Made by a program: the position numbers and the translations under genes
Assembly: GCF_038024065.1 (NCBI RefSeq)
Contig: NZ_CP150667.1
Location: 3,293,501-3,357,500 of the forward strand
DNA length: 64,000 nt
Source: Polaribacter sejongensis
Lineage (GTDB): Bacteria > Bacteroidota > Bacteroidia > Flavobacteriales > Flavobacteriaceae
Direction of reading: 5' to 3'
Shown: piece by piece, positions 1 to 64,000 of the stretch
Numbering within the stretch: position 1 is the first letter of the stretch
Layout of the letters: each line of letters opens with the position of its first letter
Notes under the pieces: generated by a model
Databases searched by the model: none
What the model saw: the letters and a program-made list of their open reading frames with translations, nothing else
Told to the model about the DNA's origin: nothing

Positions 1-635
1 GTTAAGTTCTGTCTAAAGTTATCCATTAATGGAGAAATAGATTCGCCATGTGCTAAATCGAAATGTACAACGTGTAATTGAGCACTAAACTCTTTTGCAA
101 CTTTGGTTATTTTTTCTAAAGGTTCAATTTCTTCATCTCTATAATCTACCAAAAACATAATATTGTCTAAAGAACCATCAAATTTTGCGTTTTCCGGAAC
201 TGCGATTACAGGTTTGTCTATTTCTTCTAAAATTTTAATGGTATTGGTCTCCATAAAAATATTAAAAAGGCTGCTATTTTTTCCTTTGCTAGTTCCCATT
301 ATAATGATGTCAATTTTGTCATCACGTTTGGCAACATATTTAAATAGTGAATCAGAAAAAACACCTTCATCAACAATATATTTTACTTTTAAGTCTCCTT
401 TTTTACTTGCTTTTATCAGCTTTTGAAAAGGCGGAAATTTATCTTTTTTATTTCTAAAATTATCAATATCAATTTTTTCATAAATAGATTTTGTTTTTTC
501 ATCTACCGATATGTCTTCATGATAGGCATGATATATAATTAAGGTAGCATCTAGCTTTTGTGCGTATTCCATTGCATACGCAAACGCGTTTAAAGAAATT
601 TCTGAAAAGTCTGTTGGAAATAATATGTTTTTCAT
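1..635 (-). CDS. Universal stress protein (UspA family), 3' end cut by the window
   Basis: Cytoplasmic universal stress protein, probably a tandem-Usp form as is usual in Flavobacteriia. Translated from an ATG at 635 it begins MKNILFPTDFSE, the first Usp strand with its nucleotide-site Asp, and continues as AYAMEYAQKLDATLIIYHAY. Around residues 120-150 it has IIMGTSKGKNSSLFNIFMET, matching the Usp GxxG-x9-G(S/T) ATP-binding pattern in degenerate form. A second repeat starts near residue 170 with NIMFLVDYRDEE and runs off the left edge after 211 codons. It lies 11 bp downstream of the porin gene in the same orientation, so it is probably the last gene of the PiT-like/porin operon. The family usually serves in starvation or stress survival; the ligand is not known here. 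Confidence 0.88.
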   Translation of the reverse strand, partial: MKNILFPTDFSEISLNAFAYAMEYAQKLDATLIIYHAYHEDISVDEKTKSIYEKIDIDNFRNKKDKFPPFQKLIKASKKGDLKVKYIVDEGVFSDSLFKYVAKRDDKIDIIIMGTSKGKNSSLFNIFMETNTIKILEEIDKPVIAVPENAKFDGSLDNIMFLVDYRDEEIEPLEKITKVAKEFSAQLHVVHFDLAHGESISPLMDNFRQNL

Positions 636-646
636 AATTTTTAGTT

Positions 647-1798
647 TTAGAAAGATACTTCGAGGTTTAATTCGTAAATATTATTTTCGTTGGATGTTTT
701 GTTGTTATGTTCTGCATTTAATACCAATCTTAGATATTTGTTTACGGTATAAGAAAGGCCACCAATAAAACGTTTTGTATTCGCATCGTCTAAAGTTTCT
801 AAATGAAAGGAGTCATATCTTGCCCAAAGTGCTAAAGGCGATTTTTTAATTTTATATTCTCCAAAAAAACTATAGCCATCATTTTCAATTGCTTTACTAA
901 AATCGTTTTCATCTACATATTCTCCTCTAAAATCTCCTATACCACTATGCATTTGTCCTGTTAAAGTTAATTGTTTTCCTGTATATGCAATAAACCCTAA
1001 TACCTGATTAAATTTAGGGTTGTATTCACTATTTCCTCTTCCAATATTAAAATATCCACTTATGTGTAGTTGAGGTACTTTATTAGCAAATGGTCTAACT
1101 GATAAACGCCCAGAAAATACTTTGTTATTGTTATTCTCTTCACCAGAATATCCTCCACCATTAAACAAACCGACTACATAACTTACGTATTTACCAGGCA
1201 TAGCACCGTTTACTTCTTTAAGAAACTTTTTATCCATTGCAGGACCAATATTTCCTCCGTAGGTGATACCAAAATCAGCAGAATTAAAAATTCTATTTCT
1301 TTCAATAAACATATTGTCTTGTACTCTGTAGGTGTTTATTTTTTGTTCAAAATCTAACCAAGGAGTATGTACCATACCAACTTCTACCCAGTTACCTGTA
1401 AAAACATCACTATTAAAATTGGGTTTTGCTTTTACATATAAATATTTTAAACGCGTTTCTATATTTCCAGCATCGGGTCCTTCTCTGTCCACGGTTAAAT
1501 CCATCGTATAACGTACAGAATAGGTTTTGTTTAGGTCTTTTTTTAAGGTAAAATAACTCCTTTTTAATACAAAAGCACTCTGATGATCATTTGTAATGCC
1601 TATTTCGTCATCGGCTTGTGTTTGAGAAATTCCATCTCTATAAGCGATAAACCAATTACCAGACATTTGAAGAAAATCTGCTATAGTGATTCCTTTTTCA
1701 TCGGTATCTATTCCGTTTTTTTGGCTTTGTGCCATTGTTAAATCAGTAAAAGAAAGTAGATAAACTAATATAATGCAAGTTTTAAATTTAAAATACAT
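647..1798 (-). CDS. Outer-membrane porin, OprO/OprP-like
   Basis: A 383-residue outer-membrane protein. The N-terminus is a signal peptide ending at about residue 24 (LTMAQ), and the rest alternates beta strands and turns, ending in an aromatic C-terminal strand (NLEVSF) typical of beta barrels. The motif AFVLKRSYFTLKKDL and the later pattern of paired strands resemble phosphate-selective porins O and P. It follows the PiT-like permease gene by 22 bp and precedes the Usp gene by 11 bp, so outer- and inner-membrane transport steps are probably co-transcribed. Anion or phosphate passage is inferred from fold and neighbour; other small anions are possible. It is only distantly similar to the second porin in this window (20939-22147). 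Confidence 0.72.
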   Translation of the reverse strand: MYFKFKTCIILVYLLSFTDLTMAQSQKNGIDTDEKGITIADFLQMSGNWFIAYRDGISQTQADDEIGITNDHQSAFVLKRSYFTLKKDLNKTYSVRYTMDLTVDREGPDAGNIETRLKYLYVKAKPNFNSDVFTGNWVEVGMVHTPWLDFEQKINTYRVQDNMFIERNRIFNSADFGITYGGNIGPAMDKKFLKEVNGAMPGKYVSYVVGLFNGGGYSGEENNNNKVFSGRLSVRPFANKVPQLHISGYFNIGRGNSEYNPKFNQVLGFIAYTGKQLTLTGQMHSGIGDFRGEYVDENDFSKAIENDGYSFFGEYKIKKSPLALWARYDSFHLETLDDANTKRFIGGLSYTVNKYLRLVLNAEHNNKTSNENNIYELNLEVSF

Positions 1799-1820
1799 TG
1801 GTTTTAATTTAGAATGATTG

Positions 1821-2777
1821 TTAAATTGAAGTTGCTATAAATTTGACACCATAGACAAGTGCAATACTTACTAAGAGGCCTATTAACACCTTAAATAAAT
1901 CTACTCCTAAACTTTTAAACATATCTCTACGAGCTTCGTTTTTACGCAATACAAAGTTTAAGGCAATTTCTCTACCTGCTAAAATTCCTATAAACACCCA
2001 AGTTGTACTCATTGGTACGTTGTTTAGTTCTTTAAAGTAGAATAAAACAATACCATACGTAAAGTCTATTAATGTAGCCGATCTAATATCTACTGTGTTT
2101 GTTTTAGAGCGAATAATGCTTTGTATTGCACCTCCTTTAGATTTAATAATGTAAGCCAAAAGTCCTAAAATAACAACTAAAGAACCTATTAACTCCCAAA
2201 CACTTAATTGTCTTGGTAAGTACACGTAAATATTAGCAAAATCTTGAATTAGCCATTGCGACCATAAAAAACCTGTAGATAACCATTGTAAGGCTGTCCA
2301 TATATTTCTTTGTTTATCTGTAATTGGGTTTTCAATAAATTTCTTTTCAACCGATTTAGAGATAATTAGGTATAAGACGATGGATGCTGTTAGCGCAAGT
2401 AAATAACCAGAAACAGATTTTGTAACCATATCTCCTAAGTTCTTTGCATTAAAAAATGTAAGAATTAAAAAAGAGGTACTTACCGGTATTCCAGTACGTG
2501 TTAAAAGCATTAAAACAATTGGAGGTAGAATGTAGTACCAAGCAAATGGTTGTGGTAAAGGATATTTTGCCAATCTTCCGTAAGAAACATCTCCGTTATG
2601 AGTAACGTAACCGTAGATTAATGTTACGGCAAGTATACCACCAGCAAAAAGCCATAGAACCCACCATTTTTTACGTTCGTTAGAACTTAAAAAGGTTCCT
2701 AATGTTTGTATGGTGTCATTTCCTACAACAGAATATGCTGCTAAGAAAAACCCTAAATACATTACTGTTAATTCCAT
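1821..2777 (-). CDS. Divergent PiT-family inorganic anion permease
   Basis: A 318-residue polytopic inner-membrane protein with about eight to ten hydrophobic segments. Two PiT hallmarks are visible although the overall sequence is divergent. Residues 17-28 (VVGNDTIQTLGT) correspond to the GANDxANxxG signature, and two short inverted-topology motifs, GIPVSTS at 96-102 and VPMSTT at 254-259, correspond to the G(V/M)P(V/I)ST motifs of the two PiT halves. It lacks the PhoU-like cytoplasmic tail found in the second PiT protein of this window. It is the first gene of the operon with the porin and Usp, so phosphate or a related oxyanion is the likely substrate. The promoter region at 2829-2846 carries an 11-bp-period repeat. 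Confidence 0.62.
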   Translation of the reverse strand: MELTVMYLGFFLAAYSVVGNDTIQTLGTFLSSNERKKWWVLWLFAGGILAVTLIYGYVTHNGDVSYGRLAKYPLPQPFAWYYILPPIVLMLLTRTGIPVSTSFLILTFFNAKNLGDMVTKSVSGYLLALTASIVLYLIISKSVEKKFIENPITDKQRNIWTALQWLSTGFLWSQWLIQDFANIYVYLPRQLSVWELIGSLVVILGLLAYIIKSKGGAIQSIIRSKTNTVDIRSATLIDFTYGIVLFYFKELNNVPMSTTWVFIGILAGREIALNFVLRKNEARRDMFKSLGVDLFKVLIGLLVSIALVYGVKFIATSI

Positions 2778-2828
2778 AGGTAAATTAAATTAGTTATAAT
2801 TTAACTCAAAGGAATACTATTACAAAAC

Positions 2829-2846
2829 AGTAAATGTTAAGTAAAT
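2829..2846 (-). promoter_or_regulatory. Candidate Pho-box-like direct repeat upstream of the PiT-like operon
   Basis: On the minus strand the sequence is ATTTACTTAACATTTACT: two ATTTACT units with an 11-bp period, overlapping a TTAACAT. A near-consensus -7 element (TTCCTTTG, 7 of 8 to TAnnTTTG) lies 14 bp downstream at 2807-2814. The geometry resembles the better sites upstream of 20856, 22147 and 22485. This is the weakest of the four. Confidence 0.4.
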
Positions 2847-2879
2847 ATTATGATACTATAAAGTTTGAGGTAGTAGAAG

Positions 2880-3119
2880 TTATTTCCTTAATGCAAGTTC
2901 CTTCTTTATATTTTTGATATCAACATACATATAAATAGACATCGGTATAAAAAACAAAGGTAAAAAGGTATGAAAAGAGGTACCGTTTTCAATGGTAGAA
3001 AAAATAGCAAATACTACCATTAAAAGAATGACAACTATTTTAATGATAAAAAAGTTTTTTTGCTTTTTTAGTTTTGTTATAAGTTCTTCTTTGGTGTATG
3101 TAGAAAATTCTGAAGCCAT
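2880..3119 (-). CDS. Small two-TM membrane protein of unknown function
   Basis: A 79-residue protein with a charged N-terminal helix (KEELITKLKKQK), two hydrophobic segments at about residues 23-42 and 50-68, and a lysine-rich C-terminus (IKNIKKELALRK). Both ends are therefore predicted to be cytoplasmic. Such small proteins are common in Flavobacteriia, but I recognise no function. It sits between a terminator (3137-3175) and the PiT-like operon promoter, so it is probably transcribed alone. Confidence 0.6.
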   Translation of the reverse strand: MASEFSTYTKEELITKLKKQKNFFIIKIVVILLMVVFAIFSTIENGTSFHTFLPLFFIPMSIYMYVDIKNIKKELALRK

Positions 3120-3136
3120 AATAAGTAATGTTATTG

Positions 3137-3175
3137 AAAAAAAAATCCACCTATATTATTAAGTGGATTTTTTTT
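3137..3175. terminator. Bidirectional intrinsic terminator
   Basis: Inverted repeat AAAATCCAC (3142-3150) and GTGGATTTT (3163-3171) with A and T runs on both sides. It sits just downstream of the bacilliredoxin gene on the minus strand. Confidence 0.8.
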
Positions 3176-3196
3176 GTATAATATATTTTTAGAAGC

Positions 3197-3607
3197 CTAG
3201 CAAAACTCTTCGTAAGCCTGTGCTAAATTCTGTGCAATCATTTGTGCAGATCTTCCTTCAATATGGTGGCGCTCTAACATGTGTACCAATTTACCATCTT
3301 TAAACAAAGCCATTGCTGGAGATGATGCTGGAAAAGGAATCATAAACTCACGTGCTTTTTGTGTAGATTCTTTTTCTACACCAGCAAAAACAGTTGTTAA
3401 GTTTGTAGGTGTTTTGTCTGCTCCTAAAGAAGCAATAGCACCTGGTCTTGCCGTACCTGCAGCACAACCACAAACAGAGTTTACCACTACCAAAGTAGTT
3501 CCTTTTTTAGACATTGCGTTTTCAACGTCTTCACTTGTATATAATGCTTCAAAACCTGCGTTAATTAACTCATCGCGCATTGGTTTTACTAATTCTTCTG
3601 GATACAT
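3197..3607 (-). CDS. Bacilliredoxin, BrxA/BrxB (YphP/YqiW) family
   Basis: A 136-residue cytoplasmic thioredoxin-fold protein. The family signature VVNSVCGCAAGTARPG is at residues 41-56, with the CGC active site at 46-48. The family removes bacillithiol or reduces protein disulfides in Firmicutes; in Bacteroidota the low-molecular-weight thiol partner is less certain. Full length compared with the family (about 140 residues). The start is the only ATG near a strong promoter (3627-3657), and the gene is followed by its own terminator, so it is monocistronic. Confidence 0.9.
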   Translation of the reverse strand: MYPEELVKPMRDELINAGFEALYTSEDVENAMSKKGTTLVVVNSVCGCAAGTARPGAIASLGADKTPTNLTTVFAGVEKESTQKAREFMIPFPASSPAMALFKDGKLVHMLERHHIEGRSAQMIAQNLAQAYEEFC

Positions 3608-3626
3608 ATTTTCTAATTTTAAAATG

Positions 3627-3657
3627 CAAAGATAGGTATAAGTTAAAGAAAAGTCAA
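3627..3657 (-). promoter_or_regulatory. Bacteroidota-type promoter of the bacilliredoxin gene
   Basis: The minus strand has TTG (3657-3655), 20 bp, then TATCTTTG (3634-3627), an exact match to the TAnnTTTG -7 element. The -7 element ends about 20 bp upstream of the ATG at 3607. Confidence 0.7.
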
Positions 3658-3886
3658 CTTTATAAAAATAGTTGTCTCAATAGAAATATCAATAAAATTG
3701 ATATCAAATAAATTATTAAAAAGCTATTCTTTATTCTTTGGGCATGCCCATTTTTAAAACAAAGTTCCGTTTACACTGCACTTTTTTTAAAAATCGTCAG
3801 GCTTTCAAAGCTCGCTTCCCGCTAAAAAGCGGGAGAGCTCAAACAAACTTTTCAATCCTTCATGCATATAAGCATCAAAGTTTATT

Positions 3887-4007
3887 AGTTGCAGAGTTAC
3901 AAAGTAAAAAAAGTAATAAAGTTGCAGTGTCTAGATTTTTAAAAATCAAACAACTCAAATTCAAAAACTATAAGTCTTTGTTTCTTTGAAACTTTGTAAC
4001 TTTGCTG
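3887..4007. repeat. Inverted-repeat element upstream of the TerB/DnaJ gene
   Basis: The left arm AGTTGCAGAGTTACAAAGT (3888-3906) is nearly complementary to the right arm ACTTTGTAACTTTGCTGCT (from 3991). The right arm contains TAACTTTG at 3997-4004, an exact -7 element for the following gene. Related copies occur after that gene at 4813-4917. The 420 bp from 3608 to 4027 contain the bacilliredoxin promoter and this element; I see no gene there. Confidence 0.6.
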
Positions 4008-4027
4008 CTTCAAATAAAAAATAAATA

Positions 4028-4792
4028 ATGGGAAGTTTTACAAAATGGTTAGGAGCAGGATTAGGATTTACTTTTGGAGGTCCAATAGGTGCAGCCATTG
4101 GTTTTGCAGTAGGTAGTTTTGTAGATGGTTTTTCAATAAAAGACCTAACACAAGAACAACTAGATTACGAAAGAACCAGACAATCTAGTGCTAGAAGTAG
4201 TGCTGCAGATACACAATCTGGAGATTTTGAAATGAGTTTATTGGTTTTAGCATCAATAGTAATAAAGTCTGACGGAAAAGTAGATCAGCGAGAATTAGAC
4301 TTTGTACGCTCTCAATTTGTTGGCATGTACGGTAAAGAAAGAGCTAACAACGCCTTTAAGCTTTTTAGTGGAATTATAAAAAAGGAAGTTTCAGCGCGTC
4401 AAGTTTGTATACAGATTAGACAAAATATGTCTCACGCATCTCGTTTGCAATTATTACATTTCTTATTCGGTATTGCAAAAGCAGATGGTTTTGTAGCAGA
4501 GTCAGAAATAGAAGAAATTAGAAAGATGGCTGGTTATTTGTACATCAACCAAAACGATTTTGAGTCTATAAAAGCAATGTTCCATGATGCTTCAGAAAAT
4601 GCCTATAAAATTTTAGATATAGAAAAGACGGCTACAGATGCAGAAGTAAAGAGTGGTTATAGAAAAATGGTGAAAAAATACCATCCAGATAAATTACAAG
4701 GTTTAGGAGAGGAGCATTTAAAAGGTGCGAATGAAAAATTCCAAAGCATACAAGCTGCTTATGAAAAGATAAAAAATGAACGTGGCTTGTAA
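4028..4792 (+). CDS. djlA: DjlA-like co-chaperone: TerB-like domain plus C-terminal J domain
   Basis: A 254-residue protein. The N-terminus has a glycine-rich hydrophobic stretch (GAGLGFTFGGPIGAAIGFAV), probably membrane-associated as in DjlA. Residues about 65-180 form a helical TerB-like domain with the motif ASIVIKSDGKVDQRELDFV and a second copy-like stretch, GIAKADGFVAESEIEEI. Residues about 190-254 form a J domain with the essential HPD tripeptide in KKYHPDKL, which would stimulate DnaK ATPase. Neighbours are housekeeping genes and the gene appears monocistronic. Related inverted-repeat elements lie on both sides. TerB domains are linked to tellurite and stress responses, but here the general co-chaperone role is more likely. 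Confidence 0.85.
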   Translation: MGSFTKWLGAGLGFTFGGPIGAAIGFAVGSFVDGFSIKDLTQEQLDYERTRQSSARSSAADTQSGDFEMSLLVLASIVIKSDGKVDQRELDFVRSQFVGMYGKERANNAFKLFSGIIKKEVSARQVCIQIRQNMSHASRLQLLHFLFGIAKADGFVAESEIEEIRKMAGYLYINQNDFESIKAMFHDASENAYKILDIEKTATDAEVKSGYRKMVKKYHPDKLQGLGEEHLKGANEKFQSIQAAYEKIKNERGL

Positions 4793-4812
4793 ATAAAGTT
4801 TCAAAGCTACAT

Positions 4813-4917
4813 AGTTGCAGAGTAACAAAGTACAAGCTCAGTTACTTTGTAACTTTTAGTCTTTGCAACTTTGTAACTTCTTCCCAACTTTGTAACTTTT
4901 TTTATGCTTTGTAACTT
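4813..4917. repeat. Repeat cluster downstream of djlA, four copies of CTTTGTAACTT
   Basis: The 11-mer CTTTGTAACTT occurs at 4845, 4869, 4888 and 4907. It is preceded by the near-complementary AGTTGCAGAGTAACAAAGTA (4813-4832), which can pair with the first copy. The motif is the one seen at 3887-4007. Confidence 0.65.
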
Positions 4918-4985
4918 CTTTAGAAACAAACTTAAAAATTAGAAGAATTTCAGTAAATTCGCAATCTTATTAGAAAAGACAGAAA

Positions 4986-7900
4986 ATGAAAGCGAAATTT
5001 CCTGAGTATAAAGGACTTGACTTACCAAAAGTAGCAGAAGAAATCTTAAGCTATTGGCAAGAAAATAACATCTTCGAAAAGAGTGTATCTTCTAGAGAAA
5101 ATGCAAAACCTTTTGTGTTTTTTGAAGGACCTCCTTCTGCAAACGGACTTCCAGGAGTTCACCATGTTTTAGCTCGCGCTATTAAAGATATTTTTCCACG
5201 TTATAAAACCATGAAAGGTTACCAAGTAAAGCGTAAAGCTGGTTGGGATACACATGGTTTACCAATAGAATTGGGTGTAGAAAAAGAATTAGGAATTACC
5301 AAAGAAGATATTGGAAAAACCATTTCTGTAGAAGATTATAACGCAGCTTGTAGAAAAGCCGTTATGAAATATACAGATGTTTGGCACGATTTAACCAATA
5401 AAATGGGGTATTGGGTAGATATGGAAGATCCATACATTACCTACGAACCTAAATATATGGAATCTGTTTGGTGGTTGCTAAAAGAGATTTACAATAAAAA
5501 ATTAATTTACAAAGGGTATACAATTCAGCCATATTCGCCAAAAGCGGGTACGGGTTTAAGTTCTCATGAGTTGAATCAACCTGGTACGTACCAAGATGTA
5601 ACTGATACCACTATTGTTGCACAATTTAAAGCTGTAGAAAATACGCTTCCAGACTTTTTACAAAACGAAGGAACGGTTTATTTTATCGCTTGGACAACAA
5701 CTCCTTGGACGTTGCCTTCTAATACAGCATTAACAGTTGGGCCTAAAATAGAATATGTTTTAGTAGAAACTTTTAATCAATATACATTTGAGCCTATCAA
5801 AGTAATTTTAGCTAAGAAATTAGTTGGAAAGCAATTTGCAGGTAAAAATAATGTAGAAGTTGAAACTTCGGAAGAATTAAGTTCTTATAATTCTGGTGAT
5901 AAAAAAATACCTTATCATGTTATAAAAGAATTTATTGGTAAAGATTTAGTTGATATTAAATACGAACCAGTTTTAGATTACTGTAGACCAAATGATAATC
6001 CGCAAGATGCTTTTAGAGTAATTTTAGGAGATTTTGTTACTACAGAAGACGGAACAGGAATTGTACACACTGCACCAACTTTTGGTCAGGATGATGCTTT
6101 GGTTGCAAAACAAGCAGTACCAGAAATTCCACCAATGTTGGTGAAAGATGAAAATGATAATTTAGTTCCTTTAGTAAATTTACAAGGTAAGTTTAGACCA
6201 GAAATGGGCGAGTTTGCAGGTAAATACGTAAAGAACGAATATTATCCTGAAGGTGAAGCACCAGAAAGATCTATTGATGTTGAGTTAGCGATTAAGTTAA
6301 AGACAGAAAATAAAGCTTTTAAAGTAGAAAAATACAAGCACAGTTATCCAAATTGTTGGAGAACAGATAAACCAATTTTATACTATCCATTAGATTCTTG
6401 GTTTATTAAAGTAACTGATGTTAAAGATAGAATGCACGGTTTAAACAAAACCATTAACTGGAAACCTGAATCTACAGGAACTGGACGTTTTGGAAACTGG
6501 TTGGCAAATGCAAACGATTGGAATTTATCTCGTTCTCGTTATTGGGGAATTCCATTACCAATCTGGAGAACAGAAGACGGTAAAGAAGAAATTTGTGTTG
6601 GTTCTGTTAAAGAATTAAAAGAAGAAATGGCAAAGGCTGTAACAGCTGGCGTTTTAGCGAAAGATATTTTTGAAGATTTTGAAGTTGATAACAACTCAGA
6701 AGAAAACTATGCAAAAATAGATTTACATAAAAACATTGTGGATGAAATAGTATTAGTTTCAGCATCTGGACAACCAATGAAACGTGAAAACGATTTAATT
6801 GATGTGTGGTTCGATTCTGGTTCTATGCCGTATGCACAATGGCATTACCCGTTTGAAAACAAACAAAAAATTGATGGAAACGAATCTTTCCCTGCAGATT
6901 TTATTGCAGAAGGAGTAGATCAAACCAGAGGTTGGTTTTATACTTTACACGCAATTGCAACAATGGTTTTCGATTCTGTAGCGTATAAAAACGTTGTTTC
7001 TAACGGTTTAGTTTTAGATAAAAACGGACATAAAATGTCTAAACGTTTAGGGAATGCAACAGATCCTTTTACAACATTATCTACGTATGGAGCAGATGCA
7101 ACACGTTGGTACATGATTGCAAATGCAAATCCTTGGGACAATTTAAAATTCGATTTAGAAGGAATAGAAGAAGTAAAACGTAAATTCTTCGGAACTTTAT
7201 ATAACACCTATTCTTTCTTTACTTTATATACAAATTTGGATGGTTTTTCTTATGAAGAAGCAGATATTCCTTTAGAAAAAAGACCAGAAATAGACCGTTG
7301 GGTTTTATCAGAATTACATACTTTAATTGCTAAGGTTGATAAATTCTATGAAGAATATGAACCTACAAGAGCTGCAAGAGCAATATCAGACTTTACGCAA
7401 GATTACTTAAGTAACTGGTATGTGCGTTTAAGTAGAAGACGTTTTTGGAAAGGAGATTATCAAACAGATAAAATTTCTGCATATCAAACGTTGTACACTT
7501 GTATGAATACGATTGCAAAATTAGCATCGCCAATTGCGCCATTTTTTATGGACAGATTGTATCAAGATTTAAACTCTGTAACTGGTAAAGAAACATCAGA
7601 AAGTATTCACTTATCAGATTTTCCTGTATTTGATGCAAGTTTTGTTGATAAGAGCCTAGAGCGTAAAATGGAAAATGCACAAGTAATATCTTCTTTAGTT
7701 TTATCACTTAGAGCAAAAGAAAAGATTAAAGTGCGTCAGCCATTACAAAAAATTATGATTCCTGTTGATAATGAACAACAGAAAGAAGAAATTTTAGCGG
7801 TTGCTAATCTTATTAAAAATGAAGTAAACATTAAAGAAATTCAGATTTTAGATGATGCTTCAGATATTTTAATCAAACAAATAAAACCTAATTTTAAAAC

Positions 7901-8393
7901 CTTAGGTCCAAAGTTTGGAAAAGATATGCGTTTTATAGCTGCTGAGGTACAGAAGTTTAATCAAGAAGATATTAACAAAATAGAGAAAATTGGAAACATT
8001 TCTTTAGAAATTAATGGAAAAAGCATTATTTTAGAACTCTCAGACGTAGAGATATCATCTAAAGACATAGAAGGGTGGTTAGTTGCAAATGAAGGGGCGT
8101 TAACAGTTGCTTTAGATGTTACCATAACAGAAGATTTGCGTAAAGAAGGAGTTGCCAGAGAATTGGTAAATAGAATCCAAAATGCACGTAAAGACACAGG
8201 TTTAGAAGTAACAGATAGAATAAAATTAACGGTTTTAAATTTCGAGAACTTACAAAAATCTATCACGGATAATAAAGACTACATAATGAGTGAAACATTA
8301 ACTAAGGAATTGGTTTTTGTTGATGAATTAAATGATGGTACAGAAATTGAATTTGATACCATAAAAAGTAGAATATTAATAGAAAAAATGTAA
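4986..8393 (+). CDS. ileS: Isoleucyl-tRNA synthetase
   Basis: A 1135-residue class I aminoacyl-tRNA synthetase that charges tRNA(Ile). The N-terminal Rossmann fold has the ATP-site motif in variant form, NGLPGVHHVLAR around residues 53-64, where GVHH replaces the common HIGH. The KMSKR loop is intact at 683-687. The CP1 editing insertion has the TTTPWTLPSN motif near residue 245. After the anticodon-binding helical domain there is a long C-terminal extension (about 930-1135), which together with the length marks the long eukaryote-like IleRS type found in Bacteroidota. That type is generally less sensitive to mupirocin, an inference from family only. It is followed at 6 bp by the DksA-like gene, so they are likely co-transcribed. 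Confidence 0.97.
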   Translation: MKAKFPEYKGLDLPKVAEEILSYWQENNIFEKSVSSRENAKPFVFFEGPPSANGLPGVHHVLARAIKDIFPRYKTMKGYQVKRKAGWDTHGLPIELGVEKELGITKEDIGKTISVEDYNAACRKAVMKYTDVWHDLTNKMGYWVDMEDPYITYEPKYMESVWWLLKEIYNKKLIYKGYTIQPYSPKAGTGLSSHELNQPGTYQDVTDTTIVAQFKAVENTLPDFLQNEGTVYFIAWTTTPWTLPSNTALTVGPKIEYVLVETFNQYTFEPIKVILAKKLVGKQFAGKNNVEVETSEELSSYNSGDKKIPYHVIKEFIGKDLVDIKYEPVLDYCRPNDNPQDAFRVILGDFVTTEDGTGIVHTAPTFGQDDALVAKQAVPEIPPMLVKDENDNLVPLVNLQGKFRPEMGEFAGKYVKNEYYPEGEAPERSIDVELAIKLKTENKAFKVEKYKHSYPNCWRTDKPILYYPLDSWFIKVTDVKDRMHGLNKTINWKPESTGTGRFGNWLANANDWNLSRSRYWGIPLPIWRTEDGKEEICVGSVKELKEEMAKAVTAGVLAKDIFEDFEVDNNSEENYAKIDLHKNIVDEIVLVSASGQPMKRENDLIDVWFDSGSMPYAQWHYPFENKQKIDGNESFPADFIAEGVDQTRGWFYTLHAIATMVFDSVAYKNVVSNGLVLDKNGHKMSKRLGNATDPFTTLSTYGADATRWYMIANANPWDNLKFDLEGIEEVKRKFFGTLYNTYSFFTLYTNLDGFSYEEADIPLEKRPEIDRWVLSELHTLIAKVDKFYEEYEPTRAARAISDFTQDYLSNWYVRLSRRRFWKGDYQTDKISAYQTLYTCMNTIAKLASPIAPFFMDRLYQDLNSVTGKETSESIHLSDFPVFDASFVDKSLERKMENAQVISSLVLSLRAKEKIKVRQPLQKIMIPVDNEQQKEEILAVANLIKNEVNIKEIQILDDASDILIKQIKPNFKTLGPKFGKDMRFIAAEVQKFNQEDINKIEKIGNISLEINGKSIILELSDVEISSKDIEGWLVANEGALTVALDVTITEDLRKEGVARELVNRIQNARKDTGLEVTDRIKLTVLNFENLQKSITDNKDYIMSETLTKELVFVDELNDGTEIEFDTIKSRILIEKM

Positions 8394-8398
8394 GATTT

Positions 8399-8776
8399 AT
8401 GTCAGACGTAAAACAAAAATATTCAGCGGAAGACTTACAAGAGTTTAAAGCAATTATAGACAAGAAGATAGCAAGAGCAAATGAAGATTTAGCGTTGTTA
8501 AAAGCTGCTTATAAAAATGATTCAGATAACGGTACAAATGATACTTCACATTCATTTAAGTCTTTTGATGAAGGTTCTGAAGTGATGAACAAAGAAGCAA
8601 ATGTTCAGTTAGCTATTAGACAAGAAAAGTTTATTAGAGACTTAAAAAACGCTTTATTACGTATAGAGAATAAGACGTATGGTGTTTGTAGAGTAACAGG
8701 TAAATTAATACAGAAAGAACGTTTAAGAATAGTACCTCATGCTACTTTAAGCATAGAAGCTAAGCGTAAACAATAA
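8399..8776 (+). CDS. TraR/DksA-family protein lacking the zinc cysteines
   Basis: A 125-residue protein of the DksA/TraR coiled-coil family, which inserts into the RNA polymerase secondary channel. Residues 10-50 form the first helix of the coiled coil. The region YGVCRVTGKLIQKERLRIVP corresponds to the four-cysteine zinc finger, but only one cysteine remains, so the fold must be stabilised without zinc. The C-terminus ATLSIEAKRKQ is typical of the Bacteroidota subfamily. It lies 6 bp after ileS and is closed by a terminator at 8797-8825. A regulatory role at stringent-type promoters is inferred from the family. Confidence 0.85.
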   Translation: MSDVKQKYSAEDLQEFKAIIDKKIARANEDLALLKAAYKNDSDNGTNDTSHSFKSFDEGSEVMNKEANVQLAIRQEKFIRDLKNALLRIENKTYGVCRVTGKLIQKERLRIVPHATLSIEAKRKQ

Positions 8777-8796
8777 TAAATTACTTATCATAATTA

Positions 8797-8825
8797 AAAA
8801 GCTTCTTTAGGAAGCTTTTTTTGTT
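8797..8825 (+). terminator. Intrinsic terminator after the ileS-DksA unit
   Basis: Stem AAAAGCTTC (8797-8805) and GAAGCTTTT (8811-8819) with a five-base loop and a T run to 8822. Confidence 0.85.
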
Positions 8826-8841
8826 TTATACTATTAATATA

Positions 8842-9498
8842 ATGTTTACTAATCTGCATTTAAGGCTGTTTCTATTCTTTTTATTGACCTCTGCAACGGT
8901 TTTATCGCAAAAGAAAGTGATTAAAAAATTTGAAACTCAATCTAAAGAAATAGAAATTTCTACACTTGGGTTAGATGATGTTTTAATAGAGAATACAGAC
9001 GCTAATTTTATAGAGATTTTTTTAACTGCAGAAAATATAGCGGAACAGCATATTATTTACAAAGAAGAATTTAATACTTTAAAGATTCAATTTGAAATAC
9101 CAGAAAGTTTGCCAGAAGACAAAGTGTTTAGAAAATTTATAACAGAAAGATTGCAAAGAGCAAGTGTAGTTCTTAAAATTCCAAGCAATAAAAACATTAC
9201 TGTATTTGGCGATGAAATAAATATTGAATCTAAAAGCTATAAAGGAGATTTAAATATTTTTATTGAAAAAGGAATTTTAAAATTACATACAATTATTGAT
9301 AATTTAGTAGTAAAAATGTATGCCGGAAACTTATATGCAACTTCAAATAATACCAGTATTGACATTGTTTCTAAAGCCGGTAAAATAGTAATTAACGATG
9401 TTTTAGTTGATGAAACTTATCAAAAAAGAGTAGCAAAATCTATGAAAGAAGTTCGTATAAATTCTGCAAAAGCTAATATTTTCTTAACAGCCCAATAA
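8842..9498 (+). CDS. Exported protein of unknown function
   Basis: A 218-residue protein starting at the ATG at 8842, which directly precedes a signal peptide (MFTNLHLRLFLFFLLTSATVLSQ). A TTG at 8821 in the same frame would overlap the preceding terminator and is not used. The mature part is rich in short beta strands and ends with a repetitive beta-helix-like section (NLVVKMYAGNLYATSNN, IDIVSKAGKIVIND), reminiscent of adhesin-like or DUF4097-like proteins but not clearly a member. It lies 43 bp upstream of lspA; flavobacterial genomes often carry an exported hypothetical protein between the DksA-like gene and lspA. Confidence 0.7.
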   Translation: MFTNLHLRLFLFFLLTSATVLSQKKVIKKFETQSKEIEISTLGLDDVLIENTDANFIEIFLTAENIAEQHIIYKEEFNTLKIQFEIPESLPEDKVFRKFITERLQRASVVLKIPSNKNITVFGDEINIESKSYKGDLNIFIEKGILKLHTIIDNLVVKMYAGNLYATSNNTSIDIVSKAGKIVINDVLVDETYQKRVAKSMKEVRINSAKANIFLTAQ

Positions 9499-9513
9499 AC
9501 GCAATATTATTGT

Positions 9514-9521
9514 TATTTTTG
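9514..9521 (+). promoter_or_regulatory. -7 promoter element upstream of lspA
   Basis: TATTTTTG matches TAnnTTTG exactly and ends 20 bp before the lspA ATG. No good -33 TTG is seen at the usual distance. Confidence 0.45.
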
Positions 9522-9541
9522 TGAGCACAAATTAAAAACAG

Positions 9542-10162
9542 ATGTCAAAAAAGAGTCTTGCTATTCTAATAATTTTTATCGCAATTATTTTAGATCAAGT
9601 AATTAAAATTTATGTAAAAACACATTTTATTTTAGGTGAAGAAGTGGTTGTTTTCGATTGGTTTAGAATCCATTTTACAGAAAATAATGGTATGGCAATG
9701 GGTTTTGAGTTTGGAGGTAAAGGAGGGAAACTCTTTTTAACCTTATTTAGATTGATTGCAGTATCTGGAATAATCTATTGGTTAATACAAAACATTAAAA
9801 AGAAGGTACACAATGCCGTAATTATAGCGGTTGCTTTAATTTTTTCTGGAGCAGTTGGTAATATTATAGATTCTGTTTTTTACGGAATTATTTTTGACGG
9901 ATCTAACCACAAAGTAGCAACGCTATTTGCAGACAAACCGTATGGCGAATTGTTTCATGGTAGAGTAGTAGATATGTTTTATTTTCCTTTATGGCAAGGT
10001 GTTTTACCAGACTGGATTCCTGTTATGGGTGGAGAAATGTTTACTTTTTTTCAATATATATTTAATCCGGCAGATGCTTTTATAAGTATTGGTGTGGCAT
10101 TGTTGTTTATTTTTAGCAAGCAAGCTTTCCCTAAAGAAGAGGAAGTTGCTTTAAAAGAATAA
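9542..10162 (+). CDS. lspA: Lipoprotein signal peptidase (signal peptidase II)
   Basis: A 206-residue inner-membrane aspartyl protease that cleaves the signal peptide of prolipoproteins before the modified cysteine. Four hydrophobic segments are visible. Conserved motifs are DQVIKIYVK (Asp18), FTENNGMAMG (45-54), GAVGNIID (103-110), VVDMFYFPLW (142-151) and FNPADAF (174-180); Asp144 and Asp178 are the expected catalytic pair. It is somewhat longer than the E. coli enzyme because of an insertion between GNIID and VVDM (about residues 112-140), common in Bacteroidota. It serves the many lipoproteins predicted in this window. Confidence 0.96.
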   Translation: MSKKSLAILIIFIAIILDQVIKIYVKTHFILGEEVVVFDWFRIHFTENNGMAMGFEFGGKGGKLFLTLFRLIAVSGIIYWLIQNIKKKVHNAVIIAVALIFSGAVGNIIDSVFYGIIFDGSNHKVATLFADKPYGELFHGRVVDMFYFPLWQGVLPDWIPVMGGEMFTFFQYIFNPADAFISIGVALLFIFSKQAFPKEEEVALKE

Positions 10163-10191
10163 CCTTTTACCTTTAAAGAAAGTTTAAGCTT

Positions 10192-10791
10192 ATGAAACGC
10201 TTTCTAAAATACCTTATTATTTTTTTTCTGGGATTTTTTATCGCCAAATATTGGTGTGATAAAAGCAAGAGAAATCATAAACAAGAAGAAATACAAGTCG
10301 TAGTAACCTCAATTAAAAATTTGAGTAAACTAGTAGTTTCTAAAGGAACTTTTTCTGAAGTTTATAATTATACAGACTCTAAAAAATATTTTTACGATTA
10401 TCTTTCTTTTGATAAAAAAGCTATTGTAACTGTAAATGCTACTGTAGAGGTTGGTTATGATTTATCTAAATTAGAAATTCAGATAGATTCTGTAGGTAAG
10501 AAAATTTACATCAATAAAATACCGAAAGAAGAGGTTGTAATTGCTCCAAATATAAAATATTTCGACTTACAACAAAGTCAATTCAATACTTTTACCAAGA
10601 ACGAGTTGAATAAAATCAACCAAAAAAGTATCGAAAAAATTAAAGAAACCATAACGGTTACTGACTTAAAAGAAAAAGCAAAAACAAGATTGTTTGAGGA
10701 GTTGTCTAAAATATATCTACTTTCTGCTGTTTATAATTGGAAAGTTATAGATAATACAAATTCTGGTTTTCTAGAAAAACTTATAAATTAA
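10192..10791 (+). CDS. DUF4230 family membrane-anchored protein
   Basis: A 199-residue protein with one N-terminal hydrophobic anchor (residues 5-20, YLIIFFLGFFIAKYW) followed by a soluble domain. The pattern KLVVSKGTFSEVYNYTDSK, then an alpha/beta stretch with KAIVTVNATVEVGYDLSKL and a C-terminal helix (DLKEKAKTRLFEEL), fits DUF4230. The function of this family is not known. It follows lspA by 29 bp and is closed by the terminator at 10797-10832. Confidence 0.75.
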   Translation: MKRFLKYLIIFFLGFFIAKYWCDKSKRNHKQEEIQVVVTSIKNLSKLVVSKGTFSEVYNYTDSKKYFYDYLSFDKKAIVTVNATVEVGYDLSKLEIQIDSVGKKIYINKIPKEEVVIAPNIKYFDLQQSQFNTFTKNELNKINQKSIEKIKETITVTDLKEKAKTRLFEELSKIYLLSAVYNWKVIDNTNSGFLEKLIN

Positions 10792-10796
10792 AAATC

Positions 10797-10832
10797 AAAA
10801 AGCTCTCAAAAATAAAATTTAGAGCTTTTTTT
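10797..10832. terminator. Intrinsic terminator between convergent genes
   Basis: Stem AAAAAGCTCT (from 10797) with AGAGCTTTTTT (10821-10831). It serves the DUF4230 gene on plus and may serve the small open frame at 10841-11014 on minus. Confidence 0.75.
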
Positions 10833-10840
10833 AAGATGTA

Positions 10841-11014
10841 TTAAAAATTATTTCCAGGTTCCGTAAGTGAATTCGCTTGTGCTTTTTGTGGATTTAATAT
10901 TAGATAGGTTCCTAATGCTGTTAATGCAGAATATTTACCATAATTTCCTATTTTTTTTATTGCTTCCTTACGAGTAATTTCTTCTGTATTTTTTTTTATG
11001 ATGTTGTGTTTCAA
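10841..11014 (-). CDS. Small 57-residue protein of the kind found next to T9SS sorting-domain genes
   Basis: An open frame from a TTG at 11014 to a TAA at 10841. It reads about 57 residues with the segment EEITRKEAIKKIGNYGKY, then a hydrophobic helix (SALTALGTYLILNPQKAQA) and an acidic or glycine end (NSLTEPGNNF). The RKEAIKKxG...ALTAxxTxxILxPxKAQA arrangement resembles short hypothetical proteins that commonly follow T9SS cargo genes in Flavobacteriia. There is no ATG start, so it may be decaying with the neighbouring remnant. Function unknown. Confidence 0.45.
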   Translation of the reverse strand: MKHNIIKKNTEEITRKEAIKKIGNYGKYSALTALGTYLILNPQKAQANSLTEPGNNF

Positions 11015-11043
11015 AAATTATTTTTTTACTCACTTTCTCTTTT

Positions 11044-11223
11044 CTAGTTTCTAGTTTCAAGTTTTACAAAGTAAATGCCTTTGGCTATTGTAGGTAAAGA
11101 AATGTCTTTAACACCATTGTAAGTAAAAGAAGTATTTATAATCTTTTTACCAAGTACGTTATAAATAGTAATATTAGTGTTTCCTTGTGGTACACCAGAT
11201 ACCCTTAAAGTAGTGTACTTTGT
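11044..11223 (-). pseudogene. Remnant of a T9SS type A C-terminal sorting domain
   Basis: Minus-strand open frame without a start codon, bounded upstream by an in-frame stop. It encodes TTLRVSGVPQGNTNITIYNV, LGKKIINTSF and LPTIAKGIYFVKLETRN. The IYNVLGKKI...GIYFVKL pattern is the second half of the type A sorting signal of type IX secretion cargo (usual length 70-90 residues). The catalytic or adhesive body of the protein and the first half of the domain are missing, so this is a deletion remnant. Confidence 0.75.
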
Positions 11224-11438
11224 TTAAAACCAGTTAAATATACGTTTTAAAATTAGTAAAATAGAATTTATTTTAAAAACAGGTATAAACCCTTGGTTTT
11301 ATTAAGATGAATTAAGAAGTTTAAAACTTTTATATTGTAATTACTGTTTCTAAGTAATTTTTTTACAAGTTTTATATTTTATTTTGACCGGGATTTTTAC
11401 TATAATTTATAAATCGATATGAATAACATTAGCGGGAT
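11224..11438. other. Intergenic stretch, no gene seen
   Basis: AT-rich sequence between the sorting-domain remnant and the response-regulator gene. No reading frame or clear terminator was found; it may hold further decayed parts of the lost T9SS cargo gene. Confidence 0.5.
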
Positions 11439-12122
11439 TTAAAGATTAAAATCTGGTGTAATTTCTATTAACTTCTTCTGAATACCATAAATAACTAAAC
11501 CTGCAACGTTTTTAGAATGCGTTTTAAGTAATAAGTTGTTTCTATGACCTTCTACGGTTCTGGGGCTAATAAAAAGTTTGTCTGCAATTTCTGCAGTAGT
11601 GCATTGATCGCAAATTAATTCTAAAACATCAATTTCTCTTTTAGAAAGCAATTTTTTATCTAAATCGATTTTTATGCGCTTTCCACTAGATGAATTAATA
11701 TTTTCTTGAATAATTTTTAAAACTTTCTCATCATAATAAAAACCTTTATTAAATACTTCATTAATGGTGTGAATTACCATTTTAGGACTTGTGTTTTTAA
11801 GAAGGTAAGAAGATGCACCAACATCAATCATATTGGTTATAAAGGACTTCCCATCAAAACTAGTTAATGCAATTATCTTAATGTTTGGGTGTGTCTTATG
11901 AATTTTTTTAGTAGCTTCTACACCGTTTATTTCTGGCATTTTTAAATCCATTAAAATAATATCTGGAGTATGTTCTGTATAAGATAGAAAATCAATTAAT
12001 TCTTTACCATTTTCAGCTTCATAAGTAATATTAAAATTATTTTCTCTTTCTAGTAAAAATCGGATACCTTTTCTAAAAAGTTCTTCATCATCAGCAATTA
12101 TGATATTAATTTTATTCATCAT
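11439..12122 (-). CDS. LuxR/NarL-family response regulator
   Basis: A 227-residue two-component regulator. The receiver domain (about 5-125) has the acidic pair DD at 11-12, the phospho-acceptor Asp59 in DIILMDLKMPEING, a Thr in ALTS and a Lys in LLKN. A LuxR-type helix-turn-helix covers about residues 158-220 (LSKREIDVLELI, TTAEIADKLFISPRTVEGHR). It lies 7 bp downstream of the histidine kinase, its obvious partner. Its target genes are not visible; autoregulation of the four-gene cluster is plausible. Met1 and Met2 are adjacent, so the start could be 12119. Confidence 0.93.
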   Translation of the reverse strand: MMNKINIIIADDEELFRKGIRFLLERENNFNITYEAENGKELIDFLSYTEHTPDIILMDLKMPEINGVEATKKIHKTHPNIKIIALTSFDGKSFITNMIDVGASSYLLKNTSPKMVIHTINEVFNKGFYYDEKVLKIIQENINSSSGKRIKIDLDKKLLSKREIDVLELICDQCTTAEIADKLFISPRTVEGHRNNLLLKTHSKNVAGLVIYGIQKKLIEITPDFNL

Positions 12123-12129
12123 TTGGGGG

Positions 12130-12921
12130 TTATATTACAATTAAGATATTAAATCCTTTACCTACTTCACTTCCAAAACTATATTTTCCATTCAACAAAG
12201 AAACTCTACTTTCTATGTTTTTCATACCAAGTCCTTTTTTATGCTCGTCTTTATTAGAATCAAAACCAATACCGTTATCTGTATAGCTAAAAATAAGGTT
12301 GTTGTCTTTATGAGAAACTGTTATAGTGCTCTTTTTTGCTTTACCGTGTCTTACAGAGTTATTAATTAATTCTTGAGTAATTCTAAAAAGATGTAATTCG
12401 TTTTGTGGGGTTAAATGGTTCTTGGTGTAATTTATGTTGTATGTTATATTAATTTTTCTACTATTATTAAAAGAGTCTGAAAGCTCTTCTACCGCATCTT
12501 TAAAACCAAACTCTTCTAAAATTGGAGGTAGTAAATTATGTGCAATTTTACGTGCACTTTCTAAGGTTTTATCCGTAGCTTCTAAAATACCATTGTTAAC
12601 AATAAGGTATTCTTCTGGAGATAGGTCTCCGTCTTTTAAAAGGTTTGCATTTAGATTAATTACATTTAGTTTAGAACTAATATCATCATGTAAATCTTGT
12701 GCAATACGTTTGCGTTCTTCTTCTTGCGTTATTATGATAGACTGTATAATTTCTTTTTGATGTGTTACTTCTAATTTCTTTTTATCTAATTCTTTGTCAA
12801 CAATTTTTTTTCTTGATGAGAAGAAAAAGAGCAAGAGAGCAACTCCCATAAAAAGAAGTAATAAAACCCCAATTAGAGCGATAAGTATCACTTGGTTTTC
12901 TTGAATAAGGAGTTTTTTCAT
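12130..12921 (-). CDS. Membrane-anchored sensor histidine kinase (HisKA_3/NarX type)
   Basis: A 263-residue kinase with a single N-terminal transmembrane helix (about residues 10-35), a short coiled coil (40-65), the dimerisation and phospho-acceptor box ERKRIAQDLHDDISSKL with His78, and a HATPase domain with N box ELINNSVRHG, G1 box DNGIGFD and G2 box KGLGMKNI. There is no periplasmic or PAS sensor domain, so the stimulus must come through another protein; the adjacent polytopic membrane protein (13019-13687) is the best candidate. It probably phosphorylates the regulator at 11439-12122. Confidence 0.93.
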   Translation of the reverse strand: MKKLLIQENQVILIALIGVLLLLFMGVALLLFFFSSRKKIVDKELDKKKLEVTHQKEIIQSIIITQEEERKRIAQDLHDDISSKLNVINLNANLLKDGDLSPEEYLIVNNGILEATDKTLESARKIAHNLLPPILEEFGFKDAVEELSDSFNNSRKINITYNINYTKNHLTPQNELHLFRITQELINNSVRHGKAKKSTITVSHKDNNLIFSYTDNGIGFDSNKDEHKKGLGMKNIESRVSLLNGKYSFGSEVGKGFNILIVI

Positions 12922-13018
12922 TTGGGGGTTTTAAATCAAAGAAAACGAAGTTACATAAAAATAATTTTACTTTTATGATTGCCATTTTATTACTTGGTAA
13001 TAGAACTATCTATAAAAT

Positions 13019-13687
13019 TTAATCTGTATTTTTTGATGCAAATAGTTGGATGTGTTCTTTGCGAATTGGTTTTCTAAAGTTTTTATACCATTCTACAAAA
13101 ATCATTATCTGAAAAATTAGGTATAAGATAGAATTAAACTGCCAAACATAAAGTTTTAACTCCCTAGAACCTATATTTCCTAATGTGAAGATTAATGTAC
13201 TACACAATGTGTAGACAAAGAAACCAGAGTTAAAATAAATGTATTTTCTATTTTTATTATCATCTATTTTTTTTAGGAAAAAGAAAAAACTATAAAATAA
13301 TAATGGTATTGATGTAATTGCAATTTCTAAAACACTCCATCTATTTATATTCTCAGGAAAATTATAAAGGTATATAATAAAAGATGCTGCTGTTATAAAC
13401 GTTAAAAAGAAAATGAAGGGCTTGTACTTTTTAAAATCAATAAGAGAAGAAAAGAATAAGCTTAAAAAAATAAACTGACCAATAAAAAAATAATGACTTA
13501 AAAAAAGATTATAATTGTTTAATGAACTTAAAATAGTAGATAAAAACTGAATAAAAAAACAAAGCAATAAATACATAATAAAGTATTTTAAAGCTTTGTG
13601 CTTTTTGTTATAGCTTACAATAAAGACTAAAGTATTCATTGCTAAAAATGAATATCCAGCATTTACAATAAAATCATCTAAACTCAT
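13019..13687 (-). CDS. Polytopic membrane protein, possible sensor partner
   Basis: A 222-residue protein with about seven hydrophobic segments separated by short basic loops (YNKKHKALK, DFKKYKPF, KKIDDNKNRK) and a C-terminal cytoplasmic tail of about 25 residues. No family was recognised by motif. It is followed at 97 bp by a histidine kinase without its own sensor domain and preceded at 10 bp by the small protein 13698-14060. The context suggests a membrane sensor or transport-coupled input module. This is inference from neighbourhood alone. Confidence 0.6.
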   Translation of the reverse strand: MSLDDFIVNAGYSFLAMNTLVFIVSYNKKHKALKYFIMYLLLCFFIQFLSTILSSLNNYNLFLSHYFFIGQFIFLSLFFSSLIDFKKYKPFIFFLTFITAASFIIYLYNFPENINRWSVLEIAITSIPLLFYSFFFFLKKIDDNKNRKYIYFNSGFFVYTLCSTLIFTLGNIGSRELKLYVWQFNSILYLIFQIMIFVEWYKNFRKPIRKEHIQLFASKNTD

Positions 13688-13697
13688 AATAATCAGT

Positions 13698-14060
13698 TTA
13701 ATTTAAAGGGCTTTCTGCATCGCATTTTTCAGGGCAAGGAGTTGTTAGGTCGTAAATAAAATCACTCTCTGAATCTAGATTTTTTCCATCTTTAGAAGAA
13801 ATCATATCTTTTCCTTCAGCATCTACACCCACAATAATTAATTTTTCTTCAAAAACAGTTTCTTCTTCAATTTTGTGTTTATGCACCCCTAAATAGGCTC
13901 TTACTGTTACAGCTCCCTCTGCAATTACCTCTTTTAAATCTTCTAAAGGAATGTTAAAAGCTCTGCAATCTCGGTGTGCATTATAGGTGCCTTCCATTTT
14001 GCGCCATCTTTTGGTCCATTTTTTAGCTGTTTTTAATGAAATGGTGTTTTTTTTTGCCAT
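13698..14060 (-). CDS. Conserved hypothetical soluble protein with C-terminal PCPxxCDxxSPLN tail
   Basis: A 120-residue protein with no signal peptide or membrane segment. Residues 8-35 are rich in Lys, Arg and Trp (AKKWTKRWRKMEG), then comes an NAHRDCRAFNIP segment, a beta-rich middle part (TVRAYLGVHKH) and a fixed-looking C-terminus, TPCPEKCDAESPLN. I have a general memory of similar proteins in Flavobacteriia but no function. The two cysteines near the end could bind metal or form a disulfide. It is the first gene of the cluster with the membrane protein, kinase and regulator. Confidence 0.6.
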   Translation of the reverse strand: MAKKNTISLKTAKKWTKRWRKMEGTYNAHRDCRAFNIPLEDLKEVIAEGAVTVRAYLGVHKHKIEEETVFEEKLIIVGVDAEGKDMISSKDGKNLDSESDFIYDLTTPCPEKCDAESPLN

Positions 14061-14241
14061 GATTAGTTTGTATCGGTAGTTAATAAAAAATTTTGGTTAG
14101 GTTTTAAAAGTATATAAAATAACTAAGATGCCCTATTAATACGTAATTTTAAATATAAAAAACAGTTTTCCTCTTTTTTTTAAACTTCTTTTTTCACTTG
14201 TTTTTATATTCCGGATGTTTAAAAATGTGTAATTTCGTTCT

Positions 14242-16038
14242 ATGCCTACACCTTTAGAACTACAAATTAAAACGTTACCAAATGAACCCGGAGTTTATCA
14301 GTATTTTGATAAAGAAGACGTTATTATTTATGTTGGTAAAGCTAAAAATTTAAAGAAAAGAGTGGCTTCTTATTTTAATAAGAATCATGAGAACGGTAAG
14401 ACCAGAGTTTTAGTAAAAAAGATTGTTCGCATAAAGCATATTGTTGTAAATACGGAAACAGATGCCTTACTGTTAGAGAACAATTTAATTAAAAAATACA
14501 AACCGCGTTACAATGTTTTACTAAAGGATGATAAATCCTATCCTTGGCTTTGTATTAAAAAAGAACGTTTTCCAAGAGTTTTTATGACGCGTAGAGTTAT
14601 AAAAGATGGTTCGGAATATTTTGGACCTTATACTTCTATAAAAACTGTTCGGGTTTTGTTAGATTTAATTAAGGAGTTGTATCCGCTAAGAACCTGTAAA
14701 TATGATTTAAGCCATCAAAGTATAAATGAAGGAAAGTATAAAGTCTGTTTAGAGTATCATTTAAAAAATTGTAAAGGTGCTTGCGAAGGCTTAGAAACCG
14801 AGAGTCATTACAGTAATTCTATCGTAGAAATTAGAAATATCATTAAAGGTAATTTTAAAGAAAGTTTAGAGAAGTTTAACGAAATGATGTTAAGTTTTGC
14901 TGAAAACATGGAGTTTGAAGAAGCTCAGAAAATTAAGGAAAAGCTACACTTATTAAGCAATTATCAATCTAAAAGTACCATTATAAATCCATCTATAAAC
15001 AATGTAGATGTTTTTTCTATTATTTCTGATGAAACACATGGGTATGCCAATTTCTTAAAAATCTCTAATGGATCTATTATTCAGTCTCATACTACGGAAA
15101 TTAAGAAAAAGTTAGATGAAACAGATAAAGAATTATTAGAATTGTTTATTGTTGAAATTAGACAACGTTTCGATTCTCAATCACCAGAAATTTATGTTCC
15201 TTTTAAAGTAGATTTGGGTGAAACATTAAAAGTTACCGTCCCAAAATTGGGCGATAAAAAACGTATTGTAGAATTATCTGAAAGAAATGCAAAATATTAC
15301 CGACAAGAACAATTTAAGCAAGTACAAATTGTAGATCCAGACAGACATGTAAAAAGAATTATGTCGCAAATGAAAAAAGACTTGCGTTTATCTGTAGAAC
15401 CGCGTCATATAGAATGTTTCGATAATTCTAATATACAAGGTACAAATCCGGTGGCTGCATGTGTGGTTTTTAAAGACGGAAAACCAAGCAAAAAAGATTA
15501 TAGACATTATAATATTAAAACAGTTGACGGGCCAGATGATTTTGCATCTATGGAAGAGGTTGTTTACAGGAGGTACAAGCGTTTGCTAGAAGAAGAAGCG
15601 CCTTTGCCGCAATTAATTATTGTAGATGGTGGAAAGGGGCAATTATCATCTGGATTAAAAGCGTTAGATAGTTTAGGTTTAAGAGGTAAAATAGCCATTA
15701 TAGGAATTGCAAAACGATTAGAAGAAATTTATTATCCAGGTGATCCAATTCCCTTATATTTAGATAAAAAATCTGAAACGCTAAAGATTACTCAGTATCT
15801 AAGAAACGAGGCACACAGATTCGGAATTACATTTCACAGAAATAAACGAAGCAAAAGTGCTATAAAATCTGAGTTAGAACAAATTCCAGATGTTGGTGCG
15901 CAAACTATTACAACCTTATTGCGTAAATTTAAGTCGGCAAAACGTGTTAAAGAAGCTTCTTTAGAAGAGTTAAAAGAAGTTATTGGAAATGCAAGAGCTA
16001 TAAAAGTATATGAATATTTTCAACCGAATAAAAAATGA
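14242..16038 (+). CDS. uvrC: UvrABC system protein C
   Basis: A 598-residue nucleotide-excision-repair nuclease that makes the dual incision around UvrB-bound lesions. The GIY-YIG domain is at the N-terminus (PGVYQYF ... IIYVGKAKNLKKRV, residues 15-45). The UvrB-interacting UVR motif (FEEAQKIKEKL) is near residue 230. The RNase H-like C-terminal nuclease has IECFDNSNIQGTNPVA near residue 390 and IIVDGGKGQL near 460. A helix-hairpin-helix pair closes the protein (IPDVGAQTITTLLRKF). Length is normal for the family. It overlaps the next gene by 4 bp (ATGA). Confidence 0.97.
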   Translation: MPTPLELQIKTLPNEPGVYQYFDKEDVIIYVGKAKNLKKRVASYFNKNHENGKTRVLVKKIVRIKHIVVNTETDALLLENNLIKKYKPRYNVLLKDDKSYPWLCIKKERFPRVFMTRRVIKDGSEYFGPYTSIKTVRVLLDLIKELYPLRTCKYDLSHQSINEGKYKVCLEYHLKNCKGACEGLETESHYSNSIVEIRNIIKGNFKESLEKFNEMMLSFAENMEFEEAQKIKEKLHLLSNYQSKSTIINPSINNVDVFSIISDETHGYANFLKISNGSIIQSHTTEIKKKLDETDKELLELFIVEIRQRFDSQSPEIYVPFKVDLGETLKVTVPKLGDKKRIVELSERNAKYYRQEQFKQVQIVDPDRHVKRIMSQMKKDLRLSVEPRHIECFDNSNIQGTNPVAACVVFKDGKPSKKDYRHYNIKTVDGPDDFASMEEVVYRRYKRLLEEEAPLPQLIIVDGGKGQLSSGLKALDSLGLRGKIAIIGIAKRLEEIYYPGDPIPLYLDKKSETLKITQYLRNEAHRFGITFHRNKRSKSAIKSELEQIPDVGAQTITTLLRKFKSAKRVKEASLEELKEVIGNARAIKVYEYFQPNKK

Positions 16039-18236
16039 AAAAACAAATATTAGCATTTTTATTGTTGCTTTCTATAACTGTAAATAGTCAAGAAAAGCAG
16101 CCAAAAATAGGTTTGGTTCTAAGTGGAGGAGGCGCAAAAGGCTTTGCTCATATTGGGGTTTTAAAAGAAATTGATAAAGCAGGTTTACAGATAGATTATG
16201 TAGGCGGTACCAGTATGGGCGCAATTATAGGAGGTTTATATTCAATAGGGTATTCTGGTGATCAGATAGAGCAGATTGTTTTAGAAACTGATTTTATGGC
16301 ACTTTTACAAGATAAGTTGCCTCGAAATTCTGAACCTTTTTTTGAAAAAGAATTTGGCGAAAAGACAGTAATTACTTTGCCTGTTGACAAAGGCTCCATA
16401 GGTTTTCCGGTGGCCGTTTCTAAAGGTCAGAATGTCTTAAACTTTTTAACAGAATTATCATCATCAGTAGAACTTATTAATGATTTTAAAAAATTTCCTA
16501 TTCCTTTCTTTTGTATTGCTACAGATGTAGAAAATGGGAGTCCTGTTTTATTGGAAAAGGGTTCTTTGCCTTTGGCTTTAAGGGCTAGTGGATCTTTCCC
16601 TACGTTATTAAATCCGGTTGTTGTAGATGATAAATTATTGGTAGATGGCGGGATAGCTAATAATTTCCCTATTAGTGTCATGAAATCTAAAGGGGTTGAT
16701 GTGGTGATAGGAGTTGATGTGGAAGGGAATTTATATGAAAAAGAGAATCTAAATTCTATTGTGGCTCTTTTAAATCAGATAGTTAGTTATCAGATGTATA
16801 AAACTACAGACATGGAAAAAGAAAAATTAGACGTTTATATTCATCCTGTTGTTAATGATTATAATGTGGTTAGTTTTGATGATAAACAAAATATTTTAGA
16901 AATAGGAATTAAAGAAGGAAAGAAATTTAGCAATGTTTTTAAAGAATTAGCAGAAAAGCAAGTACATAAAAGAGAACGTAAAAAGTTAAATTTTGATAAA
17001 GAAAAATTTTCGATTACAGATATTAATTTGTCTGGATGTAACATCTATACCAGAGCTTTTGTTTTAGGTAAAATAAAGATAAAATCTGGAGATAGTTTAA
17101 CGAGAAAAGAAATTACAAAAAGAATTCACCTCTTATCTGCTACAAAAAATTACGAACGAATAACGTATAATTTAACAAAAAAGGAAGATGATACGTATAA
17201 CCTAAAACTGAATTTAAACGAATCAAGTGGGAGTGCTAATCTAAAATTAGGTATCCATTATGATTATTTATATAAGTCTGGTCTTTTGGCAAATTATAAT
17301 AAGAAACACTTTCTATTAAATAATGATATGCTTTCTTTGAACCTTGTTTTAGGAGATAATTTAAGGTATAACTTAGATTATTTTGTAGATAATGGATTTT
17401 ATGTTAGTTATGGTTTTAGATCTAGGTACAATCATTTTAGAACAAACTCTAAGTTTAATTCCATTATATCTCAGTTTCCTTCTGTTAGCAGTATTAATTT
17501 AAAATATACAGATATTACCAATCAATTTTTTCTGCAAACAACTTTTAATAGAAGATTTGCTCTAGGTTTAGGTGTAGAGTATAAATATGTAAAGGCAACT
17601 ACAGAAACAATTGCTTCTGAAACTAATGAAGCTACTGTTTTTGATAATAGTAACTATTTTAATTCTTTTGGCTATTTAAAGTTAGATACTTATGATAAAA
17701 AATATTTTCCTACAAAAGGATATTTTGCAGACTTAAACTTTAAGTGGTACATGGTTTCATCAGATCATAATGATGATTTCTCGCAATTTGCCCAAACAAA
17801 AGGAACTTTAGGTTTTGCTACTACTTTTTTAGATAAACTTACTCTACAGGTAACAAGTGAAGCTGGTTTTACATTAAACGATGTGGATTCTGATGTTTTT
17901 GATTTTTACTTGGGAGGATACAACCAAAACTATATTAATACTTTTGTGCCTTTCTACGGCTATGAGTTTGGGGAACTTTCAGATAATACTTATGTTAAGA
18001 CCGAGTTTAATTTAAGATATGCCTTTGCTAGTAAACATTATGCAACCTTTATAGCCAATTACGGACGTTTAGATGAAAATATTTTTAAAAACATAGACCT
18101 TTTTACTGATGTTAAATCTGGTTACGCTCTTGGTTACAGTTATAATTCTTTTGTAGGTCCTTTAGAAATAAAATATAGCTGGTCTCCAGATACTAAAGAA
18201 CAATATTGGTTGTTTAATTTAGGTTTTTGGTTTTAG
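16035..18236 (+). CDS. Patatin-like phospholipase fused to an Omp85-type outer-membrane barrel
   Basis: A 733-residue protein with a signal peptide (residues 1-18). The patatin domain (about 23-310) has the oxyanion loop GGGAKG at 31-36, the nucleophile Ser60 in GTSMG and Asp204 in DGG, the complete Ser-Asp dyad. Residues about 325-410 form a POTRA-like domain (NLSGCNIYTRAFVLGKIKIK), and the rest is a 16-strand-type barrel ending NLGFWF. This is the PlpD/type Vd autotransporter layout, predicted to expose or retain a lipase at the cell surface or periplasmic face. The 4-bp overlap with uvrC implies translational coupling without functional relation. Confidence 0.9.
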   Translation: MKKQILAFLLLLSITVNSQEKQPKIGLVLSGGGAKGFAHIGVLKEIDKAGLQIDYVGGTSMGAIIGGLYSIGYSGDQIEQIVLETDFMALLQDKLPRNSEPFFEKEFGEKTVITLPVDKGSIGFPVAVSKGQNVLNFLTELSSSVELINDFKKFPIPFFCIATDVENGSPVLLEKGSLPLALRASGSFPTLLNPVVVDDKLLVDGGIANNFPISVMKSKGVDVVIGVDVEGNLYEKENLNSIVALLNQIVSYQMYKTTDMEKEKLDVYIHPVVNDYNVVSFDDKQNILEIGIKEGKKFSNVFKELAEKQVHKRERKKLNFDKEKFSITDINLSGCNIYTRAFVLGKIKIKSGDSLTRKEITKRIHLLSATKNYERITYNLTKKEDDTYNLKLNLNESSGSANLKLGIHYDYLYKSGLLANYNKKHFLLNNDMLSLNLVLGDNLRYNLDYFVDNGFYVSYGFRSRYNHFRTNSKFNSIISQFPSVSSINLKYTDITNQFFLQTTFNRRFALGLGVEYKYVKATTETIASETNEATVFDNSNYFNSFGYLKLDTYDKKYFPTKGYFADLNFKWYMVSSDHNDDFSQFAQTKGTLGFATTFLDKLTLQVTSEAGFTLNDVDSDVFDFYLGGYNQNYINTFVPFYGYEFGELSDNTYVKTEFNLRYAFASKHYATFIANYGRLDENIFKNIDLFTDVKSGYALGYSYNSFVGPLEIKYSWSPDTKEQYWLFNLGFWF

Positions 18237-18550
18237 TAATAAGCCTATAAACATTAGTAATACTCTTCTAAAATTAACTTTTATTTTCTGTTGATATTAT
18301 TAGTGTAATACTAGATTTCTTTTTTGTACATACTCTATTGTATATTAAACTAAATGGGCAAGAATATTAAACGTGTCTAAGTTCTAACCTCATAATAAAG
18401 AATTTTATTATGGAATAAGAGTATAAGGCTTGCTGTTATTTGTGTGTAGTTATGCATTTAAACACCTTTAACTTACACGGTGTTACTGTTTGCTTTCTAT
18501 TTACTAAACTTAAGAACAGCTGCATTTAGAAAGCTGTAAAGTATTTAACA
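18237..18550. other. Intergenic stretch without a gene; one 9-bp hairpin
   Basis: AT-rich sequence between patatin and the shared terminator. A perfect stem CATAATAAA (18391-18399) and TTTATTATG (18404-18412) with a four-base loop lacks a T run. A second inverted repeat, ACAGCT/AGCTGT, lies near 18517-18538. No reading frame, tRNA or known RNA motif was seen. Confidence 0.45.
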
Positions 18551-18585
18551 AAAAAAACCATGAAGAGCGCTTCATGGTTTTTTTT
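18551..18585. terminator. Bidirectional intrinsic terminator
   Basis: Stem AAAAAACCATGAAG with CTTCATGGTTTTTT around 18552-18583 and a four-base loop, with A and T runs on both sides. It closes the PiT gene on minus and can also stop plus-strand transcription from uvrC-patatin. Confidence 0.88.
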
Positions 18586-18600
18586 GAAATATAATAAGTA

Positions 18601-20856
18601 TTATAATTTTACTTGTTTTGTGCTTAAATGAAACTCTTCATACGTTTCTAATAAACTCATTAAAGCTTTTATTAAATCTTTTGTTTCTAATAATACACTA
18701 AAGTATAAAGTTGTGTTTTTAGGACTAGTTTCATCTGTTCTAATTCTTGCAACTTGCTTTTCAATAGAAGATCTTACGCTTTGTAACAACTCATTCTTTT
18801 CTATTAATAGGCTGTTTAAATTGTCTAATTCTCTCTTTTCAAAAATATTAGCTTCTTTAGTTAATAAAGCAGATAAGGCTACATCAATAGTTTTTAAATC
18901 TTTTATTTGCCCTTTCTTTAAGTTTTTATGATTGTTATTTACGTGTTTGTAGCTTGCTCTAGAAATATAACTAATAGATTGCGCTATGTCTTGTAAATAC
19001 CCTAAAACCATAATATAAAATCTACTTGCTTCTACAGAAGTTTCATCTAAAGATTTAATAAAATAGAAAACGCCATCTTTCAAACCATCTATTTCATCAT
19101 TAAGTTTGGCAACGTGTTTGTCTGTTTTACGTAATTTATTTAAATCGTGGTTTGCTAAATCATTTACCACATTGGTGTATAATTTATTTACACGGGTTAT
19201 AACTTCAGAAATATGATCTGCGCTTTCTTCAATTACACCATTAATAGTAATCAATTCGGCTCTTTCTATATATACTTGTTTTTTTACTTCTTTAGATCTT
19301 CTTCTGTGAATTAGACTGTTTCTTCCAATTAAGAATGCAACAAGGGCCAATAGAATAGGAATCATAACCATATCCCAACTAATTAAGTAAGCTACTAAAG
19401 CTGCAGCTAAAAAGGCTGTAATTGCGGTTAAAAACCATCCACCAACAACATTTATTACTCCGGCAACTCTGTAAACTGCACTTTCACGTCCCCAAGCTCT
19501 ATCTGCCAAAGAAGTACCCATAGCAACCATAAATGTTACATAAGTAGTAGATAATGGTAATTTCATAGAAGTTGCAATAGATATTAAGATACCAGCAACA
19601 ATTAAGTTAACAGAAGCTCTTACTAAATCGAAAGCAGGTAACTCGTATGTTTTATCTTTCGGTAATTCTATTACCGGTTTTTGAAACTTAGAATCTACAT
19701 AATTCAATGCTTTTTTCGGGAAAATTTTAGCAATTCCGAAGTTAAGACCCATTGCAAATCTTACCACAACTCTAGATAAAGGGTTTGGTTGAAATTTTTC
19801 ATGTCCTTCTCCCTGACGAGATAAATCGATACCTGTTTTTATTACATTTTGTGCTTTACTAGAAGTCCATAAAGTAACTACCATTATAGCGCCTGCAATT
19901 AATAATAACCAAATGTTAGAAGGTACTTTTTTTGCTAAAATACCCATAGAAAATGCATCTGCTTCAATACCAGAGATACTCCAAGATTGGTAAGAGTTCC
20001 ATGCTGCAATTGGTACCCCTACAAAGTTTACCAAGTCATTTCCAGAGAAAGCCATTGCTAACGAAAAAGTACCAACTCCAATAATCAATTTTAAAATATT
20101 AACTTTAAAAAACTGAATTAAAATTTGAGAAATTATAGCCCAGATAACAAAGCTTCCTAAAATAATAGCTAAAGTGTTTCCTTCAATTAAATGTGCTATA
20201 TCAGAATACCAAGGAGTTCCTTTCATTCCTTTTATAATGATAAAGTAGGTAATTGCAGTAATTGCAAATCCACCAAATAGCGCACTAATATAAGTAGCTC
20301 TCTTATTAAAGTTAAAAGTATAAATAAGTCTCGATACAAACTGTACAAGTGCACCTACAGAGAATGCGACGACAACGGATAATAGTATTCCATTAATAAT
20401 TTCAAAAGCTTTTTCATGGTTAATATAACTCCAAATATCTGAAATAGATTGTGCTTCGTTAGCAGATATTTTTATTAAAGAAATACAAACGGCAGCTCCT
20501 AAAAGTTCAAACACAATAGAAACGGTTGTAGATGTAGGCATCCCGAGCGTGTTAAAGATATCTAGTAATAAAATATCTGTAATCATTACTGCCATAAAAA
20601 TGAACATAATATCTTGGAACATAAACATGTTAGGGTTAAAAATTCCTTTACGTGCAACTTCCATCATTCCACTAGAGGTAACTGCTCCAAAAAACACACC
20701 TAAACTTGCAATTATCATAATATTTCTTACAGATATTGCTTTTGAGCCTATGGCTGAATTTAAGAAGTTAACGGCGTCATTACTAACTCCTATAACTAAA
20801 TCTACTATAGCTAAAACAGCTAGAGCTACTAACATTAAAATATATGGATCTCCCAT
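18601..20856 (-). CDS. PiT-family inorganic phosphate permease with C-terminal PhoU-like domain
   Basis: A 751-residue inner-membrane transporter. The first PiT signature GVSNDAVNFLNSAIGSKA starts at residue 23, followed by GMPTSTTVSI; the second half has FSGNDLVNFVGVP and MKLPLSTTYVTFMVAMGTSLADRAWGR. This gives the inverted duplication of low-affinity phosphate/cation symporters. After about residue 510 there is a basic linker (IHRRRSKEVKKQ) and a helical PhoU/DUF47-like cytoplasmic domain to the end. Fused permease-PhoU proteins are usual in Bacteroidota. It lies downstream of the OprP-like porin in the same orientation with its own Pho-box-like promoter. The ATG at 20856 fits the promoter spacing. 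Confidence 0.93.
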   Translation of the reverse strand: MGDPYILMLVALAVLAIVDLVIGVSNDAVNFLNSAIGSKAISVRNIMIIASLGVFFGAVTSSGMMEVARKGIFNPNMFMFQDIMFIFMAVMITDILLLDIFNTLGMPTSTTVSIVFELLGAAVCISLIKISANEAQSISDIWSYINHEKAFEIINGILLSVVVAFSVGALVQFVSRLIYTFNFNKRATYISALFGGFAITAITYFIIIKGMKGTPWYSDIAHLIEGNTLAIILGSFVIWAIISQILIQFFKVNILKLIIGVGTFSLAMAFSGNDLVNFVGVPIAAWNSYQSWSISGIEADAFSMGILAKKVPSNIWLLLIAGAIMVVTLWTSSKAQNVIKTGIDLSRQGEGHEKFQPNPLSRVVVRFAMGLNFGIAKIFPKKALNYVDSKFQKPVIELPKDKTYELPAFDLVRASVNLIVAGILISIATSMKLPLSTTYVTFMVAMGTSLADRAWGRESAVYRVAGVINVVGGWFLTAITAFLAAALVAYLISWDMVMIPILLALVAFLIGRNSLIHRRRSKEVKKQVYIERAELITINGVIEESADHISEVITRVNKLYTNVVNDLANHDLNKLRKTDKHVAKLNDEIDGLKDGVFYFIKSLDETSVEASRFYIMVLGYLQDIAQSISYISRASYKHVNNNHKNLKKGQIKDLKTIDVALSALLTKEANIFEKRELDNLNSLLIEKNELLQSVRSSIEKQVARIRTDETSPKNTTLYFSVLLETKDLIKALMSLLETYEEFHLSTKQVKL

Positions 20857-20882
20857 TTTGTTTATTTAATTTTTTTGTTGTG

Positions 20883-20927
20883 CAAATTTACAAACATATA
20901 AAATTGCTAATGTTATGTTTATGTTAT
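20883..20927 (-). promoter_or_regulatory. PiT promoter with Pho-box-like repeat
   Basis: The minus strand reads ATAACATAAACATAACAT at 20927-20910, two ATAACAT units separated by 4 bp (11-bp period). Twelve bp downstream is TATGTTTG (20898-20891), an exact -7 element, with a second one (TAAATTTG, 20890-20883) right after it. The repeat occupies the -33 region, where an activator would sit. Confidence 0.6.
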
Positions 20928-20938
20928 CTTAATCGATA

Positions 20939-22147
20939 TTAAAAATGAATATCTACTTGCAACCTAAAACGTAATTTATTTGTGCTAAAACCAATATCAG
21001 TATAGCTTAGGTCTGTTTGTACTTTTAATTTATGACCTGCCATGTATTTAGATACTCCTAAAGTATATTCATTTTCGGCTCCTTCACCTGTTATTTTTTT
21101 GTCTAAAGTAACGTTGGTGTAACGTGCAGATACTTCTATTGTTTTAGATACTAAATACCCTGTTTGTAAATTTAAACCATTACCAACCTGAACTGCATCT
21201 CCAGTTAAACTGCCATCAGAATTTTTAGCTAATGCATCGTCTGCATTTCTATTTGCATATTCTGCCATAAAGGAAAAACCATTATGTTTATACATCGCAT
21301 CAAAATAAAGTGTAGAAATATTTGTAGAGAAAAAACCAGTATCATTATACATATAAGAACCTTGGTTACTTCTTGTTTTAGAAGCGTTGTTGTTAAAGTC
21401 GTAAGCAAAAGCTAACGATAGCTTTGGGTCTTTTTCAAATTTTAAATCACTTCCTAAATAATCTCCTTTACTTGCAAAATCTCCAAAAGGAAACAATTCT
21501 ATTCTTGTAGTGTATTGATGTCCTCCTATATTACCTGTTGTAATATTTCTACCTTCTCCTTGCGCAATGGAAACTGTTTCTTTAACAAGAAAGCGATCTG
21601 AAAGGTTAAAATGGTGTTTTAATTGAATTCCCATATCTCTGTCTATATTAAAATTACTATTTAATATAGATCTGTCTACCATTTGCATATTGGCAGATGA
21701 AATTAAACGTTCTCTGTTTCCTGGAAGCTTTGTTTGTCCAAACCATAATACAAAATTTCCAGAAAAATTCCATTTTAAAACAGCGTCTAAAATATATCTA
21801 GGTGCATCGTGTGTAAACTCAGAAGCACCAGCTTGATCTCTGTTAGATAAACCTAATTCTACTTTATATTTTAGTTTTGGAGAAAAAGCAAAACCATCAA
21901 ATTTTAAGCGAGATCTTCTAATTAACATAGAAGATTCCGGGTTAGATAACCCGTTACTTACATCCCATTTAGAAATTGCTAGTGTTTGAAATCTTAATCC
22001 AACCTTCATTGTAAAGGTACTGTCTTTACCAATTAAGTTAAAGAGGCCATTTCCAAATTTAGGTGCGTTTGTTTCTTGTGCTTGTATACTTAAAAAAGCA
22101 CACATAATAATGAGAACTACTACTTTACGTAGTGTTGGAAATTGCAT
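20939..22147 (-). CDS. Phosphate-selective porin, OprO/OprP family
   Basis: A 402-residue outer-membrane porin starting at the ATG at 22147; an upstream in-frame start at 22171 would add MHRQKLII before the signal peptide and is less likely. The signal peptide is MQFPTLRKVVVLIIMCAFLSIQAQ. The mature part shows LIRRSRLKFDGFAFSPKLKYK, a pattern typical of OprP-type barrels, and amphipathic strands to the final LQVDIHF. It lies 82 bp upstream of the PiT permease in the same direction, so phosphate crosses the outer membrane here and the inner membrane through PiT. Its promoter carries the best Pho-box-like repeat in the window. Confidence 0.87.
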   Translation of the reverse strand: MQFPTLRKVVVLIIMCAFLSIQAQETNAPKFGNGLFNLIGKDSTFTMKVGLRFQTLAISKWDVSNGLSNPESSMLIRRSRLKFDGFAFSPKLKYKVELGLSNRDQAGASEFTHDAPRYILDAVLKWNFSGNFVLWFGQTKLPGNRERLISSANMQMVDRSILNSNFNIDRDMGIQLKHHFNLSDRFLVKETVSIAQGEGRNITTGNIGGHQYTTRIELFPFGDFASKGDYLGSDLKFEKDPKLSLAFAYDFNNNASKTRSNQGSYMYNDTGFFSTNISTLYFDAMYKHNGFSFMAEYANRNADDALAKNSDGSLTGDAVQVGNGLNLQTGYLVSKTIEVSARYTNVTLDKKITGEGAENEYTLGVSKYMAGHKLKVQTDLSYTDIGFSTNKLRFRLQVDIHF

Positions 22148-22168
22148 AATTATTAGTTTTTGTCGATG

Positions 22169-22202
22169 CAAAGAACCGTTAACAATGTTAAATTAATGTT
22201 AA
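22169..22202 (-). promoter_or_regulatory. Porin promoter with Pho-box-like repeat
   Basis: The minus strand reads TTAACATTAATTTAACAT at 22202-22185, two perfect TTAACAT units with an 11-bp period, followed by a further TTAAC at 22183-22179. A weak -7 element (GTTCTTTG, 22176-22169) is 8 bp downstream. Confidence 0.6.
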
Positions 22203-22218
22203 TTCAGTATTAAGTAAA

Positions 22219-22246
22219 CAAAAAAACTGCCTTGGTGAGAGGCAGT
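22219..22246 (-). terminator. Orphan intrinsic terminator on the minus strand
   Basis: Stem ACTGCCT/AGGCAGT (22226-22232 and 22240-22246) followed on the minus strand by seven T. No open frame ends before it: the porin lies downstream and the TonB receptor is divergent. The loop CTCACCA is complementary to GGTGAG on the same strand at 22326-22321. Confidence 0.65.
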
Positions 22247-22345
22247 AGATCATAAATTGTAGTCGACAAAAACTAATTTAATTTATGGTAATCTTTATTT
22301 CTAAAGAATAGTTCAAATATCTCACCAAAAATTAAAATGAATGTT
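22219..22345 (-). ncRNA. Candidate small structured RNA ending at the orphan terminator
   Basis: A minus-strand -7 element TAATTTTG (22357-22350) would start a transcript near 22344 that stops at the terminator at 22219-22246, giving about 125 nt. Near its 5' end GGTGAG can pair with CTCACC in the terminator loop, which would form a pseudoknot or an alternative fold. No -33 TTG is seen. It lies between two Pho-box-like promoters. This is an inference from sequence only. Confidence 0.3.
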
Positions 22346-22383
22346 TTTTCAAAATTAAAAAAATGTTAACGATTTATACCCGC

Positions 22384-22425
22384 TTAACATTTAGTTAATG
22401 TTTTTGTGATGCAAGCATAATTTAA
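22384..22425 (+). promoter_or_regulatory. TonB-receptor promoter with Pho-box-like repeat
   Basis: TTAACATTTAGTTAATGT at 22384-22401 has two TTAA(C/T)(A/G)T units with an 11-bp period. A partial -7 element, TAATTTAA (22418-22425), lies 16 bp downstream. Another TTAAC is at 22366-22370. Confidence 0.5.
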
Positions 22426-22484
22426 AGCTAACATAGAATTTACAAATGCGGTGGACTTTTGCGGCAGTAAATTATACGAAAAAA

Positions 22485-25295
22485 ATGAAAAAATTTTTAT
22501 TTATTACTTTTTTAGCTTTTAGTCAATTATTAGTAGCCCAAAGTCAAGGTACATTAAAGGGTATACTATCTGACAAAGAAACAAATAATGAACCGTTGCC
22601 TTTTGCAAACGTTCTTATTAAAGGAACCGCAATGGGTACAACTACCGATTTTGATGGAAATTATGTATTAAAAGTACCAGCAGGAACTCATACTGTTGTT
22701 TTTAGTTTTTTAGGATACAAAACAATTGAAAAATCAATTACAATTGCTGTAGGAGAAACTTTAACGATAAATCAAATACTATCTGCAGAAGAAGGAGTTT
22801 CTTTAGAAGAGGTAGTCGTAAGGTCTTTTAAAAGTAAAGAAACAGTGTCTGCTTTGTTATTAGAGCAAAAGAAGGCTGTTACTATACAAACAAAAATTGG
22901 AGCTCAAGAATTATCAAAAAAAGGAGTTAGTGATGTTGCTGTAGCATTAACAAAAACAACAGGGATTTCTAAAGAACAAGGTTCTGGAGGCGTTTTTGTT
23001 CGTGGTTTAGGAGATAGATACAATGTTACTACTTTAAATGGTTTGCCTTTACCTTCTAATAATGCTTCAAGAAAAAATATAGATTTAGATATTTTTTCTA
23101 CAGATATTGTAGGATATATTGGAATAGATAAGACGTATAATGCTAGTAATTATGGCGATTTTGCTGGAGCTAATGTTGATATAGCTTCTAAAAATTATAC
23201 AGGAAAAGGTTTCTTTGAAGTAGGTGTTGGATCTGGTGTAAATTCAGAAGCAATTTCTCAAAGTGATTTTTACTTAACTGATGGTCCAAACACATCTGGT
23301 TTCTACAAGAAAAATTATCCTGCATTTCCTTTAAATAATTATAATTTTACTACAAGTTGGGATAGAGAAAAAACAGGAACTCCTATTAATTCTAGTTTTT
23401 CTATTAAGGGAGGAGACTCATATAGTTTAGGAGAAAATACAAAATTAAATATTTTTGCAGTTGCTTCTTTTGATAATGAGTTTAAATTTAAAGAAGGAGT
23501 TTCTAGAGGTAGTGTAAATGTTTCTGGTGTAGCAAGAAGAGATTACACTTTTAAAAGTTATGCATATGAAACGAATGCAACCTTTATGGGAAATATGGTT
23601 TTAAAACATAAAGATCACACTTTTAAATATAATGGTTTAGGAGTAAATACTTCTAGTCAGAAACAAGATGAATATGCAGGTACTGTAGATATTTTTGATT
23701 ATGCACCTGAGGGAGGCGCATTTGTTCAGCGTCAAACATTTGAAAGAACACAGTTAATAGTTCATCAATTATTAGGAGATCATAGATTAAGTGATCAATT
23801 TCAAGTTAATTGGGGAGGTTCATATAATTTTGTAGATAATAAAGTGCCAAATAGAAGACAAGTTATCTTAACACCAGATAATTGGGATATTCCTGAGGGA
23901 CCAAAATCTTTTAAACAAACAAATAATGAATCTGACAATCATAGGTTTTATCAAAATTTAGAAGAAGAAGAAGTTGCGGCTAATTTTGCTACTTCATATA
24001 AATTCAACAAAAATGAAGATGAAGAATATAAGGGTAAAATTACCTTGGGGTATAATGGAAGATTTAAAAATGTGAAATTTAGAGCAACTCAATTTAATTT
24101 TAGAATTTTAGATAAAAGTAATCAACCTATTATAAGTGATATTTATAATTTAGATGCTTATTTTAATCAAGATAATTTTAATGCAGGTTTGTTCGAAATA
24201 AAAACATTTAGAGGTGGGTTGGGAACAACAAGTACAAATGTTTTATTGCCACAAACGTATGACGGAGATCAAACAATCCATGCTGGTTATGTTTCTTTAG
24301 AATATGTTTTTTCTGATAAATTTTCAGGAGTTTTTGGTGTAAGAGGAGAAGATATCAATCAAACGATCTCTTGGACTACATCTTTAGATCCTTCTGGAGA
24401 TTCTAGTGCTTTAAATATTTTTGAAATACTTCCAGCTATTTCTTTAAAATATATATTAAATGACGATCAAAATTTAAAATTTGCAACAAGTAAAACATAT
24501 ACATTGCCTCAGTATAAAGAAAGAGCTTTGTTTCAATACGAAGATGTAACTCAGGCGTATATAGGAAATCCAGCTTTATATGCTTCTACTGATTATAATG
24601 TCGATTTAAAATGGGATTATTTTCCTAAATCAAGTGAAATTATTTCTTTAGGTCTTTTCGGGAAATATATTCAAAATCCAATTAATGAAGCAACAATAAA
24701 CTCTGCTTCAAATGATATTAGTTGGGTAAACTCTGGTGACAAAGCAACTGCATTTGGTGCAGAATTTGAAATACGAAAAACACTTTTCGATAAAGAGGTA
24801 GAAACTGATGATTACACTACGCTTAAAAACAACTTAACTTTAGGTTTTAACGCATCTTACATGAAATCAAATCAAGATTTAGATGGAGATAAAGTAGTTA
24901 AAGAAACAACAGAAAGAGGATTTCCTATGAGTGTAGATTTTACAAATGATGAAAGTAGAATTTCAGGAGCTTCAGACTTATTATTAAATACAGACGTAAG
25001 TTATTTTAAAGATTTTAAAAATAATAAAAGCCTACAAACAACTGTAGCATATAATTATTTTTCAGATAGAATCTTTGCTCTTGGTACAGAAGGTAAAGGA
25101 GATCTTATAGATGCTGGTGTTGGTACATTAGATCTTATTCTAAAAGGAAAATTAAGTAAGAACTTTGGGGTTAGTTTAACTGCAAAAAACCTATTAAACC
25201 CTACTATAGAAAGAAAGCAAGAAACACAAGATGTAGTTGTATCTTCTTATAAAGCAGGAATGAATGTTAAGTTATCGTTTTCATATAACTTTTAA
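22485..25295 (+). CDS. TonB-dependent outer-membrane receptor with carboxypeptidase-like regulatory domain
   Basis: A 936-residue receptor starting at the ATG at 22485, directly before a signal peptide (MKKFLFITFLAFSQLLVAQ); the frame is open from an ATG at 22446 but that would bury the signal. Residues about 22-105 form a CarboxypepD_reg fold (TLKGILSDKETNNEPLPFANVLIKG begins it). The plug follows with SLEEVVVR, VAVALTKTTGIS and FVRGLGDRYNVTTLNGLPLP. The rest is the 22-strand-type barrel ending VKLSFSYNF. It is followed at 102 bp by a large lipoprotein, a receptor/surface-lipoprotein pair. The Pho-box-like promoter and the adjacent porin suggest uptake of an organic or polymeric phosphorus source, which is inference. 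Confidence 0.9.
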   Translation: MKKFLFITFLAFSQLLVAQSQGTLKGILSDKETNNEPLPFANVLIKGTAMGTTTDFDGNYVLKVPAGTHTVVFSFLGYKTIEKSITIAVGETLTINQILSAEEGVSLEEVVVRSFKSKETVSALLLEQKKAVTIQTKIGAQELSKKGVSDVAVALTKTTGISKEQGSGGVFVRGLGDRYNVTTLNGLPLPSNNASRKNIDLDIFSTDIVGYIGIDKTYNASNYGDFAGANVDIASKNYTGKGFFEVGVGSGVNSEAISQSDFYLTDGPNTSGFYKKNYPAFPLNNYNFTTSWDREKTGTPINSSFSIKGGDSYSLGENTKLNIFAVASFDNEFKFKEGVSRGSVNVSGVARRDYTFKSYAYETNATFMGNMVLKHKDHTFKYNGLGVNTSSQKQDEYAGTVDIFDYAPEGGAFVQRQTFERTQLIVHQLLGDHRLSDQFQVNWGGSYNFVDNKVPNRRQVILTPDNWDIPEGPKSFKQTNNESDNHRFYQNLEEEEVAANFATSYKFNKNEDEEYKGKITLGYNGRFKNVKFRATQFNFRILDKSNQPIISDIYNLDAYFNQDNFNAGLFEIKTFRGGLGTTSTNVLLPQTYDGDQTIHAGYVSLEYVFSDKFSGVFGVRGEDINQTISWTTSLDPSGDSSALNIFEILPAISLKYILNDDQNLKFATSKTYTLPQYKERALFQYEDVTQAYIGNPALYASTDYNVDLKWDYFPKSSEIISLGLFGKYIQNPINEATINSASNDISWVNSGDKATAFGAEFEIRKTLFDKEVETDDYTTLKNNLTLGFNASYMKSNQDLDGDKVVKETTERGFPMSVDFTNDESRISGASDLLLNTDVSYFKDFKNNKSLQTTVAYNYFSDRIFALGTEGKGDLIDAGVGTLDLILKGKLSKNFGVSLTAKNLLNPTIERKQETQDVVVSSYKAGMNVKLSFSYNF

Positions 25296-25397
25296 TTAAC
25301 ATTTGAATAACTAAACATTAATTTACAAGCAACATTAAGTTTAAGTACAAGTAAGTTATTTGTGGAAATAAAATAAAACAATAAAACGCATTTAAAA

Positions 25398-27620
25398 ATG
25401 AAAAAACAAATTTTAAAATTAATGTTACTAATGGCTTCTACAGCATTTGTAGTTTCTTGTGGAAGTGATGATCCAGTTTTTACAGCTTCATGTACAGATG
25501 GTATACAAAATGGAGATGAAACAGGGATTGACTGTGGAGGTTCTTCTTGCAACGAATGTGTGGATGAGCAAAGTAATATATTAGAAGGTGAAGTTGCTGG
25601 AGATGTTCTTTTAGATGCTAGCGTAGAATATGAATTAACGGCTTCGTATGTCGTTCTAGATGGAGGAACCTTAACGATTCCTGCAGGAACAACAATTAAA
25701 GCTACTGGAGGTACTAGCTCTTATATAGCAGTGGCTCAAGGAGGAAAAATATTTATAGAAGGTAACTCAAGTAACCCAGTTGTTATGACTTCTGGTGCAG
25801 CGAACCCATCTGCTTCAGATTGGGGTGGTTTAGTAGTTTGTGGTAAAGCACCAACAAATGTAGGCGCTACTGCAACTTCTGAAGTTGCCGACTTAACTTA
25901 TGGTGGTACAAACTCAACAGACAACTCTGGTAGTATTAGATATTTAAGAATAGAGTATACTGGTGCTACTTTTAATAGTTCTAAAGAATTTAACGGATTG
26001 TCTTTATTTGGTGTTGGTTCTGGTACTACTGTAGAGTATGTTCAGTCTTTTGAAGGTGGAGATGATGGAATTGAATTTTTTGGAGGAACAGTTAAAGGTA
26101 AATATTTAGTATCTACTAACAGTGGAGATGATTCTATTGATTTTGCTGATGGATGGGCAGGTACTGGAGAGTATTGGTACATTTCTGGTGGAGCTAAAGC
26201 AGGAATAGAAGGTTCTAACAACGGAGATAATGGAAATGCAAGTCCTGTAACAAATGCTACTTTAAAAAATATTACAGTAGTTGGTCCTGTAACAGAAGGA
26301 GCACTATACTTTAAAGAAGGTGGAGGAGACTTTTATGTAGATAACTTTTATATTGCTGGTGCTGATTTAGGAGTAAAAATAAAAGATACAGATACAGAAG
26401 CTGCAGCTAGAATTGAGGCAAGTGATTTAATTATGACAAATGTACAGTTTGCAGACAACGCAACTGGTTTTGTTCAAACAGATTATACAGGAGATAATCA
26501 GTCATTCATACAACAAGGTATTGCAACAGGTGCAGGAAACGGTGCAGCTGCTCCAGATTGGACTGCTGGATGGACAAGAGGTCTAAGTAATAGTGGTGTT
26601 ACTAATGAAAACTTAGCAGGTGAGGTAACAGGAAATGTTTCTTTAAATGCTAATGTAGAATATGAATTAACTAGTTCTTTTGTAGTAAAAGATGGTGGTT
26701 CTTTAACGATTCCTGCAGGAACAATAATTAAAGCAACCGGAGGAACAAGTTCGTATATCGCAGTTGCTCAGGGAGGTAAAATTTATATCGAAGGTACTTC
26801 TACTAATCCAGTAGTAATGACTTCTGGTGCAGTGAACCCATCTGCTTCAGATTGGGGTGGTTTAGTGGTTTGTGGTAAAGCTCCAACAAATGTTGGTGAT
26901 GTAGCTACTTCTGAAGTTGCAGATCTTACTTACGGAGGAACAGTTTCTAATGATAATTCTGGAAGCATTAAGTATTTAAGAATCGAATATTCAGGAGCTA
27001 CTTTTAATAGTTCTAAAGAATTTAATGGTTTATCTTTATTTGGTGTAGGTTCTGGTACTACTGTAGAGTATGTTCAGTCTTTTGAAGGAGGAGATGACGG
27101 AATCGAATTTTTTGGAGGAACTGTTAATGGTAAATATTTAGTTTCTACAAATAGTGGAGATGATTCAATTGATTTTGCTGACGGATGGGCAGGAACTGGA
27201 GAATACTGGTATATATCTGGTGGTGCTAAAGCAGGAATAGAAGGATCTAATAACGGAGATAATGGAAATGCAAGTCCTGTAACAAATGCTACATTAAAAA
27301 ACATTACAGTAGTTGGTCCCGTAACAGAAGGTGCTTTATACTTTAAAGAAGGTGGTGGTAATTTTACTGTCGATAACTTATTTGTTTCTGGTGTTAACTT
27401 AGGAGTAAAAGTAAAAAGTACAGATGCAGAAGCTGCTGTTAGAATTGAGTCTGGAAATTTAGTAATGACGAATGTAGAGTTTGCAGATAGTGTAACTGGA
27501 TTTGTTATGACGGATTATATAGGTGTTAACCAAAGTTTTATTACTAATGGTACAGCTACAGGTGCAGGAAATGGAGCTGCCGCTCCGGATTGGACTAATG
27601 GTTGGACAAAAGGTTTATAA
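25398..27620 (+). CDS. Internally duplicated beta-helix surface lipoprotein
   Basis: A 740-residue lipoprotein with lipobox VVSC (Cys21) followed by GSDD. After a Cys-rich segment (residues 31-55, CTDGIQNGDETGIDCGGSSC), the protein consists of two copies of one 335-residue module, residues 62-396 and 406-740, aligned without gaps at an offset of 344. Each begins GEVxGxVxLxAxVEYELT and ends PDWTxGWTxGL, and reads like a right-handed beta helix with aromatic and Gly-rich turns (GGDDGIEFFGGTV, NSGDDSIDFADGW, with acidic DD pairs that might bind calcium). It follows the TonB receptor and probably works with it at the surface. Substrate unknown. Confidence 0.75.
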   Translation: MKKQILKLMLLMASTAFVVSCGSDDPVFTASCTDGIQNGDETGIDCGGSSCNECVDEQSNILEGEVAGDVLLDASVEYELTASYVVLDGGTLTIPAGTTIKATGGTSSYIAVAQGGKIFIEGNSSNPVVMTSGAANPSASDWGGLVVCGKAPTNVGATATSEVADLTYGGTNSTDNSGSIRYLRIEYTGATFNSSKEFNGLSLFGVGSGTTVEYVQSFEGGDDGIEFFGGTVKGKYLVSTNSGDDSIDFADGWAGTGEYWYISGGAKAGIEGSNNGDNGNASPVTNATLKNITVVGPVTEGALYFKEGGGDFYVDNFYIAGADLGVKIKDTDTEAAARIEASDLIMTNVQFADNATGFVQTDYTGDNQSFIQQGIATGAGNGAAAPDWTAGWTRGLSNSGVTNENLAGEVTGNVSLNANVEYELTSSFVVKDGGSLTIPAGTIIKATGGTSSYIAVAQGGKIYIEGTSTNPVVMTSGAVNPSASDWGGLVVCGKAPTNVGDVATSEVADLTYGGTVSNDNSGSIKYLRIEYSGATFNSSKEFNGLSLFGVGSGTTVEYVQSFEGGDDGIEFFGGTVNGKYLVSTNSGDDSIDFADGWAGTGEYWYISGGAKAGIEGSNNGDNGNASPVTNATLKNITVVGPVTEGALYFKEGGGNFTVDNLFVSGVNLGVKVKSTDAEAAVRIESGNLVMTNVEFADSVTGFVMTDYIGVNQSFITNGTATGAGNGAAAPDWTNGWTKGL
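25581..27617 (+). repeat. Tandem 1-kb intragenic duplication
   Basis: Units 25581-26585 and 26613-27617 are offset by exactly 1032 bp. Protein identity is high and long DNA stretches match, but many synonymous differences show the duplication is not recent. Confidence 0.85.
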
Positions 27621-27642
27621 GATTTAATAATATTATAAATAA

Positions 27643-27673
27643 AGAAAGCAGGCTGAAAAGTCTGCTTTTTTTA
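27643..27673 (+). terminator. Intrinsic terminator after the lipoprotein
   Basis: Stem AAAGCAGGCT/AGTCTGCTTT (one G-T pair) around 27645-27668, followed by a run of T. Confidence 0.75.
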
Positions 27674-27930
27674 GCTTAAATTAATAGGTGTAATTTGCTG
27701 TTTAAGGCCTTTTAGTTTTGAATGCAATGAGAGCGATATACAATACTTAAATTAGTAGATTTAAAGCTTCAATCGACCCTGAAAATCAATTATGTTTGAT
27801 ACTAGAAAACAAAGTATTAAAGGTTTCTAAGGGTGTATACAAAAGCCATAAATTATTGATTAACTAAAGATCGTTTCATTTCTGACAAACAACAATTTTT
27901 CTTATATTAATAAACGACCAAAAGCAAAAC
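27674..27930. other. Intergenic stretch, nothing recognised
   Basis: AT-rich sequence between two terminators, inside a 362-bp gap between genes. No reading frame, RNA motif or repeat seen. Confidence 0.5.
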
Positions 27931-27962
27931 AAAAAAAACGCACCCTAGAGTGCGTTTTTTGT
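27931..27962. terminator. Bidirectional intrinsic terminator
   Basis: Stem CGCAC (27939-27943) and GTGCG (27950-27954), extended by flanking A and T runs. It closes the DUF3575-type operon on minus. Confidence 0.8.
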
Positions 27963-27982
27963 TTTATAAAGTAAGAAATGTA

Positions 27983-28486
27983 TTAGAATCTCCAACCAAT
28001 ATTAACACCTAATCTAGGTACTAAAGTAGGTGAGTTAGATCCAAATAAGTTTCTACCAATACCAGCGTGTACATCAATAGTTAAACCACTTCCTGTAATA
28101 TACTTTGTACCAACAGCAACACCTAAGGCACCATCTGTATATTTGTTATCGTAAACTCCAGGGTTGTTTTCTTCATCAGACTCTTCTTTTCCAGAATTAA
28201 TTCCTAAAAAAGCTTCACCAAAAAAGTTCCATTCTTCGTTTGTAGAAAAATAATTACGATAATAAGGTGTAATCATCGTGTTTTCATTGTATCTAAAACT
28301 GTCATCTTGATTGGCTAAGTTAAATAAAGCAGAAATACCAAAAGAAGAACTTTCAGAGATGTAGTTTTCATAAGAAAACTCTAAACTTTTTATAACCAAT
28401 GCATCTCCAATGTCTAATTTAATTTCTTGTTGTGCGTAGCTTAAAGTACTCGCTAAAAGTCCGAAAGCTAAAAGTAATTTTTTCAT
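27983..28486 (-). CDS. Exported DUF3575-like outer-membrane protein, copy 2
   Basis: A 167-residue protein from the ATG at 28486, which begins the signal peptide MKKLLLAFGLLASTLSYAQ. The mature part shows LVIKSLEFSYENYISESSSFGIS, YYRNYFS, TKYITGSGLTIDVHAGIGRNL and a final GVNIGWRF, an eight-strand-type small barrel. It is a clear paralogue of the upstream gene (28550-29113), with shared motifs A(L/V)V...YE, F(S/N)...(F/Y)RRYFS-like, and GIGRNL. Assignment to DUF3575 is from memory. Function unknown. Confidence 0.7.
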   Translation of the reverse strand: MKKLLLAFGLLASTLSYAQQEIKLDIGDALVIKSLEFSYENYISESSSFGISALFNLANQDDSFRYNENTMITPYYRNYFSTNEEWNFFGEAFLGINSGKEESDEENNPGVYDNKYTDGALGVAVGTKYITGSGLTIDVHAGIGRNLFGSNSPTLVPRLGVNIGWRF

Positions 28487-28549
28487 GTTTTTTGTTTTTT
28501 TGTATTTAATGATTTTTATAGAGTGCAAATCTAATAAATAAGATTGGTT

Positions 28550-29113
28550 TTAGAATCTATATCCTAAAGAGATTCCACCTCTACCTACAGCCTCTAAAGA
28601 GCCGTTATCTCCACCTAAATTGCGTCCTATTCCTAAATATATTTCTGTTGTAAACCCTTTTTTAGAAATAAATTTCCCTCCAACAGAAATACCAACGGCA
28701 AATTCTGTTTTAGTTTCATCATTGCGCTGTGTATTATAATTTCCAGAGTTTGTAATATAAACGTCGTAATTATTGTTTTCATAAGAGTGTAACATCCCAA
28801 AACCCTCCACAAAAAAACCTCTAGCAAATTTGTTAGAGAAGTATCTTCTATAAAAAGGCGTTAAAGAAAATTTTCGATACTCATCTAGATCTTCATTATT
28901 GTCAAACCCCACTAAAACTCCAACTCCAAAAGAAGATTCATCATTAATTAAGTATTCATAAGAAACATCTATCCATTCAAAAACTAGTGCACCCAAGACA
29001 TTTAATTTTACTTCGTGTTTTTTATTGATGTCTTGTGGGTATTGTTCTTCTTTTTCTTGAGCAATTGAAATTGCTGAAATAAACAATAAAAGGCATAATG
29101 TAATTTTTTTCAT
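28550..29113 (-). CDS. Exported DUF3575-like outer-membrane protein, copy 1
   Basis: A 187-residue protein from the ATG at 29113 with signal peptide MKKITLCLLLFISAISIAQ. It has KLNVLGALVFEWIDVSYEY, then DESSFGVGVLVGF, LTPFYRRYFS, GKFISKKGFTTEIYLGIGRNL and a final GISLGYRF. Its gene is 63 bp upstream of its paralogue and 52 bp downstream of the large outer-membrane protein, all in one direction, so one operon is likely. Confidence 0.7.
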   Translation of the reverse strand: MKKITLCLLLFISAISIAQEKEEQYPQDINKKHEVKLNVLGALVFEWIDVSYEYLINDESSFGVGVLVGFDNNEDLDEYRKFSLTPFYRRYFSNKFARGFFVEGFGMLHSYENNNYDVYITNSGNYNTQRNDETKTEFAVGISVGGKFISKKGFTTEIYLGIGRNLGGDNGSLEAVGRGGISLGYRF

Positions 29114-29165
29114 AATAGTTTTTTTTGGTTGATGTAACAAACGTATTAAAAAAGCACTCAAGTTT

Positions 29166-32100
29166 CTAAAAAATAGCTCTCAATTGCACACTTCCGGTAT
29201 GGATTGTTTTTGTGCTTTCACTCTTTCTACCTAAATAAGATAAATTCAGATTTAAAAAAGCATTCAATTTTTGATTGAATAAAAGATTCCAAGTGTAATT
29301 TTTTCCATCTTGTAAACCTTCTAACATTTGGTAGGCAACGGGCGAGTTGGTATCTCCTGTAAAATCATTTAAAAATACGTTTGCATTGGCCGAAATTTGA
29401 TTCTTTTTACTATTGATGTAGAAATATTCAATTCCGAATTTTTGTTGCTTCAAATGTTCGAAATCTGCGAGTTGGTTTTCTTTATTTTTAAAGTGATAAA
29501 AAGCAGTTAGACGATTACTGTCATTATATAAAAAACTAATTTTTGGTTGAAACTCGTGTGCACTAATGGTGTAGTTTCTGTTGTTGAAATTGGCTGTTTT
29601 TAAATCATTTTCAGCGGTTTTACCCATTAACTCAAGCAACCAAAAAGTTGCGAATTTATGTGCAAAATCTAGCTGATGTAACTCAATGTTATTTTCTTGA
29701 TTTCCGATAAAGTACTGTAGCTTATTTCTGTTTTTTCCATAGGTATACGTTGTGCTATATTTTTGAAGGTTTCTGTTGAAATATAGACTATTTCTAAGAC
29801 TGAAATTTAAACCAATCAGTTTACTTTCATCAAAATCAAAAGGATTAAAATTAAAAGAATTTCTTATTCTTTGCTGTTCATTTTCTACACTTAAAAAACT
29901 CTGATTGTAAAAATTAGAAAGCAATTTTTTAACCCCATTTTTAGCTGTCCAAATTCTTGGATTTAAAGTGATAGACTGCGTAAATTTTGCACGTTGCGTG
30001 GCAATAAATTGCAAGTTTGGTTTTGGTAAACGCAAATATTCCGCTTGATCTTGAAATTCTGCAACTTCAAATTCATCAAAATCCTTAACGCCATCGCTGT
30101 TATAATCTATCCAAGTATAATAGCCCAAACCAGGTTCTGTTTTTACATAAATATATTCTTGTTGGGCAACGTTACCCGATGAGGTTTCATAAACGGTTCC
30201 TAAATTGATGAAACTATTAAATAATTCCTGATTAAAAACAACTTTAGAATTCAACGATTTTTCATTTTCGGTAAACTTGTTTTCTGTAAGTCTGTAATTG
30301 GCAAAAACACTTAAATTGGTTTGTTTGTTCTGAATGATTTTACTGTTGATATAAAACGTTTTTCTATTATTGATTTCTGTAAAATTGTTCGATTTGATAC
30401 TGTCGTTATTCCTGTAATTAAACCCCATTTTAGCAAATACATTAGTAGAGTCTCCAATACCAAAATAAGCTTCATATTCTTTAAATTTATGACTGGTATT
30501 TATAAATTCTTGTGTAGTAAGATCTTTTCTGCTATTGGTTTCAAAGTTGATAAACGCACCCAACCATTTTTTATTAAAATCTTGTTCTGCTTTCGCTTTT
30601 GCTGTAAAAAAGGAGTTATCTTCTGTAGTTGAGGTGTTTTTTAAAAAACTACCATTTACATAAAAAGAAGTATTTTTTAACTTCATTTTAGATTGGAGTT
30701 CATGTTTGTTACCAGAAAAAATATCTTTATAATTTAGGTTGTTGTATCGATATAGAATAAAATCCTCCTTTTTATTTTGTAAACTAAATTCCGACTGAAA
30801 GTAGCTTTTCGTTGCGTCGTTTGTTAAAATATTCCAATCTCTATTAAATTCTACAGATTCCCAACGTTGAGCTGTTTTAAAATTATTTTGCACAAATTCA
30901 TGACTTACATTACTTTGTAATTTCCATTTTTTATCAATTAAAGTTTGTTGCCAATTTACCTTTGTTGCAATTGCTTTATTTTGGGCATCATCTATAGTAG
31001 AAAACAAATTGGCATCATTATTACTCAGTGCAACTTCTGTATTAATAATTGTTTTGTCCGAAGGATTGTATGCAGATTGAACAATAAATAACTGAGATTT
31101 TGTTGGTGGAGTTAAACGAATGATAGGGTTATAATTTCCTTGATTTGTACCCACAAACAAAAAGATATTTCCGATTGCTGTGGTTTCATCTAAAACATAA
31201 TCTCCTAAATTGTTACCAACATTAGAAAAAGTTACCGTGTATAATTCATCTGTAGCATTATTGGAGTATTCAAAAATTTCTTTACTACCGTTTAAAACCT
31301 TTTTATAAAGAATTTTATTTTCATTAAAAGCATCTTCATAGGCACTTTCTGCAATCATTAAATCTGTATTGTTACCAGCACTTTGTAAGATTTGTTTTTG
31401 TTCTGCAGTTAAATTTTGTTGAATAGGTTGATTTTTAGCATCATTCTCCGAATAAAAATATCCAGCAATGCTGAATTTATCGCCTTCATAAGAAGCTTCA
31501 TCGTAGGTTATAAAACGCGTATAATTTCTTTCGGAATACTGAAAATCAATCTGGATTCTCATATCATTGGTAATTGGGTACGTAGTGTTAAATTCTATTT
31601 CTCCTAGATTATAATCGATGGTATAATCATTTTCTTCTCCTCGGTTAATCTGAATTCCGTTGATAAATACCTTCTCGCTGCCTTCAATCATTAAAATAGC
31701 AGTTTCATTATTGGCTCCTAAAATTTTATACGGACCTTGATTTCCTTCTATACTCGTAATGTTATACGAGCTAAATTGTCCTCTAACCACAGCACCAGAC
31801 GCAGCAACTTTAAGATTGTCGTTAATTTGTGCTTCTACCAATAAACCAGAAACTTGTTTGGTAAATGGTAAGAAGTAACTTTTGGTATTTTGTAATGAAA
31901 TATCACCCGCTTTTACGCGCCAATTATCTGTAAACATTTCAATAAAAATACGATCAAAATCGGTAATGTTTTGAGAATACCCATTTTCTTGTATGGGAAT
32001 ATTTGTATCAAAAATATTGGCTCTTAACGTGACGTCTTTAGAGAGTTTACCCGATATTTCTAAATCTAAAGCAGAGTTTGTAACTGCATTTTGGTTATTA

Positions 32101-32543
32101 CCAGACGTAATTCCTCTCGTTATAAAACCTTTGGTTTGTAAGCCATCAAATAATTTGATGTCCGATGCTTTTTTATTGGTGGTTAAACTGTATAATTTAC
32201 CCGTATTTGTGCCGTTTGGAAGGATAAATTTCTCATCAAAAGGTGTGTAAACTTTGGTGATAAAATCTGGAAGCCTAAAATATTCAACTGTAATTTCAGT
32301 GTGTTTTGCTGAATTGATAATTAAAACGGCATTGCTAAAATCGATGGTATATTCAGAAAATGGAATTTCCTTTAAAAAAGCATCTAAGACTTTGAGTTTA
32401 TCAGGATTTAAAGCCACAGAATCTAATTGAATAGTGTCTTTTTCAATCAAATATTTTTGCACTCTAAAATCTTTAGATACAGTTTGAGATTGGACCGTGA
32501 ATCCAATAAAAAGTAAAAAGAAGAAGAGAATTCTTTGAATCAT
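29166..32543 (-). CDS. Very large outer-membrane beta-barrel protein of unknown function
   Basis: A 1125-residue protein with signal peptide MIQRILFFFLLFIGFTVQSQ. After an N-terminal globular part (to about residue 130) the sequence is a long series of amphipathic beta strands (TKGFITRGITSGNNQ, DLEISGKLSKDVTLRANI). Near residue 810 is a dockerin or EF-hand-like loop DYNSDGVKDFDEFEVAEF. The last strands end SVQLRAIF. Such proteins occur once or more in most Flavobacteriia and are usually called hypothetical. There is no TonB box or CarboxypepD_reg domain, so it is not a canonical TonB receptor. The two small barrel genes follow it. Confidence 0.65.
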   Translation of the reverse strand: MIQRILFFFLLFIGFTVQSQTVSKDFRVQKYLIEKDTIQLDSVALNPDKLKVLDAFLKEIPFSEYTIDFSNAVLIINSAKHTEITVEYFRLPDFITKVYTPFDEKFILPNGTNTGKLYSLTTNKKASDIKLFDGLQTKGFITRGITSGNNQNAVTNSALDLEISGKLSKDVTLRANIFDTNIPIQENGYSQNITDFDRIFIEMFTDNWRVKAGDISLQNTKSYFLPFTKQVSGLLVEAQINDNLKVAASGAVVRGQFSSYNITSIEGNQGPYKILGANNETAILMIEGSEKVFINGIQINRGEENDYTIDYNLGEIEFNTTYPITNDMRIQIDFQYSERNYTRFITYDEASYEGDKFSIAGYFYSENDAKNQPIQQNLTAEQKQILQSAGNNTDLMIAESAYEDAFNENKILYKKVLNGSKEIFEYSNNATDELYTVTFSNVGNNLGDYVLDETTAIGNIFLFVGTNQGNYNPIIRLTPPTKSQLFIVQSAYNPSDKTIINTEVALSNNDANLFSTIDDAQNKAIATKVNWQQTLIDKKWKLQSNVSHEFVQNNFKTAQRWESVEFNRDWNILTNDATKSYFQSEFSLQNKKEDFILYRYNNLNYKDIFSGNKHELQSKMKLKNTSFYVNGSFLKNTSTTEDNSFFTAKAKAEQDFNKKWLGAFINFETNSRKDLTTQEFINTSHKFKEYEAYFGIGDSTNVFAKMGFNYRNNDSIKSNNFTEINNRKTFYINSKIIQNKQTNLSVFANYRLTENKFTENEKSLNSKVVFNQELFNSFINLGTVYETSSGNVAQQEYIYVKTEPGLGYYTWIDYNSDGVKDFDEFEVAEFQDQAEYLRLPKPNLQFIATQRAKFTQSITLNPRIWTAKNGVKKLLSNFYNQSFLSVENEQQRIRNSFNFNPFDFDESKLIGLNFSLRNSLYFNRNLQKYSTTYTYGKNRNKLQYFIGNQENNIELHQLDFAHKFATFWLLELMGKTAENDLKTANFNNRNYTISAHEFQPKISFLYNDSNRLTAFYHFKNKENQLADFEHLKQQKFGIEYFYINSKKNQISANANVFLNDFTGDTNSPVAYQMLEGLQDGKNYTWNLLFNQKLNAFLNLNLSYLGRKSESTKTIHTGSVQLRAIF

Positions 32544-32599
32544 AAAAAACTATACGTTTTAAACGTAAAAATATGTTTTTTAATGTTTGAATAATAAAA

Positions 32600-33103
32600 T
32601 TAGAACAGCGATTGCTGTTTTACTGGGTTTTCGTGCGACAATAACCATTTTTTACGCCAAATTCCGCCAGCATAACCTGTTAAAGAACCATCAGATCCTA
32701 TAACTCTATGACACGGAATAATAATCCAAATTGGGTTTTTACCATTTGCAGAAGCAACCGCTCTTATGGCTTTTACGTCACCTAAAGCTTTACTTTGTTC
32801 TAAATAGGTTCTTGTTTTATTAAAAGGAATATTCAATAATTCGTCCCATACTTTTTTCTGAAATTCGGTTCCTTGTGGATTTAATTTTAAATCGAAATCA
32901 GTTCTTTCTTCAGAAAAGTATTGATCTAATTGAGTGACACATTCTTGTAAACATTCAGGGATTTCAGAATTCGTCACTTCTACAACTTCGAGTGCACTCG
33001 AGAAGTCTTCATCTATAACAGAAACAGATTGGATTCCGTTTTCATCACCGACAATTTTTGCGGTTCCTAAAGGTGTTTTGTAGTATGTGGTTTTTATTGT
33101 CAA
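32600..33103 (-). CDS. ogt: Methylated-DNA--protein-cysteine methyltransferase
   Basis: A 167-residue suicide DNA-repair enzyme that takes the alkyl group from O6-alkylguanine. The active-site motif PCHRVIG and the DNA-binding helix RAVASANGKNPIWIIIPCH are present, followed by GSDGSLTGYAGG; the N-terminal fold starts YYKTPLGTAKIVGDENG. The only possible start is a TTG at 33103, directly after an in-frame stop, and it gives the usual N-terminus. It lies 18 bp after the antitoxin gene and reads in the same direction, so it may be transcribed from the toxin-antitoxin promoter. Confidence 0.92.
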   Translation of the reverse strand: MTIKTTYYKTPLGTAKIVGDENGIQSVSVIDEDFSSALEVVEVTNSEIPECLQECVTQLDQYFSEERTDFDLKLNPQGTEFQKKVWDELLNIPFNKTRTYLEQSKALGDVKAIRAVASANGKNPIWIIIPCHRVIGSDGSLTGYAGGIWRKKWLLSHENPVKQQSLF

Positions 33104-33121
33104 TTAGATCGTGTATGCTTG

Positions 33122-33409
33122 TTATATTTGAAGACGCAGGTTTAATTTTGCTCCTAACGCATTAAAAATTTTCATAACTGTTTCAAAAGTTACATTTCCA
33201 GTACTATTTTCTAATCTAGATATTTGTGCTTTTTTTACACCAACGAGGTCACCTAGTTGTTCTTGAGTTAATTTTCTTTTTTTTCTGGCAGTTTTAATCA
33301 TATCACCAATTAACTCAAGTTTTAATTCAAATTCATATTCTTCTCTTTCTTTAGTTCCTTTTTTTCCAATTAAAAGGTCTTCTGCTTCATCTAAAGTATA
33401 GCTTTTCAT
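33122..33409 (-). CDS. HigA-like antitoxin (Xre-family HTH)
   Basis: A 95-residue DNA-binding antitoxin. An N-terminal segment rich in Glu and Lys is followed by an Xre-type helix-turn-helix (RKKRKLTQEQLGDLVGVKKAQISRLE, from about residue 40) and the end of the five-helix fold (FETVMKIFNALGAKL). Its start overlaps the toxin stop by 4 bp. It should neutralise the toxin and repress the shared promoter, probably at the palindrome at 33773-33804. Confidence 0.85.
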   Translation of the reverse strand: MKSYTLDEAEDLLIGKKGTKEREEYEFELKLELIGDMIKTARKKRKLTQEQLGDLVGVKKAQISRLENSTGNVTFETVMKIFNALGAKLNLRLQI

Positions 33410-33747
33410 TTCTTTTTATTTTTTAGATAATTCAATCTTATTTTATCAGCTTTTTCGAGCTCTTTTTTATCTACTTTACTAGTTTTCTTTACAATACCAT
33501 GAGTCGCAAAGACTAAGGTTTCGTTTTTGTTTTCTTTGTCCCAAAAAGCTAAAAGTCTAATTTGTTTTCCAGAGTATAAAGTTCTAAACTCCCAAATTTC
33601 ACTATTTAATTTCTTGAAAAATTTTGGATCTGAATGTTGTTCAGCTCTCCTTATATTTTGAAAAATTTTATTTCTAGTTTTAAGATCTTGTTTTTGAATA
33701 AATTCAAACGCTTCTTCCAATAATCTAGTCTCAAAGCGTTTTATCAT
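33406..33747 (-). CDS. HigB-like toxin (RelE superfamily, Gp49-like)
   Basis: A 113-residue toxin of the Gp49/HigB type, probably a ribosome-dependent mRNA interferase. The signature is IWEFRTLYSGKQIRLLAFWD followed by LVFATHGIVKKTSKVDKKELEKADKI. The toxin-first order (higB then higA) is characteristic of HigBA modules. Confidence 0.85.
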   Translation of the reverse strand: MIKRFETRLLEEAFEFIQKQDLKTRNKIFQNIRRAEQHSDPKFFKKLNSEIWEFRTLYSGKQIRLLAFWDKENKNETLVFATHGIVKKTSKVDKKELEKADKIRLNYLKNKKK

Positions 33748-33764
33748 TTTCTATAAACTTTATT

Positions 33765-33804
33765 CAAAGATAACAAAAAGTTTCGTTAAATGTAAACTTT
33801 TTGT
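33765..33804 (-). promoter_or_regulatory. higBA promoter with a palindromic operator
   Basis: A perfect 11-bp inverted repeat, ACAAAAAGTTT-N10-AAACTTTTTGT (33773-33804), directly abuts an exact -7 element on the minus strand, TATCTTTG (33772-33765), 18 bp upstream of the toxin ATG. The palindrome covers the -33 region and is a natural HigA operator. It could also terminate tatD transcription from the same strand. Confidence 0.6.
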
Positions 33805-33816
33805 TTTTTTCTCTGC

Positions 33817-34581
33817 TTAAACACCAAAAACATCTTTAGAATTCTGAGTAGTAATGGATGCAATTTCATCAAAAGAAAGTCCGTAAATATCTACCAATTT
33901 ATCAACAACGTTGGTTAAATAAGCACTTTCATTTCTTTTTCCTCTGTATGGAGTTGGTGCTAAATAAGGCGCATCGGTTTCTAAAACAATGTGTTTGATG
34001 TCAATTTCATTCAGAAATTTATCAATCTTACCATTTTTAAACGTAGCAACACCACCAATTCCTAATTTCATATTGTAAGAAATAGCTTGTTTTGCTTGTT
34101 CTAAAGTCCCTGTAAAACAGTGAAAAATCCCTCTTAAATCATCACTTTTTTCAGATTCTAATACTTCAAAAACTTCATCAAAAGCATTTCTACAGTGAAT
34201 GTTAATCGGCATTTTTCTTTCTTTTGCCCACTGAATTTGTGTTCTAAAAGCATCTTGCTGTTGTGTTAAAAATGTTTTATCCCAATATAAATCCATTCCG
34301 ATTTCGCCAATAGCATAAAATTTCTTTTCATCAATCCATTTTTTAACATGCGCTAGTTCTTCTAAGTAGTTTTCTTTTACAGAAGTAGGGTGTAAGCCCA
34401 TCATTAAAAAAACATCATTTGGATAGTCTTTTTCTAATTGTAACATTTTATCTGTGTACGTAGAATCTATCGCAGGAATAAAAAAACGAGTAACACCAGC
34501 GTTTTTAGCGCGTTGCATCATTTCTGATTGATCTTCTTTAAACTGACTAGAATATAAATGGGTGTGCGTATCTGTAATCAT
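33817..34581 (-). CDS. TatD-family metal-dependent hydrolase
   Basis: A 254-residue amidohydrolase-fold nuclease. Metal-site motifs are intact: THTHLYS at residues 4-10, GEIGMDLYWD near 93, HCRNAFDE near 127, IFHCFTGT near 155 and ETDAPYLAPTPYRGKRNES near 203. The family includes 3'-5' DNases and D-aminoacyl-tRNA-type deacylases. It is divergent from the DEAD-box helicase gene. Confidence 0.93.
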   Translation of the reverse strand: MITDTHTHLYSSQFKEDQSEMMQRAKNAGVTRFFIPAIDSTYTDKMLQLEKDYPNDVFLMMGLHPTSVKENYLEELAHVKKWIDEKKFYAIGEIGMDLYWDKTFLTQQQDAFRTQIQWAKERKMPINIHCRNAFDEVFEVLESEKSDDLRGIFHCFTGTLEQAKQAISYNMKLGIGGVATFKNGKIDKFLNEIDIKHIVLETDAPYLAPTPYRGKRNESAYLTNVVDKLVDIYGLSFDEIASITTQNSKDVFGV

Positions 34582-34635
34582 GTTGTGTAAAATTTCAGCT
34601 GCAAAACTACAAATTATTCTTAGTGAAAAGGGCTA

Positions 34636-34665
34636 TTGTTTAGCGTTTTATAAAACGTACCTTTG
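34636..34665 (+). promoter_or_regulatory. Consensus Bacteroidota promoter of the DEAD-box helicase gene
   Basis: TTG (34636-34638), exactly 19 bp, then TACCTTTG (34658-34665), followed by the ATG at 34682. This decides the start codon of the helicase. Confidence 0.78.
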
Positions 34666-34681
34666 CAGAAAAATATTAAGA

Positions 34682-36040
34682 ATGACTTTTCAAGATTTAG
34701 GAATCTCTAATCAATTACAATATGCTATTGACGATTTGGGTTATGTAACGCCAACGCCAATACAAGAACAAGCATTTTCTGTTGTAAGATCGGGGAAAGA
34801 TGTAGTAGGAATTGCGCAAACAGGTACCGGAAAAACTTTTGCGTATATGATGCCTATTTTGCAAGAATTAAAGTTTTCTAAGCAACAACACCCTCGAGTT
34901 TTGGTATTAGTGCCAACGCGTGAGCTTGTTTTACAAGTAGTTGAACAGATAGAACAATTATCTAAATATATTAATACGCGTGTTTTAGGTGTGTATGGTG
35001 GTGCAAACATCAATACCCAAAAACAAGCTATTTTACAAGGGCAAGATATTATTGTGGCAACTCCTGGTCGTTTATATGACTTGGCGTTGAGCAATGCTTT
35101 AAAGCTAAAATCTATTCAGAAATTAGTAATTGATGAGGTAGATGTAATGTTAGATTTAGGATTCCGTTTTCAGTTGATGAATATCTTTGACGTGATTCCA
35201 GAAAGAAGACAAAACGTTTTGTTTTCTGCTACAATGACGGAAGATGTAGATTTGTTAATTTACGATTTCTTTAAAAATCCAGAAAAAATATCTGTTGCAG
35301 TAAGTGGAACACCGCTAGATAATATTGAGCAAGTTTCTTATAATTTACCTAACTTTTTTACCAAAGTTAATTTGTTACATGAGCTTTTAGCAGATAAAGA
35401 AACCTATAATAAAGTATTGATTTTTGTTGGTTTTAAAAGAACTGCAGATTTGTTATTTAAGCACTTACAAGAAGTGTTTAATGATGAAATGTGTGTGATT
35501 CACTCTAATAAAACGCAGAATTATAGAATTCGTTCTATAAAACAGTTTGATGAAGGTAAAAACCGAATTTTACTAGCTACCGACGTAATGGCGCGTGGTT
35601 TAGATTTTGATAATGTTTCTCATGTTATCAATTTTGATACTCCGGAATTTCCTGAAAATTATATGCATAGAATTGGTAGAACGGGTCGTGCAGAGAGAGC
35701 AGGTAAAACGATTCTTTTTTCCACTCCTAAAGAGCAAGAAACAAAGAAAGGTATAGAGGAATTGATGAATTATGAAATTCCGGTTTTAGACTTACCTGAA
35801 GACTTAGAAATTTCTAAATTATTAACAGAAGATGAACGTCCGAAAGAAGATCAAGGAATTTCTAAGAACAGAACTTCTTTAGAATATGTTCCAGGACCTG
35901 CGTTTCATGAAAAGAGTGAGAAAAATAGCCAAATAAATTTAGGAGGTTCTTACAGACGAGAAATTGCTGCAAAATATAAGAAACCTAAAACAAGAGGAGA
36001 TAAAAACTACAACAAGCATAACAAGAAAAAGAAAAAATAA
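34682..36040 (+). CDS. DEAD-box RNA helicase with DEVD motif
   Basis: A 452-residue ATP-dependent RNA helicase. Motifs in order are the Q motif region (GYVTPTPIQEQAF), motif I AQTGTGKT, motif Ia PTRELVLQV, motif II IDEVD (instead of DEAD), motif III SAT, motif V DVMARGLDFDNVSHVINFDTP and motif VI HRIGRTGR. The C-terminus is a basic tail (KKPKTRGDKNYNKHNKKKKK) that should bind RNA. The ATG at 34682 follows a consensus promoter; an in-frame ATG at 34562 lies upstream of it and is not used. It overlaps the next gene by one base (TAATG). Ribosome assembly or RNA decay is the expected role. Confidence 0.93.
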   Translation: MTFQDLGISNQLQYAIDDLGYVTPTPIQEQAFSVVRSGKDVVGIAQTGTGKTFAYMMPILQELKFSKQQHPRVLVLVPTRELVLQVVEQIEQLSKYINTRVLGVYGGANINTQKQAILQGQDIIVATPGRLYDLALSNALKLKSIQKLVIDEVDVMLDLGFRFQLMNIFDVIPERRQNVLFSATMTEDVDLLIYDFFKNPEKISVAVSGTPLDNIEQVSYNLPNFFTKVNLLHELLADKETYNKVLIFVGFKRTADLLFKHLQEVFNDEMCVIHSNKTQNYRIRSIKQFDEGKNRILLATDVMARGLDFDNVSHVINFDTPEFPENYMHRIGRTGRAERAGKTILFSTPKEQETKKGIEELMNYEIPVLDLPEDLEISKLLTEDERPKEDQGISKNRTSLEYVPGPAFHEKSEKNSQINLGGSYRREIAAKYKKPKTRGDKNYNKHNKKKKK

Positions 36041-36405
36041 TGCAGATTTTAACAGCACAAGAATTGCATAATTTGGCAATGAACATTGTTGGTAAGAAGC
36101 TTACAAAAATGGGGTATGAATTTCAGGCTATAAACAGTCAGTTAAAAAGACATCCCCAATTTGTGTTATTTAAAAAGGGAGAACCTACTATTTTTGTCTT
36201 GGTAAAAGCGAGTAATAATATTCAAAATCCGAATGAATACGATACCATTTGGATGGAGACTTTTAAAAGTCACGCTAAAAAACAAAATGCCAAAGTTTGG
36301 TTTGCTGGCGTAGGAATTGCCAACGCAGAAAGTGTTGAAAGTCCTGTTTTTAAAGATCAGCCTTACTACGAGGCTTTTGATGATTTTATTAAGATATTGG
36401 AGTAG
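36040..36405 (+). CDS. Small conserved flavobacterial protein of unknown function
   Basis: A 121-residue soluble alpha/beta protein (LTAQELHNLAMNIVGKKLTKMGYEF, then FVLFKKGEPTIFVLVKAS). Similar proteins in Flavobacteriia are sometimes labelled Na(+)-translocating NADH-quinone reductase subunit F, but no iron-sulfur or FAD motif of that subunit is present, so I do not use that name. The layout suggests a small nuclease-like or binding fold. It is translationally coupled to the helicase. Confidence 0.65.
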   Translation: MQILTAQELHNLAMNIVGKKLTKMGYEFQAINSQLKRHPQFVLFKKGEPTIFVLVKASNNIQNPNEYDTIWMETFKSHAKKQNAKVWFAGVGIANAESVESPVFKDQPYYEAFDDFIKILE

Positions 36406-36446
36406 AGTTGTTTGAGGTTGTTGTATTTGATGTTGTGTTCAGTGCT

Positions 36447-37625
36447 TTATTCCTTCTCTGCTGTATAAACCATAACGCATTTCACAAATGTATCTTTAAT
36501 AATTTTGTTTAATTCTCTCATATTTTCGAATTGCTCAACTTTAATTTGATTACAAATAGTATTATAAATTTCTTTAGGTAATTCTGTAGAATAACTTTTA
36601 TTAAATTTTTTAATAATATCTGTAACTCGGAATTCAACGAACTTTTTTTTATTTTTAGCACTCAATAAAGTGAAGAAGCCTTTGTAATCTAATCTAGACC
36701 TTAATTCAGGTGATATTATCTTAGGAAAATCTTCTTTACTAATATTTGAAGTGAAAATTATAATAAACCCATTCAGGTCAATATCTTCTGAGAGAGAACT
36801 CCCCATTTTTCCATTTTCCAATACGTCTAGAAAATAATTAAATAAAGTTGTATTAGATTTTTCAAATTCATCAATTAATATTAATCCAGTATCTGAACCT
36901 TTTACTCTAATAAATAATTCTCCAGTATCACTACCAATATATCCTCTTGGACTTCCAATTAATGAATTCAATGAATTATCACTACTATAATTACCAAAAT
37001 TTACTTTAGCTAGTTTTTCTTTTCCTTTTAATGATTTATGGATTGCTCTTGCAACCTCTGTTTTTCCAACACCTGAATCTCCCATTAAGAATATAGAAAG
37101 AATTTTATGTTCTCCTAACTTATTGAATACCCGGAAATTTCTAATTAATTCTTCAAAATCCGTTTTAAACTTATCGTGTCCATAAATTCTTTCTGCAAAT
37201 GATTTTGTGAAATCGGAAATTTCATTGTTACTTAAATCTATTATTTTTCTGTGTTTTAATTTCTTAAGATTTCCTTCAACTTCTTTTCCATCTATTACTT
37301 CGAATTCCTCTACAATATCAAGATCTTTAAACTCCTCAAAGCAAAACCTAAGTTCATATTCGAATTTTTTTTTGAAATTATTATCTGCTATAAATTTTGT
37401 TTCTTGTGGAAATAGAGGAAATAAAGATTCAGAGTTATATTGAATGCCATTGATGTGTGCTAAAGAACTTATATCTACTATTTGACTATATTTATTAACT
37501 TCTGATGCATTATCAAAATTGCGTAGGCTTTCTGTAATTGAAATTATATCTATTCCTTCTTTAGATTTTAGTTCTCTATAAAAATCAAAATAATTTTTAT
37601 TGTAAAATAATAGTTTGTCAATCAT
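36447..37625 (-). CDS. AAA+ ATPase, ClpA/B type C-terminal module with novel N-terminal region
   Basis: A 392-residue protein. Residues 1-140 match no domain I recognise. The AAA+ module follows: Walker A GDSGVGKT at 182-189, the pore-loop-like GSPRGYIGSDTGE at 224-236 (compare GSPPGYVG of ClpB), Walker B LILIDEFEK at 248-256, sensor 1 TSN at 292-294 and the arginine-finger motif PELRSRLD at 306-313. It lacks the Clp N-domain, the first AAA ring and a ClpP-binding loop. It begins one base after the stop of the DUF6414-like gene (TAA-A-ATG), so the two are translationally coupled. An unfoldase or remodelling role, perhaps in defence or stress, is inference. Confidence 0.8.
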   Translation of the reverse strand: MIDKLLFYNKNYFDFYRELKSKEGIDIISITESLRNFDNASEVNKYSQIVDISSLAHINGIQYNSESLFPLFPQETKFIADNNFKKKFEYELRFCFEEFKDLDIVEEFEVIDGKEVEGNLKKLKHRKIIDLSNNEISDFTKSFAERIYGHDKFKTDFEELIRNFRVFNKLGEHKILSIFLMGDSGVGKTEVARAIHKSLKGKEKLAKVNFGNYSSDNSLNSLIGSPRGYIGSDTGELFIRVKGSDTGLILIDEFEKSNTTLFNYFLDVLENGKMGSSLSEDIDLNGFIIIFTSNISKEDFPKIISPELRSRLDYKGFFTLLSAKNKKKFVEFRVTDIIKKFNKSYSTELPKEIYNTICNQIKVEQFENMRELNKIIKDTFVKCVMVYTAEKE

Positions 37626-37626
37626 T

Positions 37627-38487
37627 TTACTCTGGAAGTGTTACGTTTTGGACTATTGCTAATAAATCGATATAATGAAATTCTTTATTATCTTGATTCG
37701 AACTGAAGAACAAATGATTTGAATTTTCTGTTTTTGTCGTGAATTGGCTATCTTGAATTTCTTGATTTTCTTGCTTTTCGTTTTTTGGGTTATTATTAAG
37801 GTTTTGCATATTTCCAACTTCTTGGAAGAATTCGAAAGAATTTTTTAAAGAATCAACTTTGATTTTTCCTTTATATAGACCGACTATCGAAACTTTACCT
37901 ATAAATAAATCGTCAACGCTATATGAGCTTTCAAATTCACTTTCAAAAGTATGTGGAATTTTAACTAATAATTCTTCTTCTGAATCATTAATTGTTCCTC
38001 TTATTTTATATGCATAATCTTTAAACATTGAATTGAACAGGTTGTTTATATCAAAACCATCTGTACCAGGGATGTTCATTCCTTTAAAAGTACCACTTGC
38101 AAATAATTTAACTGTTCTTAATTCGGCTTCATTTTCTAGAGAAAGATTAACGTTATCTATCTTAATCAATTTTCCTTCTTTTAATTGAGAAAAGTCAGTA
38201 ACCGTTTGACTTTTTTCTATAATCTCATTTAAAATGATTGATTTAGTTGTTTTTATTTCAAATGTTTCAAGTACTTTCTGAGAGTCCGATTTAATATTTT
38301 TCCTTCCTGCTTCTATTCCCGTATTAAAAATCGTTAAAAAATTAGCACCTAATTTTCCTCGATAATCAATTTCTTTCCCTTTATTTTGGTCTGTTTGTTC
38401 CTCTCTACTTAATGCAATTACATTACCAAGCATCATTTTAATCTCGTAAACCTTGGGGAAGTTGATATAGTAAATATTAAATATCAT
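37627..38487 (-). CDS. Soluble protein resembling DUF6414, partner of the AAA+ ATPase
   Basis: A 286-residue protein with no signal peptide or membrane segment. It begins MIFNIYYINFPKVYEIKMML, similar in pattern to DUF6414 proteins (short aromatic strand then KVY-x-(I/L)), then has a linker with GKLGANFLTIFNTGIEAGRK and the segment KVLETFEIKTTKSIILNEII. Residues about 85-225 are beta-rich (ELRTVKLFASGTFKG, ELLVKIPHTF). A low-complexity stretch follows (NNNPKNEKQENQEIQDSQ), and the end is a short hydrophobic strand (YIDLLAIVQNVTL). The DUF6414 assignment is from memory and tentative. Its gene leads the AAA+ gene. Confidence 0.55.
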   Translation of the reverse strand: MIFNIYYINFPKVYEIKMMLGNVIALSREEQTDQNKGKEIDYRGKLGANFLTIFNTGIEAGRKNIKSDSQKVLETFEIKTTKSIILNEIIEKSQTVTDFSQLKEGKLIKIDNVNLSLENEAELRTVKLFASGTFKGMNIPGTDGFDINNLFNSMFKDYAYKIRGTINDSEEELLVKIPHTFESEFESSYSVDDLFIGKVSIVGLYKGKIKVDSLKNSFEFFQEVGNMQNLNNNPKNEKQENQEIQDSQFTTKTENSNHLFFSSNQDNKEFHYIDLLAIVQNVTLPE

Positions 38488-38538
38488 TTGATTTTATTTT
38501 TTTTTATGAGAGTGCTCTTTCGCATTGCACACAATTCA

Positions 38539-38587
38539 ATTGATATCGAACGTTTTAATGTTTTATATCAGAAGTTAAACGAAGTTA
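38539..38587 (+). repeat. 49-bp repeat, copy A, upstream of the AAA+ module
   Basis: Matches 40579-40627 at 45 of 49 positions, same orientation, offset 2040 bp. It ends 52 bp upstream of the DUF6414-like start. It contains TATATCAGAAGTTAAACG and the direct repeat GAAGTTAA-AC-GAAGTTA; TGATAT and ATATCA form an inverted pair. Confidence 0.85.
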
Positions 38588-38666
38588 ACATTTTTTTTGA
38601 CAAACTAAAATGAGATTCTAAAGCAAAAAAAACATCTTTTTAGAGTTGCTTTAAATGTGTCTAACT

Positions 38667-40544
38667 CTACTCTAACACTATCGTTTTATTTTTCGGGTAT
38701 TTAACCAGGTATCTTAAAATAAAGTTTTTACTTTCATTTGGTGCAATTGTAAATTCCCATTTTATTTCACCAGATTCAGGAGTTTTTTTCGCCCCTGAAA
38801 TTTCTGAAACTTCAATTTTTATTTCATCGTTTGTCGAAACAGGAACTTGGTCGTATATCACCATGTTAATTTGTTGTGATTTATTGTTTTTTACATCAAT
38901 ATTCCATCCTCTAGATTCTTCCTTTTTACTACCCATAAAATTCTTAGAGATAAATTCTTTTACCTTCTCTCTTTTTACACTTACATTTTTATCCCTTCCA
39001 AGAGATATTTGCAAAGTATCGGTAGCATATCTAACATCTAACAATGTTTTACCAATATAGGTACCTTCAAAAAAGATGTTTGCTTCACCCTCCAATAAAT
39101 TGTATTGCTCCCAATTAGATATGTTCGCGATTAAGAAAGCATCTTTATCAATTTTAGGTACAGCGTAATACTGATAGAATGCAGACAAATTATAAGTGTC
39201 AATATCAACAGAATAACTTTTATTATCAGATTTTATCGTGTAAGGAGTTTTTATTTCAAAGTTTACGGTGGTCTGGTTTTCTGTTTGAACAGTTGGGACA
39301 GGCAAACTACTTGCTCCTCGAATATTAACCCCAGAAACTGTGCCTTGAAGAGCTTTCGTTATAGATTTACTTTTACGAGAAGTTCCGTATCCTATTACAA
39401 CGACTTCATCTAATGTTGCTGAATCTTCTTCTAACATTATATTTAGTACTTCACTTTGAATAGGTTTGGTCTGACTGATAAATCCTAAATAAGAAAACAC
39501 TAAAGAACTCTCATTATTAGGAATTGTTATTGAGTATTTACCATCAAAATCTGTTGATGTTCCTATTGTGGTTCCTTTTATTAACACCGTAGCGCCTGGT
39601 AGCGGATCGTTGTTTTGATCTAATACAACTCCTGATACTTCATTAGTGGTTCTATTGTAAACAGGAGGACGTGTGTTGTAATTTAGAAAGTAGGTTTTAA
39701 GTTCTGGCGCAACTCCAGATACATTAGGGTTTGCAGACGATAAGTTTAATTTTACATTATCCCAACTGATCTTAGTATCTTGTTTAATATTTGCCTTATA
39801 AATAAGTTGAACTGGTTCGTTTACGTTTTTTGCTCTTATGTCATAAGTTGGAAACCAACCCGCATTTTCTACAACATACGATAATTCAAAATTTATAGTA
39901 GCATTAGTTTTAGCTTCTACTTTTACCAAAATCTCTCCATTAGGAAATTCCTTTTTTCCTGATATTGTATTTATTTGATTTGTTAAATCTCTACTTGCTA
40001 TGGTCAGATTTTGTAAGGTATTGTTTCTTTCAATCTCTTTAATTTTAAGTTCTTTTAGTTTAGTACCAAAAAAGATGGATGCATTTTTAAGATTAGTAAC
40101 ACTTACCTCTTGGTTTTTACCTCCAATATTTCTATTTTCTTTAAGAAAAGCTAATTCTTCTTTCAAGATTTGCAAATAGGTGCGTTCTAATACTATTTTA
40201 TCATCAACTTCTTTAAGTTTCGTTTCTAGATCAATTAACTCTTGTTGTTTGTCTAATTTTTCTATAAAATTTTGTTGATGATTTACTGCAAAAACGGTAA
40301 TATTTCCTTCTGCTTTTACCTGAATACTTTTAGCATCAATAAAAGGGGATAAATTAGAGAATTTTAAGATTGTTTTACCCTGTTTTACTTGAACCGTTTT
40401 TTTTCTTGTTATTTGAGCTCCTTCTAGAAATACAGTAACCTCATTAACATTGGTAGCTATTTTTTTTTCAACTATTTCTTGAGAATATGTGTTGCAAAAT
40501 AATAAGCAAAAAGCAATTAGTAAAGGAAATTTAATGTTAGCCAT
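38667..40544 (-). CDS. MuiA-like DUF4140/DUF4139 protein with inserted carboxypeptidase-like and plug-like segments
   Basis: A 625-residue protein starting at the ATG at 40544, which begins the signal peptide MANIKFPLLIAFCLLFCNTYS. Residues about 30-130 resemble DUF4140 (NEVTVFLEGAQITRKKTVQV), then comes a coiled coil (95-195) and the first part of DUF4139 (INFELSYVVENAGWFPTYDI). At 303-372 a CarboxypepD_reg domain is inserted (VSGVVLDQNNDPLPGATVLI), followed at 381-410 by a fragment with SusC-plug features (VVVIGYGTSRKSKSI, LQGTVSGVNIRG). DUF4139 then resumes to the end. The family is called mucoidy inhibitor A-like; biochemical function unknown. Copies A and B of the 49-bp repeat flank it. 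Confidence 0.8.
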   Translation of the reverse strand: MANIKFPLLIAFCLLFCNTYSQEIVEKKIATNVNEVTVFLEGAQITRKKTVQVKQGKTILKFSNLSPFIDAKSIQVKAEGNITVFAVNHQQNFIEKLDKQQELIDLETKLKEVDDKIVLERTYLQILKEELAFLKENRNIGGKNQEVSVTNLKNASIFFGTKLKELKIKEIERNNTLQNLTIASRDLTNQINTISGKKEFPNGEILVKVEAKTNATINFELSYVVENAGWFPTYDIRAKNVNEPVQLIYKANIKQDTKISWDNVKLNLSSANPNVSGVAPELKTYFLNYNTRPPVYNRTTNEVSGVVLDQNNDPLPGATVLIKGTTIGTSTDFDGKYSITIPNNESSLVFSYLGFISQTKPIQSEVLNIMLEEDSATLDEVVVIGYGTSRKSKSITKALQGTVSGVNIRGASSLPVPTVQTENQTTVNFEIKTPYTIKSDNKSYSVDIDTYNLSAFYQYYAVPKIDKDAFLIANISNWEQYNLLEGEANIFFEGTYIGKTLLDVRYATDTLQISLGRDKNVSVKREKVKEFISKNFMGSKKEESRGWNIDVKNNKSQQINMVIYDQVPVSTNDEIKIEVSEISGAKKTPESGEIKWEFTIAPNESKNFILRYLVKYPKNKTIVLE

Positions 40545-40578
40545 TTTATTGTTTTGTTCAGTAGTTAGGTACAACGCT

Positions 40579-40627
40579 ATTGATATCGGGGGTTTTAATA
40601 TTTTATATCAGAAGTTAAACGAAGTTA
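40579..40627 (+). repeat. 49-bp repeat, copy B, upstream of the MuiA-like gene
   Basis: Partner of 38539-38587. It lies 35 bp upstream of the start at 40544, so both copies sit in front of minus-strand genes and may act as promoters or operators. Confidence 0.85.
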
Positions 40628-40664
40628 CCGTATTTATTTAACAAATTCAAATTTGCTTTTACAT

Positions 40665-40693
40665 AAAAAACCACCTCATTAGAGGTGGTTTTT
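40665..40693. terminator. Intrinsic terminator after the SDR gene
   Basis: Stem AAAAACCACCTC/GAGGTGGTTTTT with loop ATTA; T runs on both strands. It separates the SDR gene from the MuiA-like gene. Confidence 0.88.
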
Positions 40694-40737
40694 ACGCTAT
40701 TTAATATAGGTATACCCTTAGGGTAATAAAAGTCTAT

Positions 40738-41457
40738 TTATGGATTTGTAGACCATAAAGAAGCTCCTTTAAGCATGGCTCTTCTTGGTAATTTTAATCC
40801 AGCTACAATTAACTCTGCAAAGTCTTCTGGTTGTAAAACAGAGTCTTCAGAATCTTTGTTTGCAATACCTAATTCTACAGACATATCAGATGCAATAGTA
40901 CTTGGTGTTAACGTACAAACTCTAATGTTGTTTTTACGAACTTCTTTCATTAAAGATTCCGACATACCAATTACTGCAAATTTAGAAGCAGAATATGCTG
41001 ATGTAGTTGCATTTCCGTTTAATCCTGCAGTAGAAGCAACATTAAAAATATCACCCTCATTTTTATCAATTAAATAAGGTAAAACTTCTTTTGTTACATG
41101 ATACATTCCCATAACATTGGTTTGTATAATTTGGGTCCATTTGCTAACTTCCATGTCGTTTAAAGAACCAAAAGCTGCAATTCCTGCATTGTTTACTAAA
41201 ATATCTACAGTACCTAAAGAGTTTACAATGTTTTTGATTCCTGTTTTAACTTCTTCATAAACACCAACATCAAAAACTTCGTAAATCGCTTTAACGCCAA
41301 ATGCTTCTAGTTCTGCAACTGTTTCTTTTAAAACGGCTTCAGTTCTACCAGTTATGGCAATATCAATTCCTTCTTTAGCAAAGGCTATAGCGGTTGCTTT
41401 TCCTAAACCTCTTCCGCCACCTGTAATAATTGCTTTTTTGTTTTTTAAATTTTCCAT
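40738..41457 (-). CDS. Short-chain dehydrogenase/reductase (FabG-like 3-ketoacyl reductase)
   Basis: A 239-residue classical SDR. The cofactor motif TGGGRGLG is at residues 12-19, the NNAG motif near 91, the catalytic Ser in FNVASTAG and YSASK near 155. ITGRT after strand 2 suggests NADP(H). Substrate is not fixed by sequence; the closest familiar annotation is 3-oxoacyl-ACP reductase or 3-ketoacyl reductase-type SDR. It is monocistronic. Confidence 0.88.
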   Translation of the reverse strand: MENLKNKKAIITGGGRGLGKATAIAFAKEGIDIAITGRTEAVLKETVAELEAFGVKAIYEVFDVGVYEEVKTGIKNIVNSLGTVDILVNNAGIAAFGSLNDMEVSKWTQIIQTNVMGMYHVTKEVLPYLIDKNEGDIFNVASTAGLNGNATTSAYSASKFAVIGMSESLMKEVRKNNIRVCTLTPSTIASDMSVELGIANKDSEDSVLQPEDFAELIVAGLKLPRRAMLKGASLWSTNP

Positions 41458-41492
41458 TTTTAAATTTTTAAAGTCTGACTATTTTTCTAAAC

Positions 41493-41523
41493 AAAAAACC
41501 ATCTGAATTTCAGATGGTTTTTA
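41493..41523. terminator. Intrinsic terminator after the OmpA-like gene
   Basis: Stem AAAAACCATCTG (41494-41505) and CAGATGGTTTTT (41511-41522), loop AATTT. Confidence 0.88.
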
Positions 41524-41542
41524 AATTTTTATTCAATAAAGA

Positions 41543-42382
41543 TTATTTATTAGAATCTTGCTCTAACAAATCAAAGAATTGATCTAATTTAGGCATGATG
41601 ATAATTTTTGTTCTTCTGTTTATTGCTTTATTAGCAGCAGTATTATTGTCTACTAAAGGAACATATTGACTTCTACCAGCTGCAATTAATCTACTTGGTT
41701 TAACTCCGAATTTATATTGTAAAATTCTTGTTATAGAAGTTGCTCTTAAAGCAGATAAATCCCAGTTGTCTTGAATAACAGTTCTTTTTATTGGTGTAGA
41801 ATCTGTATGACCTTCAATCATAACTTCCATTTCTGGTTGGTCTTTAATTACTTTAGATATTTTTTCTAAAACAGTGTATGCTTTGTCTGTTACATTATAG
41901 CTACCGCTTTTAAATAATAACTTGTCTGAAATAGAAATAAATACTACAGTTTTTTCTACATTAACCTGTATGTCTTCATCCTGAATTCCGTCTGTTAAGT
42001 TTTTAGTTAAGTGGTATTTAATTGCAAGGTTTAATGAATCTTTTTGAGTCATTGCAGCTCTAATACCGTTTATAAATTTGTCTTTTTCACTTAACTGTGT
42101 AATAACGTTTTTAATATTATCAGAAGAAGATTGTGTTAAAACCGTTAAGTTTTCAACTTGTTTTAAAGCACCTTTTTTATCCTCTTTTAAAGAGTTAATT
42201 TGCTCTGTTAGTGTAGCTACATCTTTTTCGCTTTCAATTAAACACTTCTGTAAAGTTGCTTTTACATCTACTAATTCTGTTGTAGTTTGATCATGTTCGT
42301 CTTGTAAAGTAACAAACTTCTTTTTAGAAACACAAGAACTAACTATAACTGCAGTCAATAATAAGATTGATATTTTTTTCAT
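41543..42382 (-). CDS. OmpA/MotB-domain lipoprotein
   Basis: A 279-residue lipoprotein with lipobox VSSC (Cys17). Residues 25-125 form a long coiled coil. The C-terminal OmpA domain has MEVMIEGHTDSTP, WDLSALRATSITRIL and INRRTKIIIMP, the motifs that bind the diaminopimelate of peptidoglycan. It should tether the outer membrane or a protein complex to the cell wall. A -7 element TAAATTTG lies at 42415-42408 on the minus strand. Divergent from apbE. Confidence 0.9.
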   Translation of the reverse strand: MKKISILLLTAVIVSSCVSKKKFVTLQDEHDQTTTELVDVKATLQKCLIESEKDVATLTEQINSLKEDKKGALKQVENLTVLTQSSSDNIKNVITQLSEKDKFINGIRAAMTQKDSLNLAIKYHLTKNLTDGIQDEDIQVNVEKTVVFISISDKLLFKSGSYNVTDKAYTVLEKISKVIKDQPEMEVMIEGHTDSTPIKRTVIQDNWDLSALRATSITRILQYKFGVKPSRLIAAGRSQYVPLVDNNTAANKAINRRTKIIIMPKLDQFFDLLEQDSNK

Positions 42383-42471
42383 TGGTAATAATATTTAATT
42401 AAGTGAACAAATTTAACGAATTGTTACTACAAAAAACAGTATAAATGATATTTTATGAAAACTTTATGTTC

Positions 42472-42479
42472 TATGTTTG
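42472..42479 (+). promoter_or_regulatory. -7 element upstream of apbE
   Basis: TATGTTTG matches TAnnTTTG exactly, 18 bp before the ATG. No clear -33 TTG. Confidence 0.45.
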
Positions 42480-42497
42480 TAAAAGATTTTAAATTTT

Positions 42498-43487
42498 ATG
42501 ATTCTAAAAAATAAAGTTATAATTACTATCGTTTTACTATCGTTTCTTTCTTGTTCTAAAGAAAAAACAAAAGACTATACCTTAACAGGCCACGTTTTTG
42601 GTACCACTTATAAGATTGTTTATTTAGATGGTGCTAAGGACTATCAAACCTCTTTAGATAGTCTGTTTTTTTTAATGAATAAATCCTTATCAACCTATAT
42701 TCCTAGTTCAGATATTTCTAGAATTAACAAAGGAGATTCTACAGTTATTGTTGATGATTTATTTTTAGAGGTTTTTAAAAAATCGAAAAGAATTTATACG
42801 GAAACCAATGGTTATTTTGATCCTACTGTTGGAAACCTAGTTAATGCTTGGGGTTTTGGTCCAAAGAATGAAAGGATCAATTTAAACGAAGATCAAGTAA
42901 AACAAGAAATGCAGTATGTTGGTTTAGATAAAGTGACTATTGTTAATGGTAAAATTAAAAAACAAGATCCTAACATTTATTTAGATTTTAACTCTATTGC
43001 CAAAGGATTCGGAATTGATGTGGTAGCTCGTTTTCTAGATAGTAAAAATATCTCGAACTATTTAGTTGAAATTGGTGGAGAGATTAGGGCAAAAGGGATA
43101 AAAAAAGAAAATCATCCTTGGGTTATAAAATTAGTAAATCCTATAAAAAAGGACAGTATAAAAGGATATCGAAAAATAAATTTGTCTAATAAATCGATGG
43201 CTACTTCGGGTAATTATAGAAAGTTTAGAGTTACCAAAGACGGACATAAATACGTGCATACTGTAAATCCTAAAACTGGGTATGCTGAAGAAAGTAATTT
43301 ATTGAGTGCTTCTGTAATAGCGGGTATAGATTGTGCAGATACAGATGCGTATGCCACTGCTTTTATGGCCATGGGATTAGAGAAAGCGAAAGAATTTTTA
43401 GATATTCATAAAAACATTGATGCTATCTTATTATTTAATAACGAGAATGGAGAATTAGAAGAATACACAACAATTGCCTTTCAGTAG
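42498..43487 (+). CDS. apbE: FAD:protein FMN transferase (ApbE), lipoprotein
   Basis: A 329-residue periplasmic lipoprotein (lipobox FLSC, Cys19). It attaches FMN covalently to threonines of target flavoproteins such as the Na(+)-NQR and RNF subunits, using FAD and Mg2+. Motifs are GTTYKIVYLDG, DFNSIAKGFGID, VEIGGEIRAKG, KSMATSGNYR, HTVNPKTGY and CADTDAYATAFMAMG. Length is usual for the family. In Flavobacteriia apbE often lies near nqr genes, but none is present here. The downstream exported protein is 69 bp away. Confidence 0.93.
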   Translation: MILKNKVIITIVLLSFLSCSKEKTKDYTLTGHVFGTTYKIVYLDGAKDYQTSLDSLFFLMNKSLSTYIPSSDISRINKGDSTVIVDDLFLEVFKKSKRIYTETNGYFDPTVGNLVNAWGFGPKNERINLNEDQVKQEMQYVGLDKVTIVNGKIKKQDPNIYLDFNSIAKGFGIDVVARFLDSKNISNYLVEIGGEIRAKGIKKENHPWVIKLVNPIKKDSIKGYRKINLSNKSMATSGNYRKFRVTKDGHKYVHTVNPKTGYAEESNLLSASVIAGIDCADTDAYATAFMAMGLEKAKEFLDIHKNIDAILLFNNENGELEEYTTIAFQ

Positions 43488-43556
43488 TTCACCGTTTACG
43501 CTGTGTTTTTGCTATCTTGCATTGTAGATACATAACGCTGAATAATTGGTATTAAT

Positions 43557-44876
43557 ATGATGAGATTACTTCTAACACTTTTATGCATAATTTCTTTTAC
43601 ATTCACAAATGCGCAGTCTAACACAGACATTGCTAATGTGTATTTAAGGAGAGCAAAAGAAGCGGTAGAAACCAATGTAAATTACAAAGAAGCATTAGTG
43701 CAATTTGAAAAAGCATTAAAGTATGTCGATTCAATTTCAGACAAGAACTTAGCAACCTTAGCTTCCTCTATTTATTATGAAAATTATCAATTTCAAACTA
43801 CTGATAAAGAAAAAATAGCATTTCTTAAAAACTCGGAAACTTATAGTAGACGGTATTTTGTTTTAGAACAAGATAATACTGCCGAAGGGTATACCAAAAA
43901 CTTAGAGAGTCTTATTTTAATTCAGGAATCTATAGAATCTTTAGAAACCAAGTTAAAGAAAGAGGAGGAACAACGTCTTAGAAGAGAGAAAGCGTCTAAA
44001 AAAATAGATTCACTTAAAAGTCTTTGGAATCAAAAATCTGAATCCCTTTCTATAAACGTAGATAAGATTTATAATTTTAATACGAACAATGTAGCTCTTT
44101 TTAAAAAGGATGGAAATTTTGGAGTTATAGATGATAGAGGTAGAATTATTGTAGCAGCCACCGATTATAAAGACGCCATATCTTCCGAAGGTTTTATTTT
44201 ATTAAAGAATAAAAAAGTGAATCCTGATCAAATTTATTCTTTCAATACAAATAATAAAAAAGGGTTTGTTCTACCAAATGTCACTGAGTTTAATCCACTT
44301 GCCACAGATTACGGTCAAGTAATGTTGCCTAGAGGGAATGGTTGGGTGGTTACGTATCCAGATAACTCTTTTGAGCCGTTGGTGTATGATTTGAAAGATC
44401 AAAAAATCATTAAAATTCCTAATGAAGAAGACTTATTAAAATCCTTAAAAAAGGAAGATGTAGTTGACAGATTTAATAAAGACAGTGAGGTTAAAATAAA
44501 TAAAGTTTGGTATCAGTTTGGAGGTCATTTAGGAGGAGGCGTATATTCACTATATTCTGAAGACAGTTATAAAGTCCGTTCTTTCTTGTTTTCTACCAAT
44601 AAAGAAATAATAAGTGCTGATGCTGGATTTGAATATATTGGAGCTTATTATAAAGAAACCTTTCAGGCGATTAAAAAAGGTAAAGTTATTTGGATCAACC
44701 CAGAAGGAGTGAAAGTAAGTGATGTTAAAGATGGCTATAAAAAATATTCAGGAGACTCTAAAGTGGTGCAATTAGCGTCGGGTACATATCAAATTATAAG
44801 AAACGAGGTAATTGTATTGGGTGATAAAGAATTAGAAAAATTAAGTGATTTTTTAAGAAAACACAAAAAGAACTAA
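43557..44876 (+). CDS. Exported TPR-like/WG-repeat-like protein of unknown function
   Basis: A 439-residue exported protein (signal peptide MMRLLLTLLCIISFTFTNAQ). Residues 25-125 are helical with a TPR-like pair (YLRRAKEAVETNVNYKEALVQFEKALKYV), then a charged coiled coil (120-160). The C-terminal half has irregular beta repeats such as KKDGNFGVIDDRGRIIVAA and KKGFVLPN that resemble WG beta-repeats. It converges with the methyltransferase gene, with a 4-bp overlap of the coding ends. Confidence 0.6.
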   Translation: MMRLLLTLLCIISFTFTNAQSNTDIANVYLRRAKEAVETNVNYKEALVQFEKALKYVDSISDKNLATLASSIYYENYQFQTTDKEKIAFLKNSETYSRRYFVLEQDNTAEGYTKNLESLILIQESIESLETKLKKEEEQRLRREKASKKIDSLKSLWNQKSESLSINVDKIYNFNTNNVALFKKDGNFGVIDDRGRIIVAATDYKDAISSEGFILLKNKKVNPDQIYSFNTNNKKGFVLPNVTEFNPLATDYGQVMLPRGNGWVVTYPDNSFEPLVYDLKDQKIIKIPNEEDLLKSLKKEDVVDRFNKDSEVKINKVWYQFGGHLGGGVYSLYSEDSYKVRSFLFSTNKEIISADAGFEYIGAYYKETFQAIKKGKVIWINPEGVKVSDVKDGYKKYSGDSKVVQLASGTYQIIRNEVIVLGDKELEKLSDFLRKHKKN

Positions 44877-45643
44877 TTTTTATAGCACACCGGAAGAATT
44901 TCATTTTTCATTAAGCAAAATCTTGCTAATTTTTCTGGAGCAATTTTTTTTGTGTAATCTACTTCATCCACCTTAAAACCGATAGAACGTAGTTTGTCAA
45001 AATAATCTCTACCATACACTCTTACATGATCATACTGTCCAAAAATTTCTGCACGCTCTTTTCTGTCTGTGATGGTGTCGTCTTCAAAAGTTGTTTCTCT
45101 AGATAAATCTTGCGGAATTTGAAAAATACCAAATCCGCCTTTTTTAAGCACTCTAAATAGCTCTTGCATGGCTTTAGTGTCATCTGTAATATGTTCTAAC
45201 ACATGATTACAGAAAACAACATCAAAAGAGTTGTCATCAAAAGGTAAGTCGCAAATATCTGCTTTTACATCTGCAATAGGAGATTCTAAATCAGAGGTGA
45301 TGTACTCTAAGTTTTTCTGCTTTCTAAAAATGTCTAAAAAACATTGTTCTGGAGCAATGTGTAAAGTTTTTAGTTTTTCTGTTGATGTAAAAAAAGGAGT
45401 TTCATCTCTTAAAAACAACCACATTAAACGGTGTCTTTCTAAAGATAGAGTAGAAGGAGAAAGTGCGTTTTCTCTTTGTTTACCATATCCGTAAGGTAAA
45501 AACTTTCTAAAACTCTTGCCATCTATTGGGTCTGTAAATCTATCGCCTTTTAAAGAAAAAGCAATAATTGGTCGTACTAGATAACTAGCTTTTATTAACC
45601 AAGGTCTTGGGATGGTATTTAGAATGGATTTAAAAAATTTCAT
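44873..45643 (-). CDS. Class I SAM-dependent methyltransferase
   Basis: A 256-residue methyltransferase. The Rossmann motif I is LHIAPEQCF near residue 94, followed by the acidic ITSDLESP, the motif ICDLPFDDNSFDVVFCNHVLEH, and motif III VLKKGGFGIFQIPQD. The pattern is of Methyltransf_11 type. An N-terminal extension of about 80 residues (FRKFLPYGYGKQRENAL) is shared with flavobacterial SAM proteins that modify lipids, sugars or quinones; the substrate is not known. The start at 45643 lies 8 bp from the edge of the GxxExxY cassette, which may have separated it from map and its former promoter. Confidence 0.85.
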   Translation of the reverse strand: MKFFKSILNTIPRPWLIKASYLVRPIIAFSLKGDRFTDPIDGKSFRKFLPYGYGKQRENALSPSTLSLERHRLMWLFLRDETPFFTSTEKLKTLHIAPEQCFLDIFRKQKNLEYITSDLESPIADVKADICDLPFDDNSFDVVFCNHVLEHITDDTKAMQELFRVLKKGGFGIFQIPQDLSRETTFEDDTITDRKERAEIFGQYDHVRVYGRDYFDKLRSIGFKVDEVDYTKKIAPEKLARFCLMKNEILPVCYKN

Positions 45644-45651
45644 GGCTATTT

Positions 45652-46159
45652 CACAGAGATTCGCAGAGTATTATCACAGAGAATCACAGAGTTTTTAAAT
45701 TGTGTTTATAAAACGTTTTAATCCGTTTTTTAATAGTTTTGTATGGAAATTAATTAATAATCCTAATGGATAATTACCTAATTTCATATATGTTAAAATT
45801 TGAGCGGAATGAACATCTGTAAAAGCTTCGACAGTTTTTAGTTCTAAAACTATTTTATCTTCAACTAATAAATCAATTCTATAACCGTGATCTAATTTTA
45901 TATCTTTATAAATAATAGGTAATGAAACTTCCTTTTTTACTTTTAAACCTAGATTTTTTAATTCAAAGAATAAACACTCTTGATATGCAGATTCTAACAA
46001 ACCAGGACCAAGAGTTTTATGAACTTCAATGGCTGCACCTATAATTTTTTCTGTTATTTTAGTATCCATAGTTTATATATAAAATGGTTTTATAATATAA
46101 ACAATTTCTCCGTGAAACTCTTTTACAGCACAATCAAATAACCTCTGTGAATCTCGGTG
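45652..46159. mobile_element. GxxExxY cassette bounded by inverted CACAGAG-type repeats
   Basis: The left end has CACAGAGATTCGCAGAG (45652-45668) and a second copy CACAGAGAATCACAGAG (45675-45691). The right end, in inverted orientation, has CTCTGTGAATCTCGGTG (46143-46159) and a degenerate copy CTCCGTGAAACTCTTTT (46108-46124). The outer left and right copies match at 15 of 17 positions as an inverted pair. The only gene inside is GxxExxY. The edges stand 8 bp and 6 bp from the neighbouring genes. Confidence 0.6.
45695..46069 (-). CDS. GxxExxY protein, PD-(D/E)xK nuclease-like
   Basis: A 124-residue protein with the name-giving motif GLLESAY (residues 23-29) and a nuclease-like core YRIDLLVEDKIVLELKT, giving Asp66, Glu76 and Lys78 as a PD-(D/E)xK-type site. 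The end (YMKLGNYPLGLLINFHTKLLKNGLKRFI) is typical of the family. Biochemical role is unproven; a homing or mobility function has been suggested by its scattered distribution. It stands alone between paired repeats. Confidence 0.85.
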   Translation of the reverse strand: MDTKITEKIIGAAIEVHKTLGPGLLESAYQECLFFELKNLGLKVKKEVSLPIIYKDIKLDHGYRIDLLVEDKIVLELKTVEAFTDVHSAQILTYMKLGNYPLGLLINFHTKLLKNGLKRFINTI

Positions 46160-46165
46160 TAAAAA

Positions 46166-46969
46166 CTATTGTCTGAATGCATCCTCCTCATCGGTAACAA
46201 TCCCCAATGCGTCGTGTACATATTTAAACGTAGAAAGTAATTCTGGTTTACCGTTTACAATAGCAACATCATGCTCAAAATGCGCAGAAGGTTTGTTGTC
46301 TAAAGTTGTAATTGTCCAACCGTCTGAATGTTGTTTAATTTTATGAGTACCTAAGTTTGTCATTGGTTCTATGGCAACTACCATACCTTCTACAAACTTT
46401 TTACCACGACCTCTTTTTCCGTAGTTTGGCATTTCTGGATCTTCGTGCATTTCTCTTCCTAATCCATGACCTACCAATTCTCTTACTACACCATAACCAT
46501 GGTCTTCAGAAAACTTTTGAATAGCATAACCAACATCACCAACTCTATTTCCTGCCTTAAATTCTTTAATACCAACGTATAAACTAGCTCTAGTTACATC
46601 TAGTAATTTTCTAGTTGCTGGTTCAATCTCTCCAACAGCAAAAGTGTAGGCGTGATCTCCGTGAAAACCATTCTTATATGCGCCACAATCTATAGAAATA
46701 ATATCGCCTTCTACTAATGGGTTTTTATTTGGAATACCGTGTACAACTTGGTTATTTGGACTCATACAAAGTGAATTTGGAAAATCGTATAATCCTAAGA
46801 AACCAGGTACAGCACCTTCAGATCTAATAAAGTCTTCGGCAAGTTTATCTAAGTACAAAGTAGAAACTCCGGGTTTTACTTCTTTAGCAAGCATACCTAA
46901 CGTTTTAGAAACGATTAGTGCGCTTTCTCTCATCAATTCTATCTCTTCTCTTGTTTTTATCTTAATCAT
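46166..46969 (-). CDS. map: Methionine aminopeptidase, type I
   Basis: A 267-residue metallopeptidase that removes the initiator methionine. The start is the ATG at 46969 (IKTREEIELMRESALIV follows); a TTG at 46990 in frame would add seven residues. The metal ligands lie in SIDCGAYKNGFHGDHAYTF, RELVGHGLGREMHEDPEMPN and VAIEPM, with a final HFEHDVAIV. All five metal-binding residues appear present. It lies next to the HAD and gpmI genes in one direction. Confidence 0.96.
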   Translation of the reverse strand: MIKIKTREEIELMRESALIVSKTLGMLAKEVKPGVSTLYLDKLAEDFIRSEGAVPGFLGLYDFPNSLCMSPNNQVVHGIPNKNPLVEGDIISIDCGAYKNGFHGDHAYTFAVGEIEPATRKLLDVTRASLYVGIKEFKAGNRVGDVGYAIQKFSEDHGYGVVRELVGHGLGREMHEDPEMPNYGKRGRGKKFVEGMVVAIEPMTNLGTHKIKQHSDGWTITTLDNKPSAHFEHDVAIVNGKPELLSTFKYVHDALGIVTDEEDAFRQ

Positions 46970-47027
46970 GTTAAAAAAATTGAATGGCAAAGTTACTATA
47001 ATTTAGGTAGAATGAAGTAAGGTTTGT

Positions 47028-47429
47028 CTATTTGAAAAAAGAGAAAAACCCTTTTTTCTTTTTTTTAGGTGGCTCGTAATTAAAAATAGCTTTGTGTATT
47101 TCTGTCCAACCTAAAAAGCCTCCAACATTTCTGTCGTCTATAAATAAATCTGCATGTATTTTACGACTGTGTTTTTCATCGTATTCCTCTTCAGGGAAAT
47201 TTTTGTTTACTGCATAAAATTCAATGTTGTTTTCTTTACAGAAAGCAACTGCTTCATCTAATTTTTTTCCGTGTCTGTAAGTCCATAGAATTAATCGATG
47301 CCCTTGAGATTGTAGCCTTTTTAAGGTGTCGAAAGCAAAAATTATTTCTTCACCTATTTTTGGATACGCATCTTCTACAATGGTACCATCAAAATCTACG
47401 GCAATAATTAGTGGGTTATTAGGTATCAT
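47028..47429 (-). CDS. Small HAD-superfamily phosphatase-like protein (BT0820 type)
   Basis: A 133-residue HAD-fold protein without a cap domain. Motif 1 DFDGTIV has Asp12 and Asp14; motif 2 is LWTYRHGK, and motif 4 is HADLFIDDRN. The C-terminus is a lysine-rich tail (PPKKKKKGFFSFF). The family is known from Bacteroides structures as a sugar-phosphate-type phosphatase, but the substrate here is unknown. Its ATG overlaps the thioredoxin stop by one base (TAATG), so they are coupled. Confidence 0.82.
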   Translation of the reverse strand: MIPNNPLIIAVDFDGTIVEDAYPKIGEEIIFAFDTLKRLQSQGHRLILWTYRHGKKLDEAVAFCKENNIEFYAVNKNFPEEEYDEKHSRKIHADLFIDDRNVGGFLGWTEIHKAIFNYEPPKKKKKGFFSFFK

Positions 47430-47971
47430 TAATTGTCGTAAGAATGTTTATAAGGTTCTCCAGAAACAATTTTCAGTATGTCTTTCTCTAAAGATTCACG
47501 GGCATATTCTACATATCTACCAATTTCTTTTCCATCTCTATAAAAGATAAAAGTTGGTACTCTTTTTATGTCGAAACCTTCCTGTAAATTATCAGGAGTT
47601 TTTTTACTTACGTCAACAGTAATAAGCTCAAAATTATTTAAGTTAAAATCCGTTTGTTCTAGAATTTTATATAAATGAGGTGTTTCTCTTTTACTATCTC
47701 CACACCAAGTTCCCATAAAACCTTTAATTGTAATACCTTTTAACTCACTTTTAAGAGCGGTAATTGTTGCTGGGTCTGGAGTATAACGCTCTAACTTCTG
47801 ATTAAACCAAGTGCTATAAGGGATTTGTTGAAAAGAGGCTTTGTTAGCCACTCCAATCAAATCCCCACTTTGATTTTTAACTGCAAGTACTTTTTGAGTT
47901 TCAGTTACTTTTTGTTGGCTAATGCAAGATGCAAATACCATAATACAAGCCAATAAAAAGACTTTTTTCAT
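47429..47971 (-). CDS. Thioredoxin-like lipoprotein with single-cysteine active site
   Basis: A 180-residue lipoprotein (lipobox FASC, Cys16). The thioredoxin fold occupies about 75-180, with the motif GTWCGDSKRETP and only one cysteine (Cys90, with Ser93 in the resolving position), so it is CxxS. The cis-Pro loop is VPTFIFYRDGKEIG. Such CxxS proteins may act in disulfide isomerisation or binding rather than reduction. Upstream is gpmI, 17 bp away. Confidence 0.82.
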   Translation of the reverse strand: MKKVFLLACIMVFASCISQQKVTETQKVLAVKNQSGDLIGVANKASFQQIPYSTWFNQKLERYTPDPATITALKSELKGITIKGFMGTWCGDSKRETPHLYKILEQTDFNLNNFELITVDVSKKTPDNLQEGFDIKRVPTFIFYRDGKEIGRYVEYARESLEKDILKIVSGEPYKHSYDN

Positions 47972-47988
47972 AAGTTGAGTTGTTTTAA

Positions 47989-49506
47989 TTATAATAAAGA
48001 ATGTTGTGTCATTTCTTTTGGTTGTGCTACATTCATCAAATCTAAAATTGTAGGAGCAATATCACCTAAAACACCACTGTTTACAGATTTTATTTCTTTA
48101 TCAATTAAAATAAAAGGAACTGGGTTTGTAGTGTGTGCTGTATGAGGAGATCCATCAGGATTCATCATTGTTTCACAGTTACCATGATCTGCAATTAATA
48201 AAATAGAATATCCATTATCTAAACCAGTTTCTATAACTTCTTTAGCACAAATATCTACAGCTTCACAAGCTTTTATTGCAGCGTCCATCATTCCTGTATG
48301 TCCAACCATATCACCATTTGCAAAGTTTAAGCAAACAAAATCAGCTTCACCTTTCTTTAAATCTTCACACAAAGCATCTTTTAATTCGTAAGCAGACATT
48401 TCTGGTTTTAAATCGTAAGTAGCAACTTTTGGTGAGTTTCTTAAAATTCTAGATTCACCTTCAAACGGTGTTTCTTGTCCTCCAGAAAAGAAAAATGTAA
48501 CGTGCGGATATTTCTCTGTCTCTGCAATACGAATCTGTTTTTTACCTGCTTTAGATAAAACTTCTCCTAAAGTATTTTTAATATTATCAGTATTATAAAT
48601 AACATTAATTCCTTTAAAACTTGCATCATATAAAGTGATGGTTGTAAAATAAAGGTCTAATTTTTTCATTCCAAATTCAGGGAAATCATTTTGAGACAAC
48701 GCGTTTGTCAATTCTCTACCTCTATCTGTTCTGTAGTTAAAGAAAAGTACCACATCACCTTCTTTAATTTGTGCTTTTGGCGAACCATCTTCATTGGTTA
48801 CAATGATTGGTTTGTGAAACTCATCTGTAATACCAGCTTCGTAATTCGTTTTTATAGTATTAATAATATCAGTTGTTTTTGTACCAACTCCATTAACAAT
48901 ACCATCATACGCTTCCTTTACACGTTCCCAACGGTTATCTCTATCCATTGCGTAATAACGACCTGTTACAGTTGCTATTTTACCGGTACTTTTATCCATA
49001 TGTTCTTGTACCTCATTTAAGAAATAAGGAGCAGATTTAGGATCACAATCTCTACCGTCTGTAAATGCGTGTAAATACACATTATCTACTTTATTTTCTT
49101 TAGCAACATCTAATAATCCTTTTAAGTGATTAATGTGTGCATGAATTCCTCCATTAGAAACCAAACCTAATAAATGAACATCTTTGTTATTCTCTTTTGC
49201 GTATTTAAAAGTATCTAATAATACTTTTTCTTGCCCTAAAGTATTTTCTTTAACAGCTTTATTAATACGAGCTAGATTCTGATATACAATTCTACCAGCA
49301 CCTAAATTCATGTGTCCAACTTCAGAATTTCCCATTTGTCCTTCTGGCAAACCAACATGTTCTCCGTCTGTCCTTAATTGAGCATTTGGATATTTGTCGT
49401 ATAAACCGTTTATAAAAGGAGTTTTTGCATTGTAAATAGCAGATACCTTAGGGTCTTGTGTAATTCCCCAACCATCTAAAATCATTAATATAACTTTCTT
49501 GTCCAT
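47989..49506 (-). CDS. gpmI: 2,3-bisphosphoglycerate-independent phosphoglycerate mutase
   Basis: A 505-residue glycolytic enzyme that interconverts 3- and 2-phosphoglycerate through a phosphoserine. The first metal-site motif is ILDGWG (residues 9-14), the catalytic Ser61 is in MGNSEVGHMNLGAGR, HAFTDGRD and RYYAMDRDNRW follow, and the second metal site is LIADHGNCE with PHTAHTTNPVP. Length is usual. It heads the run gpmI, thioredoxin-like, HAD on minus. Confidence 0.96.
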   Translation of the reverse strand: MDKKVILMILDGWGITQDPKVSAIYNAKTPFINGLYDKYPNAQLRTDGEHVGLPEGQMGNSEVGHMNLGAGRIVYQNLARINKAVKENTLGQEKVLLDTFKYAKENNKDVHLLGLVSNGGIHAHINHLKGLLDVAKENKVDNVYLHAFTDGRDCDPKSAPYFLNEVQEHMDKSTGKIATVTGRYYAMDRDNRWERVKEAYDGIVNGVGTKTTDIINTIKTNYEAGITDEFHKPIIVTNEDGSPKAQIKEGDVVLFFNYRTDRGRELTNALSQNDFPEFGMKKLDLYFTTITLYDASFKGINVIYNTDNIKNTLGEVLSKAGKKQIRIAETEKYPHVTFFFSGGQETPFEGESRILRNSPKVATYDLKPEMSAYELKDALCEDLKKGEADFVCLNFANGDMVGHTGMMDAAIKACEAVDICAKEVIETGLDNGYSILLIADHGNCETMMNPDGSPHTAHTTNPVPFILIDKEIKSVNSGVLGDIAPTILDLMNVAQPKEMTQHSLL

Positions 49507-49665
49507 TGTCTTAAAATTGAACAGTAAAATTAAGAAATATTTTGCCGTTTATGTTGATTTTATTAAATTTTTACGAAACCGATAACGTAAATTAACATTG
49601 CAAAAGAGCAGTATAATTTCTGTATGATGTATTCTAATTTTTAGGTTGTTTTATTGATAAAAGAA

Positions 49666-49929
49666 TTACTCAATATAGTTTAAAGCGATTAATATCGCAG
49701 TAATCATTACTACAAGTATCAATACTTTTCTTTTAAAGATGGTGTTGTTTTCTGCTATCAATTTTTTTTTAAGCTGCTCTAACTCATATGGAGTTGCTTT
49801 TTTATCAAAATGAAGTTCACTTTTTTCGTTTTTTTTATGGCCTTTGATTTTATCAAAAGTAGAAACACGACTTCTTTTATTCGCTTTTAAACTCGCAATC
49901 ATTGCAGCAACTGAACCTCCAAAACTCAT
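49666..49929 (-). CDS. Small single-TM protein conserved in Flavobacteriia
   Basis: An 87-residue protein with a polar N-terminal half (MSFGGSVAAMIASLKANKR ... LHFDKKATPYELEQLKKKL) and one C-terminal hydrophobic helix (VLILVVMITAILIALNYI). The start motif MSFGGSV and the segment LHFDKKAT recur in my memory of flavobacterial hypothetical proteins. No function known. Monocistronic, 159 bp from gpmI. Confidence 0.7.
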   Translation of the reverse strand: MSFGGSVAAMIASLKANKRSRVSTFDKIKGHKKNEKSELHFDKKATPYELEQLKKKLIAENNTIFKRKVLILVVMITAILIALNYIE

Positions 49930-50093
49930 AGTATTTATTTTTTGTTACTTATAGGTAGCTGAAAAGGACTAATTGTTACAATAAAAAAAATATAGATTAT
50001 GATAAATGTGTGTAAAAGTGATTTTAACATGTTTAAAATAAATAATCATTATTTTAAAGCGTATTATTGTAAGAATAATTCAATACTTTTTTA

Positions 50094-51839
50094 ATGAGTC
50101 TCCATTTCGAATTAAACGAAGTCACTAAAAAATTACCCAAACATTTACACAAGTTTGTGGTACAGCAGCCGTATGAAGAATATACAGCACAAAACCAAGC
50201 TGTTTGGCGTTATGTAATGAGAATGAATGTGGATTACTTAAGCAAGGTTGCTCATAAATCTTATATAAGCGGATTAGAAAAAACGGGTATTTCTGTAGAA
50301 AACATTCCTTATATGGCAGGAATGAACAGGATTTTAAAAGAAATTGGTTGGGCTACGGTTTCGGTTGATGGTTTTATTCCGCCAAATGCATTTATGGAAT
50401 TTCAGGCATATAATGTTTTGGTAATTGCGTCGGATATGCGAACCATAAATCATATAGAATATACACCAGCACCAGATATTATCCACGAAGCAGCAGGTCA
50501 TGCGCCTATTATTTCAAATCCTGAATATGCAGAATATTTACGAAGGTTTGGAGAAATAGGTAGTAAAGCAATTTCCTCTGCTAAAGATTATGAAATGTAT
50601 GAAGCCATCAGGCTTTTATCCATCTTAAAAGAAAATCCAAATTCAACAGAAAGTGAAATAGATGACGCGGAGCAAAAAGTAGCCTATCTGCAAAATAATA
50701 TGGGGAAATTGTCTGAAATGGCACAAATTAGAAATTTACATTGGTGGACTGTAGAATACGGGTTGATTGGTACTTTAGAGAATCCTAAAATATACGGAGC
50801 AGGTTTACTTTCCTCTATTGGAGAGAGTGCCTGGTGTATGCAAGATGAAGTGAAAAAAGTTGCGTATTCTATTGATGCAGCTACCGTTAATTTTGATATT
50901 ACAAAACCGCAACCGCAATTATATGTAACGCCAGATTTTGCTTATTTAAGCTTGGTGTTAGATGAATTTGCCAATACAATGGTAATAAGAACTGGCGGAT
51001 TAAAAAGTATTCATAAATTGATAAATTCTGATAATTTAGGAACCATCGAATTGACAACGGGAATTCAAATTTCGGGTGTTTTTACCAAGGTTATTCAGTT
51101 TAAAAACAATAAAGTAGCTTATTTTCAAACTACAGGTGCAACTGCATTGTCTAATAGAGATAAAGAATTAATTGGACATGGAATTACTAGTCATGCTAGT
51201 GGTTTTGGGAGTCCGGTTGGTAAATTAAAAGGAATTAATTTGCCCATAGAAGATATGAGCCCGAGAGATTTAAAAGCGTACGGAATTTACGAAGGTGAAT
51301 TTATGACTTTAGAGTTTGAGAGTGGCGTTATTGTAAAAGGAAAAGCAATTACCGGAACTAGAGATTTGCGAGGTAAAATTTTAATTATTTCTTTTGATGA
51401 TTGCACGGTTACTTATAAGGAGGAAGTTTTGTTTCAACCAGAATGGGGAATTTATGATATGGCAGTTGGTAAAGAGGTAGTTTCTGCCTATGCAGGTCCT
51501 GCTGATGTAGACTCGTTTTTAGGTCTAGGAAAAGTATCTGAAACCAAAACACATAAAATTAAATATTCAGAAAGTGAACAAGAATTGTATGCCTTGTATG
51601 ATGAAGTCAGGTGTCTAAGAGAAGAAGAGACTTCGACCAATAAAAAAATAACAGAAATATTTAATCAGTTAAATAGCAAATTTCAAGGAGATTGGTTGTT
51701 GCTTTTAGAATTATATGAATTAGCTTTGCAAAGTAATTTTTCTATTAAGGAGACCATTTTAGAAAGATTAGAAGTTTTAAAATGTAACAAAAGCTACACA
51801 AAGCTAATTGAAAATGGGTTAATTTTGTGTCAAGTTTAA
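50094..51839 (+). CDS. Iron-dependent aromatic amino acid hydroxylase with long C-terminal extension
   Basis: A 581-residue protein. The N-terminal half matches pterin-dependent aromatic amino acid hydroxylases: iron ligands His131 and His136 in PDIIHEAAGHAP, and Glu221 in HWWTVEYGLIG. YGAGLLSSIGES follows. The second half (about 310-581) has no counterpart in short bacterial PhhA enzymes and shows beta-rich and helical parts (TGIQISGVFTKVIQF, YDEVRCLREEE). This long form is usual in Bacteroidota. Substrate (phenylalanine or tryptophan) cannot be decided. No PCD (phhB) gene is near. Confidence 0.9.
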   Translation: MSLHFELNEVTKKLPKHLHKFVVQQPYEEYTAQNQAVWRYVMRMNVDYLSKVAHKSYISGLEKTGISVENIPYMAGMNRILKEIGWATVSVDGFIPPNAFMEFQAYNVLVIASDMRTINHIEYTPAPDIIHEAAGHAPIISNPEYAEYLRRFGEIGSKAISSAKDYEMYEAIRLLSILKENPNSTESEIDDAEQKVAYLQNNMGKLSEMAQIRNLHWWTVEYGLIGTLENPKIYGAGLLSSIGESAWCMQDEVKKVAYSIDAATVNFDITKPQPQLYVTPDFAYLSLVLDEFANTMVIRTGGLKSIHKLINSDNLGTIELTTGIQISGVFTKVIQFKNNKVAYFQTTGATALSNRDKELIGHGITSHASGFGSPVGKLKGINLPIEDMSPRDLKAYGIYEGEFMTLEFESGVIVKGKAITGTRDLRGKILIISFDDCTVTYKEEVLFQPEWGIYDMAVGKEVVSAYAGPADVDSFLGLGKVSETKTHKIKYSESEQELYALYDEVRCLREEETSTNKKITEIFNQLNSKFQGDWLLLLELYELALQSNFSIKETILERLEVLKCNKSYTKLIENGLILCQV

Positions 51840-51857
51840 TATTAAAATAAAAACAAC

Positions 51858-52169
51858 ATGGGTCTATTTGACATGTTTAAAAGAAAAGATATGAGTGCAG
51901 AAATTAAAGAATACTTAGAAAAAGGAGCTGTAATTCTAGATGTAAGAACACAAGAAGAGTGGGATGAAGGGCATACAGAAGGAGCAGAACACGTAGTTTT
52001 AACGGTTATTCCTTTAGAAGTTGAAAAAATTAAAGCTTGGAACAAACCTGTAATTGCTGTTTGTAGAAGTGGAGCAAGAAGCGGACAAGCAACTCAGTTT
52101 TTAGAAAAACATGGAGTAGATGTTATAAATGGAGGTCCTTGGCAAAACGTAGATCAACACGTTTCTTAA
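51858..52169 (+). CDS. Rhodanese-like domain protein
   Basis: A 103-residue single-domain rhodanese. The catalytic Cys69 is in the loop AVCRSGARSGQA, and the entry motif VILDVRTQEEWDEGH is at residues 25-39. It transfers sulfane sulfur from persulfides or thiosulfate. It follows the hydroxylase by 18 bp and ends at the terminator at 52222-52266. Confidence 0.93.
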   Translation: MGLFDMFKRKDMSAEIKEYLEKGAVILDVRTQEEWDEGHTEGAEHVVLTVIPLEVEKIKAWNKPVIAVCRSGARSGQATQFLEKHGVDVINGGPWQNVDQHVS

Positions 52170-52221
52170 AAATAAACGTTTGTAAAACCTGTTTTAAAGA
52201 AGGGTTTTATTGAAAAGATAA

Positions 52222-52266
52222 AAAAAAATAGAATTTTAACTTCGTGTTAGAATTCTATTTTTTTTG
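52222..52266. terminator. Intrinsic terminator between convergent genes
   Basis: Near-perfect stem ATAGAATTTTAAC and TGTTAGAATTCTAT with loop TTCG, with A and T runs. It serves the rhodanese gene and the convergent membrane-protein gene. Confidence 0.88.
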
Positions 52267-52282
52267 TTTAATATTAAAAAGT

Positions 52283-52669
52283 TTATTTCTTGAAACCCTT
52301 TTTTTTGTGTCTTTGTAATCTGTTGTATTTTTTTATAGAATGTGTCGCTTTTCTAATAAAAGCAAAGATTCCACCTAGCATTGCACCTACAAAAGCTCCC
52401 ATTGTTAATGGATCAAAATTATGACCAGTAATAAGGTATTTGATATAGAAAACAATGATTCCTATAAAAATAGAAACTATAAAAACTTTTATTTTAGATT
52501 TTGATATATGTGCGTAAATACCACAAATAAATCCTGTTATTATTGAGGTTGCCGTAATTTTTGTTAAAATGAGTTTTGATATATTAATTTCATCTGAAAC
52601 AAAAATGGATGTTATAAACATGCCTAGTAACAGTCCTGAAATTATACCAATTAATATTTTCTTACTCAT
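52283..52669 (-). CDS. Small four-TM membrane protein of unknown function
   Basis: A 128-residue protein with about four hydrophobic segments (ILIGIISGLLLGMFITSIFV; TATSIITGFICGIYA; VFIVSIFIGIIVFYI; MGAFVGAMLGGIFAFI) and a strongly basic C-terminal tail (RLQRHKKKGFKK). Glycine-rich GxxxG-like patterns suggest packed helices. No family recognised. Transcribed towards the rhodanese gene. Confidence 0.6.
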   Translation of the reverse strand: MSKKILIGIISGLLLGMFITSIFVSDEINISKLILTKITATSIITGFICGIYAHISKSKIKVFIVSIFIGIIVFYIKYLITGHNFDPLTMGAFVGAMLGGIFAFIRKATHSIKKYNRLQRHKKKGFKK

Positions 52670-52742
52670 TTTTGGAGGTTAAAGTTATAAGAAGGGAATT
52701 TACATAAAATTTTTAAGTAAATTAATTTTATTTTTTTGTGCT

Positions 52743-53693
52743 TTAAAAATTGATAAAAGGAAACTGAACTTTTAACTTGTCTTTTTTTACTTCTAGATTT
52801 TTTAAAAATTGCTGATGTTGTGCTGAGTTTTCGTTAAAAGGTCTGTGAGAAAGTCCCTTTTGAATTACATCCACTTCTTTCATAGTTAAAGCGGTCTCTT
52901 CAGAAAACCAAGTGGCAACAAATTTTTCCCAAATATAATTAATGGCAGTTTTATTGGGATGCACCATATCTTCTGCATAAAAACGATAATCTCGTAATTC
53001 ATCCATCATAATTTCATAACTCGGAAAATAATGCGTGTTTTCTTTATGGTTTACAACATTATGAACCGCAGCAATTAAATGAGATTTACTCTGTGTATTT
53101 TCTACAAAACCATCTTTTAAATGACGTACAGGAGAAACCGTAAAAAGTATTTGGATATCTTTATTTATAGATTTTAAAAGTACAAGTATAGCTTCTAAAC
53201 TCTCTGAAATTTCATCAACAGAAAGTAATTCTTTTAAAAATTTTTTCTGTGGAATTTTATGGCAATTGGCTACAATTGTATCTATTTCAAGATAACGATA
53301 CACCCAAGAAGTTCCCAATGTAATTATAATGTGTGTTGCTTCTTTTAGTTGTTTGTTAGTTGATGAAATAGCAGAATTTAAATTTTCTAAGAGTTTACTT
53401 TTATCTGGGGAACTTAAGTTAGAATGTGCATCAAAACTATGCCAGCGTTCATTTTGGAAAATTAAATCTGTTTCCGTGTATTCTTTTTCATTTATGGCAT
53501 TTGTAATTAAATTTTCAATTGCTTTTGGGTGAAATAAAATTCCGAATGGATTTTGGTTAGATTGAAACTTAAAATAATTGAGCTTATCTCCAATGTTTTC
53601 TGAAAAACAAGAGCCTAATAATACAATTTTTGAATCATAAATTATTTGATTTAAAAGCTCTTTTTTTAACGGGATTTTAGTTTGAAGTTGCAT
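52743..53693 (-). CDS. GSCFA-domain protein
   Basis: A 316-residue protein with the name-giving motif LLGSCFSENIGDKL near residue 26 and the family features NPFGILFHP, ITLGTSWVYR, VSPVRHLKDGF, YFPSYEIMMDELRDYRFYAEDMVHPN. The fold is SGNH-hydrolase-like (Ser in GSCFS, His in MVHPN). Biochemical function is not firmly known. Upstream are two surface-lipoprotein genes, then alaS. Confidence 0.9.
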   Translation of the reverse strand: MQLQTKIPLKKELLNQIIYDSKIVLLGSCFSENIGDKLNYFKFQSNQNPFGILFHPKAIENLITNAINEKEYTETDLIFQNERWHSFDAHSNLSSPDKSKLLENLNSAISSTNKQLKEATHIIITLGTSWVYRYLEIDTIVANCHKIPQKKFLKELLSVDEISESLEAILVLLKSINKDIQILFTVSPVRHLKDGFVENTQSKSHLIAAVHNVVNHKENTHYFPSYEIMMDELRDYRFYAEDMVHPNKTAINYIWEKFVATWFSEETALTMKEVDVIQKGLSHRPFNENSAQHQQFLKNLEVKKDKLKVQFPFINF

Positions 53694-53862
53694 TGGATAA
53701 AGATAAAATAAAAATTTTGACTCTTTGATGCTTGTTTTTAAATTTATTTTATATACCTAATAATCTTCATCTATTTAAAAAAAATAAAAACAACTTTTCT
53801 TCTTTAATTAAATACATAATATCACTTTCAGAAAATAACATTTATCGGTAATTAATTGAATG

Positions 53863-53892
53863 TTGATTAATCAGAAATTGATTGTATTTTTG
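53863..53892 (+). promoter_or_regulatory. Consensus promoter of the IPT/kelch lipoprotein
   Basis: TTG (53863-53865), 19 bp, TATTTTTG (53885-53892). It lies downstream of the in-frame ATG at 53860 and so selects the ATG at 53914. Confidence 0.72.
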
Positions 53893-53913
53893 TTCACATG
53901 TAATTATTTAGTT

Positions 53914-55947
53914 ATGAGTTTTTCTAGTAGTACTTTTAGCAATTTTTTTTTATGTTTTTCATTAATAATTATCATTTCATGTTCTGATGATGAGGAAGAT
54001 ATAATAAGTAATGAAATATTAATAGAGACCATTTCAAATGAGAATATTAATGAAGGAGGAGTTGTTTTAAAAGGTAGATTTACGAACGTTAATGAAAATG
54101 TAGATTTTGGGTTTGTTTTATCAGGCATAGAAGGAGGAACCTATAACCAATTAGGAGAAGTTAAAATAATTAAAAATGTTTTAGATAATGAATATTCCAT
54201 CGAATATAGATCAGGCTTAAAAGAAGGTAAAAAATATTATTTTAATGTTTTTATAATTTTAAATGGAGAGTATTTCTATGGAAAAGAAAAACTTTTTGTT
54301 TCTAATGGTAGTGCAATACCAATTATTAAAGAGTTATCATCAAGTAAGTTGAGTCTTTTAGATACCCTTTTAATTAAAGGTTCTTATTTTTCCCAAAACC
54401 CAAAAGTTTATTTTTCTAATGTAGTAGCTGTTCCTTTTGTGAGTTCAGATTCATTAATTAAAGTGGTAGTTCCTTTTCCTAAAAACAATTATTTATTAAC
54501 TAAACCTTATTCTAAAATAAAAATTGTTAATGAAGATAATCAAGAAAATACAATCAGTAATTTTTCTTTAAATACTCCTAGAATTGATTCTATTGTTCCG
54601 AAACGAATTACAGATTCTGATACATTAAGAATTTATGGAGATTATTTCGATGCTAAAAGATCAAATATGGTCACTACTATATCAGATAATCAACAATATA
54701 ATTATAAGATAATAAAATCTAGTAAAAATATAATTATCCTTGAGCCTTCAATAATAAGAAAAAAGAACCCTATTATAGTTGTTAGAAGTCAGCTTACAAA
54801 TGTGACAAAACAAATGGAGGTATTAATGCCCGAAATTACTTCTATACCAACAAACTGCCTTTCTTTTGAAGATGACTTAGTAATAAAAGGAGCTAATTTC
54901 CCTTTAAATAATGATAGGTTTATTATAAAGTTAGAAGATAATTATCTTTCTCCTTATATAGCAACTAGAGATAGTTTAGTTTTTAAAATAGACAATGGTT
55001 ATAAATTTAAAGATTTTAAAGACAATGAAATTTCAATAAACTATTTAAATGAAGTTAACATAGCTAAAGATAAAATATGCATAGATGAACCTTGGTTAAA
55101 AGTAAATAATGATTATGAGGGACACGGTGTAATTAAAATGTTTACATTCAACGAAGACATTTATGCTTTAGGATTTACATACACGAATTGGGATACTCTT
55201 AAAGATGTTTTTAAACTGAATAAAAATACTTTTAATTTTGAAAAAGTTACTGATGAAAATTTTAATAAAGAGTATTCCTCTAATTCTGGGAGGTTAAATG
55301 TTTTTTATAAAGATAAAATGTATTCAAAAAAATACCTTTCTAGTAATGATGATTTATTTGCTAGTTATAATATATTAACAAATGATAAAAAAGAGTTATC
55401 AGATTTCCCTGGAGTACTAAGAGAGTACGGTTTTATGGTTGTTGTTGGGGATTACATCTACACAGGTTTAGGTGAAAGGTATTTTAGAGAACCTATGAGA
55501 GATATTTGGAAATATTCTATTATAAATAATTCTTGGGAAAAAATTATAGATAATTTTCCGGAAATTACCTCTTCTTACGAAACATCTAAATTAAACCCTT
55601 TAGTTTTTGTCGATAATAATAAAATTTACATTGGTTCTGGGCAAGTTAATAAGCAATTAGATTTTTGGGAATTAGATACCGAAAATAACCAAATAACAAA
55701 AAAGTTAGATTTGCCTGATGCATTTAAAAATCTTTCTGTAAACTCAAATAATGCACTTTTTATAGAAAATAAAACGTATTTTCATAATCAATCTATGTTT
55801 GAATATGATTCAAATAATGATATTTGGAAAAACTACATTACTAATGGAGAAAGGTATAGCGGTGCTGGATATTTTTATTTAAATGATGAAATTTATATGA
55901 AATATGATAGAGCTATTTATAAATTTAATTCTGAGTATTTAAAGTAA
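53914..55947 (+). CDS. Surface lipoprotein with IPT/TIG domains and kelch-like propeller
   Basis: A 677-residue lipoprotein. Start at 53914 gives a signal peptide (MSFSSSTFSNFFLCFSLIII) with lipobox IISC (Cys23) followed by SDDEED, an acidic stretch resembling the lipoprotein surface-export signal of Bacteroidota. An earlier ATG (53860) lies upstream of a consensus promoter. Three IPT/TIG-type domains follow (PIIKELSSSKLSLLDTLLIKG; RIDSIVPKRITDSDTLRIYG; PEITSIPTNCLSFEDDLVIKG), then a kelch-like beta propeller with IWKYSIINNSWEKI and FWELDTENNQITKKL. Carbohydrate or protein binding at the surface is inference. It converges with the next gene. Confidence 0.75.
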   Translation: MSFSSSTFSNFFLCFSLIIIISCSDDEEDIISNEILIETISNENINEGGVVLKGRFTNVNENVDFGFVLSGIEGGTYNQLGEVKIIKNVLDNEYSIEYRSGLKEGKKYYFNVFIILNGEYFYGKEKLFVSNGSAIPIIKELSSSKLSLLDTLLIKGSYFSQNPKVYFSNVVAVPFVSSDSLIKVVVPFPKNNYLLTKPYSKIKIVNEDNQENTISNFSLNTPRIDSIVPKRITDSDTLRIYGDYFDAKRSNMVTTISDNQQYNYKIIKSSKNIIILEPSIIRKKNPIIVVRSQLTNVTKQMEVLMPEITSIPTNCLSFEDDLVIKGANFPLNNDRFIIKLEDNYLSPYIATRDSLVFKIDNGYKFKDFKDNEISINYLNEVNIAKDKICIDEPWLKVNNDYEGHGVIKMFTFNEDIYALGFTYTNWDTLKDVFKLNKNTFNFEKVTDENFNKEYSSNSGRLNVFYKDKMYSKKYLSSNDDLFASYNILTNDKKELSDFPGVLREYGFMVVVGDYIYTGLGERYFREPMRDIWKYSIINNSWEKIIDNFPEITSSYETSKLNPLVFVDNNKIYIGSGQVNKQLDFWELDTENNQITKKLDLPDAFKNLSVNSNNALFIENKTYFHNQSMFEYDSNNDIWKNYITNGERYSGAGYFYLNDEIYMKYDRAIYKFNSEYLK

Positions 55948-55968
55948 TTATTAAATTTATAAATTGCT

Positions 55969-57531
55969 CTAAAAATCATAAAAAAATAAAGTTGATGTAT
56001 TAACGTTAGAGATTTTATTTTCATTTTTCACAAATAAAATTTGGTTATCTTTTGTAAAAGTAGCAATATCATAGTTGATAGCTATTTTTTTCATGATATT
56101 AAAATTATTTGTATCATATAAACGAGCCCAACCCAAAGCTAAGTTACCATTTGGAGAAACAGTTTGTATGTCAACATCATTACCTTCATCTTTAAAAACA
56201 CCAATTCTCTTTAAATTACTATCAAATAAGTAATTATTCCAATAAATTTTATTGTTATTCAACGTTACTCCAGCTCTTTGATAAGAACTACTACTTATTT
56301 GTTCAACTATAGAAAAAGTGTCATTAGTTGTTCCTATTTTAGTTAAAAAAGAACTTGAGGTATTGCTTTCACCATGATATATATTCTGATTATTATCTAA
56401 TTCAAAATCGCCATGAGAAAAACTTGAATAGGCAGCAGGAATTGTTGTGTTGTAATAAATATCGGTGTTATTTGTTAGATCATAAATTCTAAATTCTGTA
56501 GAACCACTAGTTGGAGGTGTAATGTGATAATAAAGCTTATTATTGATTCCTATTTCTATTTTGTGAGCAGGTCTTAATAAAGAAAAACTAGACTCAAGTT
56601 GTCTTGTGTTTAAGTTTACTTTTTGAATTACATTGCTCCTAGAACACAAGTATAAATAATTTCCAGATGGATCTATGTCTATATCCGTAAATCTATAATT
56701 TGTTAATATTCTTTTAACCTCTTTGTTTTCAATATTTATAAAAGACAATCCATATCCAGTAGAATTTGTACTATAAATATTATCTATGTTTACAATTCCA
56801 TAAGCATAATTCCTATTTGGATCTTTTATTATTTTAGAAATTGGGTAATCTAATTTTTTAAAATTTCCTAAAGTAATAGAATCAATATTACTGCCAACAT
56901 AAATGGGAGATTTGGTAGTTCTTTTCAAGAAAACTTTATAATAATATTTTGTTGCTAAATAAGCATTAGAATCAATAAAAGTAGTATCGTTAATATTTGT
57001 TGTACTATAAATTAAATCATCTTTTTTATTGTTGATATTGTTTTTATAAGGAGATCTATAAACATCATAACTATCAAAAGAAAGATCTTCTGTTTTGCTC
57101 CAAGATATACTAGAAGTGTTTTTTTTATCAGTAATTGGATAAAGCCAAATAGAATTATAAACGATTATTTCATCATACACACTTTCGTCTATTTCATTAT
57201 AGATATTCAATCTAATAAAATGTATGTTTTTAGATAAGTTAGATGTAGAGAATTTTGTTTCTCCATTTTCATCAATAGTACTTTCATTTAAAGTTCCATA
57301 AACATCACTAACCCAAATTGCTTTTAAAGTTGAAAAATCTTTTAAATTAGGTGATGATATCTGTCCTTTAAACTCTATTATACTGTTTGGTGAAAAAGCT
57401 TGTTTATTGATAGGTGATATTATTTCTACAGATAAATCGTTAATATCAGATATTATATCTTTGTCTTCATCACTATTACATGATAGTAACAATAAAGTAA
57501 ACAGTATGAAAATATTATAAAAACGTATCAT
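55969..57531 (-). CDS. Surface lipoprotein with fibronectin-like and beta-propeller parts
   Basis: A 520-residue lipoprotein (lipobox LLSC, Cys18) followed by NSDEDKD, again an acidic export-like signal. Residues 30-110 form a beta sandwich (SVEIISPINKQAFSPNSII), 125-215 a fibronectin type III-like domain (ISWSKTEDLSFDSYDVYRSP, ATKYYYKVFLKR), and the rest a propeller with YVTN-like repeats (IDIDPSGNYLYLCSRSNVIQKVN). No enzyme motif. Converges with the 53914 gene, 21 bp apart, and precedes alaS on the same strand by 42 bp. Confidence 0.7.
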   Translation of the reverse strand: MIRFYNIFILFTLLLLSCNSDEDKDIISDINDLSVEIISPINKQAFSPNSIIEFKGQISSPNLKDFSTLKAIWVSDVYGTLNESTIDENGETKFSTSNLSKNIHFIRLNIYNEIDESVYDEIIVYNSIWLYPITDKKNTSSISWSKTEDLSFDSYDVYRSPYKNNINNKKDDLIYSTTNINDTTFIDSNAYLATKYYYKVFLKRTTKSPIYVGSNIDSITLGNFKKLDYPISKIIKDPNRNYAYGIVNIDNIYSTNSTGYGLSFINIENKEVKRILTNYRFTDIDIDPSGNYLYLCSRSNVIQKVNLNTRQLESSFSLLRPAHKIEIGINNKLYYHITPPTSGSTEFRIYDLTNNTDIYYNTTIPAAYSSFSHGDFELDNNQNIYHGESNTSSSFLTKIGTTNDTFSIVEQISSSSYQRAGVTLNNNKIYWNNYLFDSNLKRIGVFKDEGNDVDIQTVSPNGNLALGWARLYDTNNFNIMKKIAINYDIATFTKDNQILFVKNENKISNVNTSTLFFYDF

Positions 57532-57573
57532 ATTTAATAAACTTATATTTCAAAACAAAATTAACTTTAGGTC

Positions 57574-60192
57574 CTATCCTAAATAATCTATAGCTCTATC
57601 CAGTGCTTTCGGAATTCCTCCAGGATTTTTACCACCTGCAGTTGCAAAGAAATTTTGTCCACCACCACCACCGTGAATTAGTTTTCCTAATTCTCTTACT
57701 ACCTTACCTGCATCATAACCACGTTCATTTGCCAATTCTTTAGAAATATAACAAGTTAGCATCGCTTTATCTTTTGCAGCTGATGAAGCAAATAATAAAA
57801 ATAAATTCTGATGTTCTTTACCTAAAGAAAAAGCTAAGTTTTTAATTCCGTTTTGGTCTAAATCTACTTTGGTAGCTAAAAACTGAACGCCATTAATTTC
57901 TTGTAATTGGTTTTTTAATTCACCAGATAAATTCTGAGCTTTATCTTTTAATAATTGCTCTATTTGTTTCTGTAAAGAAGCATTTTCATCTTGTAACTTC
58001 TGTACCGCTTTTACAGGTTCTTTTGTGTTGTTTAACAAGTCTTTAATTTCGAATAAAGCCTTATTGTTATCAGAATAAAAATCTTTTACAGCGTCATTTG
58101 TAATCGCTTCTATTCTTCTAATTCCAGAAGCAACAGCACCTTCAGATTTAATTTTGAAATGCCAAATATCACTGGTGTTTTTTACGTGTGTTCCACCACA
58201 AAGTTCTATAGATTTTCCGAATTTTATAGCTCTTACAGTATCACCGTATTTTTCACCAAATAAAGCCATTGCGCCATCTGCAATTGCTTGCTCCATAGTA
58301 ATATTTCTGCTTTCCTCTAATGGAAGTTTACCTGCAATTCTTCTATTTACAAAGTTTTCTACCTCACGTAATTCATCAACCGTTAATTTAGAAAAGTGAG
58401 AAAAATCGAAACGTAAATATTTAGAATGTACCGCAGAACCTTTTTGCTCTACATGTGTTCCTAGAACTTCTCTTAACGCTTGGTGCAATAAATGCGTAGC
58501 TGTATGGTTACATTCTGTTTTAGAACGTTGTTTTTGATCTACAACTGCTTTAAAATTTTCTGTAATATTTTTTGGAAGATTCTTAGTGAAGTGAATAATA
58601 ACATTATTCTCTTTTTTAGTGTCTAAAATATAAACAACATCTCCTTGTGTGGTTTCCAAATAACCTTTATCACCAACTTGTCCACCACCTTCTGGATAAA
58701 AAGGAGTTAAGTTGAAAACTAATTGAAACATTTCACCATCTTTTTTAGAGGTTACTTTTCTGTATCGTGTAACTTTTACGTTTGCTTCTAAAGCATCATA
58801 ACCAATAAATTCTTCTATCGGATCATCAACTAAAATAGTCCAATCTTCTGTAGACATTTCGCTTGCAGCTCTAGATCTACTTTTTTGTTTTTGTAGTTCT
58901 TCTTCAAATCCTTTTTCATCTAAAGTCAATCCTTTTTCAGAAAGAATTAAAGAAGTTAAATCGATAGGAAAACCGTAAGTGTCGTATAATTCAAAAGCTT
59001 TATCACCAGAAACTTCTTTACCAGAAGTACTTTCTATAATTCTGTCTAATAATAGTAAACCTTGATCTAATGTTCTTAAAAAAGAAGTTTCTTCTTCCTT
59101 AATCACATTTTCTATTAATTGTTTTTGTGCTTTTAATTCTGGGAAAGCTTCTCCCATTTTATTGCTTAAAACATCTACTAATCTGTAGATAAAAGGCTCT
59201 TTTTTGTCTAAGAATGTAAAACCGTAACGAACAGCACGTCTTAAAATTCTTCTAATAACGTAGCCAGCACCTGTGTTACTTGGTAATTGCCCATCTGCAA
59301 TAGAGAAAGCAACGGCTCTTACGTGGTCTGAAATAACTCTAATAGCAATATCTTGCTCTAGATTTTTACCATATTTTACATCGGTAATCATTTCAATTTC
59401 TCTAATAATTGGTGTAAAAACATCCGTATCGTAATTAGATTTTACGTCTTGCATTACCATGCACAAACGTTCAAATCCCATACCAGTATCAATATGTTTG
59501 TTTGGTAAATCAACTAAAGTTCCGTTTGCTTTTCTGTTGAACTGCATAAAAACTAAGTTCCATATTTCTACCACTTGTGGATGATCTTCATTAATTAAAG
59601 TTCGTCCATCTACTTTTGCTTTTTCTTCCGCAGAGCGGATATCAACATGAATTTCAGAACACGGTCCGCAAGGTCCTTGCTCACCCATTTCCCAGAAATT
59701 ATCTTTTTTGTTTCCTTTTAAGATTCTATCTTCAGCAATAAATTGTTTCCAAATATCAAAAGCTTCTGTATCCATTTTTAGGTTATCTGCATCATCAGAA
59801 CCTTCAAAAACAGTAACGTATAAAATGTCTTTATCAATTTTATAAACTTCTGTTAATAACTCCCAAGCCCAAGCAATTGCTTCTTTTTTAAAGTAATCGC
59901 CAAAAGACCAGTTTCCTAACATTTCGAATAATGTGTGATGATAGGTATCGTATCCTACTTCTTCTAAATCGTTATGTTTACCTGAAACACGTAAACATTT
60001 TTGAGAATCGGATATCCTGCTGTTTTTTGGAACTCCGTTACCTAAGAAATATTCTTTAAAAGGCGCCATTCCAGAATTTACAAACATTAATGTTGGGTCG
60101 TCCTTAGTTACCATTGGTGCAGAAGGAACAATTAAGTGAGCTTTTTCTTTGAAAAAGTTTAAAAAAGTAGCGCGAATATCTTGAGATTTCAT
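57574..60192 (-). CDS. alaS: Alanyl-tRNA synthetase
   Basis: An 872-residue class II synthetase that charges tRNA(Ala). The start is the ATG at 60192 ([14 protein letters not shown]); a TTG at 60213 is in frame but not needed. The catalytic domain has [19 protein letters not shown] and [10 protein letters not shown]. The editing domain metal site has HTATHLLH and CGGTHV. The C-terminal C-Ala domain has [16 protein letters not shown]. Full length. The M23 peptidase gene is divergent. Confidence 0.97.
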
Positions 60193-60341
60193 AAAAAAAG
60201 AAGTTTCCAACAAGTTGGATTATGTTAAATTATTTTTAAAAAAAACTGCGAATAAAAAGCAGTTGTAAAACATTTTGTAAATTTGTGAGTTATTAAAAAT
60301 GAAACTCAATATAAAAGCACAAAAATAGTCTATTTAGCAAT

Positions 60342-61310
60342 ATGGCAAAAGTAAAATATTATTACGATGCGGACACACTTTCTTACAGGAAAATTGCTGT
60401 AAAAAAGGGTGAATATTATAAGAAAACTGTTATTGGAGTTTTAGCTTTAGTATTATCTGCATTTATTGGTTTTATTGTGTTTAGCCAGTTTATAATGTCT
60501 CCTAGAGAGCGAGCTCAAAAAAGAGAACTAGAAAATTTAAAGTTACATTACGAGTTACTTTCTAAAAAAATGCAAGAAAGTTCGTCTATTTTAGCGCAAT
60601 TACAAGAAAGAGATAACAATATTTATAGAACGTATTTTGAAGCAAATCCTATATCAGACGAGCAAAGAAAAGCTGGTTTTGGAGGTGTAAATAGATACAA
60701 GTATTTAGATGGTTTCGATAATTCTACCATGATTGCAAAAGTAACTAAAGACATAGATATACTTTCTAAACAATTGGTTGTGCAGTCTAAATCTTTAGAT
60801 GAAATTGTAAATTTAGCAAAAGAAAAGGAGAAAATGTTAGCTTCAATTCCTGCTATTTTACCCGTAAAACTAGCAGATTTAACAAGAATGGCTTCTGGTT
60901 ATAAATGGAGATATCATCCAATATTAAAAATTAGAAAATTCCATAAAGGAATGGACTTTACAGCTCCTGTAGGAACGCCAATTTTTGCTTCTGGTAATGG
61001 AGATGTAATTAGAGCACAAAGAAGTGCCACTTTTGGAAACGTGGTATATATAGATCATGGATATGGATATAAAACTATTTATGCCCATATGAGTAAAATA
61101 AAAGCCAAGAAAGGTGACAAGGTAAAACGTGGAGACTTAATTGGGTATGTAGGTAATACTGGTAGGTCAGTATCGGCACATTTACATTATGAAGTTCATA
61201 AAAATGATGTAGCTGTAAATCCTATTAATTTTTATTATGGAGATTTAACTCCAGAAGAGTTTGCTGCAATGCAAAAAGCTGCAGAAGAAGAAGGGCAGTC
61301 TTATGATTAA
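60342..61310 (+). CDS. M23-family metallopeptidase, membrane anchored
   Basis: A 322-residue protein with one N-terminal hydrophobic segment (about residues 30-52), a coiled coil (60-90 and 130-170) and a C-terminal M23 (LytM) domain. The zinc motifs are FHKGMDF (HxxxD) and HLHYEVH (HxH), both intact. It should cleave peptidoglycan cross-links or act as an EnvC/NlpD-like activator; the intact ligands support hydrolysis. A -7 element TAAATTTG is at 60278-60285. In Flavobacteriia it is regularly found between alaS and a MerR gene. Confidence 0.92.
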   Translation: MAKVKYYYDADTLSYRKIAVKKGEYYKKTVIGVLALVLSAFIGFIVFSQFIMSPRERAQKRELENLKLHYELLSKKMQESSSILAQLQERDNNIYRTYFEANPISDEQRKAGFGGVNRYKYLDGFDNSTMIAKVTKDIDILSKQLVVQSKSLDEIVNLAKEKEKMLASIPAILPVKLADLTRMASGYKWRYHPILKIRKFHKGMDFTAPVGTPIFASGNGDVIRAQRSATFGNVVYIDHGYGYKTIYAHMSKIKAKKGDKVKRGDLIGYVGNTGRSVSAHLHYEVHKNDVAVNPINFYYGDLTPEEFAAMQKAAEEEGQSYD

Positions 61311-61354
61311 CAAAGTTGTGTAACTGTTTAATTGTTGAATCGTTTAGATATGCT

Positions 61355-61390
61355 CACAATTACACAATTACACAATTACACAATTACACA
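61355..61390 (+). repeat. CACAATTA 8-bp tandem repeat upstream of the MerR gene
   Basis: Four perfect units of CACAATTA (61355-61386) plus a partial unit, ending 7 bp before the MerR ATG after an A run. It occupies the 5' untranslated region and the ribosome-binding area. Confidence 0.85.
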
Positions 61391-61397
61391 AAAAAAA

Positions 61398-61727
61398 ATG
61401 CACGTAGATTTACCCGAGAAAAGATATTATAAAATAGGTGAAGTTGCCAAAGCATTTGACGTAAATACTTCATTAGTTCGTTTTTGGGAAAAAGAATTTG
61501 ATATTATTAAACCCAAAAAAAATGCGAAAGGAAATCGTTTGTTTACACAAGAAGATATTAAAAACTTTAAGTTAATATTTAACCTTGTAAAAGAACGAGG
61601 ATTTACCTTAGATGGTGCTAAACAGAAACTTAAGAAAAATCCAGAAGGAATAGTTCACAACCTTGAAATTATTACCAGATTAGAAGGAGTGAAAGCAGAA
61701 TTGATTAAAATTAAAAATCAATTGTAA
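61398..61727 (+). CDS. MerR-family transcriptional regulator
   Basis: A 109-residue protein starting at the ATG at 61398, after the CACAATTA array; a frame from 61332 would translate the array. It is a MerR winged-helix domain (YYKIGEVAKAFDVNTSLVRFWEKEFD, then GNRLFTQEDIKNFKLIFNLVKERGFTLDGAKQKLK) with a short C-terminal helix. It lacks a ligand-binding or metal-binding domain. Target genes are not visible; the neighbouring M23 and LemA genes are candidates. Confidence 0.88.
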   Translation: MHVDLPEKRYYKIGEVAKAFDVNTSLVRFWEKEFDIIKPKKNAKGNRLFTQEDIKNFKLIFNLVKERGFTLDGAKQKLKKNPEGIVHNLEIITRLEGVKAELIKIKNQL

Positions 61728-61800
61728 CATTTCTTTAGTTTGTATGTCTAACTTAATAGGATAGAAGCTAATATTCTTTTACAACCTGAAGAATATTAAG

Positions 61801-61808
61801 TAGTTTTG
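61801..61808 (+). promoter_or_regulatory. -7 element upstream of the LemA gene
   Basis: TAGTTTTG matches TAnnTTTG exactly and ends 43 bp before the ATG. Confidence 0.4.
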
Positions 61809-61851
61809 TAGTACAAAAATCAATCAATCAAAAAATTAAAATTTAGAAATT

Positions 61852-62460
61852 ATGAAAAAATGGTTAATACCAGTAATAGTAATCCTTGTTGTTGTTTTCG
61901 GAGTATACAATTGGGGTAAAAACTTTAATAATGAAGCTGTTGTTTTACAAGAAGATGCAAAAACAACTTGGTCTAATGTAGAGAGCTCTTACCAACGTAG
62001 AAATGATTTAATTGGTAATCTGATTAAAACAGTACAAGGAGCAGCAGATTTTGAAAGAACTACTTTAACAGAAGTAATTGAAGCGAGAGCGAAAGCAACC
62101 TCTGTAAATATAAATGCAGGAGATTTAACAGCAGATAACATGGCGCAATTTCAACAAGCGCAATCTGGCCTAACAGGTGCATTATCTAAGTTATTAGTTT
62201 CTGTAGAACGTTATCCAGAATTAAAAGCGAATCAAAACTTTTTAGAATTACAAAGTCAGTTAGAAGGTACAGAGAACAGAATTAATGTTGCTAGAGATCG
62301 TTTTAATGAAGGTGTAAATAATTATAACAAACACATAAAAGTGTTTCCAAATTCGGTGTTAGCAGGAATGTTTAATTTTGATGAAATGGATCGTTATAAA
62401 GCAGATGCGGGATCTGAAAATGCACCAGATGTAGAGTTTAATTTCAACAATAAAAACTAA
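61852..62460 (+). CDS. LemA-family protein
   Basis: A 202-residue protein with an N-terminal signal anchor (WLIPVIVILVVVFGVYNWG) and a helical LemA domain (AKTTWSNVESSYQRRNDLIGNLIKTVQG, ELKANQNFLELQSQLEGTENRINVARDRFNEGVNNYN). Its function is unclear; it is regularly co-transcribed with TPM proteins, as here, where the next two genes follow by 4 bp and with a 4-bp overlap. Confidence 0.93.
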   Translation: MKKWLIPVIVILVVVFGVYNWGKNFNNEAVVLQEDAKTTWSNVESSYQRRNDLIGNLIKTVQGAADFERTTLTEVIEARAKATSVNINAGDLTADNMAQFQQAQSGLTGALSKLLVSVERYPELKANQNFLELQSQLEGTENRINVARDRFNEGVNNYNKHIKVFPNSVLAGMFNFDEMDRYKADAGSENAPDVEFNFNNKN

Positions 62461-62464
62461 TAAT

Positions 62465-62902
62465 ATGTCTAAAGTAGAAGCTTTTCTGTCTCCAGAAGAA
62501 GAACAAGAAATTATTTCTGCTATTAGAGTTGCAGAGAAAAAAACTTCTGGCGAAATACGAGTTCACATAGAGGCTTCTACAGAGAAGAATCATGATGAAC
62601 GAGCGTTAGAAGTTTTTCATTTGCTAAAAATGAACAACACTAAAGATGATAATGCAGTGTTGATCTATGTTGCTGTAAAAGACAAGAAATTTGTTATTTA
62701 TGGTGATAAAGGAATTAACAATGTAGTGCCAAAAGATTTTTGGGATACCACCAAAGATGTAATGCAAAATCATTTTAAGCAAGGTAACTTTAAACAAGGA
62801 ATTGTTGACGGAATCTTAAAGGCAGGAAAAGAGTTAAGAACACATTTTCCTTGGCAAATTGATGATGTAGATGAACTTTCTAATGAGATTTCTAAAGGAT
62901 GA
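62465..62902 (+). CDS. TPM-domain protein (soluble)
   Basis: A 145-residue TPM-domain protein (about residues 8-130): SPEEEQEIISAIRVAEKKTSGEIRVHIEAS, then NAVLIYVAVKDKKFVIYGDKGIN. It has no signal peptide. TPM domains are linked to acid-phosphatase-like activity in plants and photosystem assembly; the bacterial role is not known. Its stop overlaps the next start by ATGA. Confidence 0.9.
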   Translation: MSKVEAFLSPEEEQEIISAIRVAEKKTSGEIRVHIEASTEKNHDERALEVFHLLKMNNTKDDNAVLIYVAVKDKKFVIYGDKGINNVVPKDFWDTTKDVMQNHFKQGNFKQGIVDGILKAGKELRTHFPWQIDDVDELSNEISKG

Positions 62903-63750
62903 TATACAGTAAACAGTATTCAGTAAATAGTATTCAATTAGCAGTGTTTTTTAGAAAAATTACTTTTTTTATTGCGTTTTTATTCACGTTAAGTGTTTTT
63001 TCTCAGGGCTATCAAATACCAGAAATTCCAGAGTTTCAAACCAGTGTTTATGATTATACTAGTTTATTAACGGAGAGTCAAAAAACAAGTTTAGAAGGTA
63101 AGCTGGTTCGTTATTCAGATACTACTTCTACGCAAATTGTAGTAGCTATTATTCCATCCACCGAAGGTGAAAATATTAATTATTTAGCCGCTAATTGGGG
63201 AGAGAAATGGGGAATAGGTGATGCAAAAAAAGACAATGGTGTTTTAATGTTGTTGGCATTAAACGACAGAAAAATTGCCATTCAAGCTGGTAAAGGTACA
63301 GAACATCTTTTAACCGATTTTCAGGCAAAAAGAATTATTGAAAGAGTCATTATTCCTGAGTTTAAAAGAGGAGATTATTATAGTGGTTTAGACAAAGGGT
63401 CTGATTATATTTTTAGAACCTTAAACGGAGAGTTTAAAGGAAGTAGACAAAAAGACGCAGAAGGTTTTGATCCTGGAATTATTATTTTTATCATTATAGT
63501 AATCATCATTTTTATTTTAATTTCTAGAGGAAATAAAAATAATGGTAGTGGTGGTAGAGGTTTTAGAAGCGGGTCTATTGCAGGAGCTATTTTAGAAACT
63601 ATTATTTTAAGTAACGCCGGTAGAGGTAGCGGAAGTTTTGGCGGTGGTTTTGGAAGTTCATCTGGAGGCGGAAGCTTCGGTGGAGGCGGCTTTGGAGGCG
63701 GTTTCGGCGGAGGTAGTTTTGGTGGAGGTGGCGCTTCTGGTGGCTGGTAA
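62899..63750 (+). CDS. TPM-domain protein, membrane anchored, with glycine-rich tail
   Basis: A 283-residue protein with a signal peptide or anchor (about residues 17-38, FFRKITFFIAFLFTLSVFSQG), a TPM domain (45-180: YDYTSLLTESQKTSLEGKLV, IVVAIIPSTEGENINYLAANWGEKWGIG), one TM helix (FIIIVIIIFILI) and a glycine-serine tail (SFGGGGFGGGFGGGSF). The layout is that of YgcG-type proteins. It overlaps the preceding gene by 4 bp. Confidence 0.92.
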   Translation: MIYSKQYSVNSIQLAVFFRKITFFIAFLFTLSVFSQGYQIPEIPEFQTSVYDYTSLLTESQKTSLEGKLVRYSDTTSTQIVVAIIPSTEGENINYLAANWGEKWGIGDAKKDNGVLMLLALNDRKIAIQAGKGTEHLLTDFQAKRIIERVIIPEFKRGDYYSGLDKGSDYIFRTLNGEFKGSRQKDAEGFDPGIIIFIIIVIIIFILISRGNKNNGSGGRGFRSGSIAGAILETIILSNAGRGSGSFGGGFGSSSGGGSFGGGGFGGGFGGGSFGGGGASGGW

Positions 63751-63806
63751 ATTCCATTTTAATCTTTCTTGTTGGAAGAAAATCTAATTATAAAAAAATA
63801 AATTAT

Positions 63807-63841
63807 AAACCCTTCAGAATAAAAAAGCTGAAGGGTTTTAA
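63807..63841 (+). terminator. Intrinsic terminator after the LemA-TPM unit
   Basis: Stem AAACCCTTCAG (63807-63817) and CTGAAGGGTTT (63828-63838) followed by T residues. Confidence 0.85.
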
Positions 63842-63864
63842 TATTAAAATAAATAGTATTGTTG

Positions 63865-64000
63865 ATGAAAGTAATAACTGTAATTTTTAGTTTTCTGTCT
63901 TTATTAAGTTGTCAGAATTTTGGTAGTTTAAAACTTATATCAGAATTATCAAAAGACTTAGAAGAGGTTTCTGGAGCAGAAGTAGTTGCCAATTCAGATT
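63865..64000 (+). CDS. Lipoprotein, 5' end only
   Basis: The reading frame starts at the ATG at 63865 with MKVITVIFSFLSLLSCQN (lipobox LLSC, Cys16) and continues through LSKDLEEVSGAEVVANSD to the edge. LEEVSGAEVV resembles the start of SdiA-regulated-like beta-propeller proteins. Too short to assign. Confidence 0.65.
   Translation, partial: MKVITVIFSFLSLLSCQNFGSLKLISELSKDLEEVSGAEVVANSD

Follow-up and report, generated by a model that had tools for sequence, protein, structure and literature searches.

The window analysed here, a stretch of 64,000 nt that sits entirely within one 4.5-Mb contig of Polaribacter sejongensis, carries genes for a PiT-type phosphate transporter and a porin of the phosphate-selective O/P family on one strand and, divergent from them, genes for a TonB-dependent receptor and a surface lipoprotein (Table 1). 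No protein family scored above cut-off for the lipoprotein, which resembles the protein named 'FII' of the Flavobacterium Pho cluster, its best matches in three Flavobacterium genomes being 52, 51 and 38% identical, and the TonB receptor shares 33–49% identity with its counterparts in three Flavobacterium Pho clusters. The P. sejongensis genome yielded no Pst system: the PstS profile PF12849 gave two matches only, and both were rejected as PstS, being LysR-type regulators on inspection by eye.

At five promoters in the window, units of the form (A/T)TAACAT are repeated every 11 bp and placed 12+11k bp upstream of a TTTG, which we take to be the core of the Bacteroidota -7 element. Four of these promoters belong to the porin, the PiT transporter, the TonB receptor and the lipoprotein, and the fifth is not followed by any gene. 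A first-pass annotation of this DNA had pointed to paired units at three of them, and its sites for PiT (ATAACATAAACATAACAT, 20927-20910, minus strand) and for the porin (TTAACATTAATTTAACAT, 22202-22185, minus strand) were recovered exactly as described; the receptor site (TTAACATTTAGTTAATGT, 22384-22401, plus strand) is also present, in a weaker form than had been claimed, with two mismatches in its second unit. The spacing given there, 8 to 16 bp to the -7 element, applies to the porin (12 bp) but not to the other two when the TTTG that fits the register is used. For PiT, one TTTG does lie 15 bp from the box, but the TTTGC at the position conserved in relatives is 23 bp away, and for the receptor the annotated site ends 56 bp before the register-fitting TTTG, forming the far end of an array whose near pair is CTAACAT/TTTACAA (22428-22445) and which has no unit at the 45-bp place. 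The TTTG one base past the 22384-22401 site was not taken as the receptor promoter. Because the register-fitting TTTG occupies 22458-22461, the receptor start codon is probably 22485 and not 22446. Two further arrays, at 25285-25346 on the plus strand and at 22330-22369 on the minus strand, had been missed in the annotation.

Table 1. Features of the locus, with the regulator pair found elsewhere on the contig (positions within the window unless marked otherwise).
Feature	Position	Strand	Details
PiT-type phosphate transporter, 751 aa	18601..20856	-	PF01384, E 4.4e-30
Putative Pho box of PiT	20910..20927	-	ATAACAT twice (ATAACATAAACATAACAT), units 23 and 34 bp before TTTG 20886-20883
Phosphate-selective porin O/P family, 402 aa	20939..22147	-	PF07396, E 8.4e-10, 38.9 bits (cut-off 20.9)
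Porin mRNA leader, proposed sRNA target	22152..22165	-	CGACAAAAACTAAT, directly after TTTG (22172-22169)
Putative Pho box of porin	22185..22213	-	TTAACAT, TTAACAT, TTAATAC at 12, 23, 34 bp before TTTG (22172-22169); conserved in relatives
Predicted Pho-controlled small RNA, ~89 nt here	22220..22308	-	model match 22320-22212; 5' end placed from TTTG 22317-22314
Predicted intrinsic terminator	22220..22246	-	ACTGCCT...AGGCAGT and T-run; helix 5, 99.7% of cells paired, 7/7 pairs changed on both sides
RNA loop/seed, exact antisense of porin leader	22264..22277	-	ATTAGTTTTTGTCG
Putative Pho box array of small RNA	22330..22369	-	TTTAATT 12, AAAACAT 23, TTAATTT 34, TTAACAT 45 bp before TTTG
Putative Pho box array of TonB receptor	22384..22445	+	units 67, 56, 34, 23, 12 bp before TTTG 22458-22461
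TonB-dependent receptor with CarboxypepD_reg domain	22485..25295, start probably 22485	+	PF00593, PF07715, PF13715
Putative Pho box array of lipoprotein (fourth array)	25285..25346	+	units 67, 56, 45, 34, 23 and a weak one 12 bp before TTTG 25359-25362
Surface lipoprotein, 740 aa	25398..27620	+	similar to 'FII' of Flavobacterium Pho cluster by sequence identity
Closest PhoB candidate, with PhoR-like kinase	contig 3216115-3216813 (PhoB candidate)		best of 47 matches in genome

The motif by itself is no more frequent than chance, either in the window (16 matches at up to two mismatches vs 12.87 ± 3.64 in shuffled sequences, 28 of 100 of which reach 16) or in the 4.5-Mb genome (41 matches at up to one mismatch, 6 of them exact, vs 70 for a reversed control pattern); what exceeds chance is its phasing with the promoter and the degree to which it is conserved. 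The boxes are therefore significant because of their position relative to the promoter and not because of the count of bare motifs. Scanning flavobacterial genomes with the two-unit motif had been proposed as a test of whether its matches precede Pho genes; the bare motif does not single these out, as most of the matches examined are not upstream of Pho genes, and among the exact Flavobacterium matches examined (four in two genomes, one in a third) those upstream of genes precede SusC/regulator pairs and another receptor. A position weight matrix trained on the porin boxes was also dropped, having a porin-specific G at position 1 and under-scoring other groups (median 8.4 for PiT and 3.6 for the lipoprotein, while receptor and PstS scores do not exceed those of other genes), for which reason a test of register was adopted instead.

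The porin was matched in 101 of 149 sampled Flavobacteriaceae genomes, and upstream regions were compared for 76 porin loci, each of a different genus by group code. Conservation of the porin promoter is striking: in 56 of the 73 boxes found at these loci the last unit ends 12 bp before TTTG. PiT in relatives has the same units one turn further upstream (23 and 34 bp), and in 9 receptor and 12 lipoprotein promoters the units occupy places of the 12+11k series up to 67 bp. When only promoters with a TTTG in range were taken (for the porin, 67 of 76), the mean unit match at offsets 12/23/34/45 was, out of 7, 4.88 for the porin (n=67), 4.35 for the fifth, gene-less promoter (n=38), 4.02 for PiT (n=49), 4.64 for the receptor (n=9) and 4.35 for the lipoprotein (n=12). 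The other ten phases have means of 2.4–2.8 and a highest single phase of 3.2–3.8, with a secondary maximum, lower than the first and reaching at most 3.8, offset by half a turn; 24 unrelated TAnnTTTG promoters scored 2.76 at the same four offsets. Boxes at up to two mismatches on either strand were found for 41 of 68 PiT genes, 10 of 11 receptor operons and 11 of 26 lipoproteins vs 24 of 248 other genes, a set from which 69 genes had been removed because their intergenic region also borders a Pho gene. Only non-porin groups are independent in this count, because the box pattern was loosened on those porin loci. Two-mismatch boxes also occur upstream of pstS in two relatives (L194 and L202). 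In three Flavobacterium relatives the receptor and lipoprotein promoters score 20–22 of 28 in register and most other genes below 17, with a few at 17–21. Three features expected of a Pho box are found here, namely tandem units of about 7 nt with an 11-bp period, a fixed distance from the core promoter and a position upstream of phosphate-acquisition genes.

The view that phosphate starvation controls these genes as one regulon through a common Pho box, already put forward in the first-pass annotation, is supported by the 11-bp register that different genera share before porin, PiT, receptor and lipoprotein, and further by a pst operon that replaces PiT, by a phoB-phoR pair and by the induction of the corresponding receptor and lipoprotein of F. 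johnsoniae. In three relatives (L190, L194 and L202) the porin is followed by five genes resembling pstSCAB-phoU in place of PiT, with PstS, PstC, PstA, PstB and PhoU confirmed against NCBIfam in L194 only. The products of the P. sejongensis phoB-phoR pair are 71% and 52–53% identical to PhoB and PhoR of the Flavobacterium Pho cluster, the comparison clusters coming from three Flavobacterium genomes (F. johnsoniae itself not among them) with a layout like Fjoh_0541-0546. Both phoB-phoR pairs adjoin a gene with the same N-terminal signature, this neighbour having been matched by eye; its F. johnsoniae counterpart is listed as a glycosyltransferase (PMC8115612). In that species the receptor (+8.0) and lipoprotein (+9.9) respond to phosphate depletion, in values that stand in the fold-change column of the table and are described as log2 in the text, and PhoB is up 3.1; the OprP transcript appears there without induction (-1.3, FDR 0.245) (PMC8115612). 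Pho boxes have also been predicted in plcP clusters (PMC4796936). The P. sejongensis PhoB candidate scores below the curated TIGR02154 cut-off (215.9 of 296.2 bits), and in another relative (G180) a PhoB homologue with 76% identity follows PiT. We consider that the boxes may be named the Flavobacteriaceae Pho box, a name based on genomic context and register, and that the predicted binder is probably a PhoB-type regulator.

PhoB and PhoP bind direct repeats with an 11-bp period, and the PhoP box of B. subtilis is TT(A/C/T)A(C/T)A; the units described here are nearly identical to the latter and have the same period, although the phylum and the type of promoter are different. The E. coli Pho box bound by PhoB, composed of 7-nt units (CTGTCAT) with 4-nt spacers (PMC4415409), is similar in its 11-bp direct repeats, its 7+4+7 layout and its position upstream of phosphate genes, but differs from the present arrays of 2 to 6 (A/T)TAACAT units, which lie 12+11k bp before a Bacteroidota-type TTTG and whose binder is putative. 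Within the same phylum, PhoB of Bacteroides fragilis (BF1576) is needed for pstC expression in low phosphate (PMC3547664), where a Pho box is named without its sequence and the words 'consensus', 'motif' and 'repeat' are absent from the text of the report. The closest parallel in gene content is the F. johnsoniae cluster Fjoh_0541-0549, in which a TonB receptor and lipoprotein, an OprP-type porin and phoBR are found together; the terms 'motif', 'Pho box' and 'sRNA' are absent from the main text describing it (PMC8115612). A search of titles and abstracts, limited to one literature collection, returned neither a Flavobacteriaceae Pho box sequence nor the small RNA described below.

The fifth promoter appears to lead to a structured RNA of ~90–110 nt, whose transcription and start site are predicted from the DNA. 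In relatives the interval between receptor and porin, read on the porin strand, contains in order Pho units, TATTTG, a small hairpin, ATTAGTTTTTGTCGACTA, a terminator and then the porin promoter; the terminator of the RNA is conserved and covarying, and its promoter was assigned by register alone. In one relative (L339) a row of four genes similar to the pst genes above follows this RNA. Searches of Rfam gave no family for window positions 20000-24000, where three chance-level matches fell far below the gathering scores, and no match for the loci of 8 relatives. A covariance model (R1), built from an alignment of 50 sequences (A1), matches 167 of 299 Flavobacteriaceae genomes at E≤0.01, many of the 50 source sequences being included in this number. 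Out of 21 matched loci, chosen and not random, 17 are in the Pho cluster and the other four (E 5.7e-6 to 2.4e-4) are outside it, and the weak tail of R1 matches is noise. With a fuller model (R2), matches at E<1e-6 were obtained for 25 of 28 porin loci of the same genus; in a sample of 246 genomes from the order, 6 had a match at E≤1e-4, all of them Flavobacteriaceae (the family being known for the listed genomes; 220 were unlisted). In the three Flavobacterium Pho clusters boxes are present and no match to the RNA model was found.

Across 86 aligned copies of the RNA, a structure of five helices has 88.8% of its cells paired, with 25 of 30 pairs changed on both sides. Cells with a double change number 211, compared with 61.6 ± 11.5 after shuffling (none of 500 shuffles reaches 211) and 45–70 when the structure is slid along the alignment. 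The alignment used here (A2) was made with R1, which is without helices 2-4, and the pairs counted were chosen from the consensus row. RNAalifold applied to a MAFFT alignment gave the terminator and apical pairing only; the central hairpin was first seen in single folds and then counted.

The loop of this central hairpin, ATTAGTTTTTGTCG, is the reverse complement of CGACAAAAACTAAT in the porin mRNA leader. In a search that used no pattern, an inverted repeat of at least 11 nt between the stretch from -260 to -90 and the leader was found at 46 of 74 porin loci, compared with a mean of 0.45 loci and at most 2 after dinucleotide shuffling, and among same-genus loci a repeat of at least 10 nt was obtained, again pattern-free, in 24 of 28. 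In 33 genomes the 13-mer target occurs 64 times vs 40 for the reversed pattern; 53 of the 64 matches are at the porin locus, 2 are in a second module copy of one genome (G141) and, from the remaining nine, the four examined are all within reading frames. Leaders with CTTAA, CTGTAA, CAAAGA or CTTTA, compared without use of a pattern, are each accompanied by a complementary RNA, and in two loci of the same genus (L409 and L421) one T has been lost from the RNA and one A from the leader. Lengths of the T-run in the seed and the A-run in the leader are equal in 71 of 72 loci, these being the loci out of 104 with a recognisable seed and leader. Each RNA pairs better with its own leader than with swapped ones (-21.3 vs -18.9 kcal/mol, n=58, p≤5e-5), also when matches outside the core are counted (8.06 vs 7.48, n=54, p=1e-4); even so, only 17 of 58 RNAs have their own leader in the best tenth. 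The 50 sequences of A1 had been selected with a pattern that lies within the seed, so the invariance of 11 seed columns is partly a matter of construction. Seed and leader co-vary down to matched deletions, which constitutes unusually direct sequence-only evidence for RNA-RNA contact, and this co-variation, the register of the boxes and the conserved structure are all direct observations.

In our estimation the best explanation of these data, with a probability of roughly 0.6, is that PhoB-type Pho boxes drive five promoters, including that of an sRNA which represses the porin, where transcription, start sites, the identity of PhoB as binder and repression are what we infer. A PhoB-type response regulator would bind the tandem 11-bp units 12+11k bp ahead of the -7 element and activate the promoters of the TonB receptor and the lipoprotein that partners it, of the porin in the outer membrane, of the PiT transporter in the inner membrane and of the small RNA upstream of the porin. 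The RNA would fold into a 5' hairpin, a central hairpin whose loop exposes the seed, and a terminator, and the seed would pair with roughly 14 nt at the start of the porin mRNA. With transcription of this mRNA predicted to begin immediately ahead of the target, the duplex would leave little of the short leader free before the start codon; in the simplest outcome it would block ribosome entry, with porin translation most likely repressed. Since both the RNA and the porin carry Pho boxes, the RNA may constitute an incoherent feed-forward brake on the porin in phosphate starvation, perhaps limiting an unselective pore or timing the porin against the receptor. It is quite probable, moreover, that the RNA represents a new family of Pho-controlled sRNAs of Flavobacteriaceae that base-pair, through a hairpin loop, with the porin mRNA at its extreme 5' end, have co-evolved with it and have at least one further target.

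The main rival reading keeps the pairing but reverses its effect, the RNA activating the porin by blocking decay from the 5' end or by opening translation in a coherent feed-forward loop. The same boxes on both promoters would make co-induction simple, and the duplex would cover the very 5' end of the porin mRNA as predicted; it would, however, lie over most of a short leader beside the AUG, where a duplex usually blocks translation initiation, and we regard activation as unlikely, if worth keeping in mind. Less probable still is a cis-acting leader or attenuator, in which transcripts reading through from the upstream Pho promoter into the porin would contain the complementary arms as a long-range hairpin. 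The RNA and the porin are indeed adjacent and co-oriented in the 50 loci of A1, and the arms are ~100–130 nt apart in most, but a conserved terminator and then a second Pho promoter stand between them, three genomes keep the RNA without the porin, and in two others (G078 and G101), where two or three other genes separate the RNA from the porin by ~3 kb, 11-nt matches are nevertheless kept.

Two further readings were weighed. The boxes may bind another OmpR-family regulator and the cluster answer to a signal other than phosphate, given that the genome encodes at least two full-length OmpR-type regulators and that the PhoB candidate is under the curated cut-offs. We hold this to be very unlikely, since the boxed genes are phosphate-uptake or Pho-cluster genes both here and in relatives, and the 71% identity of the best PhoB candidate to its Flavobacterium counterpart, like the PhoB homologue after PiT in G180, points to PhoB. 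Invertible promoters occur in Bacteroidota, and the inverted repeat could in principle be a DNA feature, forming the arms of a phase-variable switch or the site of a second regulator. An exchange between arms is suggested by one genome (G122), where the repeat extends to 34 nt and includes promoter letters. Yet the covariation extends to helices outside the inverted repeat, and in all 49 of the 74 loci with a porin box at up to one mismatch this box faces the porin, with no flipped state; promoter inversion was accordingly rejected, and the reading as a whole is extremely improbable.

MicF and MicC of E. coli are base-pairing sRNAs that target porin mRNAs, and the RNA proposed here is, like them, short and terminated, with a seed complementary to the region where porin translation starts; it differs in that its seed is in a hairpin loop, its gene is usually beside the target and has a Pho-type promoter, and it matches no Rfam family. 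Clusters of the F. johnsoniae type differ from the present one in the absence of a match to the RNA model in the three related Flavobacterium clusters. Structured sRNAs of Flavobacteriaceae, such as Rfp18 of F. psychrophilum, have been found by transcriptomics (PMC9723704). The present, predicted RNA can be set beside Rfp18 by description, although the genus is different and 'PhoB' and 'porin' are absent from the main text of that paper. A candidate phosphate-starvation operator with exact spacing rules would make Pho regulons predictable in genomes of the widespread Flavobacteriaceae, to which a conserved structured RNA with a likely target is now added.

The three genomes that keep the RNA next to PiT, with the porin missing there (G014, G107 and G121), were searched for other partners; no match to the RNA was found in the leaders nearby or in those distant porins that were tried. 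The 11-mer occurs at 20 places in these genomes, and among the 10 examined one lies 26 nt before a 168-aa reading frame with no box nearby (L382 of G107) and another overlaps a start codon (L359 of G014); none was accepted as a target. As the RNA persists without the porin, further targets are to be expected, or else a role for the structure as such, and if this is true the RNA that survives porin loss would act as a wider regulator of phosphate stress. In two further genomes (G110 and G071) the slot is occupied by a diverged PF07396 porin, whose leader pairs with the RNA by 15 and 13 nt, respectively.

A further exact two-unit box was identified in the P. sejongensis genome (G000) ahead of the gene for an 846-aa TonB receptor, which is accompanied by a 533-aa lipoprotein-like protein, and the box and these genes together likely constitute an additional Pho operon of this genome. 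We also found a one-mismatch box in the intergenic region that the gene for a SusC-like receptor shares with one encoding a glycerophosphodiester phosphodiesterase (PF03009), plausibly an organic-phosphate locus; this box was not singled out by the register test, in which units are scored at 12, 23, 34 and 45 bp before the TTTG.

Two other boxes were noted. One of them consists of three perfect tandem units ahead of a DUF4442 protein, around which no phosphate gene was evident by eye, and the other lies in the window upstream of a gene whose 318-aa product has no Pfam match. Three degenerate 11-bp units are present between the candidate phoB of G000 and a divergent gene, towards which they point. 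In the Pho cluster of one relative (G180), a PhoB homologue with 76% identity to the G000 candidate is encoded directly after PiT.

Coordinates of boxes and related features (G000, P. sejongensis; other G numbers, relatives; L numbers, extracted loci)
Feature	Location	Units	Adjacent gene
Exact box	G000:C1:2994310-2994327 (L004:5001-5018)	23 and 34 bp before TTTG	TonB receptor, 57 bp downstream
One-mismatch box	G000:C1:514607-514624 (L011)		
Three-unit array	G000:C1:4496020-4496048 (L006)	TTAACATTTCC	
Window box	2834-2851(-)	TTAACAT and ATAATAT, 23 and 34 bp before TTTG	1821-2777(-)
Degenerate units	L304 (G000:C1:3211001-3221000); 2268-2296 in L069 numbering		6054-6863(+)
PhoB homologue	L351:9080-9763 (G180)		
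Second module copy	L261 (G141:C1:~1063400)		
Seed match	G107:C8:342272-342282 (L382 centre)		168-aa reading frame, 26 nt downstream
Divergent protein	e.g. L188:10499-10852		

Among the variants of the predicted small RNA and the porin leader, the inverted repeat that they form upstream of the porin in G122 (L063) reaches 34 nt, promoter letters included, and looks like the outcome of copying from one of its arms to the other. The box-RNA-terminator-promoter module occurs in a second copy in G141, behind which no porin reading frame was called. The RNA is kept without the porin in G107, where an 11-nt match to its seed precedes a reading frame, possibly a second target of the RNA or a chance match.

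In many relatives a protein of about 117 aa, with a weak MORN_2 match below the cut-off, is encoded divergently to the RNA, often with strong boxes in reverse orientation about 65 bp before its start; in the window its slot is taken by the TonB receptor.
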